The position numbers and the translations under genes are program-made. This document shows positions 1 through 64,000 of a DNA stretch of 64,000 nt, one piece after another (position 1 is the stretch's first letter; each line of letters starts with the position of its first letter). The notes beneath the pieces are model-generated. The model was not told the DNA's origin, did no database searches, and saw only the letters and a list, made by a program, of their open reading frames with translations. The DNA is from Verrucomicrobiota bacterium. Its GTDB lineage: Bacteria > Verrucomicrobiota > Verrucomicrobiia > Chthoniobacterales > Terrimicrobiaceae. The stretch lies in NCBI GenBank assembly GCA_017305195.1, contig JAFKMU010000037.1, positions 62,001-126,000 on the forward strand, written 5' to 3'.

Positions 1-1
1 G

Positions 2-2911
2 GCTTGCCGGATTGAGCAGACGCAACCGTCGCTGACCTTTCGGACGGTCAAAGAAATCCAGCCCGGCGATTTCCTGCCGGTGCCGGAGGGCAGTTTTCAC
101 TGGGGGCCGAAGTATGCGCAGAGCTGGTTCCGCGTGACGTTGCCGGAGAGCGCCTCGGAGGAGACGGTTTATTTCAACTGGCAGGATCAGGCCGAAGCGA
201 CCGCCTATATCGATGGCGTGCCGTACTCGGGGCTCGACCTCGCGCACCAGCGCATTCCGCTTCCGGCAGGAACGAAGGAGCTTTGGGTCGAGGCGGTTTG
301 CATTCGCAGTGGCATCTGGCTCACAGGCGAGGCGGCTCGCCTCGAAGAGGAGGGGAGCCTGTTTGTGGCACCGAAGCTGGAGTCGCGCAACGATGCCGCC
401 TGGGCGGTTTACCATGATCTCAAGGTGATGCTGGAGCTCATGGAGACGGAGTTCTTTGAATATCAGCCTGCCGCGCCCGGGTTGACCAAGCCGCTCACCA
501 GCCCGGTGCGGTACTCGGCCCCGGCTTTCCGGGGGAGCCGACTGCTCCGCCGCCTCTTCGAGCGTCTCGATCGTGCCGTGGACGTGCTGGATCATGAAGG
601 CCTGGACGCGATGGCCGAGGAGATGCGCAAGGTCTACGCGGAGTTCCCCGGTTCTGTCGACGCAGGCAAGGTCGTTCTGACTGGGCATGCGCATATCGAC
701 CTCGTCTGGCTCTGGCCGGAGCGGGTGGGGGAATTCAAGGCCGTGCACTCCTGGTCGACCCAGACGCGGCTGCTCGAGACGTATCCCGAGTTTCGTTTTG
801 GCTATTCCCAGCCCGCGAGCTACGAGGCGGTGGGCCGGCGCTCGCCCGAGCTGCTCGATCGCGTGAAGGGCCTGATCAAGGCGCGCAAGTGGGACGCGAT
901 CGGCGCGGCCTATGTCGAGGGTGATACGCAGATGCCCTGCGGCGAGGCGATCCTGCGCTGCCTGCGCATCGGGCAGGAGGAGTTTCGCGCGCTCAAGGGA
1001 AGCCCGAGCGAGGTCTTCTGGCTGCCGGATGTCTTTGGATACAGCGGCGCGATGCCGCAGTTGCTCAAGGGGCTCGGGGTGAAGAGCTTCTTCACCACGA
1101 AACTCTCGTGGAGCTCGATCAACCGGTTCCCGCACACGAGTTTCGTCTGGCAGGGTCTCGACGATTCCTCGATCACGGCGCACATCGTTCTCATTCACGA
1201 CTACAATGAATGGGTCGACGTGAAGCGGCTGCGCGAGGACATGCTGCATCACCAGCAGTCCGCCGTGCATCCGGAGGTGCTGATCCCGACCGGCTACGGG
1301 GATGGCGGTGGAGGGCCGACCGAGACCATGATCGAGCGCGCCCGGCGCGTGGCGAATCTCGCGGGCCTGCCGCAGGTCGAGTGGGGCAACATCGAGCCGT
1401 TCTTTGAGCGGCTGCGCGAGGTGGAATCCGAACTGCCCGTGGTAAAAGGCGAACTGCTGCTGGAATTGCACCGGGGCGTCTTCACCACGCATGGCGAGCT
1501 GAAGTATCAGTTCCGGCGGCTGGAGCGGGCCTTGCAGACGCTGGAGGCCGCGCATGTCGTGCGCGGGCTGGGGCCGATCGACCTCCATTACTGGAAGCGT
1601 GCGAGCTTTTCCCATTTTCACGACTACATCCCGGGCAGTTCCATCTGGGAGGTCTATGCCGAGGCGATCCCGGAGCTTCAGCAGCTCGCCGACAAGGCCT
1701 ATGCCGAGACGGTCGCGGCGTTGAGCGGGACGACGGACGCCGCGCCGGCGTGGTTCAATCCGCTTCCGCTCCCGCGCACCTGGATCGACGGGTCGACGTG
1801 CTACGAGCTGCCTCCGCTGAGCGGCGGTCCGGTGGATTCGCTCGCGGTTCGGGAGGTCCGCGCTCCGCGGGCCTCGGCGACCTCGATCGAGAGCGAGCGC
1901 GTGGCCGCGACATTTTCGGCGCAGGGTTCTCTTGAGTCGCTCCTGGTCGACGGCTGCAAGGTCGACGTCACTGCGCACAAGCTCACTTCCTACCCCGACC
2001 ACCCGGCTGATTTCGAAGCCTGGGATGTCGATCGAGGCAGCCTTGTCATCGGGAGCGATGCCCGGCTCGTCGGCGAGCCGGAGGTCAAGGTGGACGGGCT
2101 GACGGCCTCGGTCGCCTTTTCGTATGCGATCGCGGAGTCGAGCGCGGTCACGGTGATCTACTCCGTACGCGCCGGGGAGCCTGCCCTGCGCATCCGCTAC
2201 GCGGTCGACTGGAAGGATGCGAAGCAGTGGCTTAAGGCGGTTTTTGTCAGTCAATACAACGGGCGCGAGGCCCGGTACGGGGCGCCCTTTGGCAGCGTGC
2301 TGCGCGGGCAGTGGCCGGGTTATCCGCGCGAGGAGGCGCTCTGGGAGGTGCCCGCCAGCCGCTGGATGGTGGTCGCGGACGATGCGCAGAGCGAGGGGCT
2401 GGCGATCCTCACGGAATCGAAGTACGGATTCACCACGCGCGAGGGAACGGTGGGCGTGAGCCTGCTGCGCAGCGCGCTGGTGACAGAGGCTTCGTTCCAT
2501 CCGAAGATCCGCCCCACGCCGAACCGTCCGGACTACTCCGACCTGGGCCGCCAAGTCATCGACATCGCCCTGACCCGGTATGCTTCGGACCTGCCGATGC
2601 ACGAACAGCCCGCGGCGCTTGCCGACGTTCTGTTTATCCCATGCGTTGCCTACCAGGGAGGCGCGGTGTCGGCTGGATTCCAAGGGTGCGAGGGGCTGGC
2701 CTCCGCCGTGCCGGCCTGGGCCGAACCTCTGTCGTCGGGATGGGTGCTGCGCATGCACGAGACGCTGGGCCGTCGCGGTTCCCACCGGCTGGCGCTTGCC
2801 GATGGGACGGAGGGCCGAGAGGCCGACATGTACGGTCAGGCGACCGGCGCAAAGGAAAGCAGCGACGTGACTTTCACCCCGTACCAGGTGCGCTCCATCC
2901 TGATCAAATAG
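2..2911 (+). CDS. GH38 alpha-mannosidase, 5' end outside window
   Basis: Retaining alpha-mannosidase of family GH38, expected to release alpha-linked mannose from glycans. The reading frame is open back to base 2, so the true start lies upstream; a GTG at base 80 is only an internal codon. 969 residues are visible, close to the usual 1000-1050. Seen: GHAHIDLVWLWP about 200 residues after base 80, whose His and Asp are family zinc ligands; WLPDVFGYSG about 113 residues further on, whose Asp matches the GH38 nucleophile and zinc ligand; and HFHDYIPGSS near residue 511, the usual second zinc-ligand His region. The N-terminal part before GHAHID fits the jelly-roll domain of bacterial GH38 enzymes, and the C-terminal 400 residues fit the beta-sandwich domains. 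No signal peptide can be judged. It converges on a Gfo/Idh oxidoreductase 28 bases away. Family assignment is firm; linkage specificity is unknown. Confidence 0.93.
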   Translation, partial: ACRIEQTQPSLTFRTVKEIQPGDFLPVPEGSFHWGPKYAQSWFRVTLPESASEETVYFNWQDQAEATAYIDGVPYSGLDLAHQRIPLPAGTKELWVEAVCIRSGIWLTGEAARLEEEGSLFVAPKLESRNDAAWAVYHDLKVMLELMETEFFEYQPAAPGLTKPLTSPVRYSAPAFRGSRLLRRLFERLDRAVDVLDHEGLDAMAEEMRKVYAEFPGSVDAGKVVLTGHAHIDLVWLWPERVGEFKAVHSWSTQTRLLETYPEFRFGYSQPASYEAVGRRSPELLDRVKGLIKARKWDAIGAAYVEGDTQMPCGEAILRCLRIGQEEFRALKGSPSEVFWLPDVFGYSGAMPQLLKGLGVKSFFTTKLSWSSINRFPHTSFVWQGLDDSSITAHIVLIHDYNEWVDVKRLREDMLHHQQSAVHPEVLIPTGYGDGGGGPTETMIERARRVANLAGLPQVEWGNIEPFFERLREVESELPVVKGELLLELHRGVFTTHGELKYQFRRLERALQTLEAAHVVRGLGPIDLHYWKRASFSHFHDYIPGSSIWEVYAEAIPELQQLADKAYAETVAALSGTTDAAPAWFNPLPLPRTWIDGSTCYELPPLSGGPVDSLAVREVRAPRASATSIESERVAATFSAQGSLESLLVDGCKVDVTAHKLTSYPDHPADFEAWDVDRGSLVIGSDARLVGEPEVKVDGLTASVAFSYAIAESSAVTVIYSVRAGEPALRIRYAVDWKDAKQWLKAVFVSQYNGREARYGAPFGSVLRGQWPGYPREEALWEVPASRWMVVADDAQSEGLAILTESKYGFTTREGTVGVSLLRSALVTEASFHPKIRPTPNRPDYSDLGRQVIDIALTRYASDLPMHEQPAALADVLFIPCVAYQGGAVSAGFQGCEGLASAVPAWAEPLSSGWVLRMHETLGRRGSHRLALADGTEGREADMYGQATGAKESSDVTFTPYQVRSILIK

Positions 2912-2939
2912 TAGAGGCTACATCTTGATCTAAACTGCC

Positions 2940-4082
2940 CTAACGCGACACCCGCATCGGCACGTCGTACGGCACGGAACCCTCGCGGAGCGAATTCGTC
3001 CCGAGGTAACCCGTGGCGACGGCCTGCCGGGCGGCGACCGGCGAGGCTCCCTGTGTCGTGCCGTCGGTAAGGAATGAGAGGAAGTCCTCGATCATCAGGA
3101 GGTCTGCGCCACCATGGTGTCCCTCGAGCACGGGTGCCTCAAAGACCTCGTGTCCGCCCGCCTGGTAGGCAACCCGCTGGTTCCAGAGATGGATCGTGGC
3201 GGGCTGTCCGGGCCGGGAGACGTCGCCGTGGTTTTCGATGCGTCCTTCCGTGCCGATGATCGTGTAGTTGCGATGGGCGTCCGGGCTGTAATGGCACTGC
3301 ATGTAGGAGGCCTGCACGCCATTGGCGAGCTGCAGGAGGAGCATGCTGTGGTCCTCGATGTCGATGACGGGGCTTACTCCGGTATGAGAGAGCGGCGGCC
3401 ACGCGGGAGGCTCGGAGCGGGTGCATCCCGGTTCGCTGGCGCTTCGGCGATTCGTGATCTTGTCATAGACGCTGAGCTTGCCCATGCCGACGACGCGGCG
3501 GGTATAGGCTCCGCCGAGGTGGTGGATGATGTCGATGTCATGCGCGCCCTTTTGCAGCAGGAGACCGTGAGAATTGGCGCGCTCGGAGTGCCAGTCCTTG
3601 AAATAGGCGTCGCCCCCGTAGCTGATGAAGTGGCGGCACCAGATGGCCTCGACCTGCCCAATGCGACCCTCGGCGATGAGCCGGTGCATGATCTGCACCG
3701 AGGGGAAGAAGCGCATGTTGTGCCCCACGTAAAGCCGCGCGGAGGAGCGGGATTGCGCGTCGAGGATGCGGTCGCAATCCGATATCGAGATCGCCATCGG
3801 CTTCTCCAGGAAGACATGCTTCCCCGCTTCCAGGGCGGCGCAGGCGTGCTCTGCGTGCAAATGGTCGGGCGAACACACGAAAACCATGCCGATCGCGGGA
3901 TCGGCGACGATTTCCCGGTAGTCCGGGGTAAAGGGCACCGGAGCGCCAATGGTCTCCGGATAAATCTCCAATCCGTCCGGTGATGCGCCGCAGAGGGCGG
4001 CCAGGGTGAAGCCCCGGTCCGGCTGGTGGGCCAGCAGCGCGATGCGGCCCCGGTTGTGCGCTCCGATGACGGCGAAATTCAT
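2940..4082 (-). CDS. Gfo/Idh/MocA family oxidoreductase
   Basis: Putative NAD(P)-dependent sugar or cyclitol dehydrogenase, cytoplasmic, 380 residues. The N-terminus NFAVIGAHNRGRIALLA is a Rossmann nucleotide-binding start, although the usual GxGxxG is relaxed to GAHNRG. GKHVFLEKPMAIS (EKP at residues 93-95) is the hallmark family motif, with the catalytic-region Lys. A later GAHDIDIIHHLGG segment matches the usual His-containing substrate region. The C-terminal half has the open beta-sheet composition of the GFO_IDH_MocA C-terminal domain. It lies 96 bases downstream of cassette protein A on the same strand and converges on the alpha-mannosidase, so a role in oxidising released sugars is plausible. 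The substrate cannot be told from sequence alone. Confidence 0.9.
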   Translation of the reverse strand: MNFAVIGAHNRGRIALLAHQPDRGFTLAALCGASPDGLEIYPETIGAPVPFTPDYREIVADPAIGMVFVCSPDHLHAEHACAALEAGKHVFLEKPMAISISDCDRILDAQSRSSARLYVGHNMRFFPSVQIMHRLIAEGRIGQVEAIWCRHFISYGGDAYFKDWHSERANSHGLLLQKGAHDIDIIHHLGGAYTRRVVGMGKLSVYDKITNRRSASEPGCTRSEPPAWPPLSHTGVSPVIDIEDHSMLLLQLANGVQASYMQCHYSPDAHRNYTIIGTEGRIENHGDVSRPGQPATIHLWNQRVAYQAGGHEVFEAPVLEGHHGGADLLMIEDFLSFLTDGTTQGASPVAARQAVATGYLGTNSLREGSVPYDVPMRVSR

Positions 4083-4178
4083 GACTACGGAAGCCCGAGG
4101 GTATCACCGGCGGCGGCGCAGACCCATCAAATTCCCGCCGGGCCGGGAGGGCGCATCGCCGGTGTCCCGAAAGGAGCC

Positions 4179-7100
4179 CTATTCCGTCACGATCTCCAGC
4201 CGCTGGTCGATGACTTTGCCCGTAAACCGGTCGATCGCCACGTGCAGCCAGTACCGGCGTTCACTCTCGACGGTGAACTGCTGCAGGGCGGTTGCGGTGG
4301 GAGAGTAGCGGCCCGATTGCGCGACGAGATCGATCATCAGGTTCCAGGTCCGGGTTTGCGTCACGTCGCTCAGGGCGCGGACGAAGGCCTCCCGGCGCAG
4401 CTTGATATTCTGGGCGTCGTTGTTGAGGAAGTTGCTGCTCGTCGTGCCCGTGGTGGGGCTGAGATACGGGCTGACCATGTTGGCGAGATCGCTCTTGTTG
4501 ACGATCTTGTTCGTGGAGGTGAATCCTGTGATGGCCGTGGCGAGCGTGGCGGCTGAGGCGGATGTCATGGAGATGTTGGCGACCGGGTCGACCGAGACTC
4601 CGGCGAGGAGCGCCTTGAGCACGTTCTGGTTGCGCGTGTTGAGGTTGACCCTGCCGGTGACGTACGGCTGGGTGGAATCCTGCGCGCTAAAGACATCGAG
4701 CAGCGCGGAATCCGCGCTCTTTGAGGAGAAGAAATCCAGGGTTTTCCAAGGACCATCGCGGAAGACAAACCCGAGTTCGCCCACGGTGCGGAAGGGGCGG
4801 TTGAGAACCACAGGCCGGTCGATGGCGCGGACAAACGGATTGCCAGAGACTCCGGTCGCCTCCACGAAGAGCCCGGAGTCGGAGATGCGGCGCAAACCGT
4901 CGTTGTCGACATAGCTCGTCTCCGAGCTGGAGCCGGACTGCGCGACCGTGTTGCTGTTCGTATCCGCGATGGCCGAGTCGCGGCCGTAGTTGTTGCGGGC
5001 GAGCTGGGCCGGGAAATAGTTGTCTCCGAATATCCTCGGCTTGCGCTCCACCAGCGAACTGCCGCCGCCGAGGCCTTTCGGATAGGAACTCGATCCACTG
5101 GGCCAGAGAATGGTATTGGCTGCCGCCGTGATCGTCGGGGCCGAGCCGCTGCGGAGGAAGGTCCAGGAGTTGAACCGCGTGGATCGTGGATCGTTGGAGA
5201 CAAAGATCGGAGAGCGATCCCAGGAGTAGTCATGGGTGATGTAGACCCTGCCTCCGCTGCCTGGAGTACTCCAGGGATCGCCAGTCTCCGAATTCTGAAC
5301 CACTCCAGCAGCGTTTGCCGTCCAGCCGGACGGGTAGGAGCCGCTGAGGTAGGAAATGAAGTTCGCGTAATACTTCCCGTCGCCACTGCGCGGGACCGAG
5401 GAAACAATCGGCAACTGGGTCACGACATCGCGGAACCACGTCGTGTTATTATTGATGCCGGTGGCGTACTGATAGGGTACCCAGACGCCGGAGTTGCCGG
5501 ACGGGCGATAGTATTCCATCACGACATTGAACCCTTTGGCGGGGGTGCTGGAGGCGTCGTGGCCGAGGCTGACCTTGACGGAGTCGGCCTGGCTGTCCGC
5601 CAGCGCGCTATCCGTGCCGAGTTTGAAAGGGAAGTTCCTCAGCCGGAGCGCGGCGACGGTGGTGATCGCCCCTGAGCCCAGGGGCAGCGCTCTCACCCAT
5701 GCTCCGGTATTGGCCGGGGCCGGGGTCGTCGAGGTGGAGCCGAGATCGGTGGACGCATTCAGGATATCCGCCTGCTGGAGGGTGGTGGGGGTGCCGAATC
5801 CCGCTGTCGCGGTGCCTGTGAGTTGGATGCTATGATCCAGCGTCGAGATGAACCCGGGCTCGCTCGCGATGGTGTCGGTAAGCGAGCTGGTGTCGCCGTA
5901 TCTGTTGTACACCGCCACCGATCCCGTGACGCGGATGCGCACGAGCGGCGGGTTGGCAGACACGGTCTGGTGGGGATTCCAGAGGTTGAAGGCCAGATAG
6001 ACTGCCGCGGTGGCTGCGAGTTCGCCCGGCGTTTGCGAGCCGGCTTCTGCACCGATAACCGGCGTGATCGAGGCGATGCCCGGCAGGCTTTCCACCCCGC
6101 AGGCCAGCCAGGGTTGGCCGCCCTGGTCATACTCGATCACCGTGGGGTAGGAGTCGGAGTCTGCCTGGTCGATGGCGGCGGCGCCCATCCGCAGGATTTG
6201 GAACATCGGGTAGGCCTGCTGGATGCTGGCATTGTAATCGGCCGTGCCGCTTCCCGCCCCGGCATTTCCATTCACACCCAGCGAACCCTGGAGAACGGCA
6301 GCCTGGAGCAGCTCAAAAAAGTTCGGGGCGCGGCCGTCCGCGGCGACCTCGTCCAGGGTCTTGATCCTGTCCTGCTTGGTCGAGCCCGAGGAGCCCACAT
6401 ATTTCCAGACCGGGGTGTTCGGGTAGGCCGGATCATCCGATGTTCCCCAGATCAGGCCGAAGCAGGCCTGGACGACGGAGCTTGCAACGCCGTTCGGGCC
6501 GTTGGGCCCCAGCCATGCGAGGCGGGACAAGGGAAAACGCCGCTGGATGAGCTCGTCGCCCGGCTCCACGGAATAGGTATAGGGGGTGCCATCGGGCTTG
6601 TAGTTGGTGATCGTGTTCGTCGCGCCGAACCGGACGCCAGGGAGGAAGCGGTTCGGGTTGCGATTTGCCGGGGAAAAAGGCGACGTGGTTGAGATGCCCG
6701 CATTGTTTTTGTAGGCGTAGACTGCGGTATTGGACCCGCCGAGCGAGGACGCATTGTAGGTGGGTCCCCAGCCCGGGGCGTTGCGGTCGCGCGAGAAGGT
6801 GGTGAGATTGGGGAGGGCATTGGTCGACAATCCGGCTATCCCCTCCCGGGCCGCCTTGATGAGATCCTGGCGGCTCAGGAAGGTATTGTCACCGGGATAG
6901 ACGGCTCCCGCCGCGTTGGTCGCAAGGTAGTTCGTGACGTAGTTGACGTACGATGACTGGCTGGCCGCATTGCGCCAGTCCAGGAGCTTCCCCTGGTCGA
7001 TCGTGGAACTCGCCTCGGTGACGGACGCTCCGGCGAGCGCGCCTTTGATATCCTGGATCTGCGCGGCGGTGAGCGAGGCGGGATACCCGGCGAGAGTGAT

Positions 7101-7772
7101 GTCGAGCAGGCCGCCGACATCGTAGATGGCATAGGCGAAGCGGCCGATGACGAAATTGGTATTCGACGGAGACGGATTGTTCACCGTGCTGCCGCTCGTC
7201 CCGAAGGAAAGCCCGCTGGCATTGGTCGCCCCGGCGCGCGTCAGGAAGATCCAGTTTGGCGTGTTGTTGGCATTGGTGAAAGATCCCAACTGGGGCAGGT
7301 TCCAGCGATTGGTGTCGATATAACGGCCGTTCTGCGAAGCGGCTGATGTATTGACTGATGAAGCGATGAGTTTCCCCGAGGAGAGCGAGCCGGAGTACGG
7401 GGCCGTCGTGGTGCTGATCTTGACCAGGTTGGACATGGCCGAGTTTGTCCCGACGTACTGCGGCATGATGTTGGTGGTCGTGACATTGGTGTAGAGGGGC
7501 TTCCCGGGGTAATTGGTGTCGGCGGCGGTATCCTTGCCCATTTCGTTCTGGAGCTCGGCGACGACGAGGCGCAGGCCGCCCTGCCCGACCTGCTCGGCCG
7601 AGAGCGACTGGCTGTAGCTGAACGATGCCGTGCGCTCGACGCGCATGGCCGCGACGAAGGCGACCAGGATGAGGCTGACGACGACGACTAGCGAGAGGAC
7701 CGTGATGAGGGCGACGCCCCGGGTGCGGCGGCCGTTGTTTCTCCGGGGAAAGGACTCAGGGGAGGGAGACAT
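4179..7772 (-). CDS. Verru_Chthon cassette protein A (copy 1)
   Basis: Large pilin-system-associated protein of 1197 residues, member A of the four-gene Verru_Chthon cassette. The N-terminus has a basic stretch (RRNNGRRTRG) followed by VALITVLSLVVVVSLILVAF, a single membrane helix of PilX/GspK type without the G|FTLVE processing site. The rest is Ser/Thr/Asn/Gly-rich and looks extracytoplasmic, with GspK-like stretches such as YAIYDVGGLLDITLAGYP and AREGIAGLSTNAL. I chose ATG at 7772 over a TTG at 7781. The start lies inside the end of the C gene (17-base overlap), so translation is probably coupled. By analogy with minor pseudopilin GspK it may cap a pseudopilus tip. The function of the cassette as a whole is not established. 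A second, only distantly similar copy lies at 50573-54562. Confidence 0.88.
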   Translation of the reverse strand: MSPSPESFPRRNNGRRTRGVALITVLSLVVVVSLILVAFVAAMRVERTASFSYSQSLSAEQVGQGGLRLVVAELQNEMGKDTAADTNYPGKPLYTNVTTTNIMPQYVGTNSAMSNLVKISTTTAPYSGSLSSGKLIASSVNTSAASQNGRYIDTNRWNLPQLGSFTNANNTPNWIFLTRAGATNASGLSFGTSGSTVNNPSPSNTNFVIGRFAYAIYDVGGLLDITLAGYPASLTAAQIQDIKGALAGASVTEASSTIDQGKLLDWRNAASQSSYVNYVTNYLATNAAGAVYPGDNTFLSRQDLIKAAREGIAGLSTNALPNLTTFSRDRNAPGWGPTYNASSLGGSNTAVYAYKNNAGISTTSPFSPANRNPNRFLPGVRFGATNTITNYKPDGTPYTYSVEPGDELIQRRFPLSRLAWLGPNGPNGVASSVVQACFGLIWGTSDDPAYPNTPVWKYVGSSGSTKQDRIKTLDEVAADGRAPNFFELLQAAVLQGSLGVNGNAGAGSGTADYNASIQQAYPMFQILRMGAAAIDQADSDSYPTVIEYDQGGQPWLACGVESLPGIASITPVIGAEAGSQTPGELAATAAVYLAFNLWNPHQTVSANPPLVRIRVTGSVAVYNRYGDTSSLTDTIASEPGFISTLDHSIQLTGTATAGFGTPTTLQQADILNASTDLGSTSTTPAPANTGAWVRALPLGSGAITTVAALRLRNFPFKLGTDSALADSQADSVKVSLGHDASSTPAKGFNVVMEYYRPSGNSGVWVPYQYATGINNNTTWFRDVVTQLPIVSSVPRSGDGKYYANFISYLSGSYPSGWTANAAGVVQNSETGDPWSTPGSGGRVYITHDYSWDRSPIFVSNDPRSTRFNSWTFLRSGSAPTITAAANTILWPSGSSSYPKGLGGGSSLVERKPRIFGDNYFPAQLARNNYGRDSAIADTNSNTVAQSGSSSETSYVDNDGLRRISDSGLFVEATGVSGNPFVRAIDRPVVLNRPFRTVGELGFVFRDGPWKTLDFFSSKSADSALLDVFSAQDSTQPYVTGRVNLNTRNQNVLKALLAGVSVDPVANISMTSASAATLATAITGFTSTNKIVNKSDLANMVSPYLSPTTGTTSSNFLNNDAQNIKLRREAFVRALSDVTQTRTWNLMIDLVAQSGRYSPTATALQQFTVESERRYWLHVAIDRFTGKVIDQRLEIVTE

Positions 7773-8535
7773 AACGCTCAAAGATCTTTAGGCCGCTGGC
7801 GAGGGTGGCGGGGTAGGCGCTCCAGGCGAGATCGGTTTTGAGATAGTTCTCCCAGTCGGCCTTGATGCTGTTGGTGCCAGAGGCGTTGGTGGCAAAGCCG
7901 TTGCGCAGGGCGGCAATCTTTTCCGAGCTGAGCCGCTCCAGCGTCTTGTCGTCGACCACGGCGAGGCCCACGGCGGCGACTCTCGGGCGATTCGTCGCGA
8001 CGAAGTTGGTGGATATCGACCCATCCGGATAGATGAACTGGACCTTGAACCCGACCACGCCCGGGGCGGTATCGCGCGGGGTCGCCCCGGAGGGAGCGTT
8101 GGTGGTTCCAAAGGAGGGCGGGCTGGTCGGGAGCCATGTTTCCGCGAGATCGGCCCGCTGGAGGGCGGCGCTGGAGTTGGTTCCCAGGTCATACTCGACC
8201 CAGGAGAGATTGCGGGCGGAGGCGTTGCTCGAGTAGCCGGGGCGCTCCGTATAAAAGCCCACCTCGCCGCCGGGGAAGGCCGGCAGGTCGGAGCGATAGA
8301 CGCCGCCCTGGAGGTCGCGGGCGAGGAGGTCGAGCATGGCGCGGCCCTTGGTGAAGTTGTTTGCCCGGGCCTGGCCGGAGATCCATGTCTGGCTGGTGGC
8401 CGAGAGCATCTGGGCCAGCACCACCGACATGAGGGCCAGCACGGTGATGGCAACGAGCAATTCCACCAGAGTGAAGGCGCCGGGCCGCACTCTGCGCCGT
8501 CCGGCCGGAGAGGGAGTGTCAATACAGAGGGACAT
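7756..8535 (-). CDS. Verru_Chthon cassette protein C (copy 1)
   Basis: Pseudopilin-like protein of 259 residues. A basic leader (RRRVRPGA) precedes FTLVELLVAITVLALMSVV, the prepilin peptidase site plus the hydrophobic alpha-helix of type II secretion and type IV pilus minor pilins. The mature part contains LLARDLQGGVYRSD, recalling the ExxRxL/LxRDL helix of GspJ-type minor pseudopilins, so this member is GspJ-like. The start at 8535 overlaps the preceding B gene by 17 bases, and its own 3' end overlaps A, giving a tight D-B-C-A operon. It is expected in the inner membrane before assembly and periplasmic or surface-exposed afterwards. Confidence 0.88.
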   Translation of the reverse strand: MSLCIDTPSPAGRRRVRPGAFTLVELLVAITVLALMSVVLAQMLSATSQTWISGQARANNFTKGRAMLDLLARDLQGGVYRSDLPAFPGGEVGFYTERPGYSSNASARNLSWVEYDLGTNSSAALQRADLAETWLPTSPPSFGTTNAPSGATPRDTAPGVVGFKVQFIYPDGSISTNFVATNRPRVAAVGLAVVDDKTLERLSSEKIAALRNGFATNASGTNSIKADWENYLKTDLAWSAYPATLASGLKIFERYVSLP

Positions 8536-8974
8536 AAGTGAGAACCTCGTAGCGTCCTGCGGCGTTGGTGATTGAGGCCTGGTATGGCCAGCTCAGCATC
8601 ACGTAGACCTGGGCAAGACGCGGCCCGGTCTGCGCGTTGGTGCCCGCCCGGCAGACGAGGCGGTAGGCGGGGTTGCTGTTGGTTCGCCCGTCGAGCCCCA
8701 CCAGCGCGCCCGACGAGGGAGAGACGTCAGTGTAGGAGTCGGTCAGGGCGGAGAGCGGAATGGCAAAATTGGGGAGATTGGTTGCTGTCGGTGCGGCCAG
8801 CCGGGTGGCGAGGATCTGGGACGCCAGATTGGCGGCCTGGACCTGTTCCTCGGACTCGCGCCCGGTTCTCAGACCGGTGCTGAAGAGCCCGATAAGGGCG
8901 ACGAGGACGAATGCGCAAATCCCGAGCGCGAGAACGACTTCAACCAGAGAGAAGGCTCGCGAGTGGTTGGTCAT
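8519..8974 (-). CDS. Verru_Chthon cassette protein B (copy 1)
   Basis: Small pseudopilin-like protein of 151 residues. MTNHSRA|FSLVEVVLALGICAFV shows a short leader, a processing site with Ala instead of the usual Gly at -1, Glu at +5 and a hydrophobic helix, as in GspI/PilV-type minor pilins. The segment EEQVQAANLASQILATRLA matches the amphipathic helix that follows in such proteins. It starts 7 bases after the end of D and overlaps C by 17 bases. The counterpart in cassette 2 (49031-49501) keeps the same Ala at -1, so Ala rather than Gly looks like a trait of the B family. Confidence 0.86.
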   Translation of the reverse strand: MTNHSRAFSLVEVVLALGICAFVLVALIGLFSTGLRTGRESEEQVQAANLASQILATRLAAPTATNLPNFAIPLSALTDSYTDVSPSSGALVGLDGRTNSNPAYRLVCRAGTNAQTGPRLAQVYVMLSWPYQASITNAAGRYEVLTYVPLY

Positions 8975-8981
8975 GGCAGGA

Positions 8982-9677
8982 TCAGGGGCGGAATACGGTT
9001 GCCTGCCCCGTGAGCCCGTTGACTCGCAGGACAGCCACGTTGTTTTCGTCCCCGCTGGAGCCTCGCGTGGGGCGTAGCCCGAACTCGATCACATCGATGA
9101 CATTCGATGAGACCCTTGCTTCGCCGCTGGGGGTGAATTGAATGACGCGATCAAAAGTCGTCGTGGACGATGCTCCCGGCAGCTTGATCTGAAAGGAGGC
9201 GCTTCCCTGGGAGGGCGAGTTCTTTGCTGCGGTGACAGGGGTCTTTCCGGCCAGTCCGGGGATTTTGCTGTCGGTGAATGTGCCGGCTTCCTCGAAGCGG
9301 ATCTGGTCAAACGTGCGGACTCTCGCGGCCAGATCGAGCTGGTTGCCGGGTACGACACCATAGCTCGACCATGGGCTGGTTGCCGGGTCGGTGCCAGTCT
9401 TGGAGGCGACCATGGCGACGCTGAGCTCGTCTCCGTTGGGGCCGTTCGGGTTTGGCCGCATGGCCACCCAGACGTAGGTATTGCGGGAGATTGCGTATTG
9501 CCGGGCTTGTTCGAGCAGGCCGGACATTTCGATGAGCGTCTGGTTCATCTGATTTCCCTTGGCCATGGAGGTAAGTGCGGGAACGGCCAGGGCGACGAGC
9601 ACAGCGATGATGGCCACCACGGTCAAAAGCTCCACCAGAGTGAAGCCTGGGCAGGATTTATGAGAGTGGCGGTTCAT
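8982..9677 (-). CDS. Verru_Chthon cassette protein D (copy 1)
   Basis: Pseudopilin-like protein of about 231 residues, first gene of cassette 1. MNRHSHKSCPG|FTLVELLTVVAIIAVLVALAVPAL is a textbook prepilin leader with Gly at -1, Glu at +5 and a long hydrophobic helix, followed by a GspH/FimT-like segment (LLEQARQYAISRNTYVWVAM). The frame is open to a TTG at 9734, but the ATG at 9677 gives a normal-length leader, so I use it. Neither start has a clear ribosome binding site. A plausible sigma-70-type promoter lies just upstream (9706-9734). In cassette 2 the D homologue is last instead of first. Confidence 0.87.
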   Translation of the reverse strand: MNRHSHKSCPGFTLVELLTVVAIIAVLVALAVPALTSMAKGNQMNQTLIEMSGLLEQARQYAISRNTYVWVAMRPNPNGPNGDELSVAMVASKTGTDPATSPWSSYGVVPGNQLDLAARVRTFDQIRFEEAGTFTDSKIPGLAGKTPVTAAKNSPSQGSASFQIKLPGASSTTTFDRVIQFTPSGEARVSSNVIDVIEFGLRPTRGSSGDENNVAVLRVNGLTGQATVFRP

Positions 9678-9989
9678 TCTGGAGGTACTGGGTAAGCTCT
9701 TTGTGGTTACAGTGTATTTACTATTGTTTTGCAACCACTTTTTGTGAACACCTGCGATTCCGTGGATTTCTGTCTGATCGTGCGATGGTCTCAGGCATTG
9801 AAAATGCCGGGCGGATCAATGTTCTTGCCGATCTTGCTGACAGGAGCTTTAACGCCGCAAAACGTCGCAGGTCGCAAAGAATTTCGCGTCGCGTCTGGCG
9901 GCGGCAGGCGCGAATCGGAGTTTTATCCATGTTTTCCCGCCTTCTGTGAGGCTCACCGGCCGTGGAAGCCGTGATACGGTGGGCTGGAG
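9678..9989. other. Intergenic region between cassette 1 and FAD oxidoreductase
   Basis: About 310 bases between two divergent genes. It holds the putative cassette 1 promoter at 9706-9734. The rest shows no convincing coding potential, RNA gene or strong hairpin. A purine-rich GGTGGGCTGGAG just before 9990 can serve as ribosome binding site for the oxidoreductase. Confidence 0.5.
9706..9734 (-). promoter_or_regulatory. Candidate sigma-70-type promoter of cassette 1
   Basis: On the minus strand TTGCAA (9729-9734) and TGTAAC (9706-9711) are separated by exactly 17 bases. Each matches the consensus -35 or -10 box at 4 of 6 positions, and they lie about 30 bases before the chosen ATG. Inferred from sequence only. 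Confidence 0.3.
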
Positions 9990-11342
9990 ATGAAATCCAT
10001 TTACGAACCCGCCCGGGAAACGCCCGTGGCCGGGGAATTCGACCTTTGCGTGATTGGTGGTTCCTGCACCGGGATCTTTGCCGCGGTGCGGGCGGCCCGA
10101 TTGGGGCTGAAGGTGGCGGTGGTCGAGAAAAACATCCTGCTCGGCGGCACAGCGACGGCGGCCTTGGTCAATGAATGGCACTCTCTCACCGATACGGATG
10201 GCCGGAAGATCATCGGAGGGTTGACGGCAGAGGTGCTCGACGGGCTTGGCCGCCGGGGTCTCGTGACCGAGGCCAGGAAAGAGGGGCGCGGCATCTGCCG
10301 GACATTCAATAGCGCGGAGATGGCGCTCGATCTCGACCGGCTCGCGCTCGACCATGGCATCCGGCTTTTTCTTCAGGCGTCTTGCGTGGCGGCGGTGCGC
10401 GAGGCCGACCGGGTGACGGCGGCGATCTTCGAAGACAAGTCCGGACGCCGCGCGATCGCGGCGCGCTTCTTCATCGATGCCTCGGGAGACGGGGACCTGC
10501 TGCGGCAGGCGGGTTTCGGTGCATGGAAGGATGAGGTCTTGCAGCCGGTCTCCTATCAGATGCTGGCGGCTGGCTTCGGAAGGGTTAAAGGAGAAACCGG
10601 CCGCAGCATCTGGGAGCAGGTCAGACATCGGGCGGCGGATTTCGATTATCCTGAGGCCAATGCGACGCCGTGGATCAATCGCTTCCCCGCCCCGGGGGAT
10701 GTCAGCACGATCTACGGCCCCCGGCAGAACGGATGTGACGCATCAGATGCCGACCAATCAACCTCGGCGGTGCTGGAGGGAAGGCGCTCCCTGCGCGCTC
10801 TGCTCGACATGGTGCGGCAGGAACTGAGCCCCGACGTCGCGGCTGTCTCTCTGGCGCATGCCCTCGGCATCCGCGAGACCTGGCACGTCCGCAGCCTGCA
10901 CCGCCTGGGCGTCGGGGAGCTGTTGGGCGGCGTTGTATTTCCTGATGCGATCGCCGTCGGCACCTATCCGGTGGATGTGCATTCGCGGGAGGGCACGGTA
11001 CTGCGTTTCCTCGACGGACGCGAGCAGGTCGTCGGCCGGGATGGCAAGGTTGCCTGGGGGCGCTGGCGGAGCGAATCGGCGGAGCATCCCCGCTGCTACC
11101 ATCTCCCCTATCGCAGCCTGGTCCCGGAAGGTGCGGAGAACCTCCTGGTCGCTGGCCGCCTGATCGATGCCGATCGCGAGGCCTTTGGCGGGGTGCGCGT
11201 GATGGTCAACATGAACCAGACGGGCGAGGCGGCGGGAGTCGCGGCCTTTCTGGCCTTGCGGGAAGGGTGCCGGACGGCGGATGTGCCGGTCGCCCGGCTT
11301 CGCCGCACATTGGCGGACGGCGGATCGCTGTTTCCTCTTTGA
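9990..11342 (+). CDS. FAD-dependent oxidoreductase
   Basis: FAD-binding protein of 450 residues, cytoplasmic, of the FAD_oxidored type often found in verrucomicrobial and planctomycete glycan loci. The dinucleotide-binding start is FDLCVIGGSCTGIFAA (GGSCTG at 23-28 in place of GxGxxG), with an acidic residue at the end of strand 2 (VVEKN). A second FAD-contacting segment near the C-terminus reads ENLLVAGRLIDAD followed by GVRVMVNMNQTGEAAG. Lengths and motifs fit the 'FAD-dependent oxidoreductase' group related to fumarate reductase flavoproteins; the substrate is unknown. It is transcribed away from cassette 1 and converges on the GH31 gene 64 bases away, so it seems to be a single-gene unit. 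Confidence 0.85.
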   Translation: MKSIYEPARETPVAGEFDLCVIGGSCTGIFAAVRAARLGLKVAVVEKNILLGGTATAALVNEWHSLTDTDGRKIIGGLTAEVLDGLGRRGLVTEARKEGRGICRTFNSAEMALDLDRLALDHGIRLFLQASCVAAVREADRVTAAIFEDKSGRRAIAARFFIDASGDGDLLRQAGFGAWKDEVLQPVSYQMLAAGFGRVKGETGRSIWEQVRHRAADFDYPEANATPWINRFPAPGDVSTIYGPRQNGCDASDADQSTSAVLEGRRSLRALLDMVRQELSPDVAAVSLAHALGIRETWHVRSLHRLGVGELLGGVVFPDAIAVGTYPVDVHSREGTVLRFLDGREQVVGRDGKVAWGRWRSESAEHPRCYHLPYRSLVPEGAENLLVAGRLIDADREAFGGVRVMVNMNQTGEAAGVAAFLALREGCRTADVPVARLRRTLADGGSLFPL

Positions 11343-11406
11343 GGGAGCCTCCGCAACGCCCGGGCGGGCGATGCCCGGCCCGGGGTGGAGTGGGACTTGC
11401 GGCGTT

Positions 11407-13779
11407 CTATGCGGTCCAGGTCTGGGTCTTGTAGTTGCCGAGCGGCACGCCTTGAGCCTTCACCTTGCGGGCGGCCTTGCCATTGATCTCCACAGCGGTG
11501 ATCTCGGCCGTGGTCGTCACGGTGAAGTCGGGCGCTCCGGCTCCCTCGTGCAGGGTCTCGGTCGTGAGGCGGAGGGTGTTGCGGCTCCGCTTTGCGTCGA
11601 TGGCCACGCGGGTGTAGGCCCCCTTGGCATAGGCAAAGGAGAGGCCGTCATCGAACTCATACTCCGTGCCAGCGCTGCCCGCGCGGGAGAGGAAGACGTG
11701 GAAGTCGACCTTGCTGCCATCGAAGGCATTGTCGGCGGGAGCGATGCGGGCGAGCGGGAGGATCGAGGCGTCGCGGATGTAGAGCGGCGTATTTTCCCGA
11801 TCCGCCTTCACGGTGATGCGGCGGCCTCCGTCGATCCACTGGCCCTTGGAGATGTCAAACCACCGGGTGCGGCCCGGCAGGACGACATCGCGCTGGGTTT
11901 GCTTTTCCTGGACGAAGGGCGCCTGGAGGATCGAGGGACCGACGAGGAACTGATCGTCGATCTTGCCGAGAGGCAGCGCCTTGGTGTCGGCAAACTCATA
12001 GAAGAGCGGTCGCAGGATGGCTTCGCCTTCGAGTTCGTTCCCGATGAAGAGCTGGTAAAGATACGGACGCAGGCGATAGCGCAGGCGGACGTACTTGCGC
12101 AGCACCTTCATCACGGCCGGGCCAAACATCCACGGCTCCTGCTTGCGGGTGTCCTTCATGCTGTGATTGCGCAGCACGGGGAAAAGGAAGCCGGCCTTGT
12201 ACCAATCCTGGATCAGCTCGGGCGTCGTGTCGCCGCCGAATCCGGCGGCGTCCGGTCCGTTGAACGGGATGCCAGAGAGCGCGAGATTCAGCGTCGTCGA
12301 GATGCAGGACTTGAGGTGGTGATAGTTGCTGTAGTTGTCGCCGGTCCAGATGGCGGTGTGGCGTCCGGAGCCGGTCGAGCCGGAGCGGCAGAGCAGAAAC
12401 GGACGCTGGTCCGGGTGAGCCTTGATGAAGCCCTCGCGCGAGGCCTGCGCCATGCCGAAGGCGTACTGGTTGTGATACGTCTCGTGGCCTTTTTTGCCAT
12501 GGTCGAAGCACATCTGCTCGTTGTCCGACGGTCCGGTGGACGGGTCGTTCATGTCGAGCCATGCTCCATGGATGCCCAGGCTGGCAAAATCGGCGACTTC
12601 CTTCGACCACCACTGGCGGGCGGATGGAAGGGAATAGTCAGGGAAGACGGTCTGGCCCGGCCAGACGAGGCCGATGTACTCGAGGCCCTGCGGGTTTTTG
12701 CAGTAGGCGTCGGCCTTCCGACCGCGCTCATACACATCGTATCCCTTTTCCCATTTCACGCCCGGGTCGATGATGGGAATGACCTTGCGGCCTTTGGCAT
12801 TCAGCTTGGCGATGGCCCCGACGGGGTCCGGGAAGTGCTTCTCGTCGAAGGTGAAGACGCGGTAGCCGCGCATGTAGTCGATATCGAGCCAGAGGCCGTC
12901 TGCCGGGATCTCGTGCTTCGTGAAGTTTGCATCGAGCTCGAAGAGGTCGCGGGCGGACTCATATCCCCAGCGGCACTGGTGATAGCCGAGCGCCCAGGCT
13001 GGCGGGCGCGGCGTCGTGCCCACGAGGTTCTGGAACTTGCGGGTCAGCTCCGGCAGAGTCGGGCCGACGAGAATGAAGAGGTTGGGCTGGCCGGACTCCG
13101 CTCCGAGATGAATGCGGCCGTCGGATAGCTTCGAGACGAGTTCCTCGGCGAGCAAGTCGCCCTCCGGGTTGATCTCCATCTGCTCGGCGATGGCCGCCTT
13201 GAAGCCGGTGGACATGAAGGTCGAGTGCGGGTTGTCGAGGAGCAGACCAATGTACGTGCCGCGTCGACGGATGATCAGATACGGGATCGAAACATAGACC
13301 GGATCGGGAGTGGGACGTCCGTTGACATAGGCCTCCGCGTTGAAGTCGCCCCACACGTCGGTGTTCCAGAATTTCGTTGTCTTTCCGGAATGCTCCAGCC
13401 CGGTCCACTTCTCGCCCATGCCGTAAAAGGCGTCGCCCTTTTCCCGGACGAATTCGAAGATCGACGCATCGCCGCACTGGCCGAAGAAGCGGCGCGGGGC
13501 CGACTCGAGAAGCACCTCGCCATCGGAGTCACGCAGGACGAAGCGGTTCTTTGAGACCTCGAGTTTCGGCCCGGCGGAGGGTTTGCCTGGCTTGAAGCTC
13601 AGCCCCGCCTGCGAATCGTTCACCTTCCAGCCTTTGCCGGAAACGCCGAGATGAAAGATGCCTTCATCGGAGGCGCTAACTTTCAGGCTGTAGGAACCCA
13701 GGCTGGTCTTGAGGCTGCCTCTGGCATCGGTGGAGGCGAACTCGAAGTTCGAAATGTACGGGTATTTATGGAAATGCAT
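11407..13779 (-). CDS. GH31 family alpha-glucosidase/alpha-xylosidase-like enzyme
   Basis: Retaining glycoside hydrolase of family GH31, 790 residues, expected to cleave non-reducing alpha-glucosidic or alpha-xylosidic bonds. Seen in order: an N-terminal beta-sandwich; the barrel start DGLWLDIDYMRGYRVFTFD; the nucleophile motif WLDMNDPS near residues 405-412 (usually WxDMNEP, here with Asp for Glu after Asn); RSGSTGSGRHTAIWTGDN near 470-481, whose Asp in WTGDN is the usual acid/base; then PFNGPDAAGFGG. C-terminal beta domains follow. No signal peptide is visible at MHFHKYPYISNFEF, so it may be cytoplasmic. It lies downstream of the fucosidase on the same strand with a 229-base gap holding a perfect hairpin, so co-transcription is uncertain. 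Confidence 0.92.
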   Translation of the reverse strand: MHFHKYPYISNFEFASTDARGSLKTSLGSYSLKVSASDEGIFHLGVSGKGWKVNDSQAGLSFKPGKPSAGPKLEVSKNRFVLRDSDGEVLLESAPRRFFGQCGDASIFEFVREKGDAFYGMGEKWTGLEHSGKTTKFWNTDVWGDFNAEAYVNGRPTPDPVYVSIPYLIIRRRGTYIGLLLDNPHSTFMSTGFKAAIAEQMEINPEGDLLAEELVSKLSDGRIHLGAESGQPNLFILVGPTLPELTRKFQNLVGTTPRPPAWALGYHQCRWGYESARDLFELDANFTKHEIPADGLWLDIDYMRGYRVFTFDEKHFPDPVGAIAKLNAKGRKVIPIIDPGVKWEKGYDVYERGRKADAYCKNPQGLEYIGLVWPGQTVFPDYSLPSARQWWSKEVADFASLGIHGAWLDMNDPSTGPSDNEQMCFDHGKKGHETYHNQYAFGMAQASREGFIKAHPDQRPFLLCRSGSTGSGRHTAIWTGDNYSNYHHLKSCISTTLNLALSGIPFNGPDAAGFGGDTTPELIQDWYKAGFLFPVLRNHSMKDTRKQEPWMFGPAVMKVLRKYVRLRYRLRPYLYQLFIGNELEGEAILRPLFYEFADTKALPLGKIDDQFLVGPSILQAPFVQEKQTQRDVVLPGRTRWFDISKGQWIDGGRRITVKADRENTPLYIRDASILPLARIAPADNAFDGSKVDFHVFLSRAGSAGTEYEFDDGLSFAYAKGAYTRVAIDAKRSRNTLRLTTETLHEGAGAPDFTVTTTAEITAVEINGKAARKVKAQGVPLGNYKTQTWTA

Positions 13780-13972
13780 GATGAACTGTGTGGCTGAGAG
13801 TCGCGGCGCATGGCCCGGAAGCCGACGGCCGATTCATTTTCTTTTTACCGGGTGATCCGCCAAGAAGATATTGAGGGGCGGGGGGGTTCCTGTGTTTCGA
13901 AAAGCTGATGGCCGCAGGGGTTCGCACAACATTGTCCCCCGGCTGGAGTGCGGCAGCCGGGGCGAGGATCGT

Positions 13973-13996
13973 GTGCGGTTGGGAAACCAACCGCAC
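13973..13996 (-). terminator. Perfect 10-bp hairpin after the fucosidase gene
   Basis: Arms GTGCGGTTGG and CCAACCGCAC flank a 4-base loop, starting 12 bases past the fucosidase stop. There is no T-run on the minus strand, so it may be a weak or factor-assisted terminator or an mRNA 3' stabiliser rather than a classic intrinsic terminator. Read on the plus strand the loop is GAAA, a GNRA tetraloop. Confidence 0.4.
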
Positions 13997-14008
13997 GAAC
14001 GGTAATGC

Positions 14009-15256
14009 CTAGTGGGCGGGCTCGCCGGGAATCCAGAATGTCGTTGTCTCTGTGAGTGGCGCCGGGACGCCCTCCAGCTCGAGAACGATGGTGGTGGCGA
14101 TGGGATCGGGCAGGGGTGCGGGAAGATTTCGCAGGAGAATGCGCTCGGCGTCCTGCTCGAACTCGATCGCCTCGTCGGTGGCGAGCCACTTCGCCGAGAG
14201 CACCTTGTTCTTCGGCTCCGCCCAGCACAGCTCGGTGCCGGTGCTGTTGCGGATGTGCAGAAAAACCTGGCTGCCGCGCACGGTGACGCGGCCCCAGTTG
14301 TTCCATGCGAAGGTGGAGCGGTCGGTATTGCGGATCGACTCGCGGTTGCGGCTGAGCCAGGCGCCGGCCTCCTTGAGGATGGCGGCGGATTCCTCCGGGA
14401 TGGTTCCATCGGGTTTCGGTCCGACATTGAGCAGGAGGTTGCCCCCGCCAGTGGCGGTTTCGCAGAGCATCTTGATGACTTCCTTGGCGTTCTTCCACTG
14501 GGTGTCGCCTGCGTGCCAGCCCCAGTTGTCATTCAGCGTCATACAGGCTTCCCACAAGGCATCCTGCGCGGGCGGGCGTATGGCCTGCTCGCAGATCAGG
14601 ACGTGAGAGGGGGCGCCGTTCCGCTCATTGATCAGGAGATGAGGCTGGAGCTGGAGGAGGTGTTCGTTGACCTCCGGGCTTTGCAGGTTGTCCGGGATGC
14701 AGCCGTCGTACCAGAGGTAGTCGATCTTGCCATAGTTGGTCATCAGCTCGACCAGTTGGGCGCGATAATAGGCGATGAAGCGCTGGCGAGCTTCTTCACT
14801 GGCCCAGTCGTTTACGCCCGGCCAGTCGCGGAAGTATGCGCCCGGGTAGTCCGGGTGAGACCAGTCGGCGGGTGAATAGTACAGGCCGACCTTCAGGCCG
14901 GCGGAGCGGAAGGCCTCGACGAACTCGCCGACGAGGTCGCGCTTCGGACCGAGCCTCCCGGCGTGAAAATCGTTTTGCTGCGTAGGCCAGAGGGCAAAGC
15001 CATCATGATGCCGGGCGGTGAGCACGGCGTACCCCATGCCCGCCTCCCGGGCGAGCTCGGCCCAGGCTTTCGGGTTGTAGTTTTCCGCATGGAAATTCTC
15101 CACGTACAGGCGCTGATAATCTTCCTGCGAGATGCGTTCGCGGTTGCGGGCCCATTCGCCGCGACCGGCGACGGCATACGCGCCCCAGTGGATGAACATC
15201 CCATAGCGGGATTCGTTGAACCAACTGAAGTGAGGAGGAGTTTTCTGGGATTGCAT
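14009..15256 (-). CDS. GH29 alpha-L-fucosidase
   Basis: Retaining alpha-L-fucosidase, 415 residues, somewhat short for GH29 (often 450-600), lacking extra C-terminal modules. Seen: SRYGMFIHWGAYAVAG (residues 16-31), AVLTARHHDGFALWPT (77-92) with the conserved His pair, GLYYSPADWSHPDYPG, and IDYLWYDG with Asp184 in the position of the GH29 nucleophile. GGGNLLLNVGPKPDGTIP near 270 is also a strong family signature. No signal peptide is seen. It is divergent from the alpha/beta hydrolase at 15390 and upstream of GH31, so fucose- and glucose- or xylose-containing glycans such as xyloglucan oligosaccharides are possible substrates; that is inference. Confidence 0.93.
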   Translation of the reverse strand: MQSQKTPPHFSWFNESRYGMFIHWGAYAVAGRGEWARNRERISQEDYQRLYVENFHAENYNPKAWAELAREAGMGYAVLTARHHDGFALWPTQQNDFHAGRLGPKRDLVGEFVEAFRSAGLKVGLYYSPADWSHPDYPGAYFRDWPGVNDWASEEARQRFIAYYRAQLVELMTNYGKIDYLWYDGCIPDNLQSPEVNEHLLQLQPHLLINERNGAPSHVLICEQAIRPPAQDALWEACMTLNDNWGWHAGDTQWKNAKEVIKMLCETATGGGNLLLNVGPKPDGTIPEESAAILKEAGAWLSRNRESIRNTDRSTFAWNNWGRVTVRGSQVFLHIRNSTGTELCWAEPKNKVLSAKWLATDEAIEFEQDAERILLRNLPAPLPDPIATTIVLELEGVPAPLTETTTFWIPGEPAH

Positions 15257-15300
15257 GGAGAGAGTCTGGTGTGATTTTGCGACCGTTTCAGACCGCGCTG

Positions 15301-15314
15301 TGAAAGCGCTGATC
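15301..15314. promoter_or_regulatory. Weak LacI/GalR-like operator
   Basis: TGAAAGCGCTGATC keeps the central AGCGCT with its CG step typical of LacI/GalR operators but only about 10 of 14 positions of a symmetric TGAAAGCGCTTTCA site. It lies between the divergent fucosidase and hydrolase genes. Which regulator would bind is unknown. Confidence 0.2.
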
Positions 15315-15389
15315 TATGGCGAAAATCGGAGGGATTGAAAAATAATTCGTGAACTTCTTATGGAATATCCCTCTTAGATATCGCCTGCC

Positions 15390-16151
15390 ATGACCGACGA
15401 ATCCTCCCATCCGGCCTTCCCTGCCAACACGTACTGCGGATACCTCCGCCATGATTTTCAGCTCGATGAAACCACGATCACGCTGGTCGAGCCGCGTGAA
15501 CCCGTGCCGGGACGGCGCTGGGTCTGGAGGGCGGAGTTTTTCGATGCTTTTCCCGCCTTTGATCTCGAAATGCTGCGGCGCGGGTGGTGGCTGGCCTACA
15601 TGAATGTCGGCAATACTTTTGGGTGTCCATCGGCGATGGATCGATTCGATCTTTTTTACGAGGAACTGACCGGCAGATACGGATTTCACCGCCGCCCGGT
15701 GCTGGAGGGCCTGAGCCGCGGAGGGCTGTATGTTTACAACTGGGCGGCGCGCAATCCCGGGAAAGTCGGGCTGATTTACGCGGACAATCCTGTATGTGAT
15801 TTCAAGAGCTGGCCCGCTGGCCGGGGTTCGGGACCGGGGAGCGTGGAGGACTGGGCAGCCTTGTTGCGATGCTATGAGTTTGCCTCCGAGGACGAGGCCC
15901 TGTCCTGGAGGGGGAATCCGCTCGATCAGGTCGAGACCATCGTGCGTGCGGGCATCCCGCTCGTGCATGTGTACGGCGATGCCGACGAGGTCGTGCCGTG
16001 GGAGGAGAATACCGGAGCGATGGCCGGGCGCGTCCAGGCGCTCGGGGGCTCCATCCAGACGTTCTGCAAGCCGGGGGCCCTTCACCATCCTCACGGTCCG
16101 GAGAGTCCGGCGGAGCTGGCCGACTGGGTAATCGCCCGCGCCCGCGACTAG
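15390..16151 (+). CDS. Alpha/beta hydrolase
   Basis: Serine hydrolase of the alpha/beta fold, 253 residues, no signal peptide. The nucleophile elbow is GLSRGG with Ser109. GDADEVVP around 196-203 gives the acidic residue, and HHPHG at 232-236 the catalytic His. These are the three triad positions expected for esterase/prolyl-oligopeptidase-like enzymes. The order of motifs and the extra N-terminal strands resemble acetyl-xylan or sugar esterases annotated in polysaccharide loci, but the substrate cannot be fixed. Its stop overlaps the stop of the convergent LacI gene by 4 bases. Confidence 0.82.
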   Translation: MTDESSHPAFPANTYCGYLRHDFQLDETTITLVEPREPVPGRRWVWRAEFFDAFPAFDLEMLRRGWWLAYMNVGNTFGCPSAMDRFDLFYEELTGRYGFHRRPVLEGLSRGGLYVYNWAARNPGKVGLIYADNPVCDFKSWPAGRGSGPGSVEDWAALLRCYEFASEDEALSWRGNPLDQVETIVRAGIPLVHVYGDADEVVPWEENTGAMAGRVQALGGSIQTFCKPGALHHPHGPESPAELADWVIARARD

Positions 16152-17167
16152 CGCCGGGCGGGACAGGATGGGCCATCGCGCCAGGTCCCGGAGATAAGGG
16201 TGAGGCGGGGATTCTCCGGCAGGCCAAACTGGTTGTGCAGGATCTTCGAGGCGACTGTCTCCAGGGTCATGCGCCCCAGCTCCACATTGGGCTCGTCGAC
16301 CCCGGCGTAGAAGGGGTCCGTGGGACGGACGAGACAGACGAGGGCGAGCTTGTCGGGGACTCTGATCTTCAGTTCACCCAGCCAGATCATCTCATGGCCG
16401 ATGAGGGTGAGGAGCACCTCGGGGCGGGTCTGCCGGAGCCATTTCTGAAACGCCTGCGGAGAGGTGTCGTCGGGGTTGCCGTAAAAGACCGGCGTGCGCT
16501 GCCCGCCAAAATACTCATGTTCGCACTGGGCGAAGCCTCCCAGCCATCGGGAGGGTTGGTCCGAGAGGTTATGCCGGGGCAGGCAAAGGCTGATTCTTTG
16601 AAATCCTCGGGCAATGAGATTGCGGTAGGCCAGCATTACGTTGGCATGATGGTCGTGCGCCACCCGGTCTGTCGCGACCGGCCAGGAGTACCCGGTGGTC
16701 GCGCTGGCATAGCGCTCCCACTGGAAGGAGATCCTCTGTTTCAGGGACAGGAAGGGAGCAGTTAATACAATCCCCTTGATGCCCCGGGAGAAAAGGATCG
16801 AGTCGATGCGGCTCGGGGACATCTTTGGGGCGTGCAGGTAGAAGGTCTCCGTATAAAAGCCCAGTTCGTCGGCGCGTTGGAGTATGCCCTGGCGGTACTC
16901 CTGGTAGACGTGAAGGGTGGGCCATTCCTCCGGAGCTGCCGCATCGACCAGCAGGCCGACGCAGCTTCTGTCCCGCAGGGGGCGACCGGATCGGATCTGA
17001 TTCATTAAGGACGAAACATAAGCATTTGGCCGGTAGGCCTGCTTTTGCACCTCAGCCTCGATAAGAGCCTTGGTTTCCGGCGGAATGGACCGGTCTCCGC
17101 GCAGGGCGCGCGAGACGGTCGACTGGTTGATTCCCAGCGCCCTGGCGATGGCCCGTTGATTAGGCAT
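16148..17167 (-). CDS. LacI family transcriptional regulator 1
   Basis: DNA-binding repressor or activator of 339 residues. The helix-turn-helix is at the very N-terminus (RAIARALGINQSTVSRALRGD), with hinge region YRPNAYVSSLMNQIRS, then a periplasmic-binding-protein-like ligand domain (CVGLLVDAA, IKGIVLTAPF, DKLALVCLVRP). The two other LacI genes here share the hinge pattern YRxNxxVxSLMxxIRS, the RxIxGIxLxP stretch and a C-terminus with GxWxxG, so the three form one subfamily. It is divergent from the PEP-CTERM fusion gene with a short 66-base gap containing repeated half-sites (17166-17195). It probably controls that gene and the downstream lyase-like genes in response to a sugar. Confidence 0.9.
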   Translation of the reverse strand: MPNQRAIARALGINQSTVSRALRGDRSIPPETKALIEAEVQKQAYRPNAYVSSLMNQIRSGRPLRDRSCVGLLVDAAAPEEWPTLHVYQEYRQGILQRADELGFYTETFYLHAPKMSPSRIDSILFSRGIKGIVLTAPFLSLKQRISFQWERYASATTGYSWPVATDRVAHDHHANVMLAYRNLIARGFQRISLCLPRHNLSDQPSRWLGGFAQCEHEYFGGQRTPVFYGNPDDTSPQAFQKWLRQTRPEVLLTLIGHEMIWLGELKIRVPDKLALVCLVRPTDPFYAGVDEPNVELGRMTLETVASKILHNQFGLPENPRLTLISGTWRDGPSCPARR

Positions 17168-17195
17168 GCGTTACGCATCGTGATGCGTGATGCGT
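17166..17195. promoter_or_regulatory. Clustered ATGCGT half-sites, candidate LacI-1 operator
   Basis: Four copies of one 6-base half-site lie within 30 bases: ATGCGT at 17166-17171, its complement ACGCAT at 17173-17178, then ATGCGT at 17183-17188 and 17190-17195. The inner pair forms a perfect 7-2-7 palindrome ACGCATC-GT-GATGCGT (17173-17188). The first half-site overlaps the LacI-1 start codon. The position between the divergent genes fits autoregulation plus control of the fusion gene. Confidence 0.5.
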
Positions 17196-17233
17196 TGTTT
17201 GCCAAGTCCTTTGTTTGCCGGGAGACTCGCCTC

Positions 17234-19921
17234 ATGCAGTTTCCCCTAACGCCTCCATATCGTTGCCGCCTGACGAAATCTCCCGTCGCGGCGGTACTTA
17301 AGCCAACCGTTCTGGCTGCGTGCATCGTTGCGCTAATGGGTCAATCCCTAAACGCTTCCTCGGTGACCTGGGATGGCGGGGGAGCCAACGCCCTGTGGGG
17401 AACGGCTAATAACTGGGATACGAATACTCTCCCGGCCAGCGTGGATGACATTACCTTTGGTTCGGGCTTTACCTCGGGCAGCCCGAGCCTTGGGGGAATA
17501 GACTATACGGTGAACTCGCTGGCGTTCAATGGTTCCACCGCGATCTCGCTCCTGACGGGAAGCGGCTCTCCGACCATTACGCTGACCTCGGGCCTGCTGA
17601 CGAAGACGACGGCGGCGGCGGTGACGATCGCGCCAAACATTCTTCTGGGCGCAGATGCAGTCTGGAGCAACACATCGACAGCCACTGCCAATGCGCTCAA
17701 GGTGACAGGCAGCATATCGGACGGAGCGGGATCATATGGATTGACCGTTGCGGGTGGCGGTCATGTTTGGCTTTACGCGAGCAACAGCTTCGATGGCGGG
17801 GTGACGGTTAACTCCGGTAACCTCGGCGTATATAACAACGGGGCATTGGGAACTGGTACGCTCAAGATCCAGGGCGCTTCAGCGGTCTTTTACACCGCAG
17901 ACACGATCTCGAATGACATCGTGTTCAACAGTCCCACGGGCTTTACCGGCTTTTATTCCGGCTCCTACAAGTCGACGACGAATAACTTCTCGACGACCTT
18001 TACCGGGAGCATCACCGGGGCGATGAACAACCAGCAGCTCCGGGTGGGGGGCAATGCACGGACGTGGATATTTGGAACGATCAATCTGACGGGCATGCAG
18101 TCGCAGGGCCTCCAACTGGTGCCGGAAGAGGCATCGGGCAGTTCATCCTACATTTTTTCGTCAACCCCGACCCTGAGCAACGGCCGCATCCAGTTGGGAG
18201 CGACCTCTGCGGCAGGAGCCCAGGGCAATCTCCTCGTCAATACCGCCACGACTTTCAATGTGACCCGCATCACGCAGAACAGCGGTGGTGGCAAGGATAC
18301 GATCGGCGGCATTCACTCATCCGGCACGGCAACATTCTCGCAGTCGGAAGGCATCCTGCTCAACGACGTGGCGGCTGGCCAGGTGAACCTGATCACCCTG
18401 AACGCAGGAGCGACCACGGACTTTGCCTCGCTGCTCGACGATGGGGCGAACTCGGTGGGAGTGACGATCAACGGCACCTTTCGCCAGGTCGATACGGCGG
18501 CGTCCGCAAATCAAAATGCGGCGGTTTACATGACCCAGGCTCCGACCGGAAAAGTGCGGCTGAGCAAGTCCACCGGCAATACTTATGACGGCGGAACGGT
18601 GGTCTCCGCCGGGACGTTGCTCGTGGCTAATACGAGCGGATCGGCGACCGGCACCGGCAGCGTGTCGGTGGAAAGCGGTGCCACCCTGGGCGGTACGGGC
18701 ATCATCGCTCCCGGTACAGGCGGCGCGGTATCGATGAAATCCGGCGCCACCCTTGCTCCGGGCGAAGGCATCGGACAGATCCGCTTCAATGGAGCCGGCA
18801 CGGCGGCGGCGGTGCTCTCTCTGGAAGCCGGCGCGGCGTTTTCCTTCGATCTGGGCGCGCCCGGAACCAGCGACTCCGTGGCGATGTGGAACTACTCCCT
18901 GGGCGATCTGGTGCTCAACGGCAATGTGGTCAACTTCACCAATCTCGGCGGGCTGGCGGAGGGGACTTACACGCTCTTCTCCTTCTTCTCGGACAGCGGG
19001 ACGACGCTCACCGCGAGTGGATTGTCCTCGGGGTTGACGATTGGCACCGGGCTGGAATCCTATAGCGGCAGCCACTTTGTCTATGGCCCCGACTCGGTCA
19101 GCCTGGTCGTGGCGGTGCCGGAGCCATCGACTATTTGGCTGCTGGTCGCCGTGGGCGTGCTAGGTTTGTGCAAGATGAAGATGACGTCGGTCAGTAATGG
19201 ACGGAGTCTTGCCTTCGGCTTTCGCAAGGTAAACGGGTTTACCCTCATGGAGGTGCTGGCTGCGGTGGCGGTGATCGCCTTGCTCGCCGCGCTGATCCTG
19301 CCTGCGATGCAAAACCTCCGGCAGAAGGGATTTTCCATTCTTTGCCTCCAGAACCTTCGGACCCTGGCGGTGGCCTACAGCCAGTATCGGGCGGATCGCG
19401 ACGGGCTGCCCCTGCCGCGCGGCGTGACCTCGACCGATCCTGATTCAGAGAATGGGCATAACTTCGCCGGGATCAGCCTGCTGAGGCAGTACTATCAGGG
19501 AGGCGCGGGACCTTATGTTTTCACTTCCAAGGGGAAGTATATCGAGGTGAAGACCGAAAAGTGCCCGATGTCGGCCATCCGTAAGGAGACCACCACGGCA
19601 AACTATAACTTCATCGCGAAGGATAACTACCTGAGCTACACGGGAAATAATGCGGTCCGCATGGACTTGTATTTTTCCAATCACTCCAAGACCCCGCTGA
19701 TGTGGGAAAGCTGGTCGATCAACTGGGGGGCCAATCCGTACATGCCTATGAGGCACTCCGGCAAGGTCAACATGGCCTTCCTCGACGGGCATGTGGAAAG
19801 CATCGCGGGCACGGATGGCCGACTTTACAAGGGATATATCGAGTCCATCTACAAGACCGGAAATGTGGATGAAACAAAGCAGGGCAGCGGCATCGCTCTG
19901 GCCCGCGAAACTTATCCCTGA
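17234..19921 (+). CDS. PEP-CTERM beta-strand-repeat protein fused to an H-X9-DG pseudopilin
   Basis: One uninterrupted frame of 895 residues that joins two normally separate proteins. I chose ATG 17234 because GGAG sits 9 bases upstream and a signal peptide follows (VLKPTVLAACIVALMGQSLNASS). Residues about 40-625 are a Gly/Thr/Ser-rich autotransporter-associated beta-strand repeat protein (SVTWDGGGANALWGTANNWD at the start; YDGGTVVSAGTLLVANTSG later). At 19115 comes the PEP-CTERM signal VPEPSTIWLLVAVGVLGL plus CKMKM, where such proteins end, but translation runs on into a prepilin leader (FRKVNG|FTLMEVLAAVAVIALLAALILP, Gly at about 668) and a 249-residue pseudopilin ending with the H-X9-DG motif (HSGKVNMAFLDGHVES). 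An ATG at 19175 could start the pseudopilin alone. The cause may be true fusion, an indel or internal initiation; see findings. Divergent from LacI-1. Confidence 0.75.
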   Translation: MQFPLTPPYRCRLTKSPVAAVLKPTVLAACIVALMGQSLNASSVTWDGGGANALWGTANNWDTNTLPASVDDITFGSGFTSGSPSLGGIDYTVNSLAFNGSTAISLLTGSGSPTITLTSGLLTKTTAAAVTIAPNILLGADAVWSNTSTATANALKVTGSISDGAGSYGLTVAGGGHVWLYASNSFDGGVTVNSGNLGVYNNGALGTGTLKIQGASAVFYTADTISNDIVFNSPTGFTGFYSGSYKSTTNNFSTTFTGSITGAMNNQQLRVGGNARTWIFGTINLTGMQSQGLQLVPEEASGSSSYIFSSTPTLSNGRIQLGATSAAGAQGNLLVNTATTFNVTRITQNSGGGKDTIGGIHSSGTATFSQSEGILLNDVAAGQVNLITLNAGATTDFASLLDDGANSVGVTINGTFRQVDTAASANQNAAVYMTQAPTGKVRLSKSTGNTYDGGTVVSAGTLLVANTSGSATGTGSVSVESGATLGGTGIIAPGTGGAVSMKSGATLAPGEGIGQIRFNGAGTAAAVLSLEAGAAFSFDLGAPGTSDSVAMWNYSLGDLVLNGNVVNFTNLGGLAEGTYTLFSFFSDSGTTLTASGLSSGLTIGTGLESYSGSHFVYGPDSVSLVVAVPEPSTIWLLVAVGVLGLCKMKMTSVSNGRSLAFGFRKVNGFTLMEVLAAVAVIALLAALILPAMQNLRQKGFSILCLQNLRTLAVAYSQYRADRDGLPLPRGVTSTDPDSENGHNFAGISLLRQYYQGGAGPYVFTSKGKYIEVKTEKCPMSAIRKETTTANYNFIAKDNYLSYTGNNAVRMDLYFSNHSKTPLMWESWSINWGANPYMPMRHSGKVNMAFLDGHVESIAGTDGRLYKGYIESIYKTGNVDETKQGSGIALARETYP

Positions 19922-19953
19922 ATCTCTCTTCAAATCACAGCTTATTCCCTCTC

Positions 19954-20517
19954 ATGAAAATCTCTCTTTCCTCCCTCCTCGCTGGAACCTTCGCTCTCGT
20001 AGTCCTCGCCGGAAACTCGCGGGCAGACACTCTCAAGATAGATTCTTTTGAAACCCAGCCGTTTCAATGGGTGGCGGCGATAGACCAGCCCGACCGGGCT
20101 CCGTTTACCAAGGAAACCGCTGCCGGAAAGATCAAGGAAGGCAATGCCTCCGCCCGCTGGTCGGTGTCGCAGCGGCCGTGGGCCATCATCAAGCATGCGC
20201 CGAAGGACTGGAGCCCCTACCAGGCGCTCAGCCTCTGGATCTATGCCGACAAGGCTAATGGCCAGATCCTGAACTTCTGGGTCTATTGCGATAGTGAAGG
20301 GCAGCCCAAGGGGCAGAAATATTATTTTCACAAGCTCGCAGTGGACTGGACGGGATGGAAGCAGGTCGTTCTGCCGCTGTCGGATTTCCACGCTGTGCGC
20401 GATCCTGCAGGTTGGGACAAGGTCACGGGATTCATGATCTCGGGCAAGGGCGGCGACGCCACGCCGCTGGCGGATAGCGTCCTTTGGATCGACGATCTCA
20501 AGCTGGAGTCCCTGTGA
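19954..20517 (+). CDS. Secreted sugar-binding-like jelly-roll protein
   Basis: Exported protein of 187 residues with a clear signal peptide (MKISLSSLLAGTFALVVLAGNSRA). The mature part (LKIDSFETQPFQWV, YQALSLWIYADKANGQILNFWVYC, GWKQVVLPLSDF, VLWIDDLKLES) is a beta-sandwich of the galactose-binding/CBM11/CIA30 kind, where the final DDL strand often coordinates calcium. Its stop overlaps the GTG start of the next gene as GTGA, so the two are translationally coupled. It is probably a stand-alone carbohydrate-binding partner of the large secreted protein that follows. The fold is inferred by eye; no ligand can be assigned. Confidence 0.65.
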   Translation: MKISLSSLLAGTFALVVLAGNSRADTLKIDSFETQPFQWVAAIDQPDRAPFTKETAAGKIKEGNASARWSVSQRPWAIIKHAPKDWSPYQALSLWIYADKANGQILNFWVYCDSEGQPKGQKYYFHKLAVDWTGWKQVVLPLSDFHAVRDPAGWDKVTGFMISGKGGDATPLADSVLWIDDLKLESL

Positions 20518-23366
20518 TTTCTTTCCTGCGAGGTGGCGCAGCTGTGATGGCGGCCAGTATGCTCCCGGCATCCGGTCTCTATGCCGCTGATGTGCTCAAG
20601 ACGAGGGAGGATGGCGGCCCGGGCGTGTATACGGATGGCAAAACCGCTGGCTCCGCCGCCGCACCGGTCGACAAGCTGACCTTCCCCGTCGGCCAGGCGG
20701 CGCGCATCGCCACCATTGGCGGCGGGGTTCGCGGGTTCGGGATGCTGGCAGAGTTTCCCGCTGGCGGGCCTCGACGCATCCTGGTAACCCGCCAGACGAC
20801 AGTCTCTTCGCAGGAACCTTACCTGCCGACCGCCCTGGCGCGGGTATTTGATCCGGCGGGCAATCTCGTCGCAGTGGAGGATTTTAGCGCTCAGAAGAGC
20901 GGCATGGAGACGCGCACACTGCAGGTGCCGGAGGGCGCCGCCGGGATATGGCGTATTTCCTTCTCCGGAGGGCGGCAGGGGGATCTTATCGAGTTGCGGC
21001 TCCCGCCGACGGAGGCGTGGGGAGTGCGCGGCGAGATGGCCGTCGGAGTTTCCGCGACGACACCCCGGCCCGCCTATTTGTGGGTTCCGCCCTCATCGCG
21101 CAAGCTGCTCCTCGGGGTTGAGGCTGGTTCGCCCGCCGGTATCGCCCTGGAGTCCCGCGATGGGAAGCCGCTCGCCCAGGCGGAGGTCTTGAGCGGAGGG
21201 CAGAGAAAAGGCCGCATCCTGCTCGATCCGGCTCCGGCCGGTCAGGTGGTGCGGGTCGTACTTCCGCAGGTATTTGATGGAGCCATCGATTTCGAAGGCG
21301 CTCCCGGGCTGCTCTGTCCGACGCCTGAGATGGCGGAAAGGCTCCAGGGCGGCACGGTCGAGAGCCACGGCGTGCGGGTCGCCGGTCCTTTGCAGGCGCG
21401 GGCTCGCGACTGGATGGTGGCGACAGCTCCCACGCTGGACCAGGACCCGCGTCTCAACTGGCCGACCGAAGTGCCTGCCGATCTCGCCTCGCCGGCGGTA
21501 GAGGTGCTGCCCTTTGGCAAATACGGCGGCCTGAATGGCGTGATCAGCCTGATGCGCGCCCAGAATGAAAACCTCGATCCCGCGAAGCCCTACTTCGGCA
21601 TCCCCACTCCCACGGGATTGCCCACGGATGGAAGCGAAGCGGAGTCGTGGATGAACTTCCTGCCATTCCCGGGGCGCTTCCTCTCGCTCTATGACTCGGC
21701 GAGCTTTGCCGCGCTCCATGCCTTCCCGGGCAAGCTGAACGCGGCCTACCGCGATCCGCAGATTTTGAAGCGCGCCATCATGGCTGCATTTTTCCACCTG
21801 TCTGCCCTGCAGGGCGATGACCTGATCCGCGACGGCCGGATGATGGACCTGCCGTATCCGTTGACGCACACCTTCTTCATCTACGACGGACTGGCCCAGG
21901 CCTATCTGTCGGTCAAGGAGGCCCTGCCCGCCGACGCGGGGGAGATCTGGCGGCAGGGCCTCATGGCCATCGCGGACAAGGCCGCCGACCATCAGGCGTA
22001 CGAATCCAACCAGTGGGCGCATGTTCTCAAGGCACATCTCGAGACGTATCTCGCCACTGGGGAGAAGCGGTTTTTGTCCTACTTCGAGCGCGGGATGAAG
22101 GCCTATCTCGGCGGCGCCTACGGGCCGAATTCCAAGTTCGGCCAGCATCCTGCCGGGTACTTCCTCGAGGAATATGGTCCGGATGGAAACTACGACCGGC
22201 TGAACCTCTTCAGCCTCGCGGCCTGCTACAACAACTACAAGGCGATGCCGGGACGCGATGAGGCGCTGGCCGAGGCGATGAAGCTGGGGATCGAAAAGAA
22301 CCTCCGTTTCAAGAGCTTCTTCTGGCTCCCTCAGCCCGATGGCACACTGCATTCGCCCACGGCCTTGAACTGCCGCACCTCGGCGATGTTCTGCCTTAGC
22401 GGGTATCCCGGCGAATTCATCGCCCGGGAGGATTTTCCCCTGGGCGCGGCGCGCTTCTATCTCGACAAGGAGCCTGCGGAGGGCATCGGGGCTGCGGGTA
22501 TTACCTCGTTCGTCGCCAATACGCCGGACTGGATCGCCCGCACGATCCGCCAGGGAGTGACCTGGGGCGGCGCGGAGTTCGAAGGCGGAGGCCAGTGGCT
22601 CCCCGCTCTCGCCCAGGCCTACGGCACCGGCGTCATCGCCCAACCGGCTGCGCTTCCCTTTACGCAAAAGGACCAGACTTGGCAGCTGCCGGGGCTGCTG
22701 GCATGGAACCGCGGCGGGATCTATGGACTGACATTTTACGATGTGATCGGGGCGCAGCGTAAACTGGTCGGGCGCTTCGGCGGAGGGCCGTCCGTGCTCT
22801 GGACCCCGGCGACGGGATCGTTCCTGGCCTCGATGCAGCCGGTGGGCAGCGCGGAGGCGGGCCACCTTCCCGCCTCGGCCAAGGAGATCACTCGGCCCGA
22901 GCAGCTCACCTACTCCTGTGTCTTTGGCAAATCAGACAAGGGAGCGTTCTTTGCCAGCGGTTCGGACCGGGCAAAAATTCAGGAAGGTGCGGAGGGGCGG
23001 GAGTTTTCCATCATCTCGCGAACAGGCTCGCCCATGCTGGCGGCGTTCACCTGGGACTATGCCTTTGTGGAGAACGGCCTCGATCTCTCGGTGACGGCGA
23101 AGACAGTGACTGCTCCGCAGGAGTGCTTTGTGAATCTGCCGGTTCTCAGCCGCCTTGCCACGGCGAAGGTGACGCTGGAGACGCCGCATCGGCTGGTGTT
23201 TGCCACGGAGCAGGGGAGCGTCACCATGGAGTGGCCCGAGGAGGCCGCCGGCAGGCTGGAGGATTCCGTGTCTCCCTCGGTGAAGCGGCTCGTCGTTCCT
23301 CTTCAGCCGGGGGGAGGCCGCCTGACCTTCCGCATCCGCGTTTCCACACCAGCCAATCCATCATGA
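20514..23366 (+). CDS. Large secreted protein with alpha/alpha-toroid lyase-like centre
   Basis: Exported protein of 950 residues, family not firmly recognised. GTG at 20514 overlaps the previous stop (GTGA) and gives a usable signal sequence (ISFLRGGAAVMAASMLPASGLYA); a start at 20484 would put extra residues before it. Residues about 40-330 look like beta-sandwich domains. About 430-640 is helical with aromatic, His and Asn-rich helices (YPLTHTFFIYDGLAQAYLS, YESNQWAHVLKAHLETYL, EYGPDGNYDRLNLFSLA near 554), a pattern common in alpha/alpha-toroid polysaccharide lyases and heparinase-like enzymes. The last 250 residues are again beta-rich. It is in one operon with a binding-like protein and a Gfo/Idh enzyme, so polysaccharide depolymerisation is likely. 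Other possibilities are a GH105/GH88-like or a non-catalytic toroid protein. Confidence 0.6.
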   Translation: MISFLRGGAAVMAASMLPASGLYAADVLKTREDGGPGVYTDGKTAGSAAAPVDKLTFPVGQAARIATIGGGVRGFGMLAEFPAGGPRRILVTRQTTVSSQEPYLPTALARVFDPAGNLVAVEDFSAQKSGMETRTLQVPEGAAGIWRISFSGGRQGDLIELRLPPTEAWGVRGEMAVGVSATTPRPAYLWVPPSSRKLLLGVEAGSPAGIALESRDGKPLAQAEVLSGGQRKGRILLDPAPAGQVVRVVLPQVFDGAIDFEGAPGLLCPTPEMAERLQGGTVESHGVRVAGPLQARARDWMVATAPTLDQDPRLNWPTEVPADLASPAVEVLPFGKYGGLNGVISLMRAQNENLDPAKPYFGIPTPTGLPTDGSEAESWMNFLPFPGRFLSLYDSASFAALHAFPGKLNAAYRDPQILKRAIMAAFFHLSALQGDDLIRDGRMMDLPYPLTHTFFIYDGLAQAYLSVKEALPADAGEIWRQGLMAIADKAADHQAYESNQWAHVLKAHLETYLATGEKRFLSYFERGMKAYLGGAYGPNSKFGQHPAGYFLEEYGPDGNYDRLNLFSLAACYNNYKAMPGRDEALAEAMKLGIEKNLRFKSFFWLPQPDGTLHSPTALNCRTSAMFCLSGYPGEFIAREDFPLGAARFYLDKEPAEGIGAAGITSFVANTPDWIARTIRQGVTWGGAEFEGGGQWLPALAQAYGTGVIAQPAALPFTQKDQTWQLPGLLAWNRGGIYGLTFYDVIGAQRKLVGRFGGGPSVLWTPATGSFLASMQPVGSAEAGHLPASAKEITRPEQLTYSCVFGKSDKGAFFASGSDRAKIQEGAEGREFSIISRTGSPMLAAFTWDYAFVENGLDLSVTAKTVTAPQECFVNLPVLSRLATAKVTLETPHRLVFATEQGSVTMEWPEEAAGRLEDSVSPSVKRLVVPLQPGGGRLTFRIRVSTPANPS

Positions 23367-24388
23367 AAGTTTGTACCATCGGTTGCGGCGGGCACTCGAG
23401 CGACGTGCATGGTCCGGCCCAGCAAAAGGCTGCCAGCCAGCGCGGCATTCATCTCGCCGCGTGTTGCGACCTCAATGAATCGCTCGCGGAGAAGTATCGG
23501 GCGAGGTTTGGCTTTGAGCGATCCTACACGGACATCCAGACCATGATCGACCGGGAGTCTCCTGACGTGATCTGCCTGATTGTGCCGACGCACGTCACCT
23601 GTGATCTGGCGGTCGATATCATTCGCCAGGGTATTCCCTTGTTCCTGGAAAAGCCGCCCGGCCTTGGCACGGCGGAGCTGGATCGCATGAGGGCGGCGGC
23701 GGATGCCGGAAAGGTGCCCAACCAGGTGGCCTTCAACCGGCGTTACATGCCCGTGGTCGCGCGGACGCATGATATCCTCGAGACACATCTGCCGCCCGAG
23801 GCCGTCCAGCAGATCAACTACGAGATGACGCGCTTCGATCGGCGGGACGCGGATTTTTCGACCACGGCCATTCATGCCATCGATGCCGTACGCTTCCTGG
23901 CGCGCAGTCCCTACCAGGAGGTGCAGATCAGCTACCGCGAGATGCCGTGGATGGGCGGCGGAGTGGCGGCCTTTACGCTCGACGGCACCTGTGAGAGCGG
24001 CACGCAGGTGAGGATCAACATCCAGCCCATCGCGGGCAAGACGAGCGAGGGCGCCTGCATCCACGCGGCGGAGCACACGCTGCGGCTGAGCCTCCTCGGG
24101 GCGGACGGCCGGCAGTTTCAGGGCTACCTGGAGCACTGGCAGAAAGACCGGCTGGCCGAGCGCTTCCAGGTCACCGGCGACCTGATCGATCGCAATGGCA
24201 CCTATGGCGAATTCTCCGCGTTTCTCGACGCTGTGAGCGAAGGCCGCGCCCCCGCTCCCGGTCTGGATGACTGCCATCAGCAGATGACTTTGATGGAGGC
24301 CCTGCGCCGCCGTTTGCCGAGAGTCGATTTCGCCGAAACTCTGCGTCTCTCGCTGAAGCCGGAACTCGTGATCTCGCGGCAGCCCTGA
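23363..24388 (+). CDS. Gfo/Idh/MocA family oxidoreductase
   Basis: NAD(P)-dependent oxidoreductase of 341 residues, cytoplasmic. ATG 23363 overlaps the stop of the preceding gene as ATGA; the upstream in-frame extension lies inside that gene and is not credible. VCTIGCGGHSSDVHGPA is the nucleotide-binding start, LFLEKPPGLG (EKP at 96-98) the family signature, and a later FDRRDADFSTTAIHAIDAVRFLA contains the usual catalytic His region. Last gene of the LacI-1 locus, it likely acts on the sugar released by the upstream secreted proteins after uptake. Substrate unknown. Confidence 0.88.
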   Translation: MKVCTIGCGGHSSDVHGPAQQKAASQRGIHLAACCDLNESLAEKYRARFGFERSYTDIQTMIDRESPDVICLIVPTHVTCDLAVDIIRQGIPLFLEKPPGLGTAELDRMRAAADAGKVPNQVAFNRRYMPVVARTHDILETHLPPEAVQQINYEMTRFDRRDADFSTTAIHAIDAVRFLARSPYQEVQISYREMPWMGGGVAAFTLDGTCESGTQVRINIQPIAGKTSEGACIHAAEHTLRLSLLGADGRQFQGYLEHWQKDRLAERFQVTGDLIDRNGTYGEFSAFLDAVSEGRAPAPGLDDCHQQMTLMEALRRRLPRVDFAETLRLSLKPELVISRQP

Positions 24389-24412
24389 CCGATCGCGGAG
24401 AGGCGGGGCGCT

Positions 24413-25597
24413 TCAGGCTCCGTCGGCCGTGGTCTCAGGAGACGGCGCGCCTTTTTTCCGGGCGGGAATGTTTTGCTCAAAGGCAAAGCCGCCCATGAAC
24501 TGCACGATTTCCCTGAGGGGAATCTCCATCACGCCCTTGGCGGCCGGGTAGCCATTTTGCAGTCCGGGAGTGCCGCGCGGCTGGTAGTCCTGGCCGTGCG
24601 GATCGCGGATGATGACATTGTCCCTGCCTGCGTCATAGCCGAGCACGGCATAGGCGTGCATCGAGGAGATGCCGGGCACCGTGTTGCCTTTTGCTCCCGT
24701 CCCCGCAGTTATCAGGCGATGGGCGGAGGAGGTTTCCCGGAGCAGGGTGCGGAGCTGATCGAGCAGGGCGTCCTTTTCGGCGGGAGTCGTCTCCGTCTTG
24801 CGCCAGGGCGAGCAGGAGAAACGCTTGATCTCGTTGCCAGTCAATACCTTCACCATCGTGCCGGCCGATCCTGCGGTGGCCGCAACCAGCGGCGGGTCTT
24901 TTAACGACTTGTCCTCGATACGCATCTGCCCGACGGCTTTCTCGTAAACCGTGCTCCAGTACCCCTGGCCTCCGGTGCCGGAGCTGATGGCGATCTCGCC
25001 ATCGGTCGGGGCGGTGACATGCACGGTGCGATCTCCGTTGAGCCGCACGGTGAAGCCATCTCCGTCGCGGGTGAAACGGGCCGCTACGGCGGCGGGGTCG
25101 CGATTGATCAGAGCCGCCATCGGGGCGAGGCAGAAACATGAGCCGACCTTGCCCTGGCGGAAGCCGTTCAGGCTCGGCGCTCCGGAGGCAAAAAGCTCGT
25201 GAGGGGCTCCCTGGATCTTCTCGACATAGGCGGCGTAGTAGCTGCCGAGCCGGGGGATGCCGAGGTCCTCGTCGCCCGCGGGTGTATTGGCCTCTCCGGA
25301 CTCCTGCTTCACGAGGTCGGAGAGAGCAAAGGGCGGTTGCATCGGGTGGGACTTGTTGCGGGTGGCGCGATAGATGGCGGCCACGGCGGCGGCTTCTTCG
25401 CCGCGCACCTCGGGATCGGCCAGGGCCAGATTGATCTCGTCGATGGTCAGCGAGCCGTCCTTGTCGGCATCCCAGGCGGGAAAGCCTTTTTGAATCACCT
25501 GCGCCAGTGGCTGCGGGTCGGCGAAGGCAGCCGTCATCGACAGTGCGAGCAGACTGGGGGCGAGGCGGGTGATCGCCGGACGCGCGGAGGTTTTCAT
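24413..25597 (-). CDS. Exported EF-hand/calpain-like cysteine protease
   Basis: Putative periplasmic cysteine protease of 394 residues. The ATG at 25597 overlaps the upstream gene's stop as ATGA and opens a signal peptide (RLAPSLLALSMTAAFADP); longer starts lie within the ggt gene. Residues 43-54 (DADKDGSLTIDE) form a canonical 12-residue EF-hand calcium loop with D1, D3, D5, G6 and E12. The calpain (C2) core follows: QGKVGSC with Cys154, SMHAYAVLGYD with His314, then IIRDPHGQ, where the catalytic Asn of the usual NPWG is replaced by Asp332 and Trp by His. Calcium dependence is suggested by the EF-hand but untested. Last gene of an operon with two gamma-glutamyltransferases, so a role in peptide processing is likely. 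Confidence 0.72.
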   Translation of the reverse strand: MKTSARPAITRLAPSLLALSMTAAFADPQPLAQVIQKGFPAWDADKDGSLTIDEINLALADPEVRGEEAAAVAAIYRATRNKSHPMQPPFALSDLVKQESGEANTPAGDEDLGIPRLGSYYAAYVEKIQGAPHELFASGAPSLNGFRQGKVGSCFCLAPMAALINRDPAAVAARFTRDGDGFTVRLNGDRTVHVTAPTDGEIAISSGTGGQGYWSTVYEKAVGQMRIEDKSLKDPPLVAATAGSAGTMVKVLTGNEIKRFSCSPWRKTETTPAEKDALLDQLRTLLRETSSAHRLITAGTGAKGNTVPGISSMHAYAVLGYDAGRDNVIIRDPHGQDYQPRGTPGLQNGYPAAKGVMEIPLREIVQFMGGFAFEQNIPARKKGAPSPETTADGA

Positions 25598-27267
25598 TTG
25601 GTGGGAGCGGCGAGGCCGGGCACGCGGGGATCGCTGGCGCCGGTGAGTTTTCCGTCGGCCGTTTTGCGAATCATCTGGGTGCCGCCGAAGGGCTCGATCA
25701 GCTCGACCTCGTAGCCGAGCGCCTTGAGCTGGCTGACGAGTGCGGGCGGGGTGTTTTTCTCCATGCGCAGCTGATCGGGAGACCATTGGTGATGAAAGCG
25801 CGGCAGGGCCAGCGCGTCGGCTGGAGTCATGTCGTAGTCGAGCGTGTAAAGGAGCGCGAGCAGGGTCTGTGTGATGATGGTGGGGCCGCCTGCCGCGCCG
25901 ACGGCCAGGACGACTTTCCCGTCCTTTTCGACGATGGTCGGGCTCATGCTGGAGAGCGGGCGCTTGCCGGGAGCGATGGCATTGGCTTCTCCGCCGATGA
26001 GCTTGAAGTGGTTCGGCACGCCCGGGGCGATGGAGAAGTCGTCCATCTCATTGTTCATCAGGATGCCCGTGCCGGGGATGACCACCTTGGACCCAAAGGC
26101 GGTGTTGATCGTCGCGGTGCAGGAGACCCAATTGCCCTCGGCGTCCGCAGTGACGAAGTGCGTCGTGTGCTTCTCGAAATAATTATTCTGCCAGTCCGGC
26201 GGCGTGCCGTGATCCGGCACGGGCGTAACCTTGCCGGAGGCGACCTTGGCGGCGAGCTCCTTGGCGTAGGTCTTGTCGAAGAGTCCCGTGGGCACCTTGA
26301 CGAACCCGGGATCGCCCAGCCAGTAGGCGCGGTCGGCGAAGGCGAGCTTCATCACCTCGGTGAGGCGGTTGACGAATTCCGGCGTGCCGGGTTTCACCTC
26401 CGCGGGGTCGAAGTTCTCCAGGATGTTGAGCATCTGCGCGACATGCACGCCGCCGGAGCTCGGGGGAGGAAACCCGACGATCTGCCAGCCGTGGTAGCTC
26501 GTGATCAGCGGCTCGCGCAGCTTGATCTTGTACGTGGCGAAGTCCTCGGCGGTGAGAATGCCTCCCGCCTCCTTCATGTACGCCTGCGTGACTTCCGGGA
26601 AAGGACGTGTGTAGAACCACTCCGCACCCTGCTCGGCCAGCTCGCGGTAGCTTTTGGCGAGATCCTTCTGGCGAAGGATTTCCCCCTCGAGATAGGGCGA
26701 GCCGTCGGGCTTGAGAAAGATGGCCCGGGAGGCGGGGAAGAGCGCCAGCTCCGGCGCGGTGGCCTTGAGCTTGCGCGCATACACGAGGTCGATGGGGAAG
26801 CCGTCATCGGCGCAGCGAATCCCGGCGGCGAAGGCCTTCTTCCAGGGCAGGCGGCCATACTCCTTGATCGCATAGGAATACGCCGCGATCGCGCCGGGAA
26901 CACCCGGGGCGAGCGGACCGGTCTTGCTCAGGGATTCGTCGAGCTTGCCGTCGCGCACGTACATGTCCCGAGTCGCGGCGAGCGGGGCGATTTCCCGGCC
27001 GTCGATGCAGATATTGCGCCCGTCCTTCAGGTGGATAAGCAGGAAGCACCCGCCACCGACGCCGGAGTTGTGCCCATCGACCACGCCGAGCGTGAGCGCT
27101 GCCGCGACCGCCGCGTCGATGGCATTTCCACCATCTGTCATTGCATCGAGCGCCGCCCGCGTGGCGAACGGCTGGACGGTCGCGGCATATCCTTCAACTC
27201 TCTCCGCGCGGAGCGGCGCACCTGTGCAGGCGATCGCCACGGACAACAAACATATACGACGAAACAT
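25594..27267 (-). CDS. ggt: Gamma-glutamyltransferase (canonical copy)
   Basis: Exported gamma-glutamyltranspeptidase/hydrolase of 557 residues, an N-terminal nucleophile enzyme that cleaves gamma-glutamyl amides such as glutathione in the periplasm. A signal peptide is present (FRRICLLSVAIACTGAPLRA). Seen: GGNAIDAAVAAALTLGVVDGHNSGVGGGCF, IDGREIAPLA with Arg91 as the substrate carboxylate-binding Arg, the autocatalytic site HTTHFVTAD near residue 367 whose Thr becomes the new N-terminus, and VLAVGAAGGPTIIT, the oxyanion Gly-Gly region. All key positions look intact. It is 9 bases downstream of a divergent paralogue and overlaps the protease gene by 4 bases. Confidence 0.93.
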   Translation of the reverse strand: MFRRICLLSVAIACTGAPLRAERVEGYAATVQPFATRAALDAMTDGGNAIDAAVAAALTLGVVDGHNSGVGGGCFLLIHLKDGRNICIDGREIAPLAATRDMYVRDGKLDESLSKTGPLAPGVPGAIAAYSYAIKEYGRLPWKKAFAAGIRCADDGFPIDLVYARKLKATAPELALFPASRAIFLKPDGSPYLEGEILRQKDLAKSYRELAEQGAEWFYTRPFPEVTQAYMKEAGGILTAEDFATYKIKLREPLITSYHGWQIVGFPPPSSGGVHVAQMLNILENFDPAEVKPGTPEFVNRLTEVMKLAFADRAYWLGDPGFVKVPTGLFDKTYAKELAAKVASGKVTPVPDHGTPPDWQNNYFEKHTTHFVTADAEGNWVSCTATINTAFGSKVVIPGTGILMNNEMDDFSIAPGVPNHFKLIGGEANAIAPGKRPLSSMSPTIVEKDGKVVLAVGAAGGPTIITQTLLALLYTLDYDMTPADALALPRFHHQWSPDQLRMEKNTPPALVSQLKALGYEVELIEPFGGTQMIRKTADGKLTGASDPRVPGLAAPTK

Positions 27268-27276
27268 CAGCGTGAT

Positions 27277-28977
27277 TTATTGGGCCTCCGGCCAGTTGGT
27301 TCGGCGATCGTCGGCCACGGCCTCGCGCCTGCCGTCGGGCAGGAAGCGTACGGCATTGACTCCTCCGAAGTAGTAGGACCTGCGGCTCTTGGACTGGATG
27401 TCCCAATGCGCCTCGCTCAACTCCGCGCCGGTGCCGGAATCGAAACCCTCCTCAAGGTCGATCACGTTGGGCGGTTCGCTGGAGGAGCGGCGGCTGCGGG
27501 TGTGAAATCTCGGTTCGTCGATCGCATCAGCCAGCGTCTGCTGGTAGTCGAGCACGGCGCTGAGCACCTGATAGATGCCGGTGGGGATGCGCTGCGAGGC
27601 GGGCGATCCCAGGGCCAGAAGCGGCTTGCCTCGTTCCAGCACGATCGTCGGGGCCATCGTGCTGCGCGGGCGTTTGCCCGGCTGCACGTAGTTGATGGCG
27701 CGCGGCGATGAGAAGCTGAAGTTGGACATGCAGTTGTTGAGCAGGATGCCCGTGCCCGGCGCCACCACGCCGGAGCCAAAATGATGGGCCAGCGACTGGG
27801 TCACGCAGGCGATGTTGCCGTCCTTGTCCACGACGATGAAGTGGGTCGTACTGCCATTTGTCTCCTCCGAGACCGCGCTGCGCGAGCTGGCGTCGGGGAA
27901 GGGCGCGCGCGGGTCTGCGCTGGATGCGCGCTTCCAGATCCCGGCGTAGGTGGATTGCTTGAGGAGGCTGCCGGAGGTCTTCTCCGACTCGGGAGTATTG
28001 GCAAATGCGCCTGAGACGATCGGGTAGATCTGCTGGAGGACGCGGGCGACGGAGTCCACCCGCTCGCGGCTGAGCGGCTGGTCATGCGTGGCGGTCTTGT
28101 TTTGCTCGAGCGACTTGAGCGTGAGCAGGACGATCGCTCCGCCGGTGAGCGGAGCCGGGCTGCTGTAGATTTGCTTTCCGGCATAGTCGACGGAAAGCGG
28201 CGCGAGCTGGTTCGCCCGGTAGTCCGCGAAGTCCCGGTCGGAGAACCATCCGCCGCCATTGAGCGAGGCCGCGACAAGCTGCTTTGCCGTTTCTCCGTGA
28301 TAGAACTCACCCGGCCCGTCGCTGGCGATGCGCTCGAGCGTCTTGGCAAGATCCGGGTTTTTGATGACATCCCCGGCGCTGGGGATGCGGTCGCCCGGCA
28401 GGTAGATCGCGCGCGCCTCAGGGTCCTCCATCAGCAGGTCAAACTTTTCGCGATACGCGGTGAGTTGCTTGGCCGGTACGGCGTAGCCCGCCTTGGCGAC
28501 CTCGACGGCGGGTTCCACACAGGTCTTCCACGGCAGCTTGCCCCACGCGTCATGCATCATGGCGATGCCCGCGACGACGCCGGGCACACAGGCGCTGCGG
28601 TAGCCCTTCTCCCGATCTTTCTGGGAGAGCTTGAGCACTGCAGGCATGTCGAGATCGTTGGGCGCCTGGTTCAGGGCCTCGATGCAATAGACCTTCTGCG
28701 TTTTTGCCTCGTAGTACAGCGCGATGAGCTTCCCACCCAGCCCGGAGTTGAACGGCTCCGAGACGCCGAGCGTGAACGACACGGCCACGGCGGCGTCGGC
28801 GGCGGTGCCGCCTTCCTTGAGGATCTGGATTCCCGCCTCCGTCGATTCCTGGCTGCCGGATACGATCACTCCCTCGCGGGACTCGACCCGGATGGAGGCC
28901 TCGGCGGCCTGAATGAAGACAAGGGAACTCAGGAGGCACCCGAGGAGGCGCCCCCGCGAGGGGATGGATATGTGCAT
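27277..28977 (-). CDS. Gamma-glutamyltransferase paralogue with altered active-site residues
   Basis: Exported Ntn-hydrolase of the gamma-glutamyltransferase family, 566 residues, signal peptide LLGCLLSSLVFIQAAEA. GGTAADAAVAVSFTLGVSEPFNSGLGG and the processing site GSTTHFIVVD (near 374) are conserved, so self-cleavage is plausible. Two substrate positions differ from the neighbour and from well-studied enzymes: the R-E-x-A-P carboxylate-binding motif reads ALNQAP (Arg lost, residue 102) and the oxyanion SPGG motif reads GSPASQR. It may therefore accept a different substrate or be non-catalytic. It starts 7 bases after a pseudopilin gene and is followed within 9 bases by the canonical ggt gene. 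Confidence 0.88.
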   Translation of the reverse strand: MHISIPSRGRLLGCLLSSLVFIQAAEASIRVESREGVIVSGSQESTEAGIQILKEGGTAADAAVAVSFTLGVSEPFNSGLGGKLIALYYEAKTQKVYCIEALNQAPNDLDMPAVLKLSQKDREKGYRSACVPGVVAGIAMMHDAWGKLPWKTCVEPAVEVAKAGYAVPAKQLTAYREKFDLLMEDPEARAIYLPGDRIPSAGDVIKNPDLAKTLERIASDGPGEFYHGETAKQLVAASLNGGGWFSDRDFADYRANQLAPLSVDYAGKQIYSSPAPLTGGAIVLLTLKSLEQNKTATHDQPLSRERVDSVARVLQQIYPIVSGAFANTPESEKTSGSLLKQSTYAGIWKRASSADPRAPFPDASSRSAVSEETNGSTTHFIVVDKDGNIACVTQSLAHHFGSGVVAPGTGILLNNCMSNFSFSSPRAINYVQPGKRPRSTMAPTIVLERGKPLLALGSPASQRIPTGIYQVLSAVLDYQQTLADAIDEPRFHTRSRRSSSEPPNVIDLEEGFDSGTGAELSEAHWDIQSKSRRSYYFGGVNAVRFLPDGRREAVADDRRTNWPEAQ

Positions 28978-28984
28978 AACGACC

Positions 28985-29758
28985 TTAGTTTACAGAGGGA
29001 TACTCGCCGCTTTTTTTGAATTCCACGTGAGCATCGAAATAGACGTAATGACGGCCGCCCCAGGGCGTGCGAACGTCATCACTGAGCGAGTTGGACAGGC
29101 CGCCGGTGGAGGCGGAGTTGTAGTTCTCGCCGTCGGCATTGGTGATCATCCAGATATGGCTCAGGGGTTCATCGTCCTTGCCCTTGGGGTCTTTGTCCGG
29201 GTCGATGTTGGACTTGAGGCTCACGATCTTTTTCGGCTCGTAGGTGGTCGCACCGGCGGTACTGCTGCGGTTGCCGAAGAAATACGTGGGTACGGAAGAC
29301 TTGCCGCTGTTGACCACGTAGGCCACGCCGAACTTGTCCGCGCCATAGCTGTTCACGGTCTTCCAGAGCTTGTCGTCTTGCGAGCAATAGCCTCCATCGA
29401 TGAGCACGGTGCTGAGATAGTAGGTGCGCTTCGAGTCGGAGGTCACAGAGCTGGGAATGGCCACGCCGCGATTGATGCGGCCCGGCAGGACGCCGTCATG
29501 TTCGCCAGCATAGGTTAATACCGCCTGGGCCTGCGCGCGGAGATTGCTAACATCGCGGGCGCGCATGGAGTTGTCCTTGATCTTCGTCCAGGCTGGCATG
29601 CAGAGCGCGGCGAGCATGCCGATGATGGCGACAGTGATCATGATCTCCATGAGGGAGAAGGCACGTGCTCCTGCATGAAGGTTCCGCCCGGCCAGCGCGG
29701 GTTCCGCCGCGATGGTGCGGCTCGATTTGAAAAATGTCCTTGGCTCCTTGTTTTTCAT
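28985..29758 (-). CDS. Pseudopilin-like protein with prepilin cleavage motif
   Basis: Type II secretion-like pseudopilin of 257 residues if it starts at ATG 29758; another in-frame ATG at 29794 would add 12 residues, and neither has a good ribosome binding site. LHAGARA|FSLMEIMITVAIIGMLAALCMPAW is a prepilin processing site with Ala at -1 and Glu at +5, after a long basic leader of over 30 residues. The mature part (RDVSNLRAQAQAVLTYAGEHDGVLPG) is typical of verrucomicrobial and planctomycete pseudopilins, and it ends with GGRHYVYFDAHVEF, a relaxed version of the H-X9-DG motif. First gene of the operon with the two gamma-glutamyltransferases and the calpain-like protease, divergent from the sigma-54 activator. 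Confidence 0.82.
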   Translation of the reverse strand: MKNKEPRTFFKSSRTIAAEPALAGRNLHAGARAFSLMEIMITVAIIGMLAALCMPAWTKIKDNSMRARDVSNLRAQAQAVLTYAGEHDGVLPGRINRGVAIPSSVTSDSKRTYYLSTVLIDGGYCSQDDKLWKTVNSYGADKFGVAYVVNSGKSSVPTYFFGNRSSTAGATTYEPKKIVSLKSNIDPDKDPKGKDDEPLSHIWMITNADGENYNSASTGGLSNSLSDDVRTPWGGRHYVYFDAHVEFKKSGEYPSVN

Positions 29759-29865
29759 AAAAATCGAAACTGCACGTCCTTCAGCATCTCTCATGCCAAA
29801 CAGCCCGGACGCCCGAAAGTCCGATGATTAGGGATTGGGCCGCTGGCCGCGCAGGGCGAAATCTT

Positions 29866-29902
29866 GTTGTCACTTCGTCCACGGTGTTGTTGATTTGACA
29901 AC
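29866..29902. promoter_or_regulatory. Spaced inverted repeat upstream of the sigma-54 activator
   Basis: GTTGTCA (29866-29872) and its exact complement TGACAAC (29896-29902) are 23 bases apart, the second ending 3 bases before the activator start codon. The centres are 30 bases apart, about three helical turns. It could be an autoregulatory site or an mRNA stem near the start; inference only. Confidence 0.25.
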
Positions 29903-29905
29903 GCT

Positions 29906-31258
29906 ATGGGTGCCGGGAAGAGCCGTCCGCAATCGAATGTCCTCATCGTCGACGATGTGCCTGATTTTCTCAAAGAGACGTCGGCCGTGTTGCGGCCGCA
30001 CTTCGGCGTGACCGTGTGCTCGAGTCCGCTGCGCGGGTTGCGCCTGATCAAGCAGGGCGGCATCGACCTGCTCATCACCACGCTGGTGATGCGCGAACTC
30101 GACGGGCTGGAGGTGATCCGGCGGGTGCGAGGCAGCGGCAGTGCGCTTCCTATTATTATGGTGACCGGATTCGGCAACGAAAACACGGCCATCGAGGCGA
30201 CCCGCGTGGGCGCGACGGATTATCTCACCAAGCCGGTCGAGCCGGAGGAGCTCATCGCCCGCGTGCGTCGCGCGCTCACCTACGCGGACGTGCAGGAGGA
30301 GGTCGACGAACCCCTCGTGCTGAGCCAGGATAAGACCATGCTGGAGGTCATCGAGGTCTGCCGCCGGGTCGCCCGCTCGCCCAGCCGGGTGCTGATCCTC
30401 GGGGAAACCGGGACGGGCAAGGAGCTGTTTGCGCGCATGTTGCATGCGCGGAGCCAGCGCGTACGAGAGCCTTTTGTCGATGTGAACTGCGCTGCCATCC
30501 CGCCCAATCTCCTGGAGAGCGAGTTGTTTGGCCACGAGCGCGGAGCCTTTACCGGAGCCACCGAGCGGCGCGTCGGCCGGTTTGAGGAGGCCGGGGAGGG
30601 GACGCTCTTCCTCGATGAAATCGGCGAGCTCGGCATCGCGATGCAATCGAAGCTCCTGCGCGTGCTCCAGACCGGCGATTTCTCCCGGGTGGGCGGCTCG
30701 CGCAACCTGCGCTCCCAGGCCCGCGTCATCGCGGCGACGAACCGCGATCTGAGCCAGGAGGTGCAGGCCGGGCGCTTCCGCGCGGATCTTTACTATCGCC
30801 TGAATGTCGTGACTCTCGAAGTGCCGCCATTGCGCCAGCGCTTTGGCGACATTCCGATCCTGGTCCGCCATTTCAGCCGCAAATTTGTCCAGCCTGGCCA
30901 TGAGCCAATCGGGTTTTCCCATGAAGCGATGCAACGATTGTGCGCCTACGGATGGCCGGGCAATGTGCGGGAGCTCGAGCATCTGATCGAACGCCTTTCC
31001 GTGCTGGTCACGAGGGGTGAGGTGCGGCTCTCGGATCTGCCAGCGCATTTCCAGGGGATCACCGAGGCGGCGCCTGTGGCTCCCGCCTCGACGAATCGCC
31101 CGTATCATGAGGCGTTGCAGGAATTTCAGCGTGTGTATTTCCAGAATCTCATCGCCGCCGCGCACGGCAATCTCGCCGCCGCGGCCCGGCAGGCCGGCAT
31201 GGACCGGTCGCAGTTTTTCCGGAAGGTCCGGAGCCTGCGCCTTATTACTAACGGCTAG
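29906..31258 (+). CDS. Sigma-54-dependent NtrC-type activator with degenerate receiver
   Basis: Bacterial enhancer-binding protein of 450 residues: receiver domain (about 10-125), AAA+ sigma-54 activation domain (about 140-375) and C-terminal Fis-type helix-turn-helix (HGNLAAAARQAGMDRSQFFRKV). The AAA+ part is intact: Walker A GETGTGKE (166-173), GAFTGA loop (213-218) that contacts sigma-54, and Walker B GTLFLDEIGE (232-241). In the receiver the acidic pair (D16 D17), Thr87 and Lys109 are kept, but the phospho-acceptor Asp is Thr59 (DLLITTLVM where DLxLxDxxMP is expected). No histidine kinase gene is next to it. Divergent from the pseudopilin/ggt operon and upstream of the enolase/symporter operon, both likely targets. 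Confidence 0.92.
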   Translation: MGAGKSRPQSNVLIVDDVPDFLKETSAVLRPHFGVTVCSSPLRGLRLIKQGGIDLLITTLVMRELDGLEVIRRVRGSGSALPIIMVTGFGNENTAIEATRVGATDYLTKPVEPEELIARVRRALTYADVQEEVDEPLVLSQDKTMLEVIEVCRRVARSPSRVLILGETGTGKELFARMLHARSQRVREPFVDVNCAAIPPNLLESELFGHERGAFTGATERRVGRFEEAGEGTLFLDEIGELGIAMQSKLLRVLQTGDFSRVGGSRNLRSQARVIAATNRDLSQEVQAGRFRADLYYRLNVVTLEVPPLRQRFGDIPILVRHFSRKFVQPGHEPIGFSHEAMQRLCAYGWPGNVRELEHLIERLSVLVTRGEVRLSDLPAHFQGITEAAPVAPASTNRPYHEALQEFQRVYFQNLIAAAHGNLAAAARQAGMDRSQFFRKVRSLRLITNG

Positions 31259-31315
31259 TAAGTAGGGTGGAGTCTGCCGCCTGCTAATAAAAAAACGACA
31301 GCAACTGTATGATTA

Positions 31316-31340
31316 GGCATAAGGGAGTCTCCCCTATGCC
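31316..31340. promoter_or_regulatory. 25-base near-perfect palindrome, candidate enhancer site
   Basis: Arms GGCATAAGGGAG and CTCCCCTATGCC match at 11 of 12 positions around a central T. It lies 57 bases after the activator gene and about 150-175 bases upstream of a possible -24/-12 promoter, the usual distance for a sigma-54 activator binding site. It is not followed by a T-run, which argues against a terminator. Confidence 0.4.
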
Positions 31341-31490
31341 GCGTGACCTGTGAGTTGACGATTTATCAACAAAACATCACTGAAGGACATGAATATTAAT
31401 GGGGTTAATCATAATTTAATCATGTAAGTTGTTTTTTATAATCATCTTGTGATTTTCGACTGTCCGCCCTGATGTCTGGAAAAAATTGGT

Positions 31491-31505
31491 TGGCATGAAA
31501 AATGT
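31491..31505 (+). promoter_or_regulatory. Possible sigma-54 (-24/-12) promoter
   Basis: TGGCAT, five bases, then ATGT matches the TGGCAC-N5-TTGC consensus at 7 of 10 positions with the correct GG to GT/GC spacing. Transcription would start near 31516, leaving no leader for an ATG at 31518 but a short one for an alternative ATG at 31545. Support comes mainly from the neighbouring sigma-54 activator gene. Confidence 0.3.
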
Positions 31506-31517
31506 TAAAAGGGCGGC

Positions 31518-32867
31518 ATGGATTTTATTAGGGTCGGCGCAAAAATGGCAGTGCTCCTCTGGGGGGCAATGCTAGTCAATGCATCTGCCGCCTTTACGAT
31601 TCAGGACATCACGCTTCTTCAGTTCAAGCTGCCAAAGAAGACAGTGTTTGTGACGTCCAAGGGGACGAGTGATTCCTGCCCGGGAATATTTGTGGTTGTC
31701 CGTGCGAGCGACGGAACGCGGAGCATCACCTCGGTGGGGGAGGTGCTTCCGCGTGCGCTCGTGACGAATGAAACATCGAAGGATGCGTGGGCAGGCGCGC
31801 AGGCCTTTCGCGCGGAGCTGCTGGATCGTTCGTTCTCGGGGAATTCGCTTCCGGAGGATCGCGCCGCCGTCGGTCAATGGATGAACGACCTGTTTGCCAT
31901 CGCGGCCGGGCAGAATCTTACGACTCAGTCGCCTCCGGGGAAAAGTCGCCAGCTCCGCGCCACATTATGCGGCTTCGACATGGCGCTCCTGGATTTGGTT
32001 GGGCAGATTTACGGTGTTTCCATCGCAGCCGTACTCGGAGGAGCGGCGCGCAAGGAGATTGCGATTTCGGCAACGACTTTCAGCGCGGATCTGGACGGGG
32101 ACGAACTCGAGGGCAAGGTCGATGGTATCGACAACTCCTACCGCGCCGTGCGCATCAAAATCGGGCTCGATCCCGACTCGGATCTCAAGAAGCTCCATGC
32201 GGTCGCGACCACGCTTGCGGCGGAGGGACGCCACCGGGAAATCTGGGTCGATGTCAACCAGGCGTGGAAGGACGCGCCGCATGCCATCGACTACCTTTCC
32301 AAGGTTCGTGACGAGCTGAAAGCGGCGGGATTCACCTCTCGCTTCATCTGCGAGCAGCCGACGGCCGAGAGCGACATCGCCGCGATGGCCGAGGTGACGC
32401 GACAGACTCGCGAGTGGGCGAAGACCGACCCCTTCCGTATCGTCATCATGGCCGATGAGTCCATGTGGGATGTCGAGGATGCAAAGAAGATCGTCGAGCT
32501 CGATGCTGCGGATGCGGTGAACATCAAGATCGTCAAGGCGGGCGGCCTTATCAAGTCGATGGAGCTCGGCCAGTACCTCGTCGCCAATGCTCCGAAGGTC
32601 GAGATCTATGTCGGCGGGCTCATCATGACCGACATCAGCGCCACGGCGAATCTCCAGCTCTGCATGGCTCTGCCGCGTCTGGACTACGCCACAGGCCCGC
32701 TCCCGCGCACGCATTCCTATCCGGCCCAGCCCGCCAGTGCTCCGCTGGCCTACACCCATGGGCGTACTCTGGAGCTGCCCAGCCAGCCGGGCCTTGGCAC
32801 CGGCCTCGACCAGGTGGCAATCAAACCTTTCGTAACCAAAACCTTCCCCGCGGAACAGATGCCATGA
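31518..32867 (+). CDS. Exported enolase-superfamily enzyme, dipeptide-epimerase/muconate-cycloisomerase type
   Basis: Mandelate racemase/muconate lactonising enzyme relative of 449 residues. Seen catalytic elements: VRIKIG with Lys214 (an R-x-K version of the K-x-K base motif), metal ligands in WVDVNQAW (Asp245), FICEQP (Glu279) and MADES (Asp313/Glu314), and NIKIVKAGG with Lys337 opposite. These are the positions of the MLE subgroup that contains L-Ala-D/L-Glu epimerases and N-acylamino acid racemases. Unusually for the family it begins with an export-type sequence (KMAVLLWGAMLVNASA); an alternative ATG at 31545 leaves a shorter one. It overlaps the DapB-like gene as ATGA and lies in an operon with an amino acid-type symporter, suggesting periplasmic racemisation of a peptide or amino acid derivative. 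Confidence 0.82.
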   Translation: MDFIRVGAKMAVLLWGAMLVNASAAFTIQDITLLQFKLPKKTVFVTSKGTSDSCPGIFVVVRASDGTRSITSVGEVLPRALVTNETSKDAWAGAQAFRAELLDRSFSGNSLPEDRAAVGQWMNDLFAIAAGQNLTTQSPPGKSRQLRATLCGFDMALLDLVGQIYGVSIAAVLGGAARKEIAISATTFSADLDGDELEGKVDGIDNSYRAVRIKIGLDPDSDLKKLHAVATTLAAEGRHREIWVDVNQAWKDAPHAIDYLSKVRDELKAAGFTSRFICEQPTAESDIAAMAEVTRQTREWAKTDPFRIVIMADESMWDVEDAKKIVELDAADAVNIKIVKAGGLIKSMELGQYLVANAPKVEIYVGGLIMTDISATANLQLCMALPRLDYATGPLPRTHSYPAQPASAPLAYTHGRTLELPSQPGLGTGLDQVAIKPFVTKTFPAEQMP

Positions 32868-33889
32868 ACCAGAAAATCAAAGTCGCCCAATTTGGCCTGG
32901 GTCCCATCGGACGCAGTTGCCTCAACCTGCTCGCACAACGCCCCGCATTTGAAATCGTCGGCGGCATTGATATCGATCCGGCGCTGGCAGGCAAATCGGT
33001 GGCGGAAATCTGCAACCTGCCGGAGATCGACGCCGGGATCGTCTACCCATCCTTTGACGCGATGTGGGAGGAGGTGCAGCCGGATGTCGTGCTGCATACG
33101 GCGGGTTCCCGCGCAGCCATTTCTTTTGCCCAGTGCCGCCCGATCCTCGAGAAGGGGCTCACCGTCGTGTCCTCCTGCGAGGAGCTCCTCTACCCCGCCT
33201 ATCGCGCTCCCGAGGAGACCAAGGAATACGATGAACTTTGCCGCAGCACCGGTGCCCGCATCCTCGGTACGGGGGTGAATCCCGGCTTCGTTCTCGATGT
33301 ATTGCCTGTCTGCCTCACAGGCGTGTGCCGCACGGTGACCGGAGTGTACGGCGAGCGTGTGGTGAATGCCTCGTACCGACGCCAACCCCTTCAGAAAAAA
33401 ATCGGCAGCGGCCTGCAACCGGATGAGTTTCGCGCGTTGTGGAATGAAGGCCGCGCGGGCCATGCCGGTTTCAAGGAATCGCTCCTCCTCGTCGCCCACG
33501 CGCTCGGCTGGAAGATGGAAAATCTCACCGAGACGCTCGAGCCGATGATCGCCGACCACGACATCACGACCGAGCACTTCCAGGTTGCCACGGGACTCAC
33601 CTGCGGTCTTCACCAGATCGTGAAGGCGGAGACCGCCGAGGGCTACGCCATCCATTTCGACCTGAAGATGTATCTCGACGCGCCCGACCCCCACGATGCG
33701 GTGCGCCTGGAGAGCGATCCTCCGGTCGAGGCGTACCTGAAGGGTGGCGTCTTCGGGGACTCGGCGACCGTCGCCGCAGTCATCAATGCCGTACCACGCG
33801 TGCTCGCCGCGAGGCCGGGCGTCCTTCTCATGACGGACATCCCGCTCGCCGCCGGCGCATCTCACACCTCACCGCTTCTGGCAGCCTAA
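32864..33889 (+). CDS. DapB-like/2,4-diaminopentanoate dehydrogenase-like oxidoreductase
   Basis: Cytoplasmic NAD(P)-binding protein of 341 residues. ATG 32864 overlaps the previous stop (ATGA). IKVAQFGLGPIGRSCLNLL is a clear Rossmann GxGxxG start, followed by EIVGGIDIDPALAGKSVAEI. The layout (VLHTAGSRAAISFAQCRPILEKGLTVVSSCEELLYP and GTGVNPGFVLDVLP) is that of dihydrodipicolinate reductase N-terminal domain proteins resembling 2,4-diaminopentanoate dehydrogenase, longer than classical DapB (about 270). It probably oxidises or reduces an amino or diamino acid derivative delivered by its neighbours; the exact substrate is unknown. Confidence 0.78.
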   Translation: MNQKIKVAQFGLGPIGRSCLNLLAQRPAFEIVGGIDIDPALAGKSVAEICNLPEIDAGIVYPSFDAMWEEVQPDVVLHTAGSRAAISFAQCRPILEKGLTVVSSCEELLYPAYRAPEETKEYDELCRSTGARILGTGVNPGFVLDVLPVCLTGVCRTVTGVYGERVVNASYRRQPLQKKIGSGLQPDEFRALWNEGRAGHAGFKESLLLVAHALGWKMENLTETLEPMIADHDITTEHFQVATGLTCGLHQIVKAETAEGYAIHFDLKMYLDAPDPHDAVRLESDPPVEAYLKGGVFGDSATVAAVINAVPRVLAARPGVLLMTDIPLAAGASHTSPLLAA

Positions 33890-33933
33890 TCCGGAAGCGT
33901 TTCTCAACTCCACAACCTCAACTGCTGCCTAAC

Positions 33934-35814
33934 ATGAAGAAAACCATCAAACTCTCAGCCTTCCTTGGCCTGATTTCCCTGGGCTGTCTGCCGGATATGT
34001 TTGCGGATACAAAACAATGGGACGGAGGCACTGCCGGTACCGGCAGTGTACTTTCCACGGGAACCAACTGGGTGGGAGACACTGCTCCTGCGACCAGCGA
34101 CGATCTGGTTTTCAACCCGGCCAATGTGACCACAGGCGTCATTGGAAACGCATCAGGCTATCTTTATGTCACGACATCGAGCGGATCAAGTCCGACCTAT
34201 CAAAGCCTGACCTTCATGAATACAAACGTCGTGACGGTTGGAGCCAATAGCTCCGATGTCACCACGGCGCGGGTGCTCACGCTTTCTGGTGCTTCGGCGG
34301 GGATCACCCTGTCGGGATCTGGCGATGTGACCTTTGGCCGGACTGACTCATCGGGCAACCAGGGATTCGGAGGTCCATTGTCGGTGGCACTCACGGGTGC
34401 GACGACTTTCAACGTCGCCAACTCCGCCGCCACGTTGACCTTCTCGAACGTCGTTCCCGTAACCGGGACGGGGTCGATCGTCAAAACCGGGGCCGGAACG
34501 GTACTCATGGGACGTTACAACACCTTTTCCGGAGGATTTACGCTGCAGGAGGGAACGGTCCGGACAAACTTCTCGGGAGCGTCGGATCTCTCGGTTGGCC
34601 CGCTGGGAACGGGAACGGTGACCCTCAAGGGGGGGAACCTTCAGTCCGTATCTGATAACTCGCGCACCTATTATAACAATATCGTGCTCGATGGCTCTGT
34701 TGCGTTTGGTGCCACGACCGTCAATGGGTCTGGAACGCAGACTTTCTCCAAGACCTCCGGAGGGTCAACCACGCTGGCCAGTGACTCCACATTGGACACG
34801 ATCGCGAACGTCACATGGAACCAGGATATCGTTGGTGCCAACAGCACGGCTTATCGCCTGACCAAGAGCGGAGCGGGTACGCTCGTGCTGGGAGGAAGTA
34901 ACTCCTACGTCAGTGGTTTTACCGTCACGGGCGGTGTTTTACAGTTCGGCGGAACTAGCACAATGGGTGGAACCTCGGGCGGCTCGGTGCCCGACTACGT
35001 TGCTGACTTCTTCTCCATGGATGGCGGGACAATCCGTTTCACCACGACGGTGCTCGGAACTCCGCTGACTGGCAACCGCGGCTTCATGCTTGGAGCCAAC
35101 GGCGGCACGATCGACGTGAATCCTGGCATCACGATGCGGGCCAACGGTCGCATCCGGGAATCTGTCGCAGGTGCTTCGCTGATTAAGTCCGGAACCGGAA
35201 CCTTTATCATGGCCAATGGCGACAGCAACTACACGGGCACAACGACGGTCTCTGCTGGCAGCCTGCTGATTGAGGACGGCGCCATGCTCTCCAGTTCGAA
35301 CGTGACGGTCGCCTCCGGCGCAACCTTTGGCGGTCTCGGCGAGGTGGGTGGCACGGTGACGGTGAATGGCACTCTCAGCCCCGGCTTCGCCTCCAGCCTC
35401 TCGGCGGCCGGAGCGCAGGTCGGTGTATTGACCATCTCCAACAGCCTGACGATGTCGGCTGGTTCGATCCTGGATCTGGGCATCAGCGCCTCGGGCTACG
35501 ATAGCATCGCGGGTATCACCGACCTGTCCCTGGGCGGCGTGATCAAGGTGTCGTTCCTCGATGGCTATGTGCCTTTCGGCGGCAATGTCTACAAGATCGT
35601 CGACTGGTCCGGCACGGTCACGGACAATGGGTTCACCTTTGACTTCTCTGGTGCGCAGCTCGCTCAAGACCAGTACTGGGACACGTCGAGCTTCCTGACC
35701 AATGGCACGATCACCGCGGTGCCGGAGCCGAGCGCTGTCACGCTGCTCCTGTTCTCGATCGGAGCTGTCGTCGTCCTTCGCCGCGTGCGCCTTGCCAAAG
35801 CTCTGAAAGCCTAA
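33934..35814 (+). CDS. PEP-CTERM autotransporter-type beta-strand-repeat protein
   Basis: Exported surface or extracellular protein of 626 residues. Signal peptide at the N-terminus (MKKTIKLSAFLGLISLGCLPDMFA), then WDGGTAGTGSVLSTGTNWVGD, a common start in this family. Repeats of the autotransporter-associated beta-strand type are seen near residues 199 (NTFSGGFTLQEGTVR), 322 (NSYVSGFTVTGGVLQFGG) and 432 (SNYTGTTTVSAGSLLIEDG). The C-terminus is VPEPSAVTLLLFSIGAVVVLRRVR, a PEP-CTERM signal with membrane helix and basic tail, recognised by exosortase-type systems. It is embedded in the peptide/amino acid operon, 44 bases after the DapB-like gene and 12 before the symporter, an odd place for a structural protein. 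Confidence 0.85.
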   Translation: MKKTIKLSAFLGLISLGCLPDMFADTKQWDGGTAGTGSVLSTGTNWVGDTAPATSDDLVFNPANVTTGVIGNASGYLYVTTSSGSSPTYQSLTFMNTNVVTVGANSSDVTTARVLTLSGASAGITLSGSGDVTFGRTDSSGNQGFGGPLSVALTGATTFNVANSAATLTFSNVVPVTGTGSIVKTGAGTVLMGRYNTFSGGFTLQEGTVRTNFSGASDLSVGPLGTGTVTLKGGNLQSVSDNSRTYYNNIVLDGSVAFGATTVNGSGTQTFSKTSGGSTTLASDSTLDTIANVTWNQDIVGANSTAYRLTKSGAGTLVLGGSNSYVSGFTVTGGVLQFGGTSTMGGTSGGSVPDYVADFFSMDGGTIRFTTTVLGTPLTGNRGFMLGANGGTIDVNPGITMRANGRIRESVAGASLIKSGTGTFIMANGDSNYTGTTTVSAGSLLIEDGAMLSSSNVTVASGATFGGLGEVGGTVTVNGTLSPGFASSLSAAGAQVGVLTISNSLTMSAGSILDLGISASGYDSIAGITDLSLGGVIKVSFLDGYVPFGGNVYKIVDWSGTVTDNGFTFDFSGAQLAQDQYWDTSSFLTNGTITAVPEPSAVTLLLFSIGAVVVLRRVRLAKALKA

Positions 35815-35826
35815 GTCGTTGTTGTA

Positions 35827-37155
35827 ATGCGCAAGCCGTTCTTCCGCGTACCTCTCACGCACCAGATCCTGCTAGGCCTGTTGTTCGGCTGTCTGCTGGG
35901 CTGGGCGCTGCCAGCGGTGGGCATCCATCTCGAGGTCGTCCGCGATGTGTTCATCCGGCTGATCAAGTGCATGGTCGCGCCCCTCGTCTTTGGCACGATC
36001 GTGGTGGGGATCGCGGGAACGGGTGACATTAAGAAGGTGGGTCGCCTTGGGGTCAAGGCGATCGCCTATTTCGAAATCGCCACCACGGCGGCCTTGGCGA
36101 TCGGGCTGCTGTCGGTGAACTTCCTCCAGCCCGGCCATGGCATCATGATCTCGGGCAACACGGGAGATCTCGGCTCCGTTGCCAACACGAAGCCTCTCAC
36201 GATTACGGAAACGATCCTGCATATGTTTCCGACGAGTGTGATCGATTCCATGGCCCGGGGCGACGTGCTCCAGATCGTCACGTTCTCCGTGATCTTCGCG
36301 TTGGCGCTCGCGGCAGCGGGCCCGGTCGGCAAGCCGGTGCTCGAGTTTTGCACGAGCCTGAACAACGTGATGTTCCGCTTTGCGGACCTTGTTATGAAGC
36401 TTGCTCCCGCCGGTGTGGCTGCCTCCATGGCCGTGACGGTGAGCCACCAGGGCATAGGGGTATTGCTCGGGCTGGGGAAACTCGTGCTCGCGCTGTACCT
36501 CGCCCTGGCCGTTTTCATTGTCTGCGTGCTCGGCACGATCATCTGGATCGCAAGGGTGCCGCTCCTTCCGTTCATCCGGGCTGTGCGCGAGCCCTTCATG
36601 CTCGCCTTTGCCTCCGCCAGCAGCGAAGTGGCGCTGCCCCGGGCGCTGGAGAATATGACGAGATTTGGCGTTCCCTCAAAGATCGCCGGATTCGTCCTGC
36701 CTGTCGGGTACACCTTCAATCTCGACGGCTCCACGCTCTATCTCGCGGTGGCCTCGGTCTTCATCGCGCAGGCGGCGGAGACGACCACGGGCATTCACTT
36801 CGGCCTGGGCCAGCAGCTTACGCTCATGATGGTGCTCATGCTCACGTCGAAGGGCGTGGCTGCCGTCCCGAGGGCGTCGATCGTGGTATTGACTGCGGCG
36901 CTGCATTCCTTTGGCCTGCCGCTGGAGGGGGCGGCAATGATCCTCGGCGTCGATGCCATCCTCGACATGGCGCGCACGTCGGTGAACCTCCTCGGCAACT
37001 GCCTGGCCACTGTGGCCGTGGCGCGCTGGGAGGGAGAGTTTGATGCCAACCAGGCGCGGGCGGAATTCGGCCCGCCGCACCTCCGGCCGCAAATTGATCC
37101 GGAACCGGAAACAGAAGCTGCCCCAACCACTCCACCCATTAGCGAATTGACCTAA
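35827..37155 (+). CDS. Dicarboxylate/amino acid:cation symporter (DAACS family)
   Basis: Inner-membrane secondary transporter of 442 residues, importing an acidic amino acid or dicarboxylate with Na+ or H+. Eight or so hydrophobic segments with family motifs: HQILLGLLFGCLLGWALP at the start, ASASSEVALPRALENM (the hairpin-1 serine-rich tip), VLPVGYTFNLDGSTLYLA (TM7 NLDG), SKGVAAVPRASIVVL (hairpin 2) and ARTSVNLLGNCLATVAVARWEG (TM8). Close to DctA/GltP/GltT in order and length. It sits between a PEP-CTERM gene and an exported amidotransferase-like gene, 3 bases before the latter. Glutamate released by periplasmic gamma-glutamyltransferases is a natural candidate substrate, but that is inference. 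Confidence 0.93.
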   Translation: MRKPFFRVPLTHQILLGLLFGCLLGWALPAVGIHLEVVRDVFIRLIKCMVAPLVFGTIVVGIAGTGDIKKVGRLGVKAIAYFEIATTAALAIGLLSVNFLQPGHGIMISGNTGDLGSVANTKPLTITETILHMFPTSVIDSMARGDVLQIVTFSVIFALALAAAGPVGKPVLEFCTSLNNVMFRFADLVMKLAPAGVAASMAVTVSHQGIGVLLGLGKLVLALYLALAVFIVCVLGTIIWIARVPLLPFIRAVREPFMLAFASASSEVALPRALENMTRFGVPSKIAGFVLPVGYTFNLDGSTLYLAVASVFIAQAAETTTGIHFGLGQQLTLMMVLMLTSKGVAAVPRASIVVLTAALHSFGLPLEGAAMILGVDAILDMARTSVNLLGNCLATVAVARWEGEFDANQARAEFGPPHLRPQIDPEPETEAAPTTPPISELT

Positions 37156-37158
37156 GCC

Positions 37159-37935
37159 ATGAAACTGAACACCTGCTTCCTCACGACCCTGAAGGCGCTC
37201 GCCTTCGCCGCCCTGGCCACTGCCGCCATGGCGCAGAATACCACGAAAAAGATCGCCCTCTACGACGATCTCGGCAGCGGCGGCGCGGGCATCCCGTCCG
37301 TCCAGATGATCCTGACCAAGGCCGGGATCAATCTCACGACTCTCAGCGCCGAGCAGATCCGGTCTGGCGAGCTGTCCAAGTACGATGTCGTCATCTTCAC
37401 CGGCGGCAGCGGCAGCAAGCAAGCCGAGTCGCTGCAGACCGCAGGCGTCGACGAGGTGCGCAAGTTTGTCCAGAATGGCGGCGGCTACATCGGCATCTGC
37501 GCCGGGGCCTATCTCGCCTGTGACCGCTTCAGCTGGTCGACCAAGATGCTGAATGCGCGCACCGTGTCGCAGAAGTGGAAGCGGGGCAAAGGCAACGTCG
37601 AGATCGAGCTGACCGATGAGGGCAAAAAGATCCTCGGCGATGTCGATGGCAAGATGCTGGTGAAATACGCCAACGGCCCGATCATCACCTCGGCGGACAA
37701 CAAGGATATGCCGGAGTTTGTCCCGCTCGCCTACTTTCGCACGGAGATGGCGGAGAACGACACACCCGTCGGCGTGATGGAAAACTCGCCCGCCATCGTG
37801 GCCTCCACCTTCGGCAAGGGGAAGCTCATCACCTTCAGCCCGCACCCTGAGCAGACCGACGGCCTGCACGACCTCATCACCCATGCGGTGAACTGGGTCG
37901 CCACGCCGAGCGCCAACGTCGCCGGGGCGCAGTAA
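37159..37935 (+). CDS. Exported BPL_N/class I amidotransferase-like protein
   Basis: Periplasmic protein of 258 residues with signal peptide (TTLKALAFAALATAAMAQN). The core (KKIALYDDLGSGGAGIPSVQMIL, KYDVVIFTGGSGSKQAE, GGGYIGICAGAYLA) is the class I glutamine amidotransferase-like fold of the biotin-protein-ligase N-terminal group, with Cys in GICAGAY as nucleophile and GKGKLITFSPHPEQ giving the His region. Bacterial members are mostly uncharacterised. Last gene of the operon after the symporter, followed by strong hairpins. A hydrolase for amides or peptides in the periplasm would suit its neighbours. Confidence 0.78.
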   Translation: MKLNTCFLTTLKALAFAALATAAMAQNTTKKIALYDDLGSGGAGIPSVQMILTKAGINLTTLSAEQIRSGELSKYDVVIFTGGSGSKQAESLQTAGVDEVRKFVQNGGGYIGICAGAYLACDRFSWSTKMLNARTVSQKWKRGKGNVEIELTDEGKKILGDVDGKMLVKYANGPIITSADNKDMPEFVPLAYFRTEMAENDTPVGVMENSPAIVASTFGKGKLITFSPHPEQTDGLHDLITHAVNWVATPSANVAGAQ

Positions 37936-37981
37936 TTTTCCCCTCCGTCACCAGAGAATCTACAGCCCAAGTCCGTAGATT

Positions 37982-38009
37982 GGGCGTCCGGGCAGCCCCC
38001 CGGGCGCCC
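37982..38009 (+). terminator. GC-rich hairpin after the symporter/amidotransferase operon
   Basis: Arms GGGCGTCCGGG (37982-37992) and CCCGGGCGCCC (37999-38009) pair at 10 of 11 positions plus one G-T wobble, with a 6-base loop, 46 bases past the stop. No T-run follows on the plus strand. It is a possible transcript end or mRNA stabiliser. Confidence 0.45.
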
Positions 38010-38089
38010 AAAATCTCCAGTTTACGCACGGGTTCCCGGCTTGCCGTCTCGGGGGAGTGCGGCCCCGGGACCCGTGCCATTTTAAAAGG

Positions 38090-38121
38090 AAACGCCGCAG
38101 TGCCAGAACACTGCGGCGTTT
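38090..38121. terminator. Bidirectional terminator hairpin, copy 1 of a repeated element
   Basis: Perfect 13-base stem AAACGCCGCAGTG / CACTGCGGCGTTT with loop CCAGAA. It lies between two convergent genes. On the minus strand it is followed by a T-rich tract (CCTTTTAAAA complement side), on the plus strand by TTTCTTGT, so it can stop both transcripts. A near-identical copy occurs at 45484-45515. Confidence 0.72.
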
Positions 38122-38172
38122 CTTGTGCCGGGATCGAGCAAGTGCTCAAGCGCTTGAGAATTCTCACGCTCG

Positions 38173-39243
38173 TCAGGGCAACGCCAGTGGGATGGCGATG
38201 TTCCATGTCTCCGATGCGTTATAAAACCCGCCGGGACCATTTGCCGCAGCGGCGAAAAGACAGGTCGGGACGCCGCTCTCGTCGCAGAATACCTGGGGGC
38301 GCTCCAGGCATCCCAGGGTGACAGTCTTTCCATCGGAGAATCGTACTCGCCGAGAATAGGCCTTGGCCGGGCGGGCCGGTTTCCAATGCAGCCCATCGGC
38401 AGAAAAAAAATGCGCCCCGGCATGCACCTCTCCGGTGATGCCGCCCAGCATGTCCTTTGCCACCATCTCGTAGGATTCGCCATTCCACCAGACGAAAGGG
38501 TCCTCGACGAAATCGCCCGAGGGGAAACGCAGGACGGGTTCCTCGCGGAGTCGGAAATACGGTCCCTGGAAGGTCTTCGCCCCGGCCACTCCGATGCGGA
38601 GACCGTCCGGGGTGTTGGAGCGATAATACAGAAGCACCCTGCCATCGGAGCGGATGCATGGCGCGGGATTGGTCACGATGCTGCCGTCCCATTTTCCAGG
38701 CTGCGGGCGGAGGATGGGTTCGGAAAGTCTCCGCCAGGGCCCGCAGGGAGAGGGCGCGGTGGCCAGGCCGATGCATATGCCGGCATAGCACTCCGCTGTC
38801 TGCGGGGTTTGTTCATTGTCGCTCGGGATCTGCAGCTTCCCGGTATAGGTGGAGCCGATGTAGAACAGGAGATAGGTATCGCCGAATCTGTGGATCGAGG
38901 GATTGTGCGCCATCCGGCCATCCCACGCGCCGGACGGTCCGCAGGGCAGCACGCGCTCCTGAAAGTGATAGGGGCCGGTCGGCGATTTCGAGACCGCGCG
39001 CACGACTTCCGACCCGAGGATGTAGCCGGTAAACATGGGCAGATCTTTCGACCAGCGGGACGCAAACATGTGGTAAAGACCGTCGCCCCCTCGGACCACC
39101 GAGCCGCACCAGACCCAGTACCCCTCCATGCGGAACCCGCCATCCACGGGGGCCGGCAATATCCTCTCGGCAAATCCCCGCCGTCCGCCGCCTGCATGAG
39201 GATCAGTCGATATAATCGCCGGAGAGGAAGGGAAAGCCGCCAT
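38173..39243 (-). CDS. GH43-like five-bladed beta-propeller glycoside hydrolase
   Basis: Putative glycoside hydrolase of the GH43/GH117-like beta-propeller type, 356 residues, without an obvious signal peptide. Blade-like repeats are visible (YWVWCGSVVRGGDGLYHMFASRW, AHNPSIHRFGDTYLLFYIGST, GSIVTNPAPCIRSDGRVLLYY, GDFVEDPFVWWNGESYEMV). Acidic residues in VEDPFVWW and GAWDGRMAHNPS are candidates for the catalytic set. Likely acts on arabinose-, xylose- or galactose-containing side chains. It has its own intergenic gap of 110 bases with a palindrome shared with the LacI-2 region, so it seems to belong to that regulon. Confidence 0.7.
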   Translation of the reverse strand: MAAFPSSPAIISTDPHAGGGRRGFAERILPAPVDGGFRMEGYWVWCGSVVRGGDGLYHMFASRWSKDLPMFTGYILGSEVVRAVSKSPTGPYHFQERVLPCGPSGAWDGRMAHNPSIHRFGDTYLLFYIGSTYTGKLQIPSDNEQTPQTAECYAGICIGLATAPSPCGPWRRLSEPILRPQPGKWDGSIVTNPAPCIRSDGRVLLYYRSNTPDGLRIGVAGAKTFQGPYFRLREEPVLRFPSGDFVEDPFVWWNGESYEMVAKDMLGGITGEVHAGAHFFSADGLHWKPARPAKAYSRRVRFSDGKTVTLGCLERPQVFCDESGVPTCLFAAAANGPGGFYNASETWNIAIPLALP

Positions 39244-39284
39244 GAGCCCATGGTAGGAAGGCTCTCAGCGGGTTCGATTTGGAT

Positions 39285-39306
39285 TTCATGCTTGCCGATG
39301 CATGAA
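39285..39306. promoter_or_regulatory. Candidate LacI-2 operator upstream of the GH43-like gene
   Basis: Perfect 7-base arms TTCATGC and GCATGAA flank TTGCCGAT with a central CG step. The inner 15 bases TGCTTGCCGATGCAT recur exactly at 44290-44304 between LacI-2 and its divergent PEP-CTERM gene. It lies about 42 bases upstream of the GH43-like start. Confidence 0.5.
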
Positions 39307-39353
39307 GGCGGTTATTCCTTCTCCATGGCTCGATGAAAAAAGATTTCGGAGAC

Positions 39354-40094
39354 TTAATTCTCCGGCTTGTCGGGAAGGATCGCGTCGCGAAGCCGTGGGT
39401 CGCAGTCGCGTGCTGCACGGGCGACCATTCCGGCGAGGAGCCGGGCTCCGGCTTCACTGAAGTGCGTGCGATCGCCCGGAGCATAGAGGGCTTCGCTGCC
39501 GGAGTCCCCGAGCTCTTCCAGGACGTCTTCGCTCGACGAATAGAGGTCGATCACCGGAGTGGAAAGCTCCTTTGCCACGGCGGTCATGGAATCCGCGTAG
39601 GGAGCCAGTTCCTTGCTCGGGCTGCCTTTTCCATCGAATAGCCGCCTGTGCACGGGCGTGACGAGGATGACGGTCGCGCCCGAGCGCCGAGCCTCCAGCA
39701 CAAACCGGCGGAGGTTCTCTGCGTAGTCGCCATCGGCTTGCGTGGATTCCGGGCGGTCGCTGGAGTGGGAGTCGTTGTGACCGAACTGGATGAAGACAAA
39801 GTCAGGACGCGCCTCCAGTGCCTCCTGCCATCGCGAGGTGGCGAGGAATGTCCTGGTGCTGGCGCCGCAGAGAGCCAGGTTGAGCACCCTGACCTCCGAC
39901 CGGAGATACTCCCCGAGCAGCTGGCCCCATCCCCGGGTGCTCTCCTCCGGCTTGTACTCGGCCACCGTGGAATCGCCGACCAGCGCAATCGTCAGAGACG
40001 CGTGGAGCATGCCGCTGGTGAGCAGCGCCAGGAGGCAGAGGACTCGTTTCATGGCGCCATGCGCCTGGAGCGGTGATCCCGATCGGAAGCTCAT
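39354..40094 (-). CDS. SGNH/GDSL hydrolase, rhamnogalacturonan acetylesterase-like
   Basis: Exported serine esterase of 246 residues (ATG 40094, overlapping the previous stop as ATGA). A second ATG at 40052 begins directly at the signal peptide (MKRVLCLLALLTSGMLHA) and is an equally good start. The four SGNH blocks are clear: GDSTVAEY with the nucleophile Ser42, LNLALCGASTR with the oxyanion Gly, FGHNDSH with Asn107, and GDRTHFSEAG with Asp208 and His211. This pattern is that of pectin-type rhamnogalacturonan acetylesterases. It probably de-acetylates a pectic or related polysaccharide for the neighbouring enzymes. Confidence 0.85.
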   Translation of the reverse strand: MSFRSGSPLQAHGAMKRVLCLLALLTSGMLHASLTIALVGDSTVAEYKPEESTRGWGQLLGEYLRSEVRVLNLALCGASTRTFLATSRWQEALEARPDFVFIQFGHNDSHSSDRPESTQADGDYAENLRRFVLEARRSGATVILVTPVHRRLFDGKGSPSKELAPYADSMTAVAKELSTPVIDLYSSSEDVLEELGDSGSEALYAPGDRTHFSEAGARLLAGMVARAARDCDPRLRDAILPDKPEN

Positions 40095-40711
40095 TTTCCC
40101 GGCGACTCCCGATGGGAAAAGGTGATGGTCACCTTCTGTCCGGCGATGACCTTGATGGTCGCGGCGAAGGCGGAGTTGTGCCAGACACGGATGAAGTTAT
40201 GCCCGGCGGCTGCGTCACCATGAACCACGCGGGCGCGATTCGCTTCGGTGATCGGCGTTACGTTCGTGCTTGGCACATAGTATTTCCAGCCGACCGGGAC
40301 ATCGTTGGATGTCGTCTCCTCGAAACTCCCATTCACAATCTCGGCTCCATCCACGGTAAACTCGTCGAAGTCCACAAAGGCCGGGACGAGTTGATCGGGC
40401 GATTCCGTAGATTTGATGAGCGGCCCTCTTGCGAGGATGGAAACGATGCCGTCGGACTCCGGGAGAAAGGAAAAGGAGCTCTGGCCCCAGCCAGAGGTGT
40501 TGGGGAAGGTGCCCAGCAGGACGCGCCCGGCATTGGCCCCGGCCCACTTGGGAGATTTCAGCTCCCCGTCCGAGGAGTCCTCGGCGCTGACATTGACGGA
40601 ATCCCCGGAGATCATCACGAGCGCTTCGCTGGCGGTGTCCGCGCTCTGCGCCGGGGCGGATGGGAAGAGGACGCTCAAGGCGAGCAGGGAGAGTCGGAGG
40701 AGGAGTTTCAT
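40091..40711 (-). CDS. Secreted beta-rich protein of unknown function
   Basis: Exported protein of 206 residues, signal peptide MKLLLRLSLLALSVLFPSAPAQSA. The mature part is beta-rich; ELKSPKWAGANAGRVLLGTFPN and FDEFTVDGAEIVNGSFEET followed by VPVGWKYYVPS resemble galactose-binding-like carbohydrate-binding modules (the NGSFEE...GW pattern is frequent in them). No catalytic motif is visible. Coupled by ATGA overlap to the SGNH esterase and 31 bases after the beta-helix protein gene, so probably a binding partner in the same polysaccharide operon. Confidence 0.6.
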   Translation of the reverse strand: MKLLLRLSLLALSVLFPSAPAQSADTASEALVMISGDSVNVSAEDSSDGELKSPKWAGANAGRVLLGTFPNTSGWGQSSFSFLPESDGIVSILARGPLIKSTESPDQLVPAFVDFDEFTVDGAEIVNGSFEETTSNDVPVGWKYYVPSTNVTPITEANRARVVHGDAAAGHNFIRVWHNSAFAATIKVIAGQKVTITFSHRESPGK

Positions 40712-40742
40712 ACGTGTTGGCGGGGTGATTTTTTGAAAGAGG

Positions 40743-42560
40743 CTACCGAGGCGCGGCGAGGGGAAACTTCTTCGGTTCGGCCCCGAGCGGGCCGAAGGGG
40801 CCCGGGGCCACGGGACCCGGAGGGAAAGGCTGGTCGTAGAAATCTGCGCGCACCATCGGTGCGGGCGGGTCCTGCGGCAGGGGCGATGAGGTCGACAGCT
40901 TCAGCGAGAGCGGATTCTCGGCGAGAGCGGCCGTTACGCTGCCGCCGGCATTTCCCTCGATCCTGCTGGGAGCGCCGGAGAAGGAATCCGGCTTTCCATT
41001 GGCCGCCTCGAGATTATTGACGACGATGTGGGCTCCCGCGACGAGATGCTCGCGATCCTGCAACTGGCGCTCGGTTTTCTTGCCGAAGAGGCAGAAGGCG
41101 CTTTCCGCGCTTTTTCCTACGAAATTCTGCGCAAAGATGTTGCCGCGCGTGTCGTGTTCGTAAAAGCCGTTGCCGGTCGAGTCCCACACGATATTGCGGT
41201 CGAAGAGCGTCGGGTCCATGGAGAGTTCGCAAAAGATGGCTCCATGATAGGAGTTGGTTCTCAGGATCACGTTTTGCGTGCAGCGGGAGAAACCGTTCCT
41301 CCAATCCATCCAGATGCCGGGTCCGCCGAGGGTGTCCGCGATCAGGTTGCGGCGGATGAGACAGCGCTGGTTGACATGGGTCTTGATCGCCGCGCTCTCC
41401 TGGAGGGTGGACTCCACGTCATGGTAGCAGTTTCTCAACAGGACGTTGTCCTCGATCAGGAGCCCGAAATCCCGGCTGTCGTGGGCGCCGAGCCCGGCGA
41501 TGCCGCAGATCCCGCAATCGGTCACCTGATTGCGGCGCACGATGTGATGGCCGACGGTCTGTCTTACCTCATCCGGCTGATGGCCGTGCATGGTTCCCAG
41601 GTCGACGCCGATCCCGTTGGCGTAGCGGATGGTGTTGTCCTCGATGATCCAGTGGTGTCCGGCTCCGGTGGAGATGGCACCGAGTTGGTAGAGCGGCCAT
41701 GGCCCGGCGGCATGTTCAAAGACGAGCCCCTTCACGCGGATAAAGCCGAGGCCGGCTTGCGGATGGGGCTGGCCGCAGCGGGAACATGGCTGGAACGGCG
41801 GGGCAAAGAGCGTCTCGCGATCTGTGAGCTCGTATAAACTCGTCCCGGGTGCGGCATGCCCGGACGGGTGGACATAGATGGCATTGTGCGGCCGGTCGAC
41901 CCAGAACATTCCCTCGCCGGAGCGCAGGGCGCCGAGATCCGCCACCTGCTTGAGGGAACGGCCGTCCTGAAACACCATGCCCCGGCTCAGGGTGAAGGGA
42001 GCCTTGCCACGATGCTGCTCCATCCAGTCCTTGAAGATTGTGACATTGGAAATGAGGAAAGGATTGTATCCGTGAAAGTCCTCCTTATCGAGAGAGGCTT
42101 TCCACACCTTGTCTCCAGCCTCCGGAGCGGGTTCCCACGGGCCGCGAAATACCCGGGAGCCGCGGATCGCGACGCGCGCGCCCGGCGCGGCCTCATAGCT
42201 GATCATGCGATCGGGCGCGGTACCTCCCCTCGCCGGGAAGACGGTCTCCCGATAGATGCCTTCCTTGATCACGACACGCTCCCCGGGTTGGAGGACGGCT
42301 GCCGCCTTGCCGATGGTGGCGAAGGGCTTTTCCTCCGTGCCGGGATTTTCGTCATTCGCGACGGGGCTGTGCTGGTCGACGTAGTAGGTCTTGCCAAAGG
42401 TCAGCGGATCTTTGCTTTCCCAGATCATGAACTCCGATCCATCGGGCAACAGAACCGCCGGGGACAGGCTGCGCATCGGGAGGCCCGCCTCCTCGGCTCG
42501 CGTCGGAGTGCAGAATAGGAAAAGGCATAGCATGCCCGTGGTCGCAGAGTTCATCGTCAT
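40743..42560 (-). CDS. Secreted right-handed beta-helix protein, polysaccharide lyase-like
   Basis: Exported parallel beta-helix protein of 605 residues. A short signal sequence (GMLCLFLFCTPTRA) precedes a DUF1565-like start (KTYYVDQHSPVANDENPGTEEKPFATIGKAAAVLQPGERVVIKEG), as found in pectate lyase and GH-type beta-helix enzymes. Repeating coils follow (HHIVRRNQVTDCGICGIAG, LLIEDNVLLRNCYHDVE, CLIRRNLIADTLGGPGIWMD, QNVILRTNSYHGAIF). A CSRCGQPH segment might bind metal. Catalytic residues cannot be assigned with certainty. In operon with esterase, pseudopilin and LamG-type PEP-CTERM protein; a pectin- or alginate-like substrate is possible. Confidence 0.75.
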   Translation of the reverse strand: MTMNSATTGMLCLFLFCTPTRAEEAGLPMRSLSPAVLLPDGSEFMIWESKDPLTFGKTYYVDQHSPVANDENPGTEEKPFATIGKAAAVLQPGERVVIKEGIYRETVFPARGGTAPDRMISYEAAPGARVAIRGSRVFRGPWEPAPEAGDKVWKASLDKEDFHGYNPFLISNVTIFKDWMEQHRGKAPFTLSRGMVFQDGRSLKQVADLGALRSGEGMFWVDRPHNAIYVHPSGHAAPGTSLYELTDRETLFAPPFQPCSRCGQPHPQAGLGFIRVKGLVFEHAAGPWPLYQLGAISTGAGHHWIIEDNTIRYANGIGVDLGTMHGHQPDEVRQTVGHHIVRRNQVTDCGICGIAGLGAHDSRDFGLLIEDNVLLRNCYHDVESTLQESAAIKTHVNQRCLIRRNLIADTLGGPGIWMDWRNGFSRCTQNVILRTNSYHGAIFCELSMDPTLFDRNIVWDSTGNGFYEHDTRGNIFAQNFVGKSAESAFCLFGKKTERQLQDREHLVAGAHIVVNNLEAANGKPDSFSGAPSRIEGNAGGSVTAALAENPLSLKLSTSSPLPQDPPAPMVRADFYDQPFPPGPVAPGPFGPLGAEPKKFPLAAPR

Positions 42561-42566
42561 GAAAAG

Positions 42567-43247
42567 TCAGGGTTTGGGATTGCTGGTCGCCTCGACATGA
42601 AAGTCGAAGTAGAGGCGATTCCAGTGCGTCCCGTGGACGGGTTTGGGAGCGAGGCCGTCCCCGCCGATGTTGGAAGTCACGTCCGCATCCATGATCATCC
42701 ATGTGGCCGAGGGCTTCACCAGGGTGGCGACCGTGGCGAGCTTGAGCGGAGTGTCGTTCATGTTGAGCCCGGCGGTGGCGGGGCGTCCCCAGGGATTTGG
42801 CAGCATGCCCCCTGGCAGGGTCACGCCCGTCAATTGGTAAACCGGCGTGTACGAGCGGGCCCGCACCCACTGGCTCGATGGCAGCACGTTCCGGTACTTG
42901 AAGGCCGGGCAGATGATGGTCGGGCAGGTGTGCTGTGTGGTATTTTCCTGCGCCGGGCAGTCCAGGTAGGGGGCGAGATAGGTCGTCAGCGTATAGGGAC
43001 CGTTTAGCGAATAGGAGTATGTGGCTGGCATGTTGCCATAGGCGGGACCGGGGAGCGCGCCATCATGATCGGAGACGTAGAGCGAGACGGCGGCGCCGAT
43101 CGCCCGCAGATTCGACACGCATCCGGCATTTTCCCCGGCCTTGCGGATGTTGCCTAGTCCGCCGGAGATCAAGGCGCACAGGATCGCGAGGATGCAGATC
43201 GTGGTGCAAAGCTCGACCAGTGTGAATGCCCGCCGGGAGGTATGCAT
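42567..43247 (-). CDS. H-X9-DG-like pseudopilin
   Basis: Pseudopilin of 226 residues with a very short leader: MHTSRRA|FTLVELCTTICILAILCALI (Ala at -1, Glu at +5). AGENAGCVSNLRAIGAAVSLYVSDHDGALPG is typical for the verrucomicrobial/planctomycete pseudopilins that carry a C-terminal H-X9-DG motif. Here the end reads PVHGTHWNRLYFDFHVEATSN, a degenerate version with DF instead of DG. Several Cys residues (DCPAQ, HTCPTIICP) may form disulphides. It ends 6 bases before the beta-helix gene, in one operon with secreted polysaccharide enzymes. Confidence 0.82.
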   Translation of the reverse strand: MHTSRRAFTLVELCTTICILAILCALISGGLGNIRKAGENAGCVSNLRAIGAAVSLYVSDHDGALPGPAYGNMPATYSYSLNGPYTLTTYLAPYLDCPAQENTTQHTCPTIICPAFKYRNVLPSSQWVRARSYTPVYQLTGVTLPGGMLPNPWGRPATAGLNMNDTPLKLATVATLVKPSATWMIMDADVTSNIGGDGLAPKPVHGTHWNRLYFDFHVEATSNPKP

Positions 43248-43283
43248 GGCCTGAACGCTATTGGGTCACTTTTTATCGCGATC

Positions 43284-44219
43284 TTACAGACAAAACTGAG
43301 GCTCCTGCGGGCTGGCCGCCGGTTGGCGGCCGCGCTTCCAGCGGCCAATCATGGCCAGCAGCCCGGCCCCGCAGCCGAGGAATGCGAGATGCGCGGGCTC
43401 GGGAACAAGGTTGGCTGCACGCACGGCCTCGAGCTGCGCCAGGCTCAGGACGCCGGAGTTGTCTGTCTGCGATCCATACACGGCGATGTTGTCCAGATAG
43501 CCGTCGAAGGGACGGATGTTGGAGTTGACCACGTTGGCCAGCGCAAATCCTCCAGAGTTGGCCGACGCCATGCCCTGGGCGAGAGTCCGCGTGACGTTCA
43601 GGCTTACGCCAGTCGATGTATTGCCGACATAGAACTTCACATTATTCGACGACAGGGTGCCGTCGTAAGTCACCGCGAAGAACACCCAAGCCTCGGTCGC
43701 CGCATAGGTCGCCGCCCCGCTGGATGTCACGGCGGCTCCGTTGACATTCAAGGCGAGGTAGCCGGATGAGTTGCTGTAAAGGCGGAATCCGTCGCTGGTG
43801 CCGCTTTGGTTGTTAATAAGGAAGGCGTTGGAGCTGATCGATGTGGTGGAGCCTGTCTTGAACCATCCCGCAAGGGTGAAGGACTGAAGGCTGTTGATGG
43901 CGGAAATGCTGGCCGACTGCGCCCGGCCTCCTGTTCCTCCCGAGCCCATGCCCGTCGACGCGGAGTTGTTAAGTGCGAGGTCCCCAGCCGCGCCGGAGAC
44001 GCCCGATCCCGCCGCGCCGTGGAGATTGGTCAGGCTCCCGGCCGAGTCGTAGAGATTCAGGCTGGTCGTCGTGCTTCCTGTGCTGGGAGCAGTGGTCCCC
44101 CCGCCCGCGATCTGGTTGAAATCGTAGTCCAGGATGAGGGTCTGGGCGTGGAGGCTGTCCTGCATAAGCGGCAGGCCCGTGGCGATGGCTATCAGGAAGG
44201 TTTTGTGAAGGGTATTCAT
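43284..44219 (-). CDS. LamG/concanavalin-like PEP-CTERM protein
   Basis: Exported protein of 311 residues. ATG 44219 opens a signal peptide (FLIAIATGLPLMQDSLHA); longer starts run into the regulatory region. The body (LILDYDFNQIAGGGTT, SFTLAGWFKTGSTTS, AWVFFAVTYDGTLSSNNVKFYVGN, FDGYLDNIAVYGS) is a LamG-type jelly-roll, a lectin-like fold often binding glycans. It ends with VPEPAHLAFLGCGAGLLAMIGRWKRGR, a PEP-CTERM signal, followed by about 13 extra residues after the basic cluster, which is unusual. First gene of the LacI-2-linked operon, divergent from LacI-2. Confidence 0.85.
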   Translation of the reverse strand: MNTLHKTFLIAIATGLPLMQDSLHAQTLILDYDFNQIAGGGTTAPSTGSTTTSLNLYDSAGSLTNLHGAAGSGVSGAAGDLALNNSASTGMGSGGTGGRAQSASISAINSLQSFTLAGWFKTGSTTSISSNAFLINNQSGTSDGFRLYSNSSGYLALNVNGAAVTSSGAATYAATEAWVFFAVTYDGTLSSNNVKFYVGNTSTGVSLNVTRTLAQGMASANSGGFALANVVNSNIRPFDGYLDNIAVYGSQTDNSGVLSLAQLEAVRAANLVPEPAHLAFLGCGAGLLAMIGRWKRGRQPAASPQEPQFCL

Positions 44220-44289
44220 AAGGGGTGGTGGATCGCTCGATCTGCCGCAAGCTAGGCTCCCCCTCGACGGGCATTCAAAAGAAATGCCG

Positions 44290-44304
44290 TGCTTGCCGAT
44301 GCAT
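44290..44304. promoter_or_regulatory. Candidate LacI-2 operator between divergent genes
   Basis: TGCTTGCCGATGCAT, exact copy of the core of the palindrome at 39285-39306. It lies 71 bases upstream of the LamG PEP-CTERM gene and 96 bases upstream of LacI-2, fitting joint control of both. Confidence 0.5.
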
Positions 44305-44399
44305 AAACTCGCGGCAACCGGCGGAATCCGTTGCATTTCGAATGGCCGGACTTATCATAGCGCCTCGGGCCGCCCCCCTCTCTCTGAACCGTGCATCCC

Positions 44400-45434
44400 A
44401 TGGAAAGTCCAGACGACGATCGTCGTGCCTCCACACCCAGCATGGACGACGTGGCTCGCCTGGCCGGAGTCCACCAGACCACGGTGTCCCGCGCCCTGCG
44501 CAATGACCCTCGCATCTCGCGAGCGGTGCGCGAGCGGGTGGAAGCTGCCGCTGCGCAACTGGGGTATCGCCCGAATCCGCTGCTGGCCGCCCTAGGCACG
44601 ATGCGGCGGCGGCGGGCGACGACAGCTTACCAGACGCCTCTGGCCTATATCATGCGGTCGGGGCCGGCTGGGGCCATCCTCGATGTACACCTTGCCGGGG
44701 CGCGTCGGGCGGCGGAGCAGCGAGGCTTCCGGCTGGAGCCGTTCATCATGGATGATGATCTGCGCGAGGGTCGGCTCGACCGCATCCTCCAGGCCCGCAA
44801 CATCCAGGGGATCATTGTCGGGCCGCTTCCCGAGGCGCATGGGAATTTCACCCTCGACTGGAGCCGTTTCTGCACGGTCGTCATTGAATATTCCTTTACC
44901 CAGCCCGCCTTCGACCGGGTGGTGACTGATAGCTATGCGACGATGAACATGGCTATCGCGGAGTGCCGTCGCCGGGGCTTTTCGCGGCTGGGGGTCGTCC
45001 TCGCGCAGGTCGTGGATGAACGAAACGAAGGGCTGCTCTCCGCGGCCTACAGCCTCGCTCGGGAAAAGGACCGCCGCATCGCGGCGATACCACGACTCAT
45101 TCTGTCCGGATGGCAGGAGGATGCCATGGAGGGCTGGATACGGCGCTGGGAGCCCGAGGTCATTATCTCTTCAAATACGCTGCTGCCTTTCATCCAGGCC
45201 TATCTCCAACGCAAGCGCATCCGGGTGCCGGCCCGGGTCGGGTTGCTCAACCTCAACGTCGATCCCTCCATGAACCTGTCTGGGATCTGCCAGGATGCCC
45301 CGGGCATCGGGGCGGCAGCGGTGCGCTTGGTCATCGAAAAGCTGAATCATAACGACTTTGGCATCCCGAAGAGCCGCGTCACGCTTTTGACCGAGGGCGT
45401 CTGGCATGAGGGGAAAACCCTGGCGAAGGCCTGA
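44400..45434 (+). CDS. LacI family transcriptional regulator 2
   Basis: DNA-binding regulator of 344 residues (ATG 44400 preferred over GTG 44391). Helix-turn-helix MDDVARLAGVHQTTVSRALRNDPRIS, hinge YRPNPLLAALGTMRR, and a ligand domain (IQGIIVGPLPEA, FSRLGVVLAQVVDE, RVGLLNLNVDP) typical of sugar-sensing LacI proteins. Divergent from a six-gene secreted glycan operon with a shared putative operator upstream of two transcription units, so it probably represses them until an inducing sugar appears. Followed by a bidirectional terminator hairpin. Confidence 0.92.
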   Translation: MESPDDDRRASTPSMDDVARLAGVHQTTVSRALRNDPRISRAVRERVEAAAAQLGYRPNPLLAALGTMRRRRATTAYQTPLAYIMRSGPAGAILDVHLAGARRAAEQRGFRLEPFIMDDDLREGRLDRILQARNIQGIIVGPLPEAHGNFTLDWSRFCTVVIEYSFTQPAFDRVVTDSYATMNMAIAECRRRGFSRLGVVLAQVVDERNEGLLSAAYSLAREKDRRIAAIPRLILSGWQEDAMEGWIRRWEPEVIISSNTLLPFIQAYLQRKRIRVPARVGLLNLNVDPSMNLSGICQDAPGIGAAAVRLVIEKLNHNDFGIPKSRVTLLTEGVWHEGKTLAKA

Positions 45435-45483
45435 AGGGAAAGTTGCCCCTCGGAGACTCTTCGCGCCGCCTTGGTTAAAAAGA

Positions 45484-45515
45484 AAACGCCGCAGTGCCAG
45501 AACGCTGCGGCGTTT
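45484..45515. terminator. Bidirectional terminator hairpin, copy 2 of a repeated element
   Basis: Stem AAACGCCGCAGTG / CGCTGCGGCGTTT with loop CCAGAA, differing from copy 1 (38090-38121) by one stem base, which leaves a G-T wobble. Flanked by TTTCTTGT on the plus side and a T-tract on the minus side (AAAAAGAAAA on plus). It lies between convergent LacI-2 and a PEP-CTERM gene. Confidence 0.72.
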
Positions 45516-45573
45516 CTTGTACCGTCTGCCTGCCCACCAGCAGGCGAACGGTCGTGATTGCCAATGCGCGGGT

Positions 45574-47502
45574 TCAGGCCCGGCGACGCCGGAAGATGAC
45601 CACGACGCCGAGCGCACCGGCCAGGAGCGCCACAGTCGAGGGCTCGGGAACGACCACCACCTGGAGGCCGCTCGAGAGGAAGTACGCGCTCTTGCCCGAG
45701 CCGAGGTCGTAGGCATTGGACTCGCCGACGTTGGAGACATTGGCGAGGTTTACCGTGGCGAGGCCGTCGATGAGGCTGTAGGTGCCATTGGCGGTCGAGC
45801 TGTCGAGACCGATGAGGCTTGCGATGCCAAAGCCCGTGCCAAAGGTGACGCTCGCGCCATTGACGGTGAGGGCGTCGGTGAGGTTGAAGACAAACTTGCC
45901 GCCCGCCGAGATCGACAGGCTGCTAGCGATCGTGCCCGTGCCGCCGATGGCTGCGCCCGAGGCCACCGTGACGGTGGCCGTGCTGGCGTTGGAGCCATTG
46001 ATGAGCAGGGTGCCCGCGCTCACAGTTGTCGTACCGGTGTAGATATTCGCTCCGTCGAGGGTGACCGTGCCAGAGCCGACCTTGGTAAAGGTGCGCGCGC
46101 TGCCGGTTTCTCCGATATTGCCGGAGAGCGTGATGGCTCCTGCTCCGCCGAGGCTCGTATTGCCAGTCAGAGTGACCGCTCCGCCGTAGCTTGCCGCCGT
46201 TCCGCTGCTGTTGATCAATGCGCCGCCGCTGCTGATGCCGGTGCCGGTGACAGAAAGAGCCTCGGCTCCCACCGCCTGACCATTGAGATCAAGAACGGCT
46301 CCGCTGCTCACCGTCGTGCCGCCCGTGGTGCTGCCGAGGGCATTGGCATGACCGATGCGAAGCGTGCCGGCGCTCACCGTGACCGCTCCGGTGAAGGTGT
46401 TGCTTCCTCCCAGGTAGAGAATGCCGGTTCCATCGTTGGTGGCGGCGGTGCCCGAGGCATTGTAGTAGGTGGTGGAGCCCATCTTGGTGATGGTCAGGGC
46501 GCCAACGCCGTCGGCCAGGTTGCTATTGATGGCGAGGGTGGCTCCGCTGATGACGCTGGCGCGAATGGTTACGGCGTTGGTCGCGGTGAATGCGCCCGTG
46601 TACGTGAGCGTCGTGCCGGTGGAGGCGTTGCCCAGGGAGTTCACGCTGGCGAGCGAGAAAGCCCGGTCGCTGGATTGGTTGCCCGATCCGATATAGGTCA
46701 GATTTGAGGCATTCCCCATGGCGATCACCCCGGTGGTGGCATTCGTAGCATTGCCCAAGGCGCTGTTGCCGCCGCCCACATTGCCGATGGAGGTAAAGCC
46801 CACATAACCGTCGAACCTCGCCGCTCCGGTGTTGCTCATGGCCATGACGAAGGAGTTGTTGTTGTTCGTCAGGATCAGGTTGGGCGTGGTGCTGTAGGTG
46901 CCGGTCGATCCGTACTGCGAGTAGCGCGTACCGAGGATGGCGCTCGATCCGCCGCCGGTGATGAGCGAGTTGATCACGATGATCGGCACCGTCGCCGGGA
47001 CGGAGGAGATGTTGCTGTTGGCGAGGAACTGGATGTTATGCGCGGCATTGCTCAGGTTGAGCGTGAGGTCCGATCCCAGGGTGATCTTCGATCCGCTGGT
47101 CGATGGCATGTAGATATTGCCGGAGAGGTCGAGCGTCGCGCCGCCTGCGTTGCCATTGACCGTCAGGATCTCGGAGGTGGTGAGACCCGAGCCGGAGGCG
47201 GTCGTATCGCCAAAATAAAGACCCTTCACCGCATAGGTGCCCGCCGTGCCCGCGGAGAGCGTGAGCCCGGCGCCGGTAGTGGTGATGGTGGAAAATTTCA
47301 GGTCCGTGGCCGAGCTCCAGGTAGGGGCCGAGAGATAGTTGGCCGAGTCGGTCCAGTCGGTCCCGGCTGTGCCGCCGGTGACGCCTGCGCCATTCCAGAC
47401 ATTCTGGGCCTGGGCGGCCAGGGGAGCGATTCCCAACGCCATGGCCATGGCGATCCGCTGCTTCGGAGCGGAGTGGATGAGGGTTTGGAGGAGGTTTTTC
47501 AT
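45574..47502 (-). CDS. PEP-CTERM autotransporter-type beta-strand-repeat protein
   Basis: Exported surface protein of 642 residues with signal peptide (IAMAMALGIAPLAAQAQN) after a 15-residue charged leader. Low-complexity Gly/Thr/Ser/Asn-rich body with autotransporter-associated beta-strand repeats, for example NTFTGAVTVSAGTLRIG near residue 367 and NIYTGTTTVSAGTLLING near 490, separated by ALGSTTGGTTVSSGAVLDLNG-like spacers. C-terminus VPEPSTVALLAGALGVVVIFRRRRA is a near-ideal PEP-CTERM signal ending immediately after the basic cluster. It is alone in its unit; a strong palindrome lies in the upstream region shared with the dehydrogenase gene. Confidence 0.88.
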   Translation of the reverse strand: MKNLLQTLIHSAPKQRIAMAMALGIAPLAAQAQNVWNGAGVTGGTAGTDWTDSANYLSAPTWSSATDLKFSTITTTGAGLTLSAGTAGTYAVKGLYFGDTTASGSGLTTSEILTVNGNAGGATLDLSGNIYMPSTSGSKITLGSDLTLNLSNAAHNIQFLANSNISSVPATVPIIVINSLITGGGSSAILGTRYSQYGSTGTYSTTPNLILTNNNNSFVMAMSNTGAARFDGYVGFTSIGNVGGGNSALGNATNATTGVIAMGNASNLTYIGSGNQSSDRAFSLASVNSLGNASTGTTLTYTGAFTATNAVTIRASVISGATLAINSNLADGVGALTITKMGSTTYYNASGTAATNDGTGILYLGGSNTFTGAVTVSAGTLRIGHANALGSTTGGTTVSSGAVLDLNGQAVGAEALSVTGTGISSGGALINSSGTAASYGGAVTLTGNTSLGGAGAITLSGNIGETGSARTFTKVGSGTVTLDGANIYTGTTTVSAGTLLINGSNASTATVTVASGAAIGGTGTIASSLSISAGGKFVFNLTDALTVNGASVTFGTGFGIASLIGLDSSTANGTYSLIDGLATVNLANVSNVGESNAYDLGSGKSAYFLSSGLQVVVVPEPSTVALLAGALGVVVIFRRRRA

Positions 47503-47863
47503 CGTATCTGCGTTTTGGTGGGAGGTCCGTGGACCCGTTTATTCGAGGGGAACAGGGGAGGGTGAGCGTGGCGAGGGACTTTTAATTCGCATTATAGGAT
47601 AATAATGCGCCTGGTTGCCTTGAGAGTTACGATTGCCGCCCGAGGAGGGGCGCATTTCTGGCAAAAGCTTGGGAACGAACGGCGTTTCGCGAATCGCTGG
47701 AGGTGGAGCTGCGAGTGAAGTGCCCGGAGACCAAGTGCCTCTTGCTAGTCTCCGCCAGTCCCGGCGGCCTTGCGGCGGCGGAGGGAGGAGGTGGCGTTGT
47801 ACGGGTAAACCTCGACCTCCCTTGAAAGCGCACGGACGCGGTCCTAGATGAGGATCGCACGAC
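47503..47863. other. 361-base intergenic region with palindrome
   Basis: Between divergent PEP-CTERM and dehydrogenase genes. It contains the palindrome at 47588-47609 and a ribosome binding site-like GAGG at 47850. Apart from that I see GC-rich sequence with no tRNA, no convincing coding frame and no repeat of neighbouring sequence. Confidence 0.5.
47588..47609. promoter_or_regulatory. 22-base palindrome, candidate operator
   Basis: Perfect 8-base arms CGCATTAT and ATAATGCG around AGGATA, in an AT-rich spot of an otherwise GC-rich region, 86 bases upstream of the PEP-CTERM start and 255 bases upstream of the dehydrogenase start. The binding regulator is unknown. Confidence 0.38.
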
Positions 47864-48928
47864 ATGAGATCTTCCATCATCCCCGGGCCCAATGGCTCGT
47901 CTGCCGCGGGGCGACTCTGGGAACCCGCCAGCTCAGGGCGTCTGGTTTTCGCCCTCGACAAGGACTCGCAGGCCCGCTTCCGGGCGGGGCTCGACCCGGC
48001 GGGGTTTGCCGGGGCCGACATTCGGTGGCTGGTCATGGAGGGGCTTACGGAGGAGGGCTGGCGGCAGGAGTTGCGGACGCTTAATCCCACGGTGCTCGTG
48101 ACCGGATGGCGTTCGCGTCGCATTCCGCAGGGTTACCTGCCGGCGGATGAGTGTGCGCTACGCTATGTCTGTCACCTCACAGGGTCTGTCCGCGAGGTGG
48201 TGCCGCGTTCCCTCATCGAGCGGGGGGTCGTCGTGACCAACTGGGGCAACGCCATCAGCTACACCATAGCCGAGCACGCGATGCTGCTCGTGCTGGCCTC
48301 CCTGCGCAACATGCCGCAGTGGTCGCACTATATGGAGCACTGGACCCGCCGCCGCGCGCTGGCTACTCGCAGCCTGCGGGGCAAGCGGGTGGGAGTGCAT
48401 GGGTTTGGCTCGATCGCCCGTGAGCTGATCGCAATGTTGCGCCCATTTGGCGCGGAGGTGGTCGCGTATTCGCATGGCGTGCCGGCGATTGTGTATCACG
48501 AGCATGCCGTGAGGGCTTGCGACAGCTTGGAGACGCTCTTTTCCCGCAGCGACATCCTGGTGGAGTGCGAGGCTCTCAACTCGTGTACGCAGGGCGTCGT
48601 CGACGAACGCCTGCTCCGGCTCCTGCCGCCGGGCGCTGTATTTGTCAATGTCGGTCGCGGTCAGGTCGTTGACGAGGAGGCGCTCGCCCGCGTGGCCGCC
48701 GAGCGCAGCCTGCGGGTGGGACTGGACGTATTCCATGACGAGCCGCCCGCCGCGGACTCCCCGCTGCGCACCCTGCCGGAAGCCATCCTTTCCCCGCACA
48801 TTGCCGGTCCGACGGAGGATGCCTTTGCGTTGCTCTGGGACTTTGCCATGAAGAACATTTCCTCCTACCTGCAAGGGCTCCCTCTTCAGGGTGTCGTCAC
48901 GGAGGAAATCTATGATCGTTCCACCTAG
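47864..48928 (+). CDS. D-2-hydroxyacid dehydrogenase family protein
   Basis: NAD-dependent 2-hydroxyacid dehydrogenase-like enzyme of 354 residues, cytoplasmic. GAGG 10 bases before ATG 47864 supports the start. The nucleotide-binding motif is VGVHGFGSIARELIAML (177-193), and the catalytic set is present as NVGRGQVVD (Arg265), VFHDEPP (Glu293) and SPHIAG (His312). The N-terminal domain is divergent, so assignment to a particular substrate (glycerate, phosphoglycerate, glyoxylate) is not possible. Isolated gene, divergent from a PEP-CTERM gene; proteins of this type frequently accompany verrucomicrobial glycan loci. Confidence 0.87.
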   Translation: MRSSIIPGPNGSSAAGRLWEPASSGRLVFALDKDSQARFRAGLDPAGFAGADIRWLVMEGLTEEGWRQELRTLNPTVLVTGWRSRRIPQGYLPADECALRYVCHLTGSVREVVPRSLIERGVVVTNWGNAISYTIAEHAMLLVLASLRNMPQWSHYMEHWTRRRALATRSLRGKRVGVHGFGSIARELIAMLRPFGAEVVAYSHGVPAIVYHEHAVRACDSLETLFSRSDILVECEALNSCTQGVVDERLLRLLPPGAVFVNVGRGQVVDEEALARVAAERSLRVGLDVFHDEPPAADSPLRTLPEAILSPHIAGPTEDAFALLWDFAMKNISSYLQGLPLQGVVTEEIYDRST

Positions 48929-48976
48929 GGAGCGCCATGCCTCCCCTGCCATTTTACGGTTAATCCTAGCTCCATA

Positions 48977-49005
48977 TTGAGACTCGATTTTCGGTGAAAT
49001 AAACT
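48977..49005 (+). promoter_or_regulatory. Candidate sigma-70-type promoter of cassette 2
   Basis: TTGAGA (48977-48982, 5 of 6) and TAAACT (49000-49005, 4 of 6) with a 17-base spacer, 25 bases before the first cassette gene, in a locally AT-rich stretch. Cassette 1 has a similar candidate element. Confidence 0.4.
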
Positions 49006-49030
49006 TTAATATATAACCTCCCCCTCCCTC

Positions 49031-49501
49031 ATGAACATTCGGTTCAAAGACAGTATTAGCGAGATACGCGCCTTCACGCTGGTCGAGACAGTCCTGGCGA
49101 TCGGGATCGTGAGCTTTGCCTTCGTCGCCATCATGGGCATGCTGCCCTGCGGGCTGCAGGTCTTTCGCAAGGCGATGGATACCTCGATGGAGGGACAGAT
49201 GGTGCAGCATATCGTGGGTCGCATCAGCCAGACGCCGTATGCGGAGATATCGCAGTACGAGGGCAACAGTTTCTGGTTTGACGATGCGGGGAATTTTGTT
49301 TCGCAGGGGAGTCCAGGGTGCATCTATTCCGCCAGCATCGCGGTCACACCTCAGCCGGTCCTGCCGGGCTCGGGGGCCAGGGCGGACGAAGGGCTGACTG
49401 GTGTGACGATCACCTTTCGGCGCATGGGCGAGGCCGCCACAGGAGCCTCGAAGACGTTTGTGACCTACATCGCGGCGAAGTCCCGAGTGTTGGCCAACTA
49501 A
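49031..49501 (+). CDS. Verru_Chthon cassette protein B (copy 2)
   Basis: Pseudopilin-like protein of 156 residues. MNIRFKDSISEIRA|FTLVETVLAIGIVSFAFVAI shows the prepilin processing site with Ala at -1 and Glu at +5. MVQHIVGRISQTPY and a Phe/Trp-rich FWFDDAGNFV segment match the cassette 1 counterpart only loosely. First gene of cassette 2 (order B-C-A-D). GspI/PilV-like role in a pseudopilus is likely by analogy. Confidence 0.86.
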   Translation: MNIRFKDSISEIRAFTLVETVLAIGIVSFAFVAIMGMLPCGLQVFRKAMDTSMEGQMVQHIVGRISQTPYAEISQYEGNSFWFDDAGNFVSQGSPGCIYSASIAVTPQPVLPGSGARADEGLTGVTITFRRMGEAATGASKTFVTYIAAKSRVLAN

Positions 49502-49528
49502 CGTGTATTAGGCATCGTCAATAACGGT

Positions 49529-49546
49529 CCCGCCCTGACGGGCGGG
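49529..49546 (+). promoter_or_regulatory. Hairpin covering the ribosome binding region of cassette 2 protein C
   Basis: CCCGCCC and GGGCGGG pair perfectly around TGAC. The 3' arm is the only purine-rich stretch before the GTG start at 49554 (7 bases between), so the fold may reduce translation of C relative to B. It could also stall transcription. Confidence 0.35.
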
Positions 49547-49553
49547 TGAAAAC

Positions 49554-50576
49554 GTGAGCCATTACCATCGTTTCCCACAGACCAGCAAAACCGACGGATT
49601 CACCCTGGTGGAGCTGCTGGTCGCGTGCGCGGTGCTGATGACGATCCTGGTGGTGATCTTCAATATCGTAAGCCAGACGAGCAATCTCTGGCGGAGCACG
49701 AGCTCAAAGATCACGGCCTTCCAGAACGCGCGGGCGGCTTTTGAGGCGGTGACGCGCAACCTGAGCCAGGCGACTTTGAACCATTACGTCGACTATTATG
49801 ATGCCAACTGGAAGCACACCACGGGGAGCGGCGGCGTGGCTGCGAATTACGGGCGGTTTTCCGAGCTCGAGTTTGTCAGCGGCCCGGCGGTCGAGCTGCT
49901 TCCATCATCCTCTGGCAAGGTGACGCATGCCGTCTTTTTCCAGGCCCCGCTCGGGCGCACGGATGACAGCACGCTGCGCATCGAGTCGCCCGGCATGCTG
50001 AATGCGGTCGGGTATTTCGTCGAGTTCGGTCCGGCATCGACGTATAGCCAGATCCCGAAATTCCTCCAGGGCCGGACTGCGACGGATCAGCCGGGGTTTC
50101 GTCTCGTCGAGTGGGTGCAGCCTTCCGAGAAGCTGACGATTTATGATGCCTCGTACAACGCAGGCCAGCAGTGGGCGTGGTTTCAACAGGCGCTCGCAGG
50201 CAGTCCGTATTGCCGGGTGATGGCGGAGAATATCATCGCCCTCGTGATCCTGCCGAAAGGGGCGGACAATGCCGCGTTGGGGACGAAATATGCCTACGAC
50301 TCCACCACCTCGACCTATGTGGAGGATCGCAGCTACCTGCTGCCTCCTCTGCTCCAGGTGACGATGGTGGCGATCGACGAGGATTCTGCGCAGCGGCTGC
50401 GCGATGTCTACGGTATGAGCCAGCCGCCGCTCGTTCCCGCCGGAGCGTTCCAGACCATCGGGGACTATGACCGCGATCTCGCGGAACTCGAGATCGTACT
50501 GGCGGGCAACCGGGGCGGCCCGCGCCTGAACTATCGCGTCTTTTCCACCACCATCAGCACAAAGGAGGGCGGATGA
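49554..50576 (+). CDS. Verru_Chthon cassette protein C (copy 2)
   Basis: GspJ-like pseudopilin of 340 residues, about 80 longer than copy 1. It uses a GTG start; no ATG lies at a sensible position. HRFPQTSKTDG|FTLVELLVACAVLMTILVVIFNIV gives Gly at -1 and Glu at +5. FQNARAAFEAVTRNLSQATLNHY corresponds to the conserved amphipathic helix. An unpaired 52-base gap from B contains a GC hairpin; the stop overlaps the start of A as ATGA. Confidence 0.88.
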   Translation: MSHYHRFPQTSKTDGFTLVELLVACAVLMTILVVIFNIVSQTSNLWRSTSSKITAFQNARAAFEAVTRNLSQATLNHYVDYYDANWKHTTGSGGVAANYGRFSELEFVSGPAVELLPSSSGKVTHAVFFQAPLGRTDDSTLRIESPGMLNAVGYFVEFGPASTYSQIPKFLQGRTATDQPGFRLVEWVQPSEKLTIYDASYNAGQQWAWFQQALAGSPYCRVMAENIIALVILPKGADNAALGTKYAYDSTTSTYVEDRSYLLPPLLQVTMVAIDEDSAQRLRDVYGMSQPPLVPAGAFQTIGDYDRDLAELEIVLAGNRGGPRLNYRVFSTTISTKEGG

Positions 50577-53500
50577 TGCGAGTGCCTCCCTCAACCTCGC
50601 GGCGGGGTATGGCCCTCGTCATCGTGCTCGGCGCGCTGGTGCTCATCACGCTGCTGTGCGTGGCCTTTCTCGCCAGTACGAACAAGGAGCTGAGCGCGTC
50701 CAAGAGCTACGCCTCGGGGGTGTCGGCGCGCATTTATGCCGATGCCGCCGTCAATGTCGTGCTCGGCCAGCTGCGCGCCGCCACGACGGTGGACGATGCC
50801 ACGCAGACGTGGACCAGCCAGCCCGGGCTGCTGCGTACTTTCAATGACCAGGGCAAGCAGACGCAGGTCTTCAAGCTCTATAGCTCCGACAAGATGGTGG
50901 ATGGCTCCAGCTTTGCCCTCGCCTCGGGGGGCGTGCCATCCGACGTGCCCGCGTGGACTTCCTCCACCAGCAAGGCCCAGCTGCCGTGGAACTCCTCGCC
51001 CGGCGTCTACACCGACCTGAATGCCCCCGTCACCATTGATAAAAAGCCCAGCTACCCCATCCTCAACCCCGGCGGCCTCCAGGCCGCCACGCGCGTCCAG
51101 GGCTTTGATGTCGCGGCCAATTACGGCCTGCCCGATTCGGACGACCTCGATGGAGATGGCAATACATCGGAGATCGGCCAGATCCCCATGCCGGTGCGCT
51201 GGCTCTACGTGCTCAAGGACGGGAGCCTCGCCACAGCCGTCTCCGCCGGGACCAAGGCCGTGCGGCTCGTACTACCCAATGGAAACACGGTGCCGGACAA
51301 CAATCCGCCCGTGGCGAGGTTCGCCTTCTGGGCCGATGACGACACCTGCCGCCTGAATATCAACACAGCCTCCGAGGGAACCTTCTGGACGCTCCCGGTC
51401 ATCGCGGGCGCGGATGATTCGCTCAGTTCGGGGCAAGTCAATGCAGGCGAGTACCAGCGGTATCCCGGTCATCCGACGGCGACCTCGCTCAGCCCGGTGC
51501 TGGATTTCCTGACGACGAACCAGTCGGATCTTACGAATTTCATCTACTCCATGTCGCCGCGCATCGCCGGGCGGGGATCGCAGGCCGGCAGCCGGGTCAT
51601 CGGCTCTGGTTTCCCGGTCGAGAATGACAATGACAGGCTGTATGCCAGCGTCGACGAGCTGCTCTTCCTGCCAAAGTACAATGGCGGGACGGGGCAGCGC
51701 TATCGGATGACGACGCAAAACATGAAGGCTCTCAAGGAAGACGAGCTGGATTTCAAGTTCACCGGCACCTCCCAGACGAGCATGGCCGGGAGCCCGTACT
51801 CCTTCAGTTCCGACTTCGCACTCGATCCCGACCGCCTCGAGTTGATCCGGTTCTTTCTCACCGTGGACAGCAACGCGCCCGAGATCAATCTCTTCGGAAA
51901 GCCGCGCGTGAGCTTGTGGCCGATCGACACGCGTTCAGATCACCAGGGCACTTACGATCACCTGCTGGCCATGTGTTCCACCCTGGACAGCAGCATCTAT
52001 TACTTCCAGCGGCAGAACCCCGCCAGCCGCACCGACGACTACGACAAGATCACACGGAACCAGACGCTCCTCACCTATCTCGACAGCCTCACGGCGACGC
52101 CGATCCCCGGCATCGGCGGCAGCTTTTCCTCGAAGTACCCTCTTGCCGACCGCGAGCAGCTTCTCACCTCGATCTTTGACTGGGTGCGCACCGTCAATCT
52201 CGGTTACCGCGACAAGCTTGGCTCGGTGAAACCCTACGCCTGGGAGAAAAACGCCGCCGCGGATGGCACGATCAGTCCGCCGGGGTTGCCAGGCAGCGGA
52301 CAGGTGCTGCCGATCAAGATCGGCTCGACAAGTGGCTACGGACGATTCCCCACGCTGTCAAAGGGCGCGCTGGCCATCATCCGGGAGGAGGAACTGGTCG
52401 GCCAGCCGACACCCACCCAGGTGACAGTGAAATACCGGGCGGTCTTCCTCATGGAGACCTATGTGCCGATGATGGGGTTTGCTGGGTATGTGCCGGATTA
52501 CCAGATCGCGGTGAGCGGGCTGGCGGGAGGATTTGACGCCGTGACCGAGGTGCCGTCCATCAGCGGCTCGACGATCGTCACGCCGCTTTCCTTCACCAAC
52601 GGCTCCATCGAGGTCAACGTGCCCGCCAACGTCGAGCCCTTCACCGGCCGCGCCTGGGGCGGCACACAGGGATTCAACACCCTTTTCCTCTACAGCGACC
52701 CAGGGTCGAACTATCAGCTCTCGCCACGCACGATCGAATCGAGCGACAGCCTGAAAGGCTACCCCTTTGTTTCGGCGCAGTTTCAGGTGATCTATCCGAA
52801 GACGAACTCCTCGGGTGCGGCGGTCAAGGATACGATCCGGGTTGGGCTCCGCCCGGCAGGGGGTGGGGCATCGCATACCGTGTCGGTGAAGCTACAGGAC
52901 ATGGGAGGCGATACGATCACATCCTACGATCTGCCCTTCCCGGAGTTTGGACCGCTCGACGGAGCCTTCATCGGCGATACTGATGCGGCAGCGGGCGACG
53001 TAAAGATTGCTCCCACGCTCCAGACCCGCGTCAATCAACTCGCCGACGCCTGCAAAATCTCCAAAACCACCAGCGACAAAGACAGCGAAATGAGTTGGAC
53101 GATGAAGAAAAACGTCATCGGTTCGGTCGACGTGATCCGCGGCCTGGAGCTGGACCACGGCGACCTGCGCCTGCTCGCCCTAGCCGGTACGACACCGGCG
53201 AACAAGTTCGTACCCCACAAGGACTATGCCAATACGGCCTACCCGCAGGCGCATTCGCTGCTCGGTGCGGCGGGACAGGTTTGGGCCACGTCCAATCTCG
53301 GCAACACATCGCCGACTGCGACGAAGGCCATCCGCCGCGGCACGCTGGTCAATGGCACGGCCACGACATTTTCCTCAGGCACGCCGCTGAACTATGTCCC
53401 GCAGGCGCCGAGCCAGATGACGAGCGTGCCGGCTCCCGGGGATTTCACCACGAGCCTGGCCTCGGAGGGCGACGGCCCTGCCATCCTGAAAGCGGATGAG

Positions 53501-54562
53501 GGAAACTCGAGTTTCCTCGGCTTTAACTGGGGCCAGAGCGTCCGCATCCCCTACCAGAATCAGCTCTTCCCGTGGGACGACAACTTGACCCTGGCCTTCT
53601 CACCGAACCGGCAGGTCGCCTCGGCGGTGCAGCTCGGCACGCTTCCCTCGCGAGCGGGGTCCAACACGCCTTGGGAGACGCTCCTTTTCCGCCCCGACAT
53701 CGCGCCGGTGGCGCATCCCGGCGCGGCCTCCCCGGCGGACAGCGCGCTGCTCGATCTTTTCTGGATGCCGGTGGTCGATCCCTACCCGATCAGCCGCACA
53801 TTCTCCACTGCGGGCAAGGTCAATATGAACTGCCAGATCGCTCCCTTCACCTACATCGAGCGGACGACTGCCCTCATGGGCGCGCTCAAGTCGGTGCGTG
53901 TATTGGCTTTTCCAAAGGAACACGCCGGGTACTACAAGTGGTCCGGCTACACGGTGGACGCGTCGAAGAGCCGCTGGGCCATCTCGTACCTCTACGATGT
54001 CGATGCGAGCCAGACGCTGCTTTTCTTCAAGGAGCGCTTCGCCGACAGCGACCCGAGCAAGGATGTCTTTCAGTCGGCCTCGGAGATCTGCTCGGTCCCC
54101 CTTGCGCCGAAGCAAAACACGAGCAGCGTGATCGGCACGGGGCACGCCGAGAACCCTCCCAGTCATCCGATCAGCTCCGTTAATATCGCGGGAGCCAGCG
54201 ATGCCGGGAGTTTGCGCGCGGCCATCAAGAGCTTCTGGGCGAAGAACTCCCTTACCGGCGACAATGCCTGGGAGGCACCTTATAACAACCTCTACCCGCG
54301 CCTCACCACCCAGTCGAACACCTACACCGTCTACGTGAAAGCCCAGACCATCCAGGTCGCGCCGGATACCTCGCTCGGCAATATACCCGAGAGCCGCCTG
54401 CGCGTGACTGGAGAGTATCGCGGCTCCTACGACGTCGAGCGCTATCTTGACTCGACCGACACCTCGATCCCCGATTTTGCCCAGGCCGCGAATTTTTCGA
54501 AAACGATCTATCCGTACTATAAGTTCCGGATCAAGTCCTCTCGTCAGTTCCTCCCCCAATGA
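50573..54562 (+). CDS. Verru_Chthon cassette protein A (copy 2)
   Basis: Large single-pass protein of 1329 residues. Basic start, then GMALVIVLGALVLITLLCVAFLAS, a PilX/GspK-type helix without the FTLVE site; KELSASKSYASGVSARIYADAAVNVVLGQL continues the amphipathic helix. The rest is Ser/Thr/Pro/Asn-rich and presumably periplasmic or surface exposed, with GspK-like elements (FWADDDTCRLNINTASEGTFW, DREQLLTSIFDWVRT). Coupled to C by ATGA and to D by ATGA. It is 132 residues longer than copy 1 and clearly diverged, so the two cassettes probably build different structures. Confidence 0.87.
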   Translation: MMRVPPSTSRRGMALVIVLGALVLITLLCVAFLASTNKELSASKSYASGVSARIYADAAVNVVLGQLRAATTVDDATQTWTSQPGLLRTFNDQGKQTQVFKLYSSDKMVDGSSFALASGGVPSDVPAWTSSTSKAQLPWNSSPGVYTDLNAPVTIDKKPSYPILNPGGLQAATRVQGFDVAANYGLPDSDDLDGDGNTSEIGQIPMPVRWLYVLKDGSLATAVSAGTKAVRLVLPNGNTVPDNNPPVARFAFWADDDTCRLNINTASEGTFWTLPVIAGADDSLSSGQVNAGEYQRYPGHPTATSLSPVLDFLTTNQSDLTNFIYSMSPRIAGRGSQAGSRVIGSGFPVENDNDRLYASVDELLFLPKYNGGTGQRYRMTTQNMKALKEDELDFKFTGTSQTSMAGSPYSFSSDFALDPDRLELIRFFLTVDSNAPEINLFGKPRVSLWPIDTRSDHQGTYDHLLAMCSTLDSSIYYFQRQNPASRTDDYDKITRNQTLLTYLDSLTATPIPGIGGSFSSKYPLADREQLLTSIFDWVRTVNLGYRDKLGSVKPYAWEKNAAADGTISPPGLPGSGQVLPIKIGSTSGYGRFPTLSKGALAIIREEELVGQPTPTQVTVKYRAVFLMETYVPMMGFAGYVPDYQIAVSGLAGGFDAVTEVPSISGSTIVTPLSFTNGSIEVNVPANVEPFTGRAWGGTQGFNTLFLYSDPGSNYQLSPRTIESSDSLKGYPFVSAQFQVIYPKTNSSGAAVKDTIRVGLRPAGGGASHTVSVKLQDMGGDTITSYDLPFPEFGPLDGAFIGDTDAAAGDVKIAPTLQTRVNQLADACKISKTTSDKDSEMSWTMKKNVIGSVDVIRGLELDHGDLRLLALAGTTPANKFVPHKDYANTAYPQAHSLLGAAGQVWATSNLGNTSPTATKAIRRGTLVNGTATTFSSGTPLNYVPQAPSQMTSVPAPGDFTTSLASEGDGPAILKADEGNSSFLGFNWGQSVRIPYQNQLFPWDDNLTLAFSPNRQVASAVQLGTLPSRAGSNTPWETLLFRPDIAPVAHPGAASPADSALLDLFWMPVVDPYPISRTFSTAGKVNMNCQIAPFTYIERTTALMGALKSVRVLAFPKEHAGYYKWSGYTVDASKSRWAISYLYDVDASQTLLFFKERFADSDPSKDVFQSASEICSVPLAPKQNTSSVIGTGHAENPPSHPISSVNIAGASDAGSLRAAIKSFWAKNSLTGDNAWEAPYNNLYPRLTTQSNTYTVYVKAQTIQVAPDTSLGNIPESRLRVTGEYRGSYDVERYLDSTDTSIPDFAQAANFSKTIYPYYKFRIKSSRQFLPQ

Positions 54563-55194
54563 AACGGCCGGCCTCCATCCGAAAATCCAGCGACACGGCT
54601 TTCTCGCTGGTCGAGTTGCTGACGGTGATCGCGATCATCGGCATCCTCGTCGCCGTCACCATTCCCTCGCTGAGCGGGCTCTCGTCCTCCACGGAGCTGA
54701 ATATCTCGGGCGACCAGATGGTCGATACACTGAACCTTGCCCGGCAGTCCGCCGTGAGCGCAAACCGCCCGGTCGAGGTGCGATTCTACGAAGTGCCGCG
54801 CTCGGCTGATGCATCGCTAGCCTATCGGGCGATGGGTATCTATCTTCTGGGTGATGACGGCCCCTCTCCGCTCGGGCGCCTGGCCTATCTCCAGAACAGC
54901 ATCGTCATGTCGGAGACGGATGCATTCGGCACGCTGCTAAGCCAGCTTTCCCCGGGACAGACCAACCTCCCTGCCATCGACCGCAGCAAACAGTTCAACT
55001 ACCGCTACTTTGTCTTCCGCCCCGATGGCAGCGCCAGCCTGCCGAGCCTCACGAAGCAGGGCGACACCTGGCACGTCATGCTTTACGACTCGCGTCGCCC
55101 GCCGACCGGGCAGACGCCGCCGGACAATTTTGTGACCGTGCAGTTGATCCCGGAGACGGGCCGCACGCGGACGTTTCAACCCAATAGCCGCTGA
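54559..55194 (+). CDS. Verru_Chthon cassette protein D (copy 2)
   Basis: GspH/FimT-like pseudopilin of 211 residues. MKRPASIRKSSDTA|FSLVELLTVIAIIGILVAVTIPSLSGL has Ala at -1 and Glu at +5, followed by ISGDQMVDTLNLARQSAVSANRPVEVRFYEVP, the GspH-like beta entry. Last gene of cassette 2, whereas the homologue is first in cassette 1. The copy 1 protein has Gly at -1, so the processing residue differs between copies. Confidence 0.87.
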   Translation: MKRPASIRKSSDTAFSLVELLTVIAIIGILVAVTIPSLSGLSSSTELNISGDQMVDTLNLARQSAVSANRPVEVRFYEVPRSADASLAYRAMGIYLLGDDGPSPLGRLAYLQNSIVMSETDAFGTLLSQLSPGQTNLPAIDRSKQFNYRYFVFRPDGSASLPSLTKQGDTWHVMLYDSRRPPTGQTPPDNFVTVQLIPETGRTRTFQPNSR

Positions 55195-55264
55195 TCTTTG
55201 TGGATGCCTCAAATTTGCCGAGTGGCCCCTTATATCCGATAACCTGCCAACCTTTTCTCATTCC

Positions 55265-55843
55265 ATGCGCAAACTAGCTTTCCTCCTCCTTCTTCTCTGT
55301 CCCGGTGTGCTCCTCGCCCAGGCCGCAGAGGTTGAACTCAAGAACGGGACGTTCCAGCTCGGCGCGGACGGCCTGCCCATTGACTGGAAGGCTTATCCGC
55401 CGCCCAACGGGTCGGGAACGATCTTTGAAGCGGCTCCCGACGGCGGGCTTGTGATTATCGATGCCGACAAGGCTAATGGCGTCGGCGCGGGCCAGTGGAT
55501 CACTGTCGACCCGGGCTACAAATACCGGGGCGTCCTGGAGACCACGGGCGGAACCGGAGGGGTGTTTTTTTCCCTTACCTTCACCACCAAGATTCCGTCG
55601 AAAGCCGGGCAGATGAGACAGTGCCAAGTGGGTGAAGTCCAGAAGTGGGTGGAGGCGGGAGAGACCGGAGTGATCGAGGGAATCACTCCGCTTGAGGCCA
55701 CCAAGGCATGGCTCTGGATCTACAGTCCTACCGCGGCCAAGACCGACGCACGCGTGGTGATCAAATCCGTGAAGGTGGAGGATCTTGGCGCTGTTCCCGC
55801 GGAACAGGTCCCCGCCGCCGTCGCGGCGCCGGAGAAGAAGTAG
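55265..55843 (+). CDS. Secreted protein sharing a domain with the neighbouring lyase
   Basis: Exported protein of 192 residues, signal peptide FLLLLLCPGVLLAQA. The mature part (ELKNGTFQLGADGLPIDWKAYPPPNGSG, GVGAGQWITVDPGYKYRGVLETTG, FTTKIPSKAGQMRQCQVGEVQKW, ARVVIKSVKVEDLG) matches in order and composition the N-terminal domain of the heparin-lyase-like protein at 56929-58296, and resembles a galactose-binding-like module. It is a stand-alone copy of that domain. The last 83 bases overlap the 3' end of LacI-3 on the opposite strand. Confidence 0.68.
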   Translation: MRKLAFLLLLLCPGVLLAQAAEVELKNGTFQLGADGLPIDWKAYPPPNGSGTIFEAAPDGGLVIIDADKANGVGAGQWITVDPGYKYRGVLETTGGTGGVFFSLTFTTKIPSKAGQMRQCQVGEVQKWVEAGETGVIEGITPLEATKAWLWIYSPTAAKTDARVVIKSVKVEDLGAVPAEQVPAAVAAPEKK

Positions 55844-56870
55844 CTTCGGGGGAGGCGAGAGCGCCCTGGATGTCGGGAGCGGTGGTGCCTTCCTCCCAGA
55901 AGCCGTCGAGCATGATGGTCTTCGGGCTGTCGGGCACACCGCGTTCGTTCCGGTAGATCTGCGCCACCACGGAATCCACGGCGGCGGAGCCGATCATCTG
56001 CCAGTTCTGGTTCAGACCGGAAAAACTCGGGTGGCTGTCGGAGGGCACCGACACGCAGGCAAAGGCGATATCCTCCGGCACGCGCAGCCCAAGCTCGCGA
56101 AGCCAGAAGTGCAGGCCGTCATGGCCCACGACGACATCGGGCTGGTGCTTGTCCAGCCAGGTCTTTAGCGGCGCGGCTGTGAGGTCGGCGAGAAAGACGG
56201 GTACGCGCTGCCGGGCCGGGATGCGCAGGTGGTAGCCCGCCATGCAGGAGGACCAGTAATGGTTCACCTTGTCATCGACCAGAGGCTCGATGGCGAGGCC
56301 GATGCGCTTGTAGCCCTTTCGCTCGAGATTTTCGATGACGAGTTGCAGGCCCTGGTATTGATGCGGTGTGACCTTGTGAAAGTGCGGGCTGAGCACGGTG
56401 TTGCCAAGCGCGGCGGCGCTCCAGTGGGAGCAGTCCATACCATCGAGATTTCCCGCCTGACGCAACGGGGCGAGGATGACACCCTGGATGTTGCGCGAGC
56501 GAAGGACCTGCTCGAGTCGACCCTTGCGGGATCCGTGCTCGTCGAGCGAGAAGACATCGACGAGGAAGCCCAGCTCGCCCGCCCGCTTGATGATGCCGCG
56601 ATGCGCCATCTCGATCATGCGGTGGGCGTTGAGCTTCTTGCTGTCGTCGACGAGGAACCCGAGATTGGCCTGGTAGGAGATCGGACGCGACGACCGGATG
56701 TGGGTCATCAGGCTCGCCACCATGGGATTTGACCGGTAGCCGAGCCGTTCGGCGGCCTCCTTGACCTTTTGCCGGGTGGGAGCCGAGATCCGCGGGTGGT
56801 TGCGCAGGGCGAGGGAGACGGTCATCACGCTCACCCCCGCCTCGGCGGCGATGGTTTTCATCGTCGGCAT
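55761..56870 (-). CDS. LacI family transcriptional regulator 3
   Basis: Regulator of 369 residues from ATG 56870 (a GTG at 56882 would add four). Helix-turn-helix MKTIAAEAGVSVMTVSLALRNHPRIS, hinge YRSNPMVASLMTHIRSSRP, sugar-binding core (IQGVILAPLRQAG, YKRIGLAIEPLVDD, DIAFACVSVP). A Pro/Arg-rich tail of about 35 residues (SSPAPRRRRGPVPREQ) extends beyond the usual end and overlaps the antisense gene at 55265-55843, so the true stop may be a recent extension. It is downstream of the lyase; palindromes in the lyase/PEP-CTERM intergenic region are likely targets. Confidence 0.88.
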   Translation of the reverse strand: MPTMKTIAAEAGVSVMTVSLALRNHPRISAPTRQKVKEAAERLGYRSNPMVASLMTHIRSSRPISYQANLGFLVDDSKKLNAHRMIEMAHRGIIKRAGELGFLVDVFSLDEHGSRKGRLEQVLRSRNIQGVILAPLRQAGNLDGMDCSHWSAAALGNTVLSPHFHKVTPHQYQGLQLVIENLERKGYKRIGLAIEPLVDDKVNHYWSSCMAGYHLRIPARQRVPVFLADLTAAPLKTWLDKHQPDVVVGHDGLHFWLRELGLRVPEDIAFACVSVPSDSHPSFSGLNQNWQMIGSAAVDSVVAQIYRNERGVPDSPKTIMLDGFWEEGTTAPDIQGALASPEATSSPAPRRRRGPVPREQRQDPPPSRI

Positions 56871-56908
56871 GACTGCGCTCACCCCATCATCGTTTCAGCA
56901 ATCGTCGG

Positions 56909-56924
56909 AGTTAACAATAAACTT
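56909..56924. promoter_or_regulatory. Weak palindrome upstream of LacI-3
   Basis: AGTTAACAATAAACTT resembles the strong sites at 58344 and 58375 (GTT...TAAAC) at about 10 of 16 positions. It lies in the 58-base gap before LacI-3, where an autoregulatory site would be expected. Weak on its own. Confidence 0.2.
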
Positions 56925-56928
56925 CACC

Positions 56929-58296
56929 TTACTTGCCCGCCTGCTTGGCCGGGTCGACCGCATCGTGCGGGATGGACTTGTCGCCCATGCGGAACTCATC
57001 GAAGTACGCGATCGCGCCGCTCTCCTCGCCTTTCCACGTTCCAGCGCCCTTGTAGATGCCCATCTTGAAGAACGGTCCGCTCGTCTTGTCCTCAAACCAC
57101 GTGGGGCCGGTGTAGTCGACCACCAGCTTGCCGTCTTTCCAGAGCTTCAGGTATCCGCCGCCGCTCTTGGGCGACTGCCAGTTTACCTCCATCACAAAGT
57201 CGACCCACCGGCCGAGATCGGGCTCGATCGGACCGAAGAGAAAATGTTTCACCGCGGCATTGTCCGTATCGCCGTCCTGGTATCGCAGGAGGAAATCCCA
57301 GGTGCCCTTGGAGACGGTGAGGCAGGTCGGAGGGCCGGGAGGGTTGATGACGTATTCCTTGCCGCTGCCCCAGGTGTGCCACTGCGTGATGATGCTGAAC
57401 CACGAGTTGCCGTCGAATTCCTTCGGCAGGTAAATGCTCCAGCCGTACTTGAACTCGCCATAGGGCTGGCTGCGCGGTCCGGTCACCTCCGTGCGATGCT
57501 GGTCATGCGTGAGCATCACCTTCATCGCGTGCTGGCCGGAACGTACGGGTTCGGGCGCGCTGACGACCTCCTTTTTGCCGCCCTCCTGGAGACGCACTTG
57601 TGAGAAGTCGCCGGTCTCAAAGTCGATCTTCGCCACTGTCCCAGGCTGGATCATGCTGTCGGGATGGTCTCGGCCATGATCATTGCGCGGCTTCGGCGTG
57701 GGACCGGCGGCTGCGGCGGAGGGCAGCGGCGTGGGAGCGGGGCCGGAACCGGTCTTTTTCAGCGACACGGATTTGATCGTCACATCGCACTTCCCGATTT
57801 TCGGACAATACAGCATGAGCCGGGCCTTGGTGGCTCCAGCTGGCGCGACGGCCTTGAGCTCCGTCACGCCATCCTTGGCTGGCAGCGAAATCTTGGCTTC
57901 CCCGATTTTGACCTTGTTCATGTCTCCCTCGCGGGCGGGAACCTTCGGGACAAACACCATCAGGAACATCACGTTGCCCGTGCCCTCCAGGTCGGCCTTG
58001 GCGGTATATTCGTCGCCGGGATTCACATCCACCCACTGCGCGAGACCGAGGCCGACACCCTCGCTGTTATCGGTAAATTTCAGCGCGCCGCCGTCGACCT
58101 TGATGACGGTTGTCGTGCCATCGCCGCCGGGAGCGGGCTTCCACCCATCGGGCAGCCCATCGCCATCGGCGTCCTTGAAGTCCGGGTTGGTGATCGGGAC
58201 ATCCACGGCCTGGGCGCGCGCGGAGCCGGGCAGGAGTGTGATACCGGCTGCCAGAGAGGCAGCCATGACGAATCTTAGGGAGGAGTGAACAATCAT
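56929..58296 (-). CDS. Secreted heparin-lyase-like polysaccharide lyase
   Basis: Exported protein of 455 residues: signal peptide (LRFVMAASLAAGITLLPGSARA), an N-terminal module of about 130 residues (related to the 55265-55843 product) with a DADGDGLPDGW calcium-loop-like stretch, a Pro-rich linker (about 185-215), and a C-terminal beta jelly-roll of about 230 residues. The last part (KIDFETGDFSQVRLQ, SGQHAMKVML, RTEVTGP, YGWSIYLPKEFDGNSWFSIITQWHTW, VDFVMEVNWQ, LKLWKDGKLVVDYTGP, KMGIYKGAGTW) follows the heparin lyase I/PL13-PL20-like pattern. Substrate may be a uronic acid polysaccharide. Divergent from a PEP-CTERM gene; LacI-3 lies downstream on the same strand. Confidence 0.82.
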   Translation of the reverse strand: MIVHSSLRFVMAASLAAGITLLPGSARAQAVDVPITNPDFKDADGDGLPDGWKPAPGGDGTTTVIKVDGGALKFTDNSEGVGLGLAQWVDVNPGDEYTAKADLEGTGNVMFLMVFVPKVPAREGDMNKVKIGEAKISLPAKDGVTELKAVAPAGATKARLMLYCPKIGKCDVTIKSVSLKKTGSGPAPTPLPSAAAAGPTPKPRNDHGRDHPDSMIQPGTVAKIDFETGDFSQVRLQEGGKKEVVSAPEPVRSGQHAMKVMLTHDQHRTEVTGPRSQPYGEFKYGWSIYLPKEFDGNSWFSIITQWHTWGSGKEYVINPPGPPTCLTVSKGTWDFLLRYQDGDTDNAAVKHFLFGPIEPDLGRWVDFVMEVNWQSPKSGGGYLKLWKDGKLVVDYTGPTWFEDKTSGPFFKMGIYKGAGTWKGEESGAIAYFDEFRMGDKSIPHDAVDPAKQAGK

Positions 58297-58343
58297 TGGC
58301 CGAGACTTACGGCAACCTCATCACGATATGCCAATGGATGATA

Positions 58344-58359
58344 GGTTTATCAGTAAACC
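58344..58359. promoter_or_regulatory. Candidate LacI-3 operator, first of a pair
   Basis: GGTTTATCAGTAAACC, a perfect palindrome with 6-base arms and 4-base centre, between the divergent lyase and PEP-CTERM genes. A second copy of the same arms lies at 58375-58390, centre to centre exactly 31 bases away, three helical turns. Confidence 0.6.
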
Positions 58360-58374
58360 GGAGTTTGGTTTCCG

Positions 58375-58390
58375 GGTTTACGACTAAACC
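58375..58390. promoter_or_regulatory. Candidate LacI-3 operator, second of a pair
   Basis: GGTTTACGACTAAACC, same arms as the site at 58344-58359 with a different 4-base centre. The phase suggests two dimers on one DNA face. A third, weaker match (60353-60368) precedes the sugar transporter. Confidence 0.6.
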
Positions 58391-58458
58391 TTTGGCCGCA
58401 TTGTCGACCTGTCGCACTGGGACTTTGCTTTGTCGAAAACAACCAAGAAAGGCACCCC

Positions 58459-60321
58459 GTGGAAATCCATCTCCCCACCCACAAAGTCATCTGCTCGGTC
58501 TCCCTGCTGCTGGCCTCTCTCGCTGCCGTTCAGGCTCAGTCCACCTGGGACTACGGCGCGTCTCCGGATAAAAACTGGTCGACCAATACCAACTGGTCCA
58601 CCGACGCCAGCCCTGCCGGCACGGCCGTGATCTTTGGCAATACCGGCACGACGGCCAACTCCACGACGGTAGGAAATATTGTCGACACAAGCTTCACTGG
58701 AGGGAATGCGCTTTCCTCGTTGTCGTATAATCAGACGGCCACGTCCGCCACGGACTGGCAGGTGACGCAGATCGGCGCCGGACAGAGTCTCAGTGTGAAC
58801 GGAGCCTTCACGGTCGGCGGCTACACGAGCGGGAATAATTTCACGCAGACGGCCTTCACCGGCGGAGGAACCCTCAATATCAACGCTCCCTCGTCGAGTT
58901 TTCTCGTGTCGAATGGCTCCAACACCAGTGGAGGAACAGGCAATGCGCAGGCGCGGGCGGTATTGGATCTTTCGGCGCTCTCCACCTTTACCGCCAATGT
59001 GAGCAGCTTCGGCGTAGGCTCCGGTCTCGGAGCGGGATACGGCACCCTGTATATGGCGGATACGAGCACCATCACGGCGAGCAGCTTTACCAGTGGCGGC
59101 AGCGCTTCCATTTACAACGGGAACGTCTCAAATACGATATATCTCGGGACGACGACCACGCTGAATGTCGGAACGCTCTCGCTGGCGGGAACCCGTACGT
59201 TTGGCCTGGTAAAGTTTCGTCCAGCCTCGTCGGGCGGGGCGAATCCCTCCGGAGTGACCGGAGGCACCATCAAGATCCGCGGTGCGGATGGTGTGAGCGG
59301 GACGGCCATGCTGGTCGGCGGATGGACCGGAGCGTTTGCCTCCAATGGCAGCAGTATTGTCGATTTCACCGGCGGCACGGTCGATGCCAGGGTGACGACC
59401 CTGAAAGTCGGTACGACCACGACTAACAACAATGCGAACGCTGTCTCGGCCATCCTGACCGTCGACGGTGTGGGCAGTGTATTCAGCGCCTCCGGGCAGG
59501 TCACCGTGGGCGAAGCGACGGGGGGCACGAATGGCACCCTGAGCGGCATCCTCAATGTCACGGGCGGAGCATCCTTCGCGGCGGATGCCATCCTGCTCGG
59601 CAATCAGACTGCTGGCGCAATCGCGACGAATGGCACGCTCCGGGTCTCGGGAGCCAATTCCTCCGTGACGGTGAGCAACAATCTCACCATGGGTTCCCGT
59701 GCGGGTACTGCGGCGGTCAGCGCCACGGTGGAGGTGTCAGCGGGCACCTTGCTCATCGGCGGAAATCTTGCCGAAGGCAGCGGAGCAGCCAATGTAAACT
59801 CCACGGTGAATCTCAGCGGCGGCACCCTCGACCTCACCCATGGCAGCATCTCCGTCGATACCTTCAGCTTCACCGGAGGCACGCTGAAGAATGTGGCCTC
59901 CTTCTCCGCCTCGGCCACGGGCGGGCTGAGCCTGCTCAACAGCTCCTCGCTCGAGTTCGGCATCGATGCCAGCTTTGCCACGCTGAGCCTGACTGGCCAG
60001 CTCAGCCTGAGCGCCGCGTCAAACCTCCAGCTGAGCCTTGCCAATGGCTACACGCCCGGCGCGAGCTTCCTCCTCGTGAGCAATGATGCCGCCGAGGCGG
60101 TCAGCGGCGTCTTTGGCACGATCAATGGCGCGGCTTTTGGAGCTGGCAATACATTCACCCTGACTAATGACCAGGGCTCCTTCCAGTACGAGCTCTCCTA
60201 CACGGGCGGCGATGGCAACGATCTTGTGATCACCGCCGTGCCGGAGCCCGCGGTCTGCGCCCTTGTCGCGACCGGTCTCGCCGGCCTGCTCTGGCGTCGC
60301 CGGGCGGCTCGCGCCGCGTAG
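58459..60321 (+). CDS. PEP-CTERM beta-strand-repeat protein
   Basis: Exported surface protein of 620 residues. It uses GTG 58459 with AAGG 10 bases upstream. Signal peptide VICSVSLLLASLAAVQA, then QSTWDYGASPDKNWSTNTNWSTDA, the usual 'WD...NW' start of PATR-type proteins. The body is Gly/Ser/Thr/Asn-rich with repeating GGTLDL, GTLRVSGANSSVTVSNNL-type beta strands. The C-terminus VPEPAVCALVATGLAGLLWRRRAARAA is a PEP-CTERM signal. Divergent from the heparin-lyase-like gene and followed by the sugar transporter, so probably co-regulated by LacI-3. Confidence 0.86.
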   Translation: MEIHLPTHKVICSVSLLLASLAAVQAQSTWDYGASPDKNWSTNTNWSTDASPAGTAVIFGNTGTTANSTTVGNIVDTSFTGGNALSSLSYNQTATSATDWQVTQIGAGQSLSVNGAFTVGGYTSGNNFTQTAFTGGGTLNINAPSSSFLVSNGSNTSGGTGNAQARAVLDLSALSTFTANVSSFGVGSGLGAGYGTLYMADTSTITASSFTSGGSASIYNGNVSNTIYLGTTTTLNVGTLSLAGTRTFGLVKFRPASSGGANPSGVTGGTIKIRGADGVSGTAMLVGGWTGAFASNGSSIVDFTGGTVDARVTTLKVGTTTTNNNANAVSAILTVDGVGSVFSASGQVTVGEATGGTNGTLSGILNVTGGASFAADAILLGNQTAGAIATNGTLRVSGANSSVTVSNNLTMGSRAGTAAVSATVEVSAGTLLIGGNLAEGSGAANVNSTVNLSGGTLDLTHGSISVDTFSFTGGTLKNVASFSASATGGLSLLNSSSLEFGIDASFATLSLTGQLSLSAASNLQLSLANGYTPGASFLLVSNDAAEAVSGVFGTINGAAFGAGNTFTLTNDQGSFQYELSYTGGDGNDLVITAVPEPAVCALVATGLAGLLWRRRAARAA

Positions 60322-60352
60322 TCTCGATGGGAACGCCCGGCGGCGCGGGGAG

Positions 60353-60368
60353 GGTTTACGGGTATACA
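60353..60368. promoter_or_regulatory. Weak LacI-3-like site upstream of the transporter
   Basis: GGTTTACGGGTATACA shares 12 of 16 positions with GGTTTACGACTAAACC. It lies about 85 bases before the transporter start and 32 bases after the PEP-CTERM stop, consistent with joint control of uptake and surface protein genes. Confidence 0.3.
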
Positions 60369-60453
60369 TGGCGGGTCGTTGCCGCTCGCGCCGGGATGCG
60401 GCAGGATCGCTCCGCGCTGCCGAGCCTCCCTCCCACCCAGAATCCCTAAATCC

Positions 60454-61869
60454 ATGTCTGCCATCTCACCGGAACCTGCCGCCACCGCCAAGCCTTGCCC
60501 GCTGCCGCAAAAGACCTGGCGCGTGGGCACGCTGGTTTATACCTCCGGCGGGCTGGTTGCGCTCTTCAGCTTTCTCATTTTTGGAGACTTCGCGCTCTCC
60601 ATGCGGGATCGCTCGGTTTCGCCGATCGTTCACTGGTACCTTAACCACCTCCAGGTACCGAACTATCTTTACGCGCTCCTCCTGAGCTCGTTCCCCGCAG
60701 CTCTCGCCCTGGTCCTCTGCCCGATCATCAGCTTCAAGTCCGACCGCCTGCGCTCGCGCTGGGGGAGGCGCATCCCGTTTCTCATCATCACGACGCCTCT
60801 CGCGGCGGCGGGAATGATCGGCCTGGGCATCACGCCGCACATTGCGCGGTGGGTGCACAGCCATTTTCCCAACGAGAGCGAACTGCTCGTCACGCTGGTG
60901 TGCTTTGGGGTCTTCTGGGCGCTCTTCGAGTTTGCGGCCATCGCGGGCGGGGCTGTCTTTGGCGGCCTGATCAATGACGTCGTGCCGCGGGAGATGGTGG
61001 GCCGGTTCTTTGGCCTGTTTCGCGCCATCAGCCTCATCGACGGAATGATCTTCAACTACTGGCTGATGGGCAAGGTGCCCGGCCATTTCACTCTCATCAT
61101 GGTGATCATCGGGCTTTACTACGGTGTCGCCTTCACCTGGGTGTGCCTCAAGGTCAAGGAAGGCGACTATCCGCCGCCGCCATCCGTTCCGGCGCCGGAT
61201 TCCGGGCCGGGAGAAGGGGGAGGATTTCTCGCGAGCTTCTTCGGCAGCTTTGCGACGTATTTCCGAGAGTGTTTCTCCAACTCCTACTACATCTCCATTT
61301 TTGTCATGATGATGGCGGCGGGGCTCTCCTTTGGACCGGTCAATACTTTTGCCATTCCCTACGCGGCCAGTCTCGGCATCTCCATGGACACGTATGGGAA
61401 GTTCCTCGCGTTGACCTTTTGCATTTCGCTCGTGCTGGCGTATCCTCTGGGGTGGCTGGCCGATCTGGTCCATCCCCTGCGTCTCGCTATCGGTGTCCTT
61501 GTCCTTTATGTGATCGTCACCGGCTGGGGCGTGTTCTTTGCCAGGTCCGCCGGAGCTTTCCTTTTCGCCTGGGTGGCTCATGGAGTGATCTCCGGGTGTT
61601 ACTTTACGAGCGCGGCTTCGCTGGGCCAGCGGTTGTATCCGAGTTCGCGTTTTGCCCAGTTTGCCTCGGCGGCGACCATCGTGGGTGCGCTCGTCGGGAT
61701 GGCCTTTACCCCCGCAGTGGGCCTGTTGATCGACCAGACGGGCCGCGCCTATCGGTACACGTTTGTCATCGGCTGCCTCACGGCCGTGCTCGCCCTCGTT
61801 TGTGCGGCGCTGGTTTATGTCAGGTTCATGAAGCTCGGCGGCCCGAAGTACTACACTGCGCCCGAGTAA
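60454..61869 (+). CDS. MFS/SLC45-like sugar transporter
   Basis: Inner-membrane transporter of 471 residues with about 12 hydrophobic segments. SFKSDRLRSRWGRRIPFLI in the loop between TM2 and TM3 is the sucrose/GPH/SLC45-type motif (DRxRSRxGRRxP). ATG 60454 follows a region with a putative operator. It probably takes up the oligosaccharide produced by the heparin-lyase-like enzyme as a proton or sodium symporter. Sugar specificity cannot be read from sequence. Confidence 0.88.
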   Translation: MSAISPEPAATAKPCPLPQKTWRVGTLVYTSGGLVALFSFLIFGDFALSMRDRSVSPIVHWYLNHLQVPNYLYALLLSSFPAALALVLCPIISFKSDRLRSRWGRRIPFLIITTPLAAAGMIGLGITPHIARWVHSHFPNESELLVTLVCFGVFWALFEFAAIAGGAVFGGLINDVVPREMVGRFFGLFRAISLIDGMIFNYWLMGKVPGHFTLIMVIIGLYYGVAFTWVCLKVKEGDYPPPPSVPAPDSGPGEGGGFLASFFGSFATYFRECFSNSYYISIFVMMMAAGLSFGPVNTFAIPYAASLGISMDTYGKFLALTFCISLVLAYPLGWLADLVHPLRLAIGVLVLYVIVTGWGVFFARSAGAFLFAWVAHGVISGCYFTSAASLGQRLYPSSRFAQFASAATIVGALVGMAFTPAVGLLIDQTGRAYRYTFVIGCLTAVLALVCAALVYVRFMKLGGPKYYTAPE

Positions 61870-61887
61870 CCCGCCCTGGCTGACAGG

Positions 61888-62781
61888 ATGGCCGCCTGGC
61901 TGGTCATGGCGGCCTGGTGGCTCGGTTTGCTTGGCATGTTTTTCGGGCTGTTGGTCGGAGCACTCGCCTTTTCCGTGGCGATGCCTTGCCGCGACGTCCT
62001 GACAGATGACGCGCTGAAGATTCAGTGGGGATGGGATGAAGAGCCCATTCCGCTCAGCCGGGTGCTGGGGGCGCGGTTGTCCCGCAGCATCGGGAGCGCC
62101 CAGGCCTTGTCCTCCAGCCGAGTCAAGGTGCTGCTGGATCACGGAAGCGTGATGATCTCTCCTCAGGACCGCGAGGGATCCACCGAGAATCGGCTGTCCC
62201 GGTTGCCGAAGGCATGTGCCGGGCGGGGCGGAGGCGGGGCAGGAGACTCGGGCCGACCGTGCTGCCTTGAGCGGTTCTTCACGGCCTGCCCCGATGGGTG
62301 GGAAACACGGGGATATTTCGGCCCATGCGCGCCGGAAGGATCACGCCGCTCCCGGCTTGCGGGCGAGGCTGATGATCAAGAGAAGGACGAGGATGAGCAG
62401 GATGACGTTCAGCACGAGGGACGCCCAGGTGATGGCGGGGGAGAGAGGCTTGAGCGATGCCGACCACGTCAGAACCTTGTCAGCCAGAGTCGGCTCGATG
62501 CGGGCCTGGGTGATGCCGAGTTCCCTCATTTTTTCGGTGAGGAGGTGGGCGCGTTTGGCGGGAGCCCACAGGGCCCAGTAGACCTCGTTGCCGCTCGGGT
62601 TTTGGTAAACCGTGGCGCTTATGAGGGTGTCGCCGATCTCCAGCTTTTCCTTGTGAATGCGGAAGAGCTCCTTCTTGCTCAAGCCGCCGAGTACCCAGTA
62701 GCCGAGCCCGGGGTTTGGAATATAGAGGTCGCGGCTAAGGTTGCCAGCTTCGCGCTCATTGTAGATGGGGACGTTGCTTGA
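61888..62781 (+). CDS. Membrane protein with bacterial PH-like domain, 3' end doubtful
   Basis: The first about 110 residues look real: a hydrophobic N-terminus (WLVMAAWWLGLLGMFFGLLVGALAF) and a PH-like segment (RDVLTDDALKIQWGWDEEPIPLSRVLGARLSRS, VLLDHGSVMISPQDREG) known from small verrucomicrobial membrane proteins. After about base 62220 the translation becomes Arg/Glu/Asp-rich and from 62341 runs antisense through a convincing exported-protein gene. In another frame a stop appears near 62268, so a lost stop or a one-base shift near 62180 is likely. I report the open frame but trust only roughly 61888-62230. Starts 18 bases after the transporter. Confidence 0.5.
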   Translation: MAAWLVMAAWWLGLLGMFFGLLVGALAFSVAMPCRDVLTDDALKIQWGWDEEPIPLSRVLGARLSRSIGSAQALSSSRVKVLLDHGSVMISPQDREGSTENRLSRLPKACAGRGGGGAGDSGRPCCLERFFTACPDGWETRGYFGPCAPEGSRRSRLAGEADDQEKDEDEQDDVQHEGRPGDGGGERLERCRPRQNLVSQSRLDAGLGDAEFPHFFGEEVGAFGGSPQGPVDLVAARVLVNRGAYEGVADLQLFLVNAEELLLAQAAEYPVAEPGVWNIEVAAKVASFALIVDGDVA

Positions 62782-62949
62782 GGACAGCTTGTTCCAGTAG
62801 GCATCGGCCTGCCCGGGGTTGGACCACGGGATGAAGAGCTTCTCCCGCTCGGCTGTCTGGGCCGGATCGACGCTGCTCGGGATGAGGGCCTCCGCAAAGG
62901 AAAGCAGCGGAGCGAGGGCGAGAAAGAGGAGGGCGAGGCGGGTTTTCAC
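62341..62949 (-). CDS. Exported membrane-anchored protein of unknown function
   Basis: Protein of 202 residues with signal peptide (LALLFLALAPLLSFAEA) and a C-terminal membrane helix (ITWASLVLNVILLILVLLLIISLA) ending in RKPGAA. The middle part (EREKLFIPWSNPGQADAYWNKLSSSNVPIYNERE, YIPNPGLGYWVLGGLSKKELFRIHKEKLEIG) shows no known catalytic motif. Not recognised. The gene overlaps the dubious 3' half of the opposite-strand PH-like gene and is transcribed towards it. Confidence 0.68.
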   Translation of the reverse strand: MKTRLALLFLALAPLLSFAEALIPSSVDPAQTAEREKLFIPWSNPGQADAYWNKLSSSNVPIYNEREAGNLSRDLYIPNPGLGYWVLGGLSKKELFRIHKEKLEIGDTLISATVYQNPSGNEVYWALWAPAKRAHLLTEKMRELGITQARIEPTLADKVLTWSASLKPLSPAITWASLVLNVILLILVLLLIISLARKPGAA

Positions 62950-63059
62950 GGAAGCTGGCTTTGAGGCGGTGGCTAAGAATTGCGATTTCGCTAAGGGAGG
63001 CGTGACGAAGGTTGGCGTTATCGCTATGCCAGAGGGAGGTCAACACCTTTTCCAGGCCC

Positions 63060-63536
63060 ATGAAAGCGATGTGTTACTCTGCGAGAGATGTCCGCCCGGG
63101 GAGACGCCGGGGGCTCTCCGGGTTTCTCGTGATCGTCCTTGGGATGGCATGGCCGCTTGTCGCGACGAAGGCCGAGGAAAGCCCCGAGCTGGAGGCGCAT
63201 CAAAGGGAGGTGTCGCTCGTTGGCGACGGCGTATCCCTGTTCACAGCCTGGGGAGGCAGTACGGATGCTCCGCCGGATGACATGGGCTGTCCGCCATGGG
63301 TGAAAACCGGCAACCGCCGATATATCTGGCATGTCGAGGGGACGGAGATCTGCGAGGGAGGAAGGATTCCCACAGACCCGGACGACGGAGCGGTGACGAC
63401 GGAGGAGATGTTGATCGTTTCCGACTCCGTGCCAGGGTCGATTTCGATATCCGTCAGTCTTCAGGAGGAATGGCGGGACAGTGGCGAGAATCCTCGCACG
63501 ATCTACTGGCCGGAAGCGCCGGAGCCGACGCCGTAG
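63060..63536 (+). CDS. Small secreted protein of unknown function
   Basis: Exported protein of 158 residues from ATG 63060 with a basic N-terminus and hydrophobic stretch (RRGLSGFLVIVLGMAWPLVATKAEE). A longer start at 63012 would place 16 residues before it. The mature part is acidic (GGSTDAPPDDMGCPPWV, GTEICEGGRIPTDPDDG, LIVSDSVPGSISISVSL). No family recognised. 60 bases before a further secreted protein gene, probably in one unit. Confidence 0.55.
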   Translation: MKAMCYSARDVRPGRRRGLSGFLVIVLGMAWPLVATKAEESPELEAHQREVSLVGDGVSLFTAWGGSTDAPPDDMGCPPWVKTGNRRYIWHVEGTEICEGGRIPTDPDDGAVTTEEMLIVSDSVPGSISISVSLQEEWRDSGENPRTIYWPEAPEPTP

Positions 63537-63596
63537 AAGGATGGCCAAATCGATCGTTCCCGACCGCAAATGAAAAAACCTCCGGCAGATATTCCC

Positions 63597-64000
63597 ATGA
63601 AAAGCCGTTTCATCCGGCTGGCGTGCAGTCTTGGGTTTCTCTTCTGCATGCCGATGCCATTCGCCCATGCCGGGGAAGGCGGAAGGGTCATACGCGGCGT
63701 GGTGCTGAATGTGGATGGCTCGCCCGCGGCGGGGCGTCAGGTCAGCCTTGTCGGCCTGTCGCGAGGAGCGATGAGGATCGACATGGAGGAGAGGGGTCTT
63801 GAGGGATGGGATTTCACCACCGACAAGGATGGAGCGTTCATGGCGTCCTTGGATGGTGCGGGCCGACGAGATCTCGAGGACACGCGGCCGGGTCCGGGAA
63901 ATTATGTCTTTATCGTTTTGCCTTCCGATTCTGATGCCGGAGCGGTGTCTCCGCATCTCCTGAACTACGATGAGCGCCCTTCTTGGTACGGCGAGGAGAG
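63597..64000 (+). CDS. Secreted carboxypeptidase-regulatory-like protein, 3' end outside window
   Basis: Open frame to the end of the window, 134 visible residues. ATG 63597 starts a signal peptide (RLACSLGFLFCMPMPFAHA); an in-frame ATG at 63570 would add nine residues. VIRGVVLNVDGSPAAGRQVSLVGLS followed by WDFTTDKDGAFMASL has the beta-strand pattern of carboxypeptidase-regulatory or Cna-B-like domains (G-x-V-x-x-x-x-G-x-P-x-x-G-x-x-V, then T-D-x-x-G-x-F). The rest of the protein, and so its function, is not visible. Confidence 0.65.
   Translation, partial: MKSRFIRLACSLGFLFCMPMPFAHAGEGGRVIRGVVLNVDGSPAAGRQVSLVGLSRGAMRIDMEERGLEGWDFTTDKDGAFMASLDGAGRRDLEDTRPGPGNYVFIVLPSDSDAGAVSPHLLNYDERPSWYGEE

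Follow-up and report, generated by a model that had tools for sequence, protein, structure and literature searches.

A PEP-CTERM passenger and an H-X9-DG pseudopilin encoded in one conserved open frame in a genus of Verrucomicrobiota

PEP-CTERM proteins, the substrates of exosortases (PF07589, TIGR02595; Haft et al. 2006, PMC1569441), combine a signal-peptide-like start, a repetitive passenger, a PEP motif, a hydrophobic helix, and basic residues, with an exosortase encoded in the genome. It is established that basic residues on the cytoplasmic side come after the helix and that the tail normally lies at the extreme C-terminus; in the 2006 survey, fewer than 10 residues follow the motif in 87% of PEP-CTERM proteins, and the few long-tailed ones were suspected to be non-functional (PMC1569441). 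The fused gene reported here has all of these elements, but its tail is internal and is followed by about 250 more residues, which form a second protein with a processing signal. The second protein resembles the prepilin-type H-X9-DG proteins (TIGR02532 and TIGR04294; DUF1559-like) in its GFTLMEV sequence, long helix, and H-X9-DG motif, and has dozens of relatives in its own genome. In contrast to that family, its prepilin leader is not N-terminal but would be an inner loop of a larger membrane protein. The third comparison is with pairs of adjacent PEP-CTERM and pseudopilin genes in Verrucomicrobiota, which share the gene order and strand of the fusion, often lie 8-50 nt apart, overlap in one case, and in many cases are in the same frame. 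However, apart from the two fusions described below, every in-frame pair found is broken by at least one stop codon. In the literature searched, no paper combines PEP-CTERM with pseudopilin, PEP-CTERM with H-X9-DG, or Verrucomicrobia with prepilin; two papers combine PEP-CTERM with prepilin.

The fused gene was found in a window of 64,000 nucleotides (the whole stretch analysed) from a soil bacterium of the Verrucomicrobiota. It lies on the forward strand at positions 17234-19921 and encodes 895 amino acid residues in a single open frame, counted from the ATG at 17234. The stop-free frame itself reaches from before 17045 to the stop codon at 19919-19921, and its upstream extension overlaps the start of a divergent LacI-type gene. 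In a comparison of three species, dN/dS is 1 or more upstream of 17234, as for a sequence without coding constraint, and falls to about 0.08 in the passenger and about 0.05 in the pilin half. Since the constraint begins there, the ATG at 17234 is the likely start of the gene. In order from the N-terminus, the gene encodes a signal-peptide-like start, a passenger with beta repeats, a PEP-CTERM motif with its helix, a basic linker of 22 residues, the helix of a prepilin signal (G|FTLMEV), and a pseudopilin domain with the H-X9-DG motif. The N-terminal segment (MQFPLTPP...KPTVLAACIVALMGQSLNASS; 17234-17360) was read by eye and resembles a signal peptide. An autotransporter-type beta-strand repeat at 18545-18625 (residues 438-464) matches PF12951 and TIGR02601 with E values of 0.0003-0.001, slightly below the curated cut-offs.

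The PEP-CTERM motif and the first membrane helix (VPEPSTIWLLVAVGVLGLC; 19112-19168, residues 627-645) match PF07589 with 21.3 bits against a cut-off of 20.7 (25.5 bits in the genome scan) and TIGR02595 with 16.2 against 16; the VPEPSTIWLL sequence starts at 19115. In all three species the motif lies away from the extreme C-terminus, and the frame continues for about 250 residues beyond it. The basic cluster that follows the helix is weak, as CKMKM replaces RRR. The linker (KMKMTSVSNGRSLAFGFRKVNG; 19169-19237) has five lysine or arginine residues and no aspartate or glutamate; the predicted cleavage site for prepilin peptidase, G|F, marks its end at about 19235. The prepilin-type N-methylation motif and the second membrane helix (GFTLMEVLAAVAVIALLAALILPA; 19223-19300) match PF07963 at residues 664-688 (21.8 bits, cut-off 21.2) and TIGR02532 at residues 667-689 (21.3 bits, cut-off 16.3). 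Thus, the prepilin motif sits at residue 664 of the fused frame rather than at an N-terminus; it would have a short leader only if the product started at the ATG at 19175. The original prediction, which placed the PEP-CTERM motif and the prepilin site at 19115 and about 19235 of one frame, gave the correct coordinates for matches that score above the family cut-offs. It also had the protein ending in an H-X9-DG motif; the motif is present at 19751-19804 (TIGR04294, residues 840-857, 26.8 bits against a cut-off of 19) and is followed by a few dozen residues before the end of the protein. A predicted model of the C-terminal part (mean pLDDT 62.8) has two helices at model residues 31-50 and 71-121, the latter with a pLDDT of about 76-93 over most of its length and the remainder being of low confidence. 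A fold search of the PDB with this model gave no significant match, the model confidence being too low for such use.

Two sister species of this genus (genomes G001 and G002) were found to carry an identical open frame of 970 codons. The pseudopilin half is 95% and 98% identical to that of the window in G001 and G002, respectively, and the passenger is 89% and 94% identical. Among the three species, the linker has two or three residue differences, the remaining changes being silent, and the PEP motif and its helix have no amino acid change. Purifying selection spans the passenger, the linker, and the pilin. While the original prediction allowed that a wrong base might hide a stop codon, the identical open frame in three species and the bias towards synonymous change across the junction refute this; nor are the homologues always separate, as they are fused in both sister species. 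Within the fused gene, synonymous sites have diverged about twice as much in the passenger as in the pseudopilin half.

Is this the only such gene? I found a second fusion in the same genome (G000) on contig C67 (22763-21810, minus strand), detected by PEP-CTERM and pilin matches that share one open-frame length. Neither this fusion nor the general gene pairing described below had been noticed in the original prediction. The passenger of the second fusion is unlike the first and has T5SS/PEP-CTERM repeats (the TIGR04393 scores are those of the copies in the sister species), and its junction, VPEPDAVVLLVAGLIVIAVGLRRKPSKAVKRPCCGCSGSVPARDASRSIGG|FTMIEI, leads into another H-X9-DG-type pseudopilin. 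The PEP-CTERM and N-methylation scores are near or below the cut-offs, and the basic cluster after the helix reads RRK or WKKPKK. The orthologues in both sister species are likewise fused. Their linkers of 25-30 residues changed in length by whole codons, are otherwise strongly diverged, and are free of stop codons in all three species. In G001 and G002, the linker contains no ATG, GTG, or TTG, so the pseudopilin lacks an ordinary start codon of its own; it would be made solely within the fusion in these two species unless a rare start codon is used. Since the passengers have no obvious homology and the two pseudopilins are only about 25% identical, the two fusions are most simply explained by two events and probably arose independently. 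As three related species have kept the arrangement, which originated at two different loci, the fusion goes well beyond what chance would produce; it is confirmed to be real, and is neither an error nor a decaying gene. The C67 fusion also has a Cys-rich linker and the C-terminus CPCGCGGTGGV.

Above cut-off, the genome (5.1 Mb) has more than 90 PEP-CTERM tails and about 115 prepilin motifs. In 12 cases, a PEP-CTERM motif is followed on its own strand by a pseudopilin motif no more than 400 nt away, against 0.45 expected from random placement, a simple null that ignores gene density and operon structure. In five pairs examined closely, the gap from the PEP-CTERM stop codon to the pseudopilin start is 8-50 nt. 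In another pair (G000:C46:22809-22962), about 35 nt are shared by the two genes in different frames, which may represent a stage on the way to fusion. A tandem profile (A1), partly built from artificially joined neighbours, was run over three overlapping genome sets, drawn from the order (213 genomes), the class (384), and the phylum (388). Among the best 14-27 candidates per genome, all within the phylum, the only full-length matches free of stop codons were the two fusions of this genus, and weak fusions could escape such a survey; about three dozen other in-frame tandems among these candidates have at least one stop codon each.

As for the origin of the fused gene, the original prediction was right that a TGA at 19176-19178 overlaps an ATG at 19175-19177, the ATG being in the frame of the gene and the TGA in the +1 frame. 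The proposal that two genes formerly overlapping as ATGA were fused is partly borne out: the 12 adjacent pairs and the overlapping C46 pair support an origin from close neighbours, while descent from an ATGA overlap gains no support, as no unfused orthologue of either the passenger or the pseudopilin half was found in the compared genomes. The nearest relative of the passenger (G005, contig C156; 53% identity over about 200 residues) does not run into a pseudopilin. A programmed +1 frameshift into the TGA at 19176 was also considered, and no evidence for it was found.

What does the fused gene make? I lean towards the reading that it encodes a polyprotein folded as a membrane hairpin, with the two cleavage signals on the correct faces of the membrane and the two parts separable by exosortase and prepilin peptidase. 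The signal peptide would send the passenger to the periplasm, and the PEP-CTERM helix would cross the inner membrane from the outside inwards. The basic linker would remain in the cytoplasm, where prepilin leaders are located, and the prepilin helix would cross back, placing the folded pseudopilin domain in the periplasm. With this topology, exosortase would meet the PEP motif on the periplasmic side of the membrane, and prepilin peptidase would meet the G|F site on the cytoplasmic side. Since each site would lie on the face expected for its enzyme, both cuts may be possible. After both cuts, a single message would yield the surface passenger and the pseudopilin as free proteins in equal amounts; the two may act together in secretion or surface display. 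This reading was reached because the joined helices would form a hairpin with the sites on the correct faces, the charge of the linker fits, and the model has two helices. The linkers have 5-8 lysine or arginine residues against 0-2 aspartate or glutamate residues and are flanked by two hydrophobic helices, as would suit a cytoplasmic loop. An exosortase (PF09721) is encoded in the genome with an E value of 2.9e-43, and similarly in both sisters; each of the three genomes also has a prepilin peptidase (PF01478) and eight matches to PF00437 (T2SS/T4P ATPase). Counting for the polyprotein are the frame and selection in three species, the second fusion, its start-free linker, the linker charge, the presence of both enzyme families, and the 12 pairs against 0.45; counting against it are the non-terminal PEP tail, the weak CKMKM cluster, the marginal scores of the C67 fusion, and the internal ATG of the fused gene, and both cleavages are predicted ones.

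The internal ATG leads to a different explanation, in which one frame gives two products: the pseudopilin would be made mainly from the ATG at 19175 (or 19181), and the in-frame link would be a by-product of close packing. A start at 19175 would yield a leader of normal length (MKMTSVSNGRSLAFGFRKVNG|F). A run of 31 nt (19148-19178), just upstream of and over this ATG, is identical in the three species, and a weak AGGT motif resembling a ribosome-binding site lies 9 nt upstream of the ATG (19162-19165). The junction (19139-19235) has the lowest silent variation in the gene, where 4 of 28 codons carry silent changes; the corresponding numbers are 252 of 514 for the passenger and 62 of 203 for the pilin half. 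The deficit is clear against the passenger and modest against the pilin half, parts of which also have fairly low silent variation. When the codons of the passenger and junction were shuffled, a window with as few as two silent changes occurred in 169 of 2000 trials, the lowest real window having one. These features suggest, without proving, a translation start at 19175, and since the junction is conserved around it, the gene may make both the fusion and some free pseudopilin. However, the full-length product must also be made because there is no stop codon between the parts in any of the three species, and in two species the linker of the second fusion is free of ordinary start codons. I consider it unlikely that the internal start is the main source of the pseudopilin.

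Another explanation is a stable hybrid that exosortase no longer cuts. It would remain as one hairpin, or be cut by prepilin peptidase alone, leaving the passenger anchored in the inner membrane, or the hybrid would serve as a pseudopilus-associated adaptor. The position of the PEP tail away from the C-terminus and the weakness of the basic cluster agree with this. In contrast, the PEP and prepilin motifs are intact in three species at both loci, and the PEP motif and helix of the fused gene are unchanged in amino acid sequence; a stable hybrid appears quite improbable.

A sequencing error or a decaying pseudogene is very improbable: in G002, a one-base homopolymer difference near the start of the second fusion moves the signal peptide into another frame, which indicates that single genomes can mislead, but the fused gene has an open frame of equal length in three independent assemblies, ruling out sequencing error as its source, and a low dN/dS. 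This one-base difference (contig C11, locus at about 289-340) separates the signal peptide from the rest and may be an error or a real lesion.

On the polyprotein reading, the fusions may be seen as Rosetta-stone evidence for a partnership across Verrucomicrobiota, in which many PEP-CTERM passengers have a dedicated pseudopilin, the exosortase and pseudopilus pathways jointly bring passengers to the surface, and the fused pairs are doubly processed hairpin polyproteins. This generalization is tentative and I hold it to be doubtful. The fusion bears on how PEP-CTERM proteins cross the outer membrane and on the role of the H-X9-DG pseudopilins, of which these bacteria have dozens. Its conservation and twofold origin, together with the genome-wide pairing, make a direct link between exosortase substrates and pseudopilins testable, and the fused protein offers a single molecule for assaying exosortase and prepilin peptidase together.

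The neighbours of the fused gene encode a GH31 enzyme, an alpha-L-fucosidase, and a protein with a family 11 carbohydrate-binding domain (CBM11; 19954-20517, forward strand; PF03425, 38.7 bits, above the cut-off), suggesting that carbohydrates are used at the surface. The C67 fusion adjoins a gene for a PF01497-type periplasmic binding protein, so the common feature of the two fusions is the protein architecture and not the substrate. Upstream of the fused gene, the divergent LacI-family regulator gene (16148-17167, reverse strand; PF00356, 30 bits) is separated from it by a region with a perfect 16-bp palindrome (ACGCATCGTGATGCGT; 17173-17188). The palindrome lies within a 23-nt run (17172-17194) identical in the three species and is a candidate operator for this regulator.
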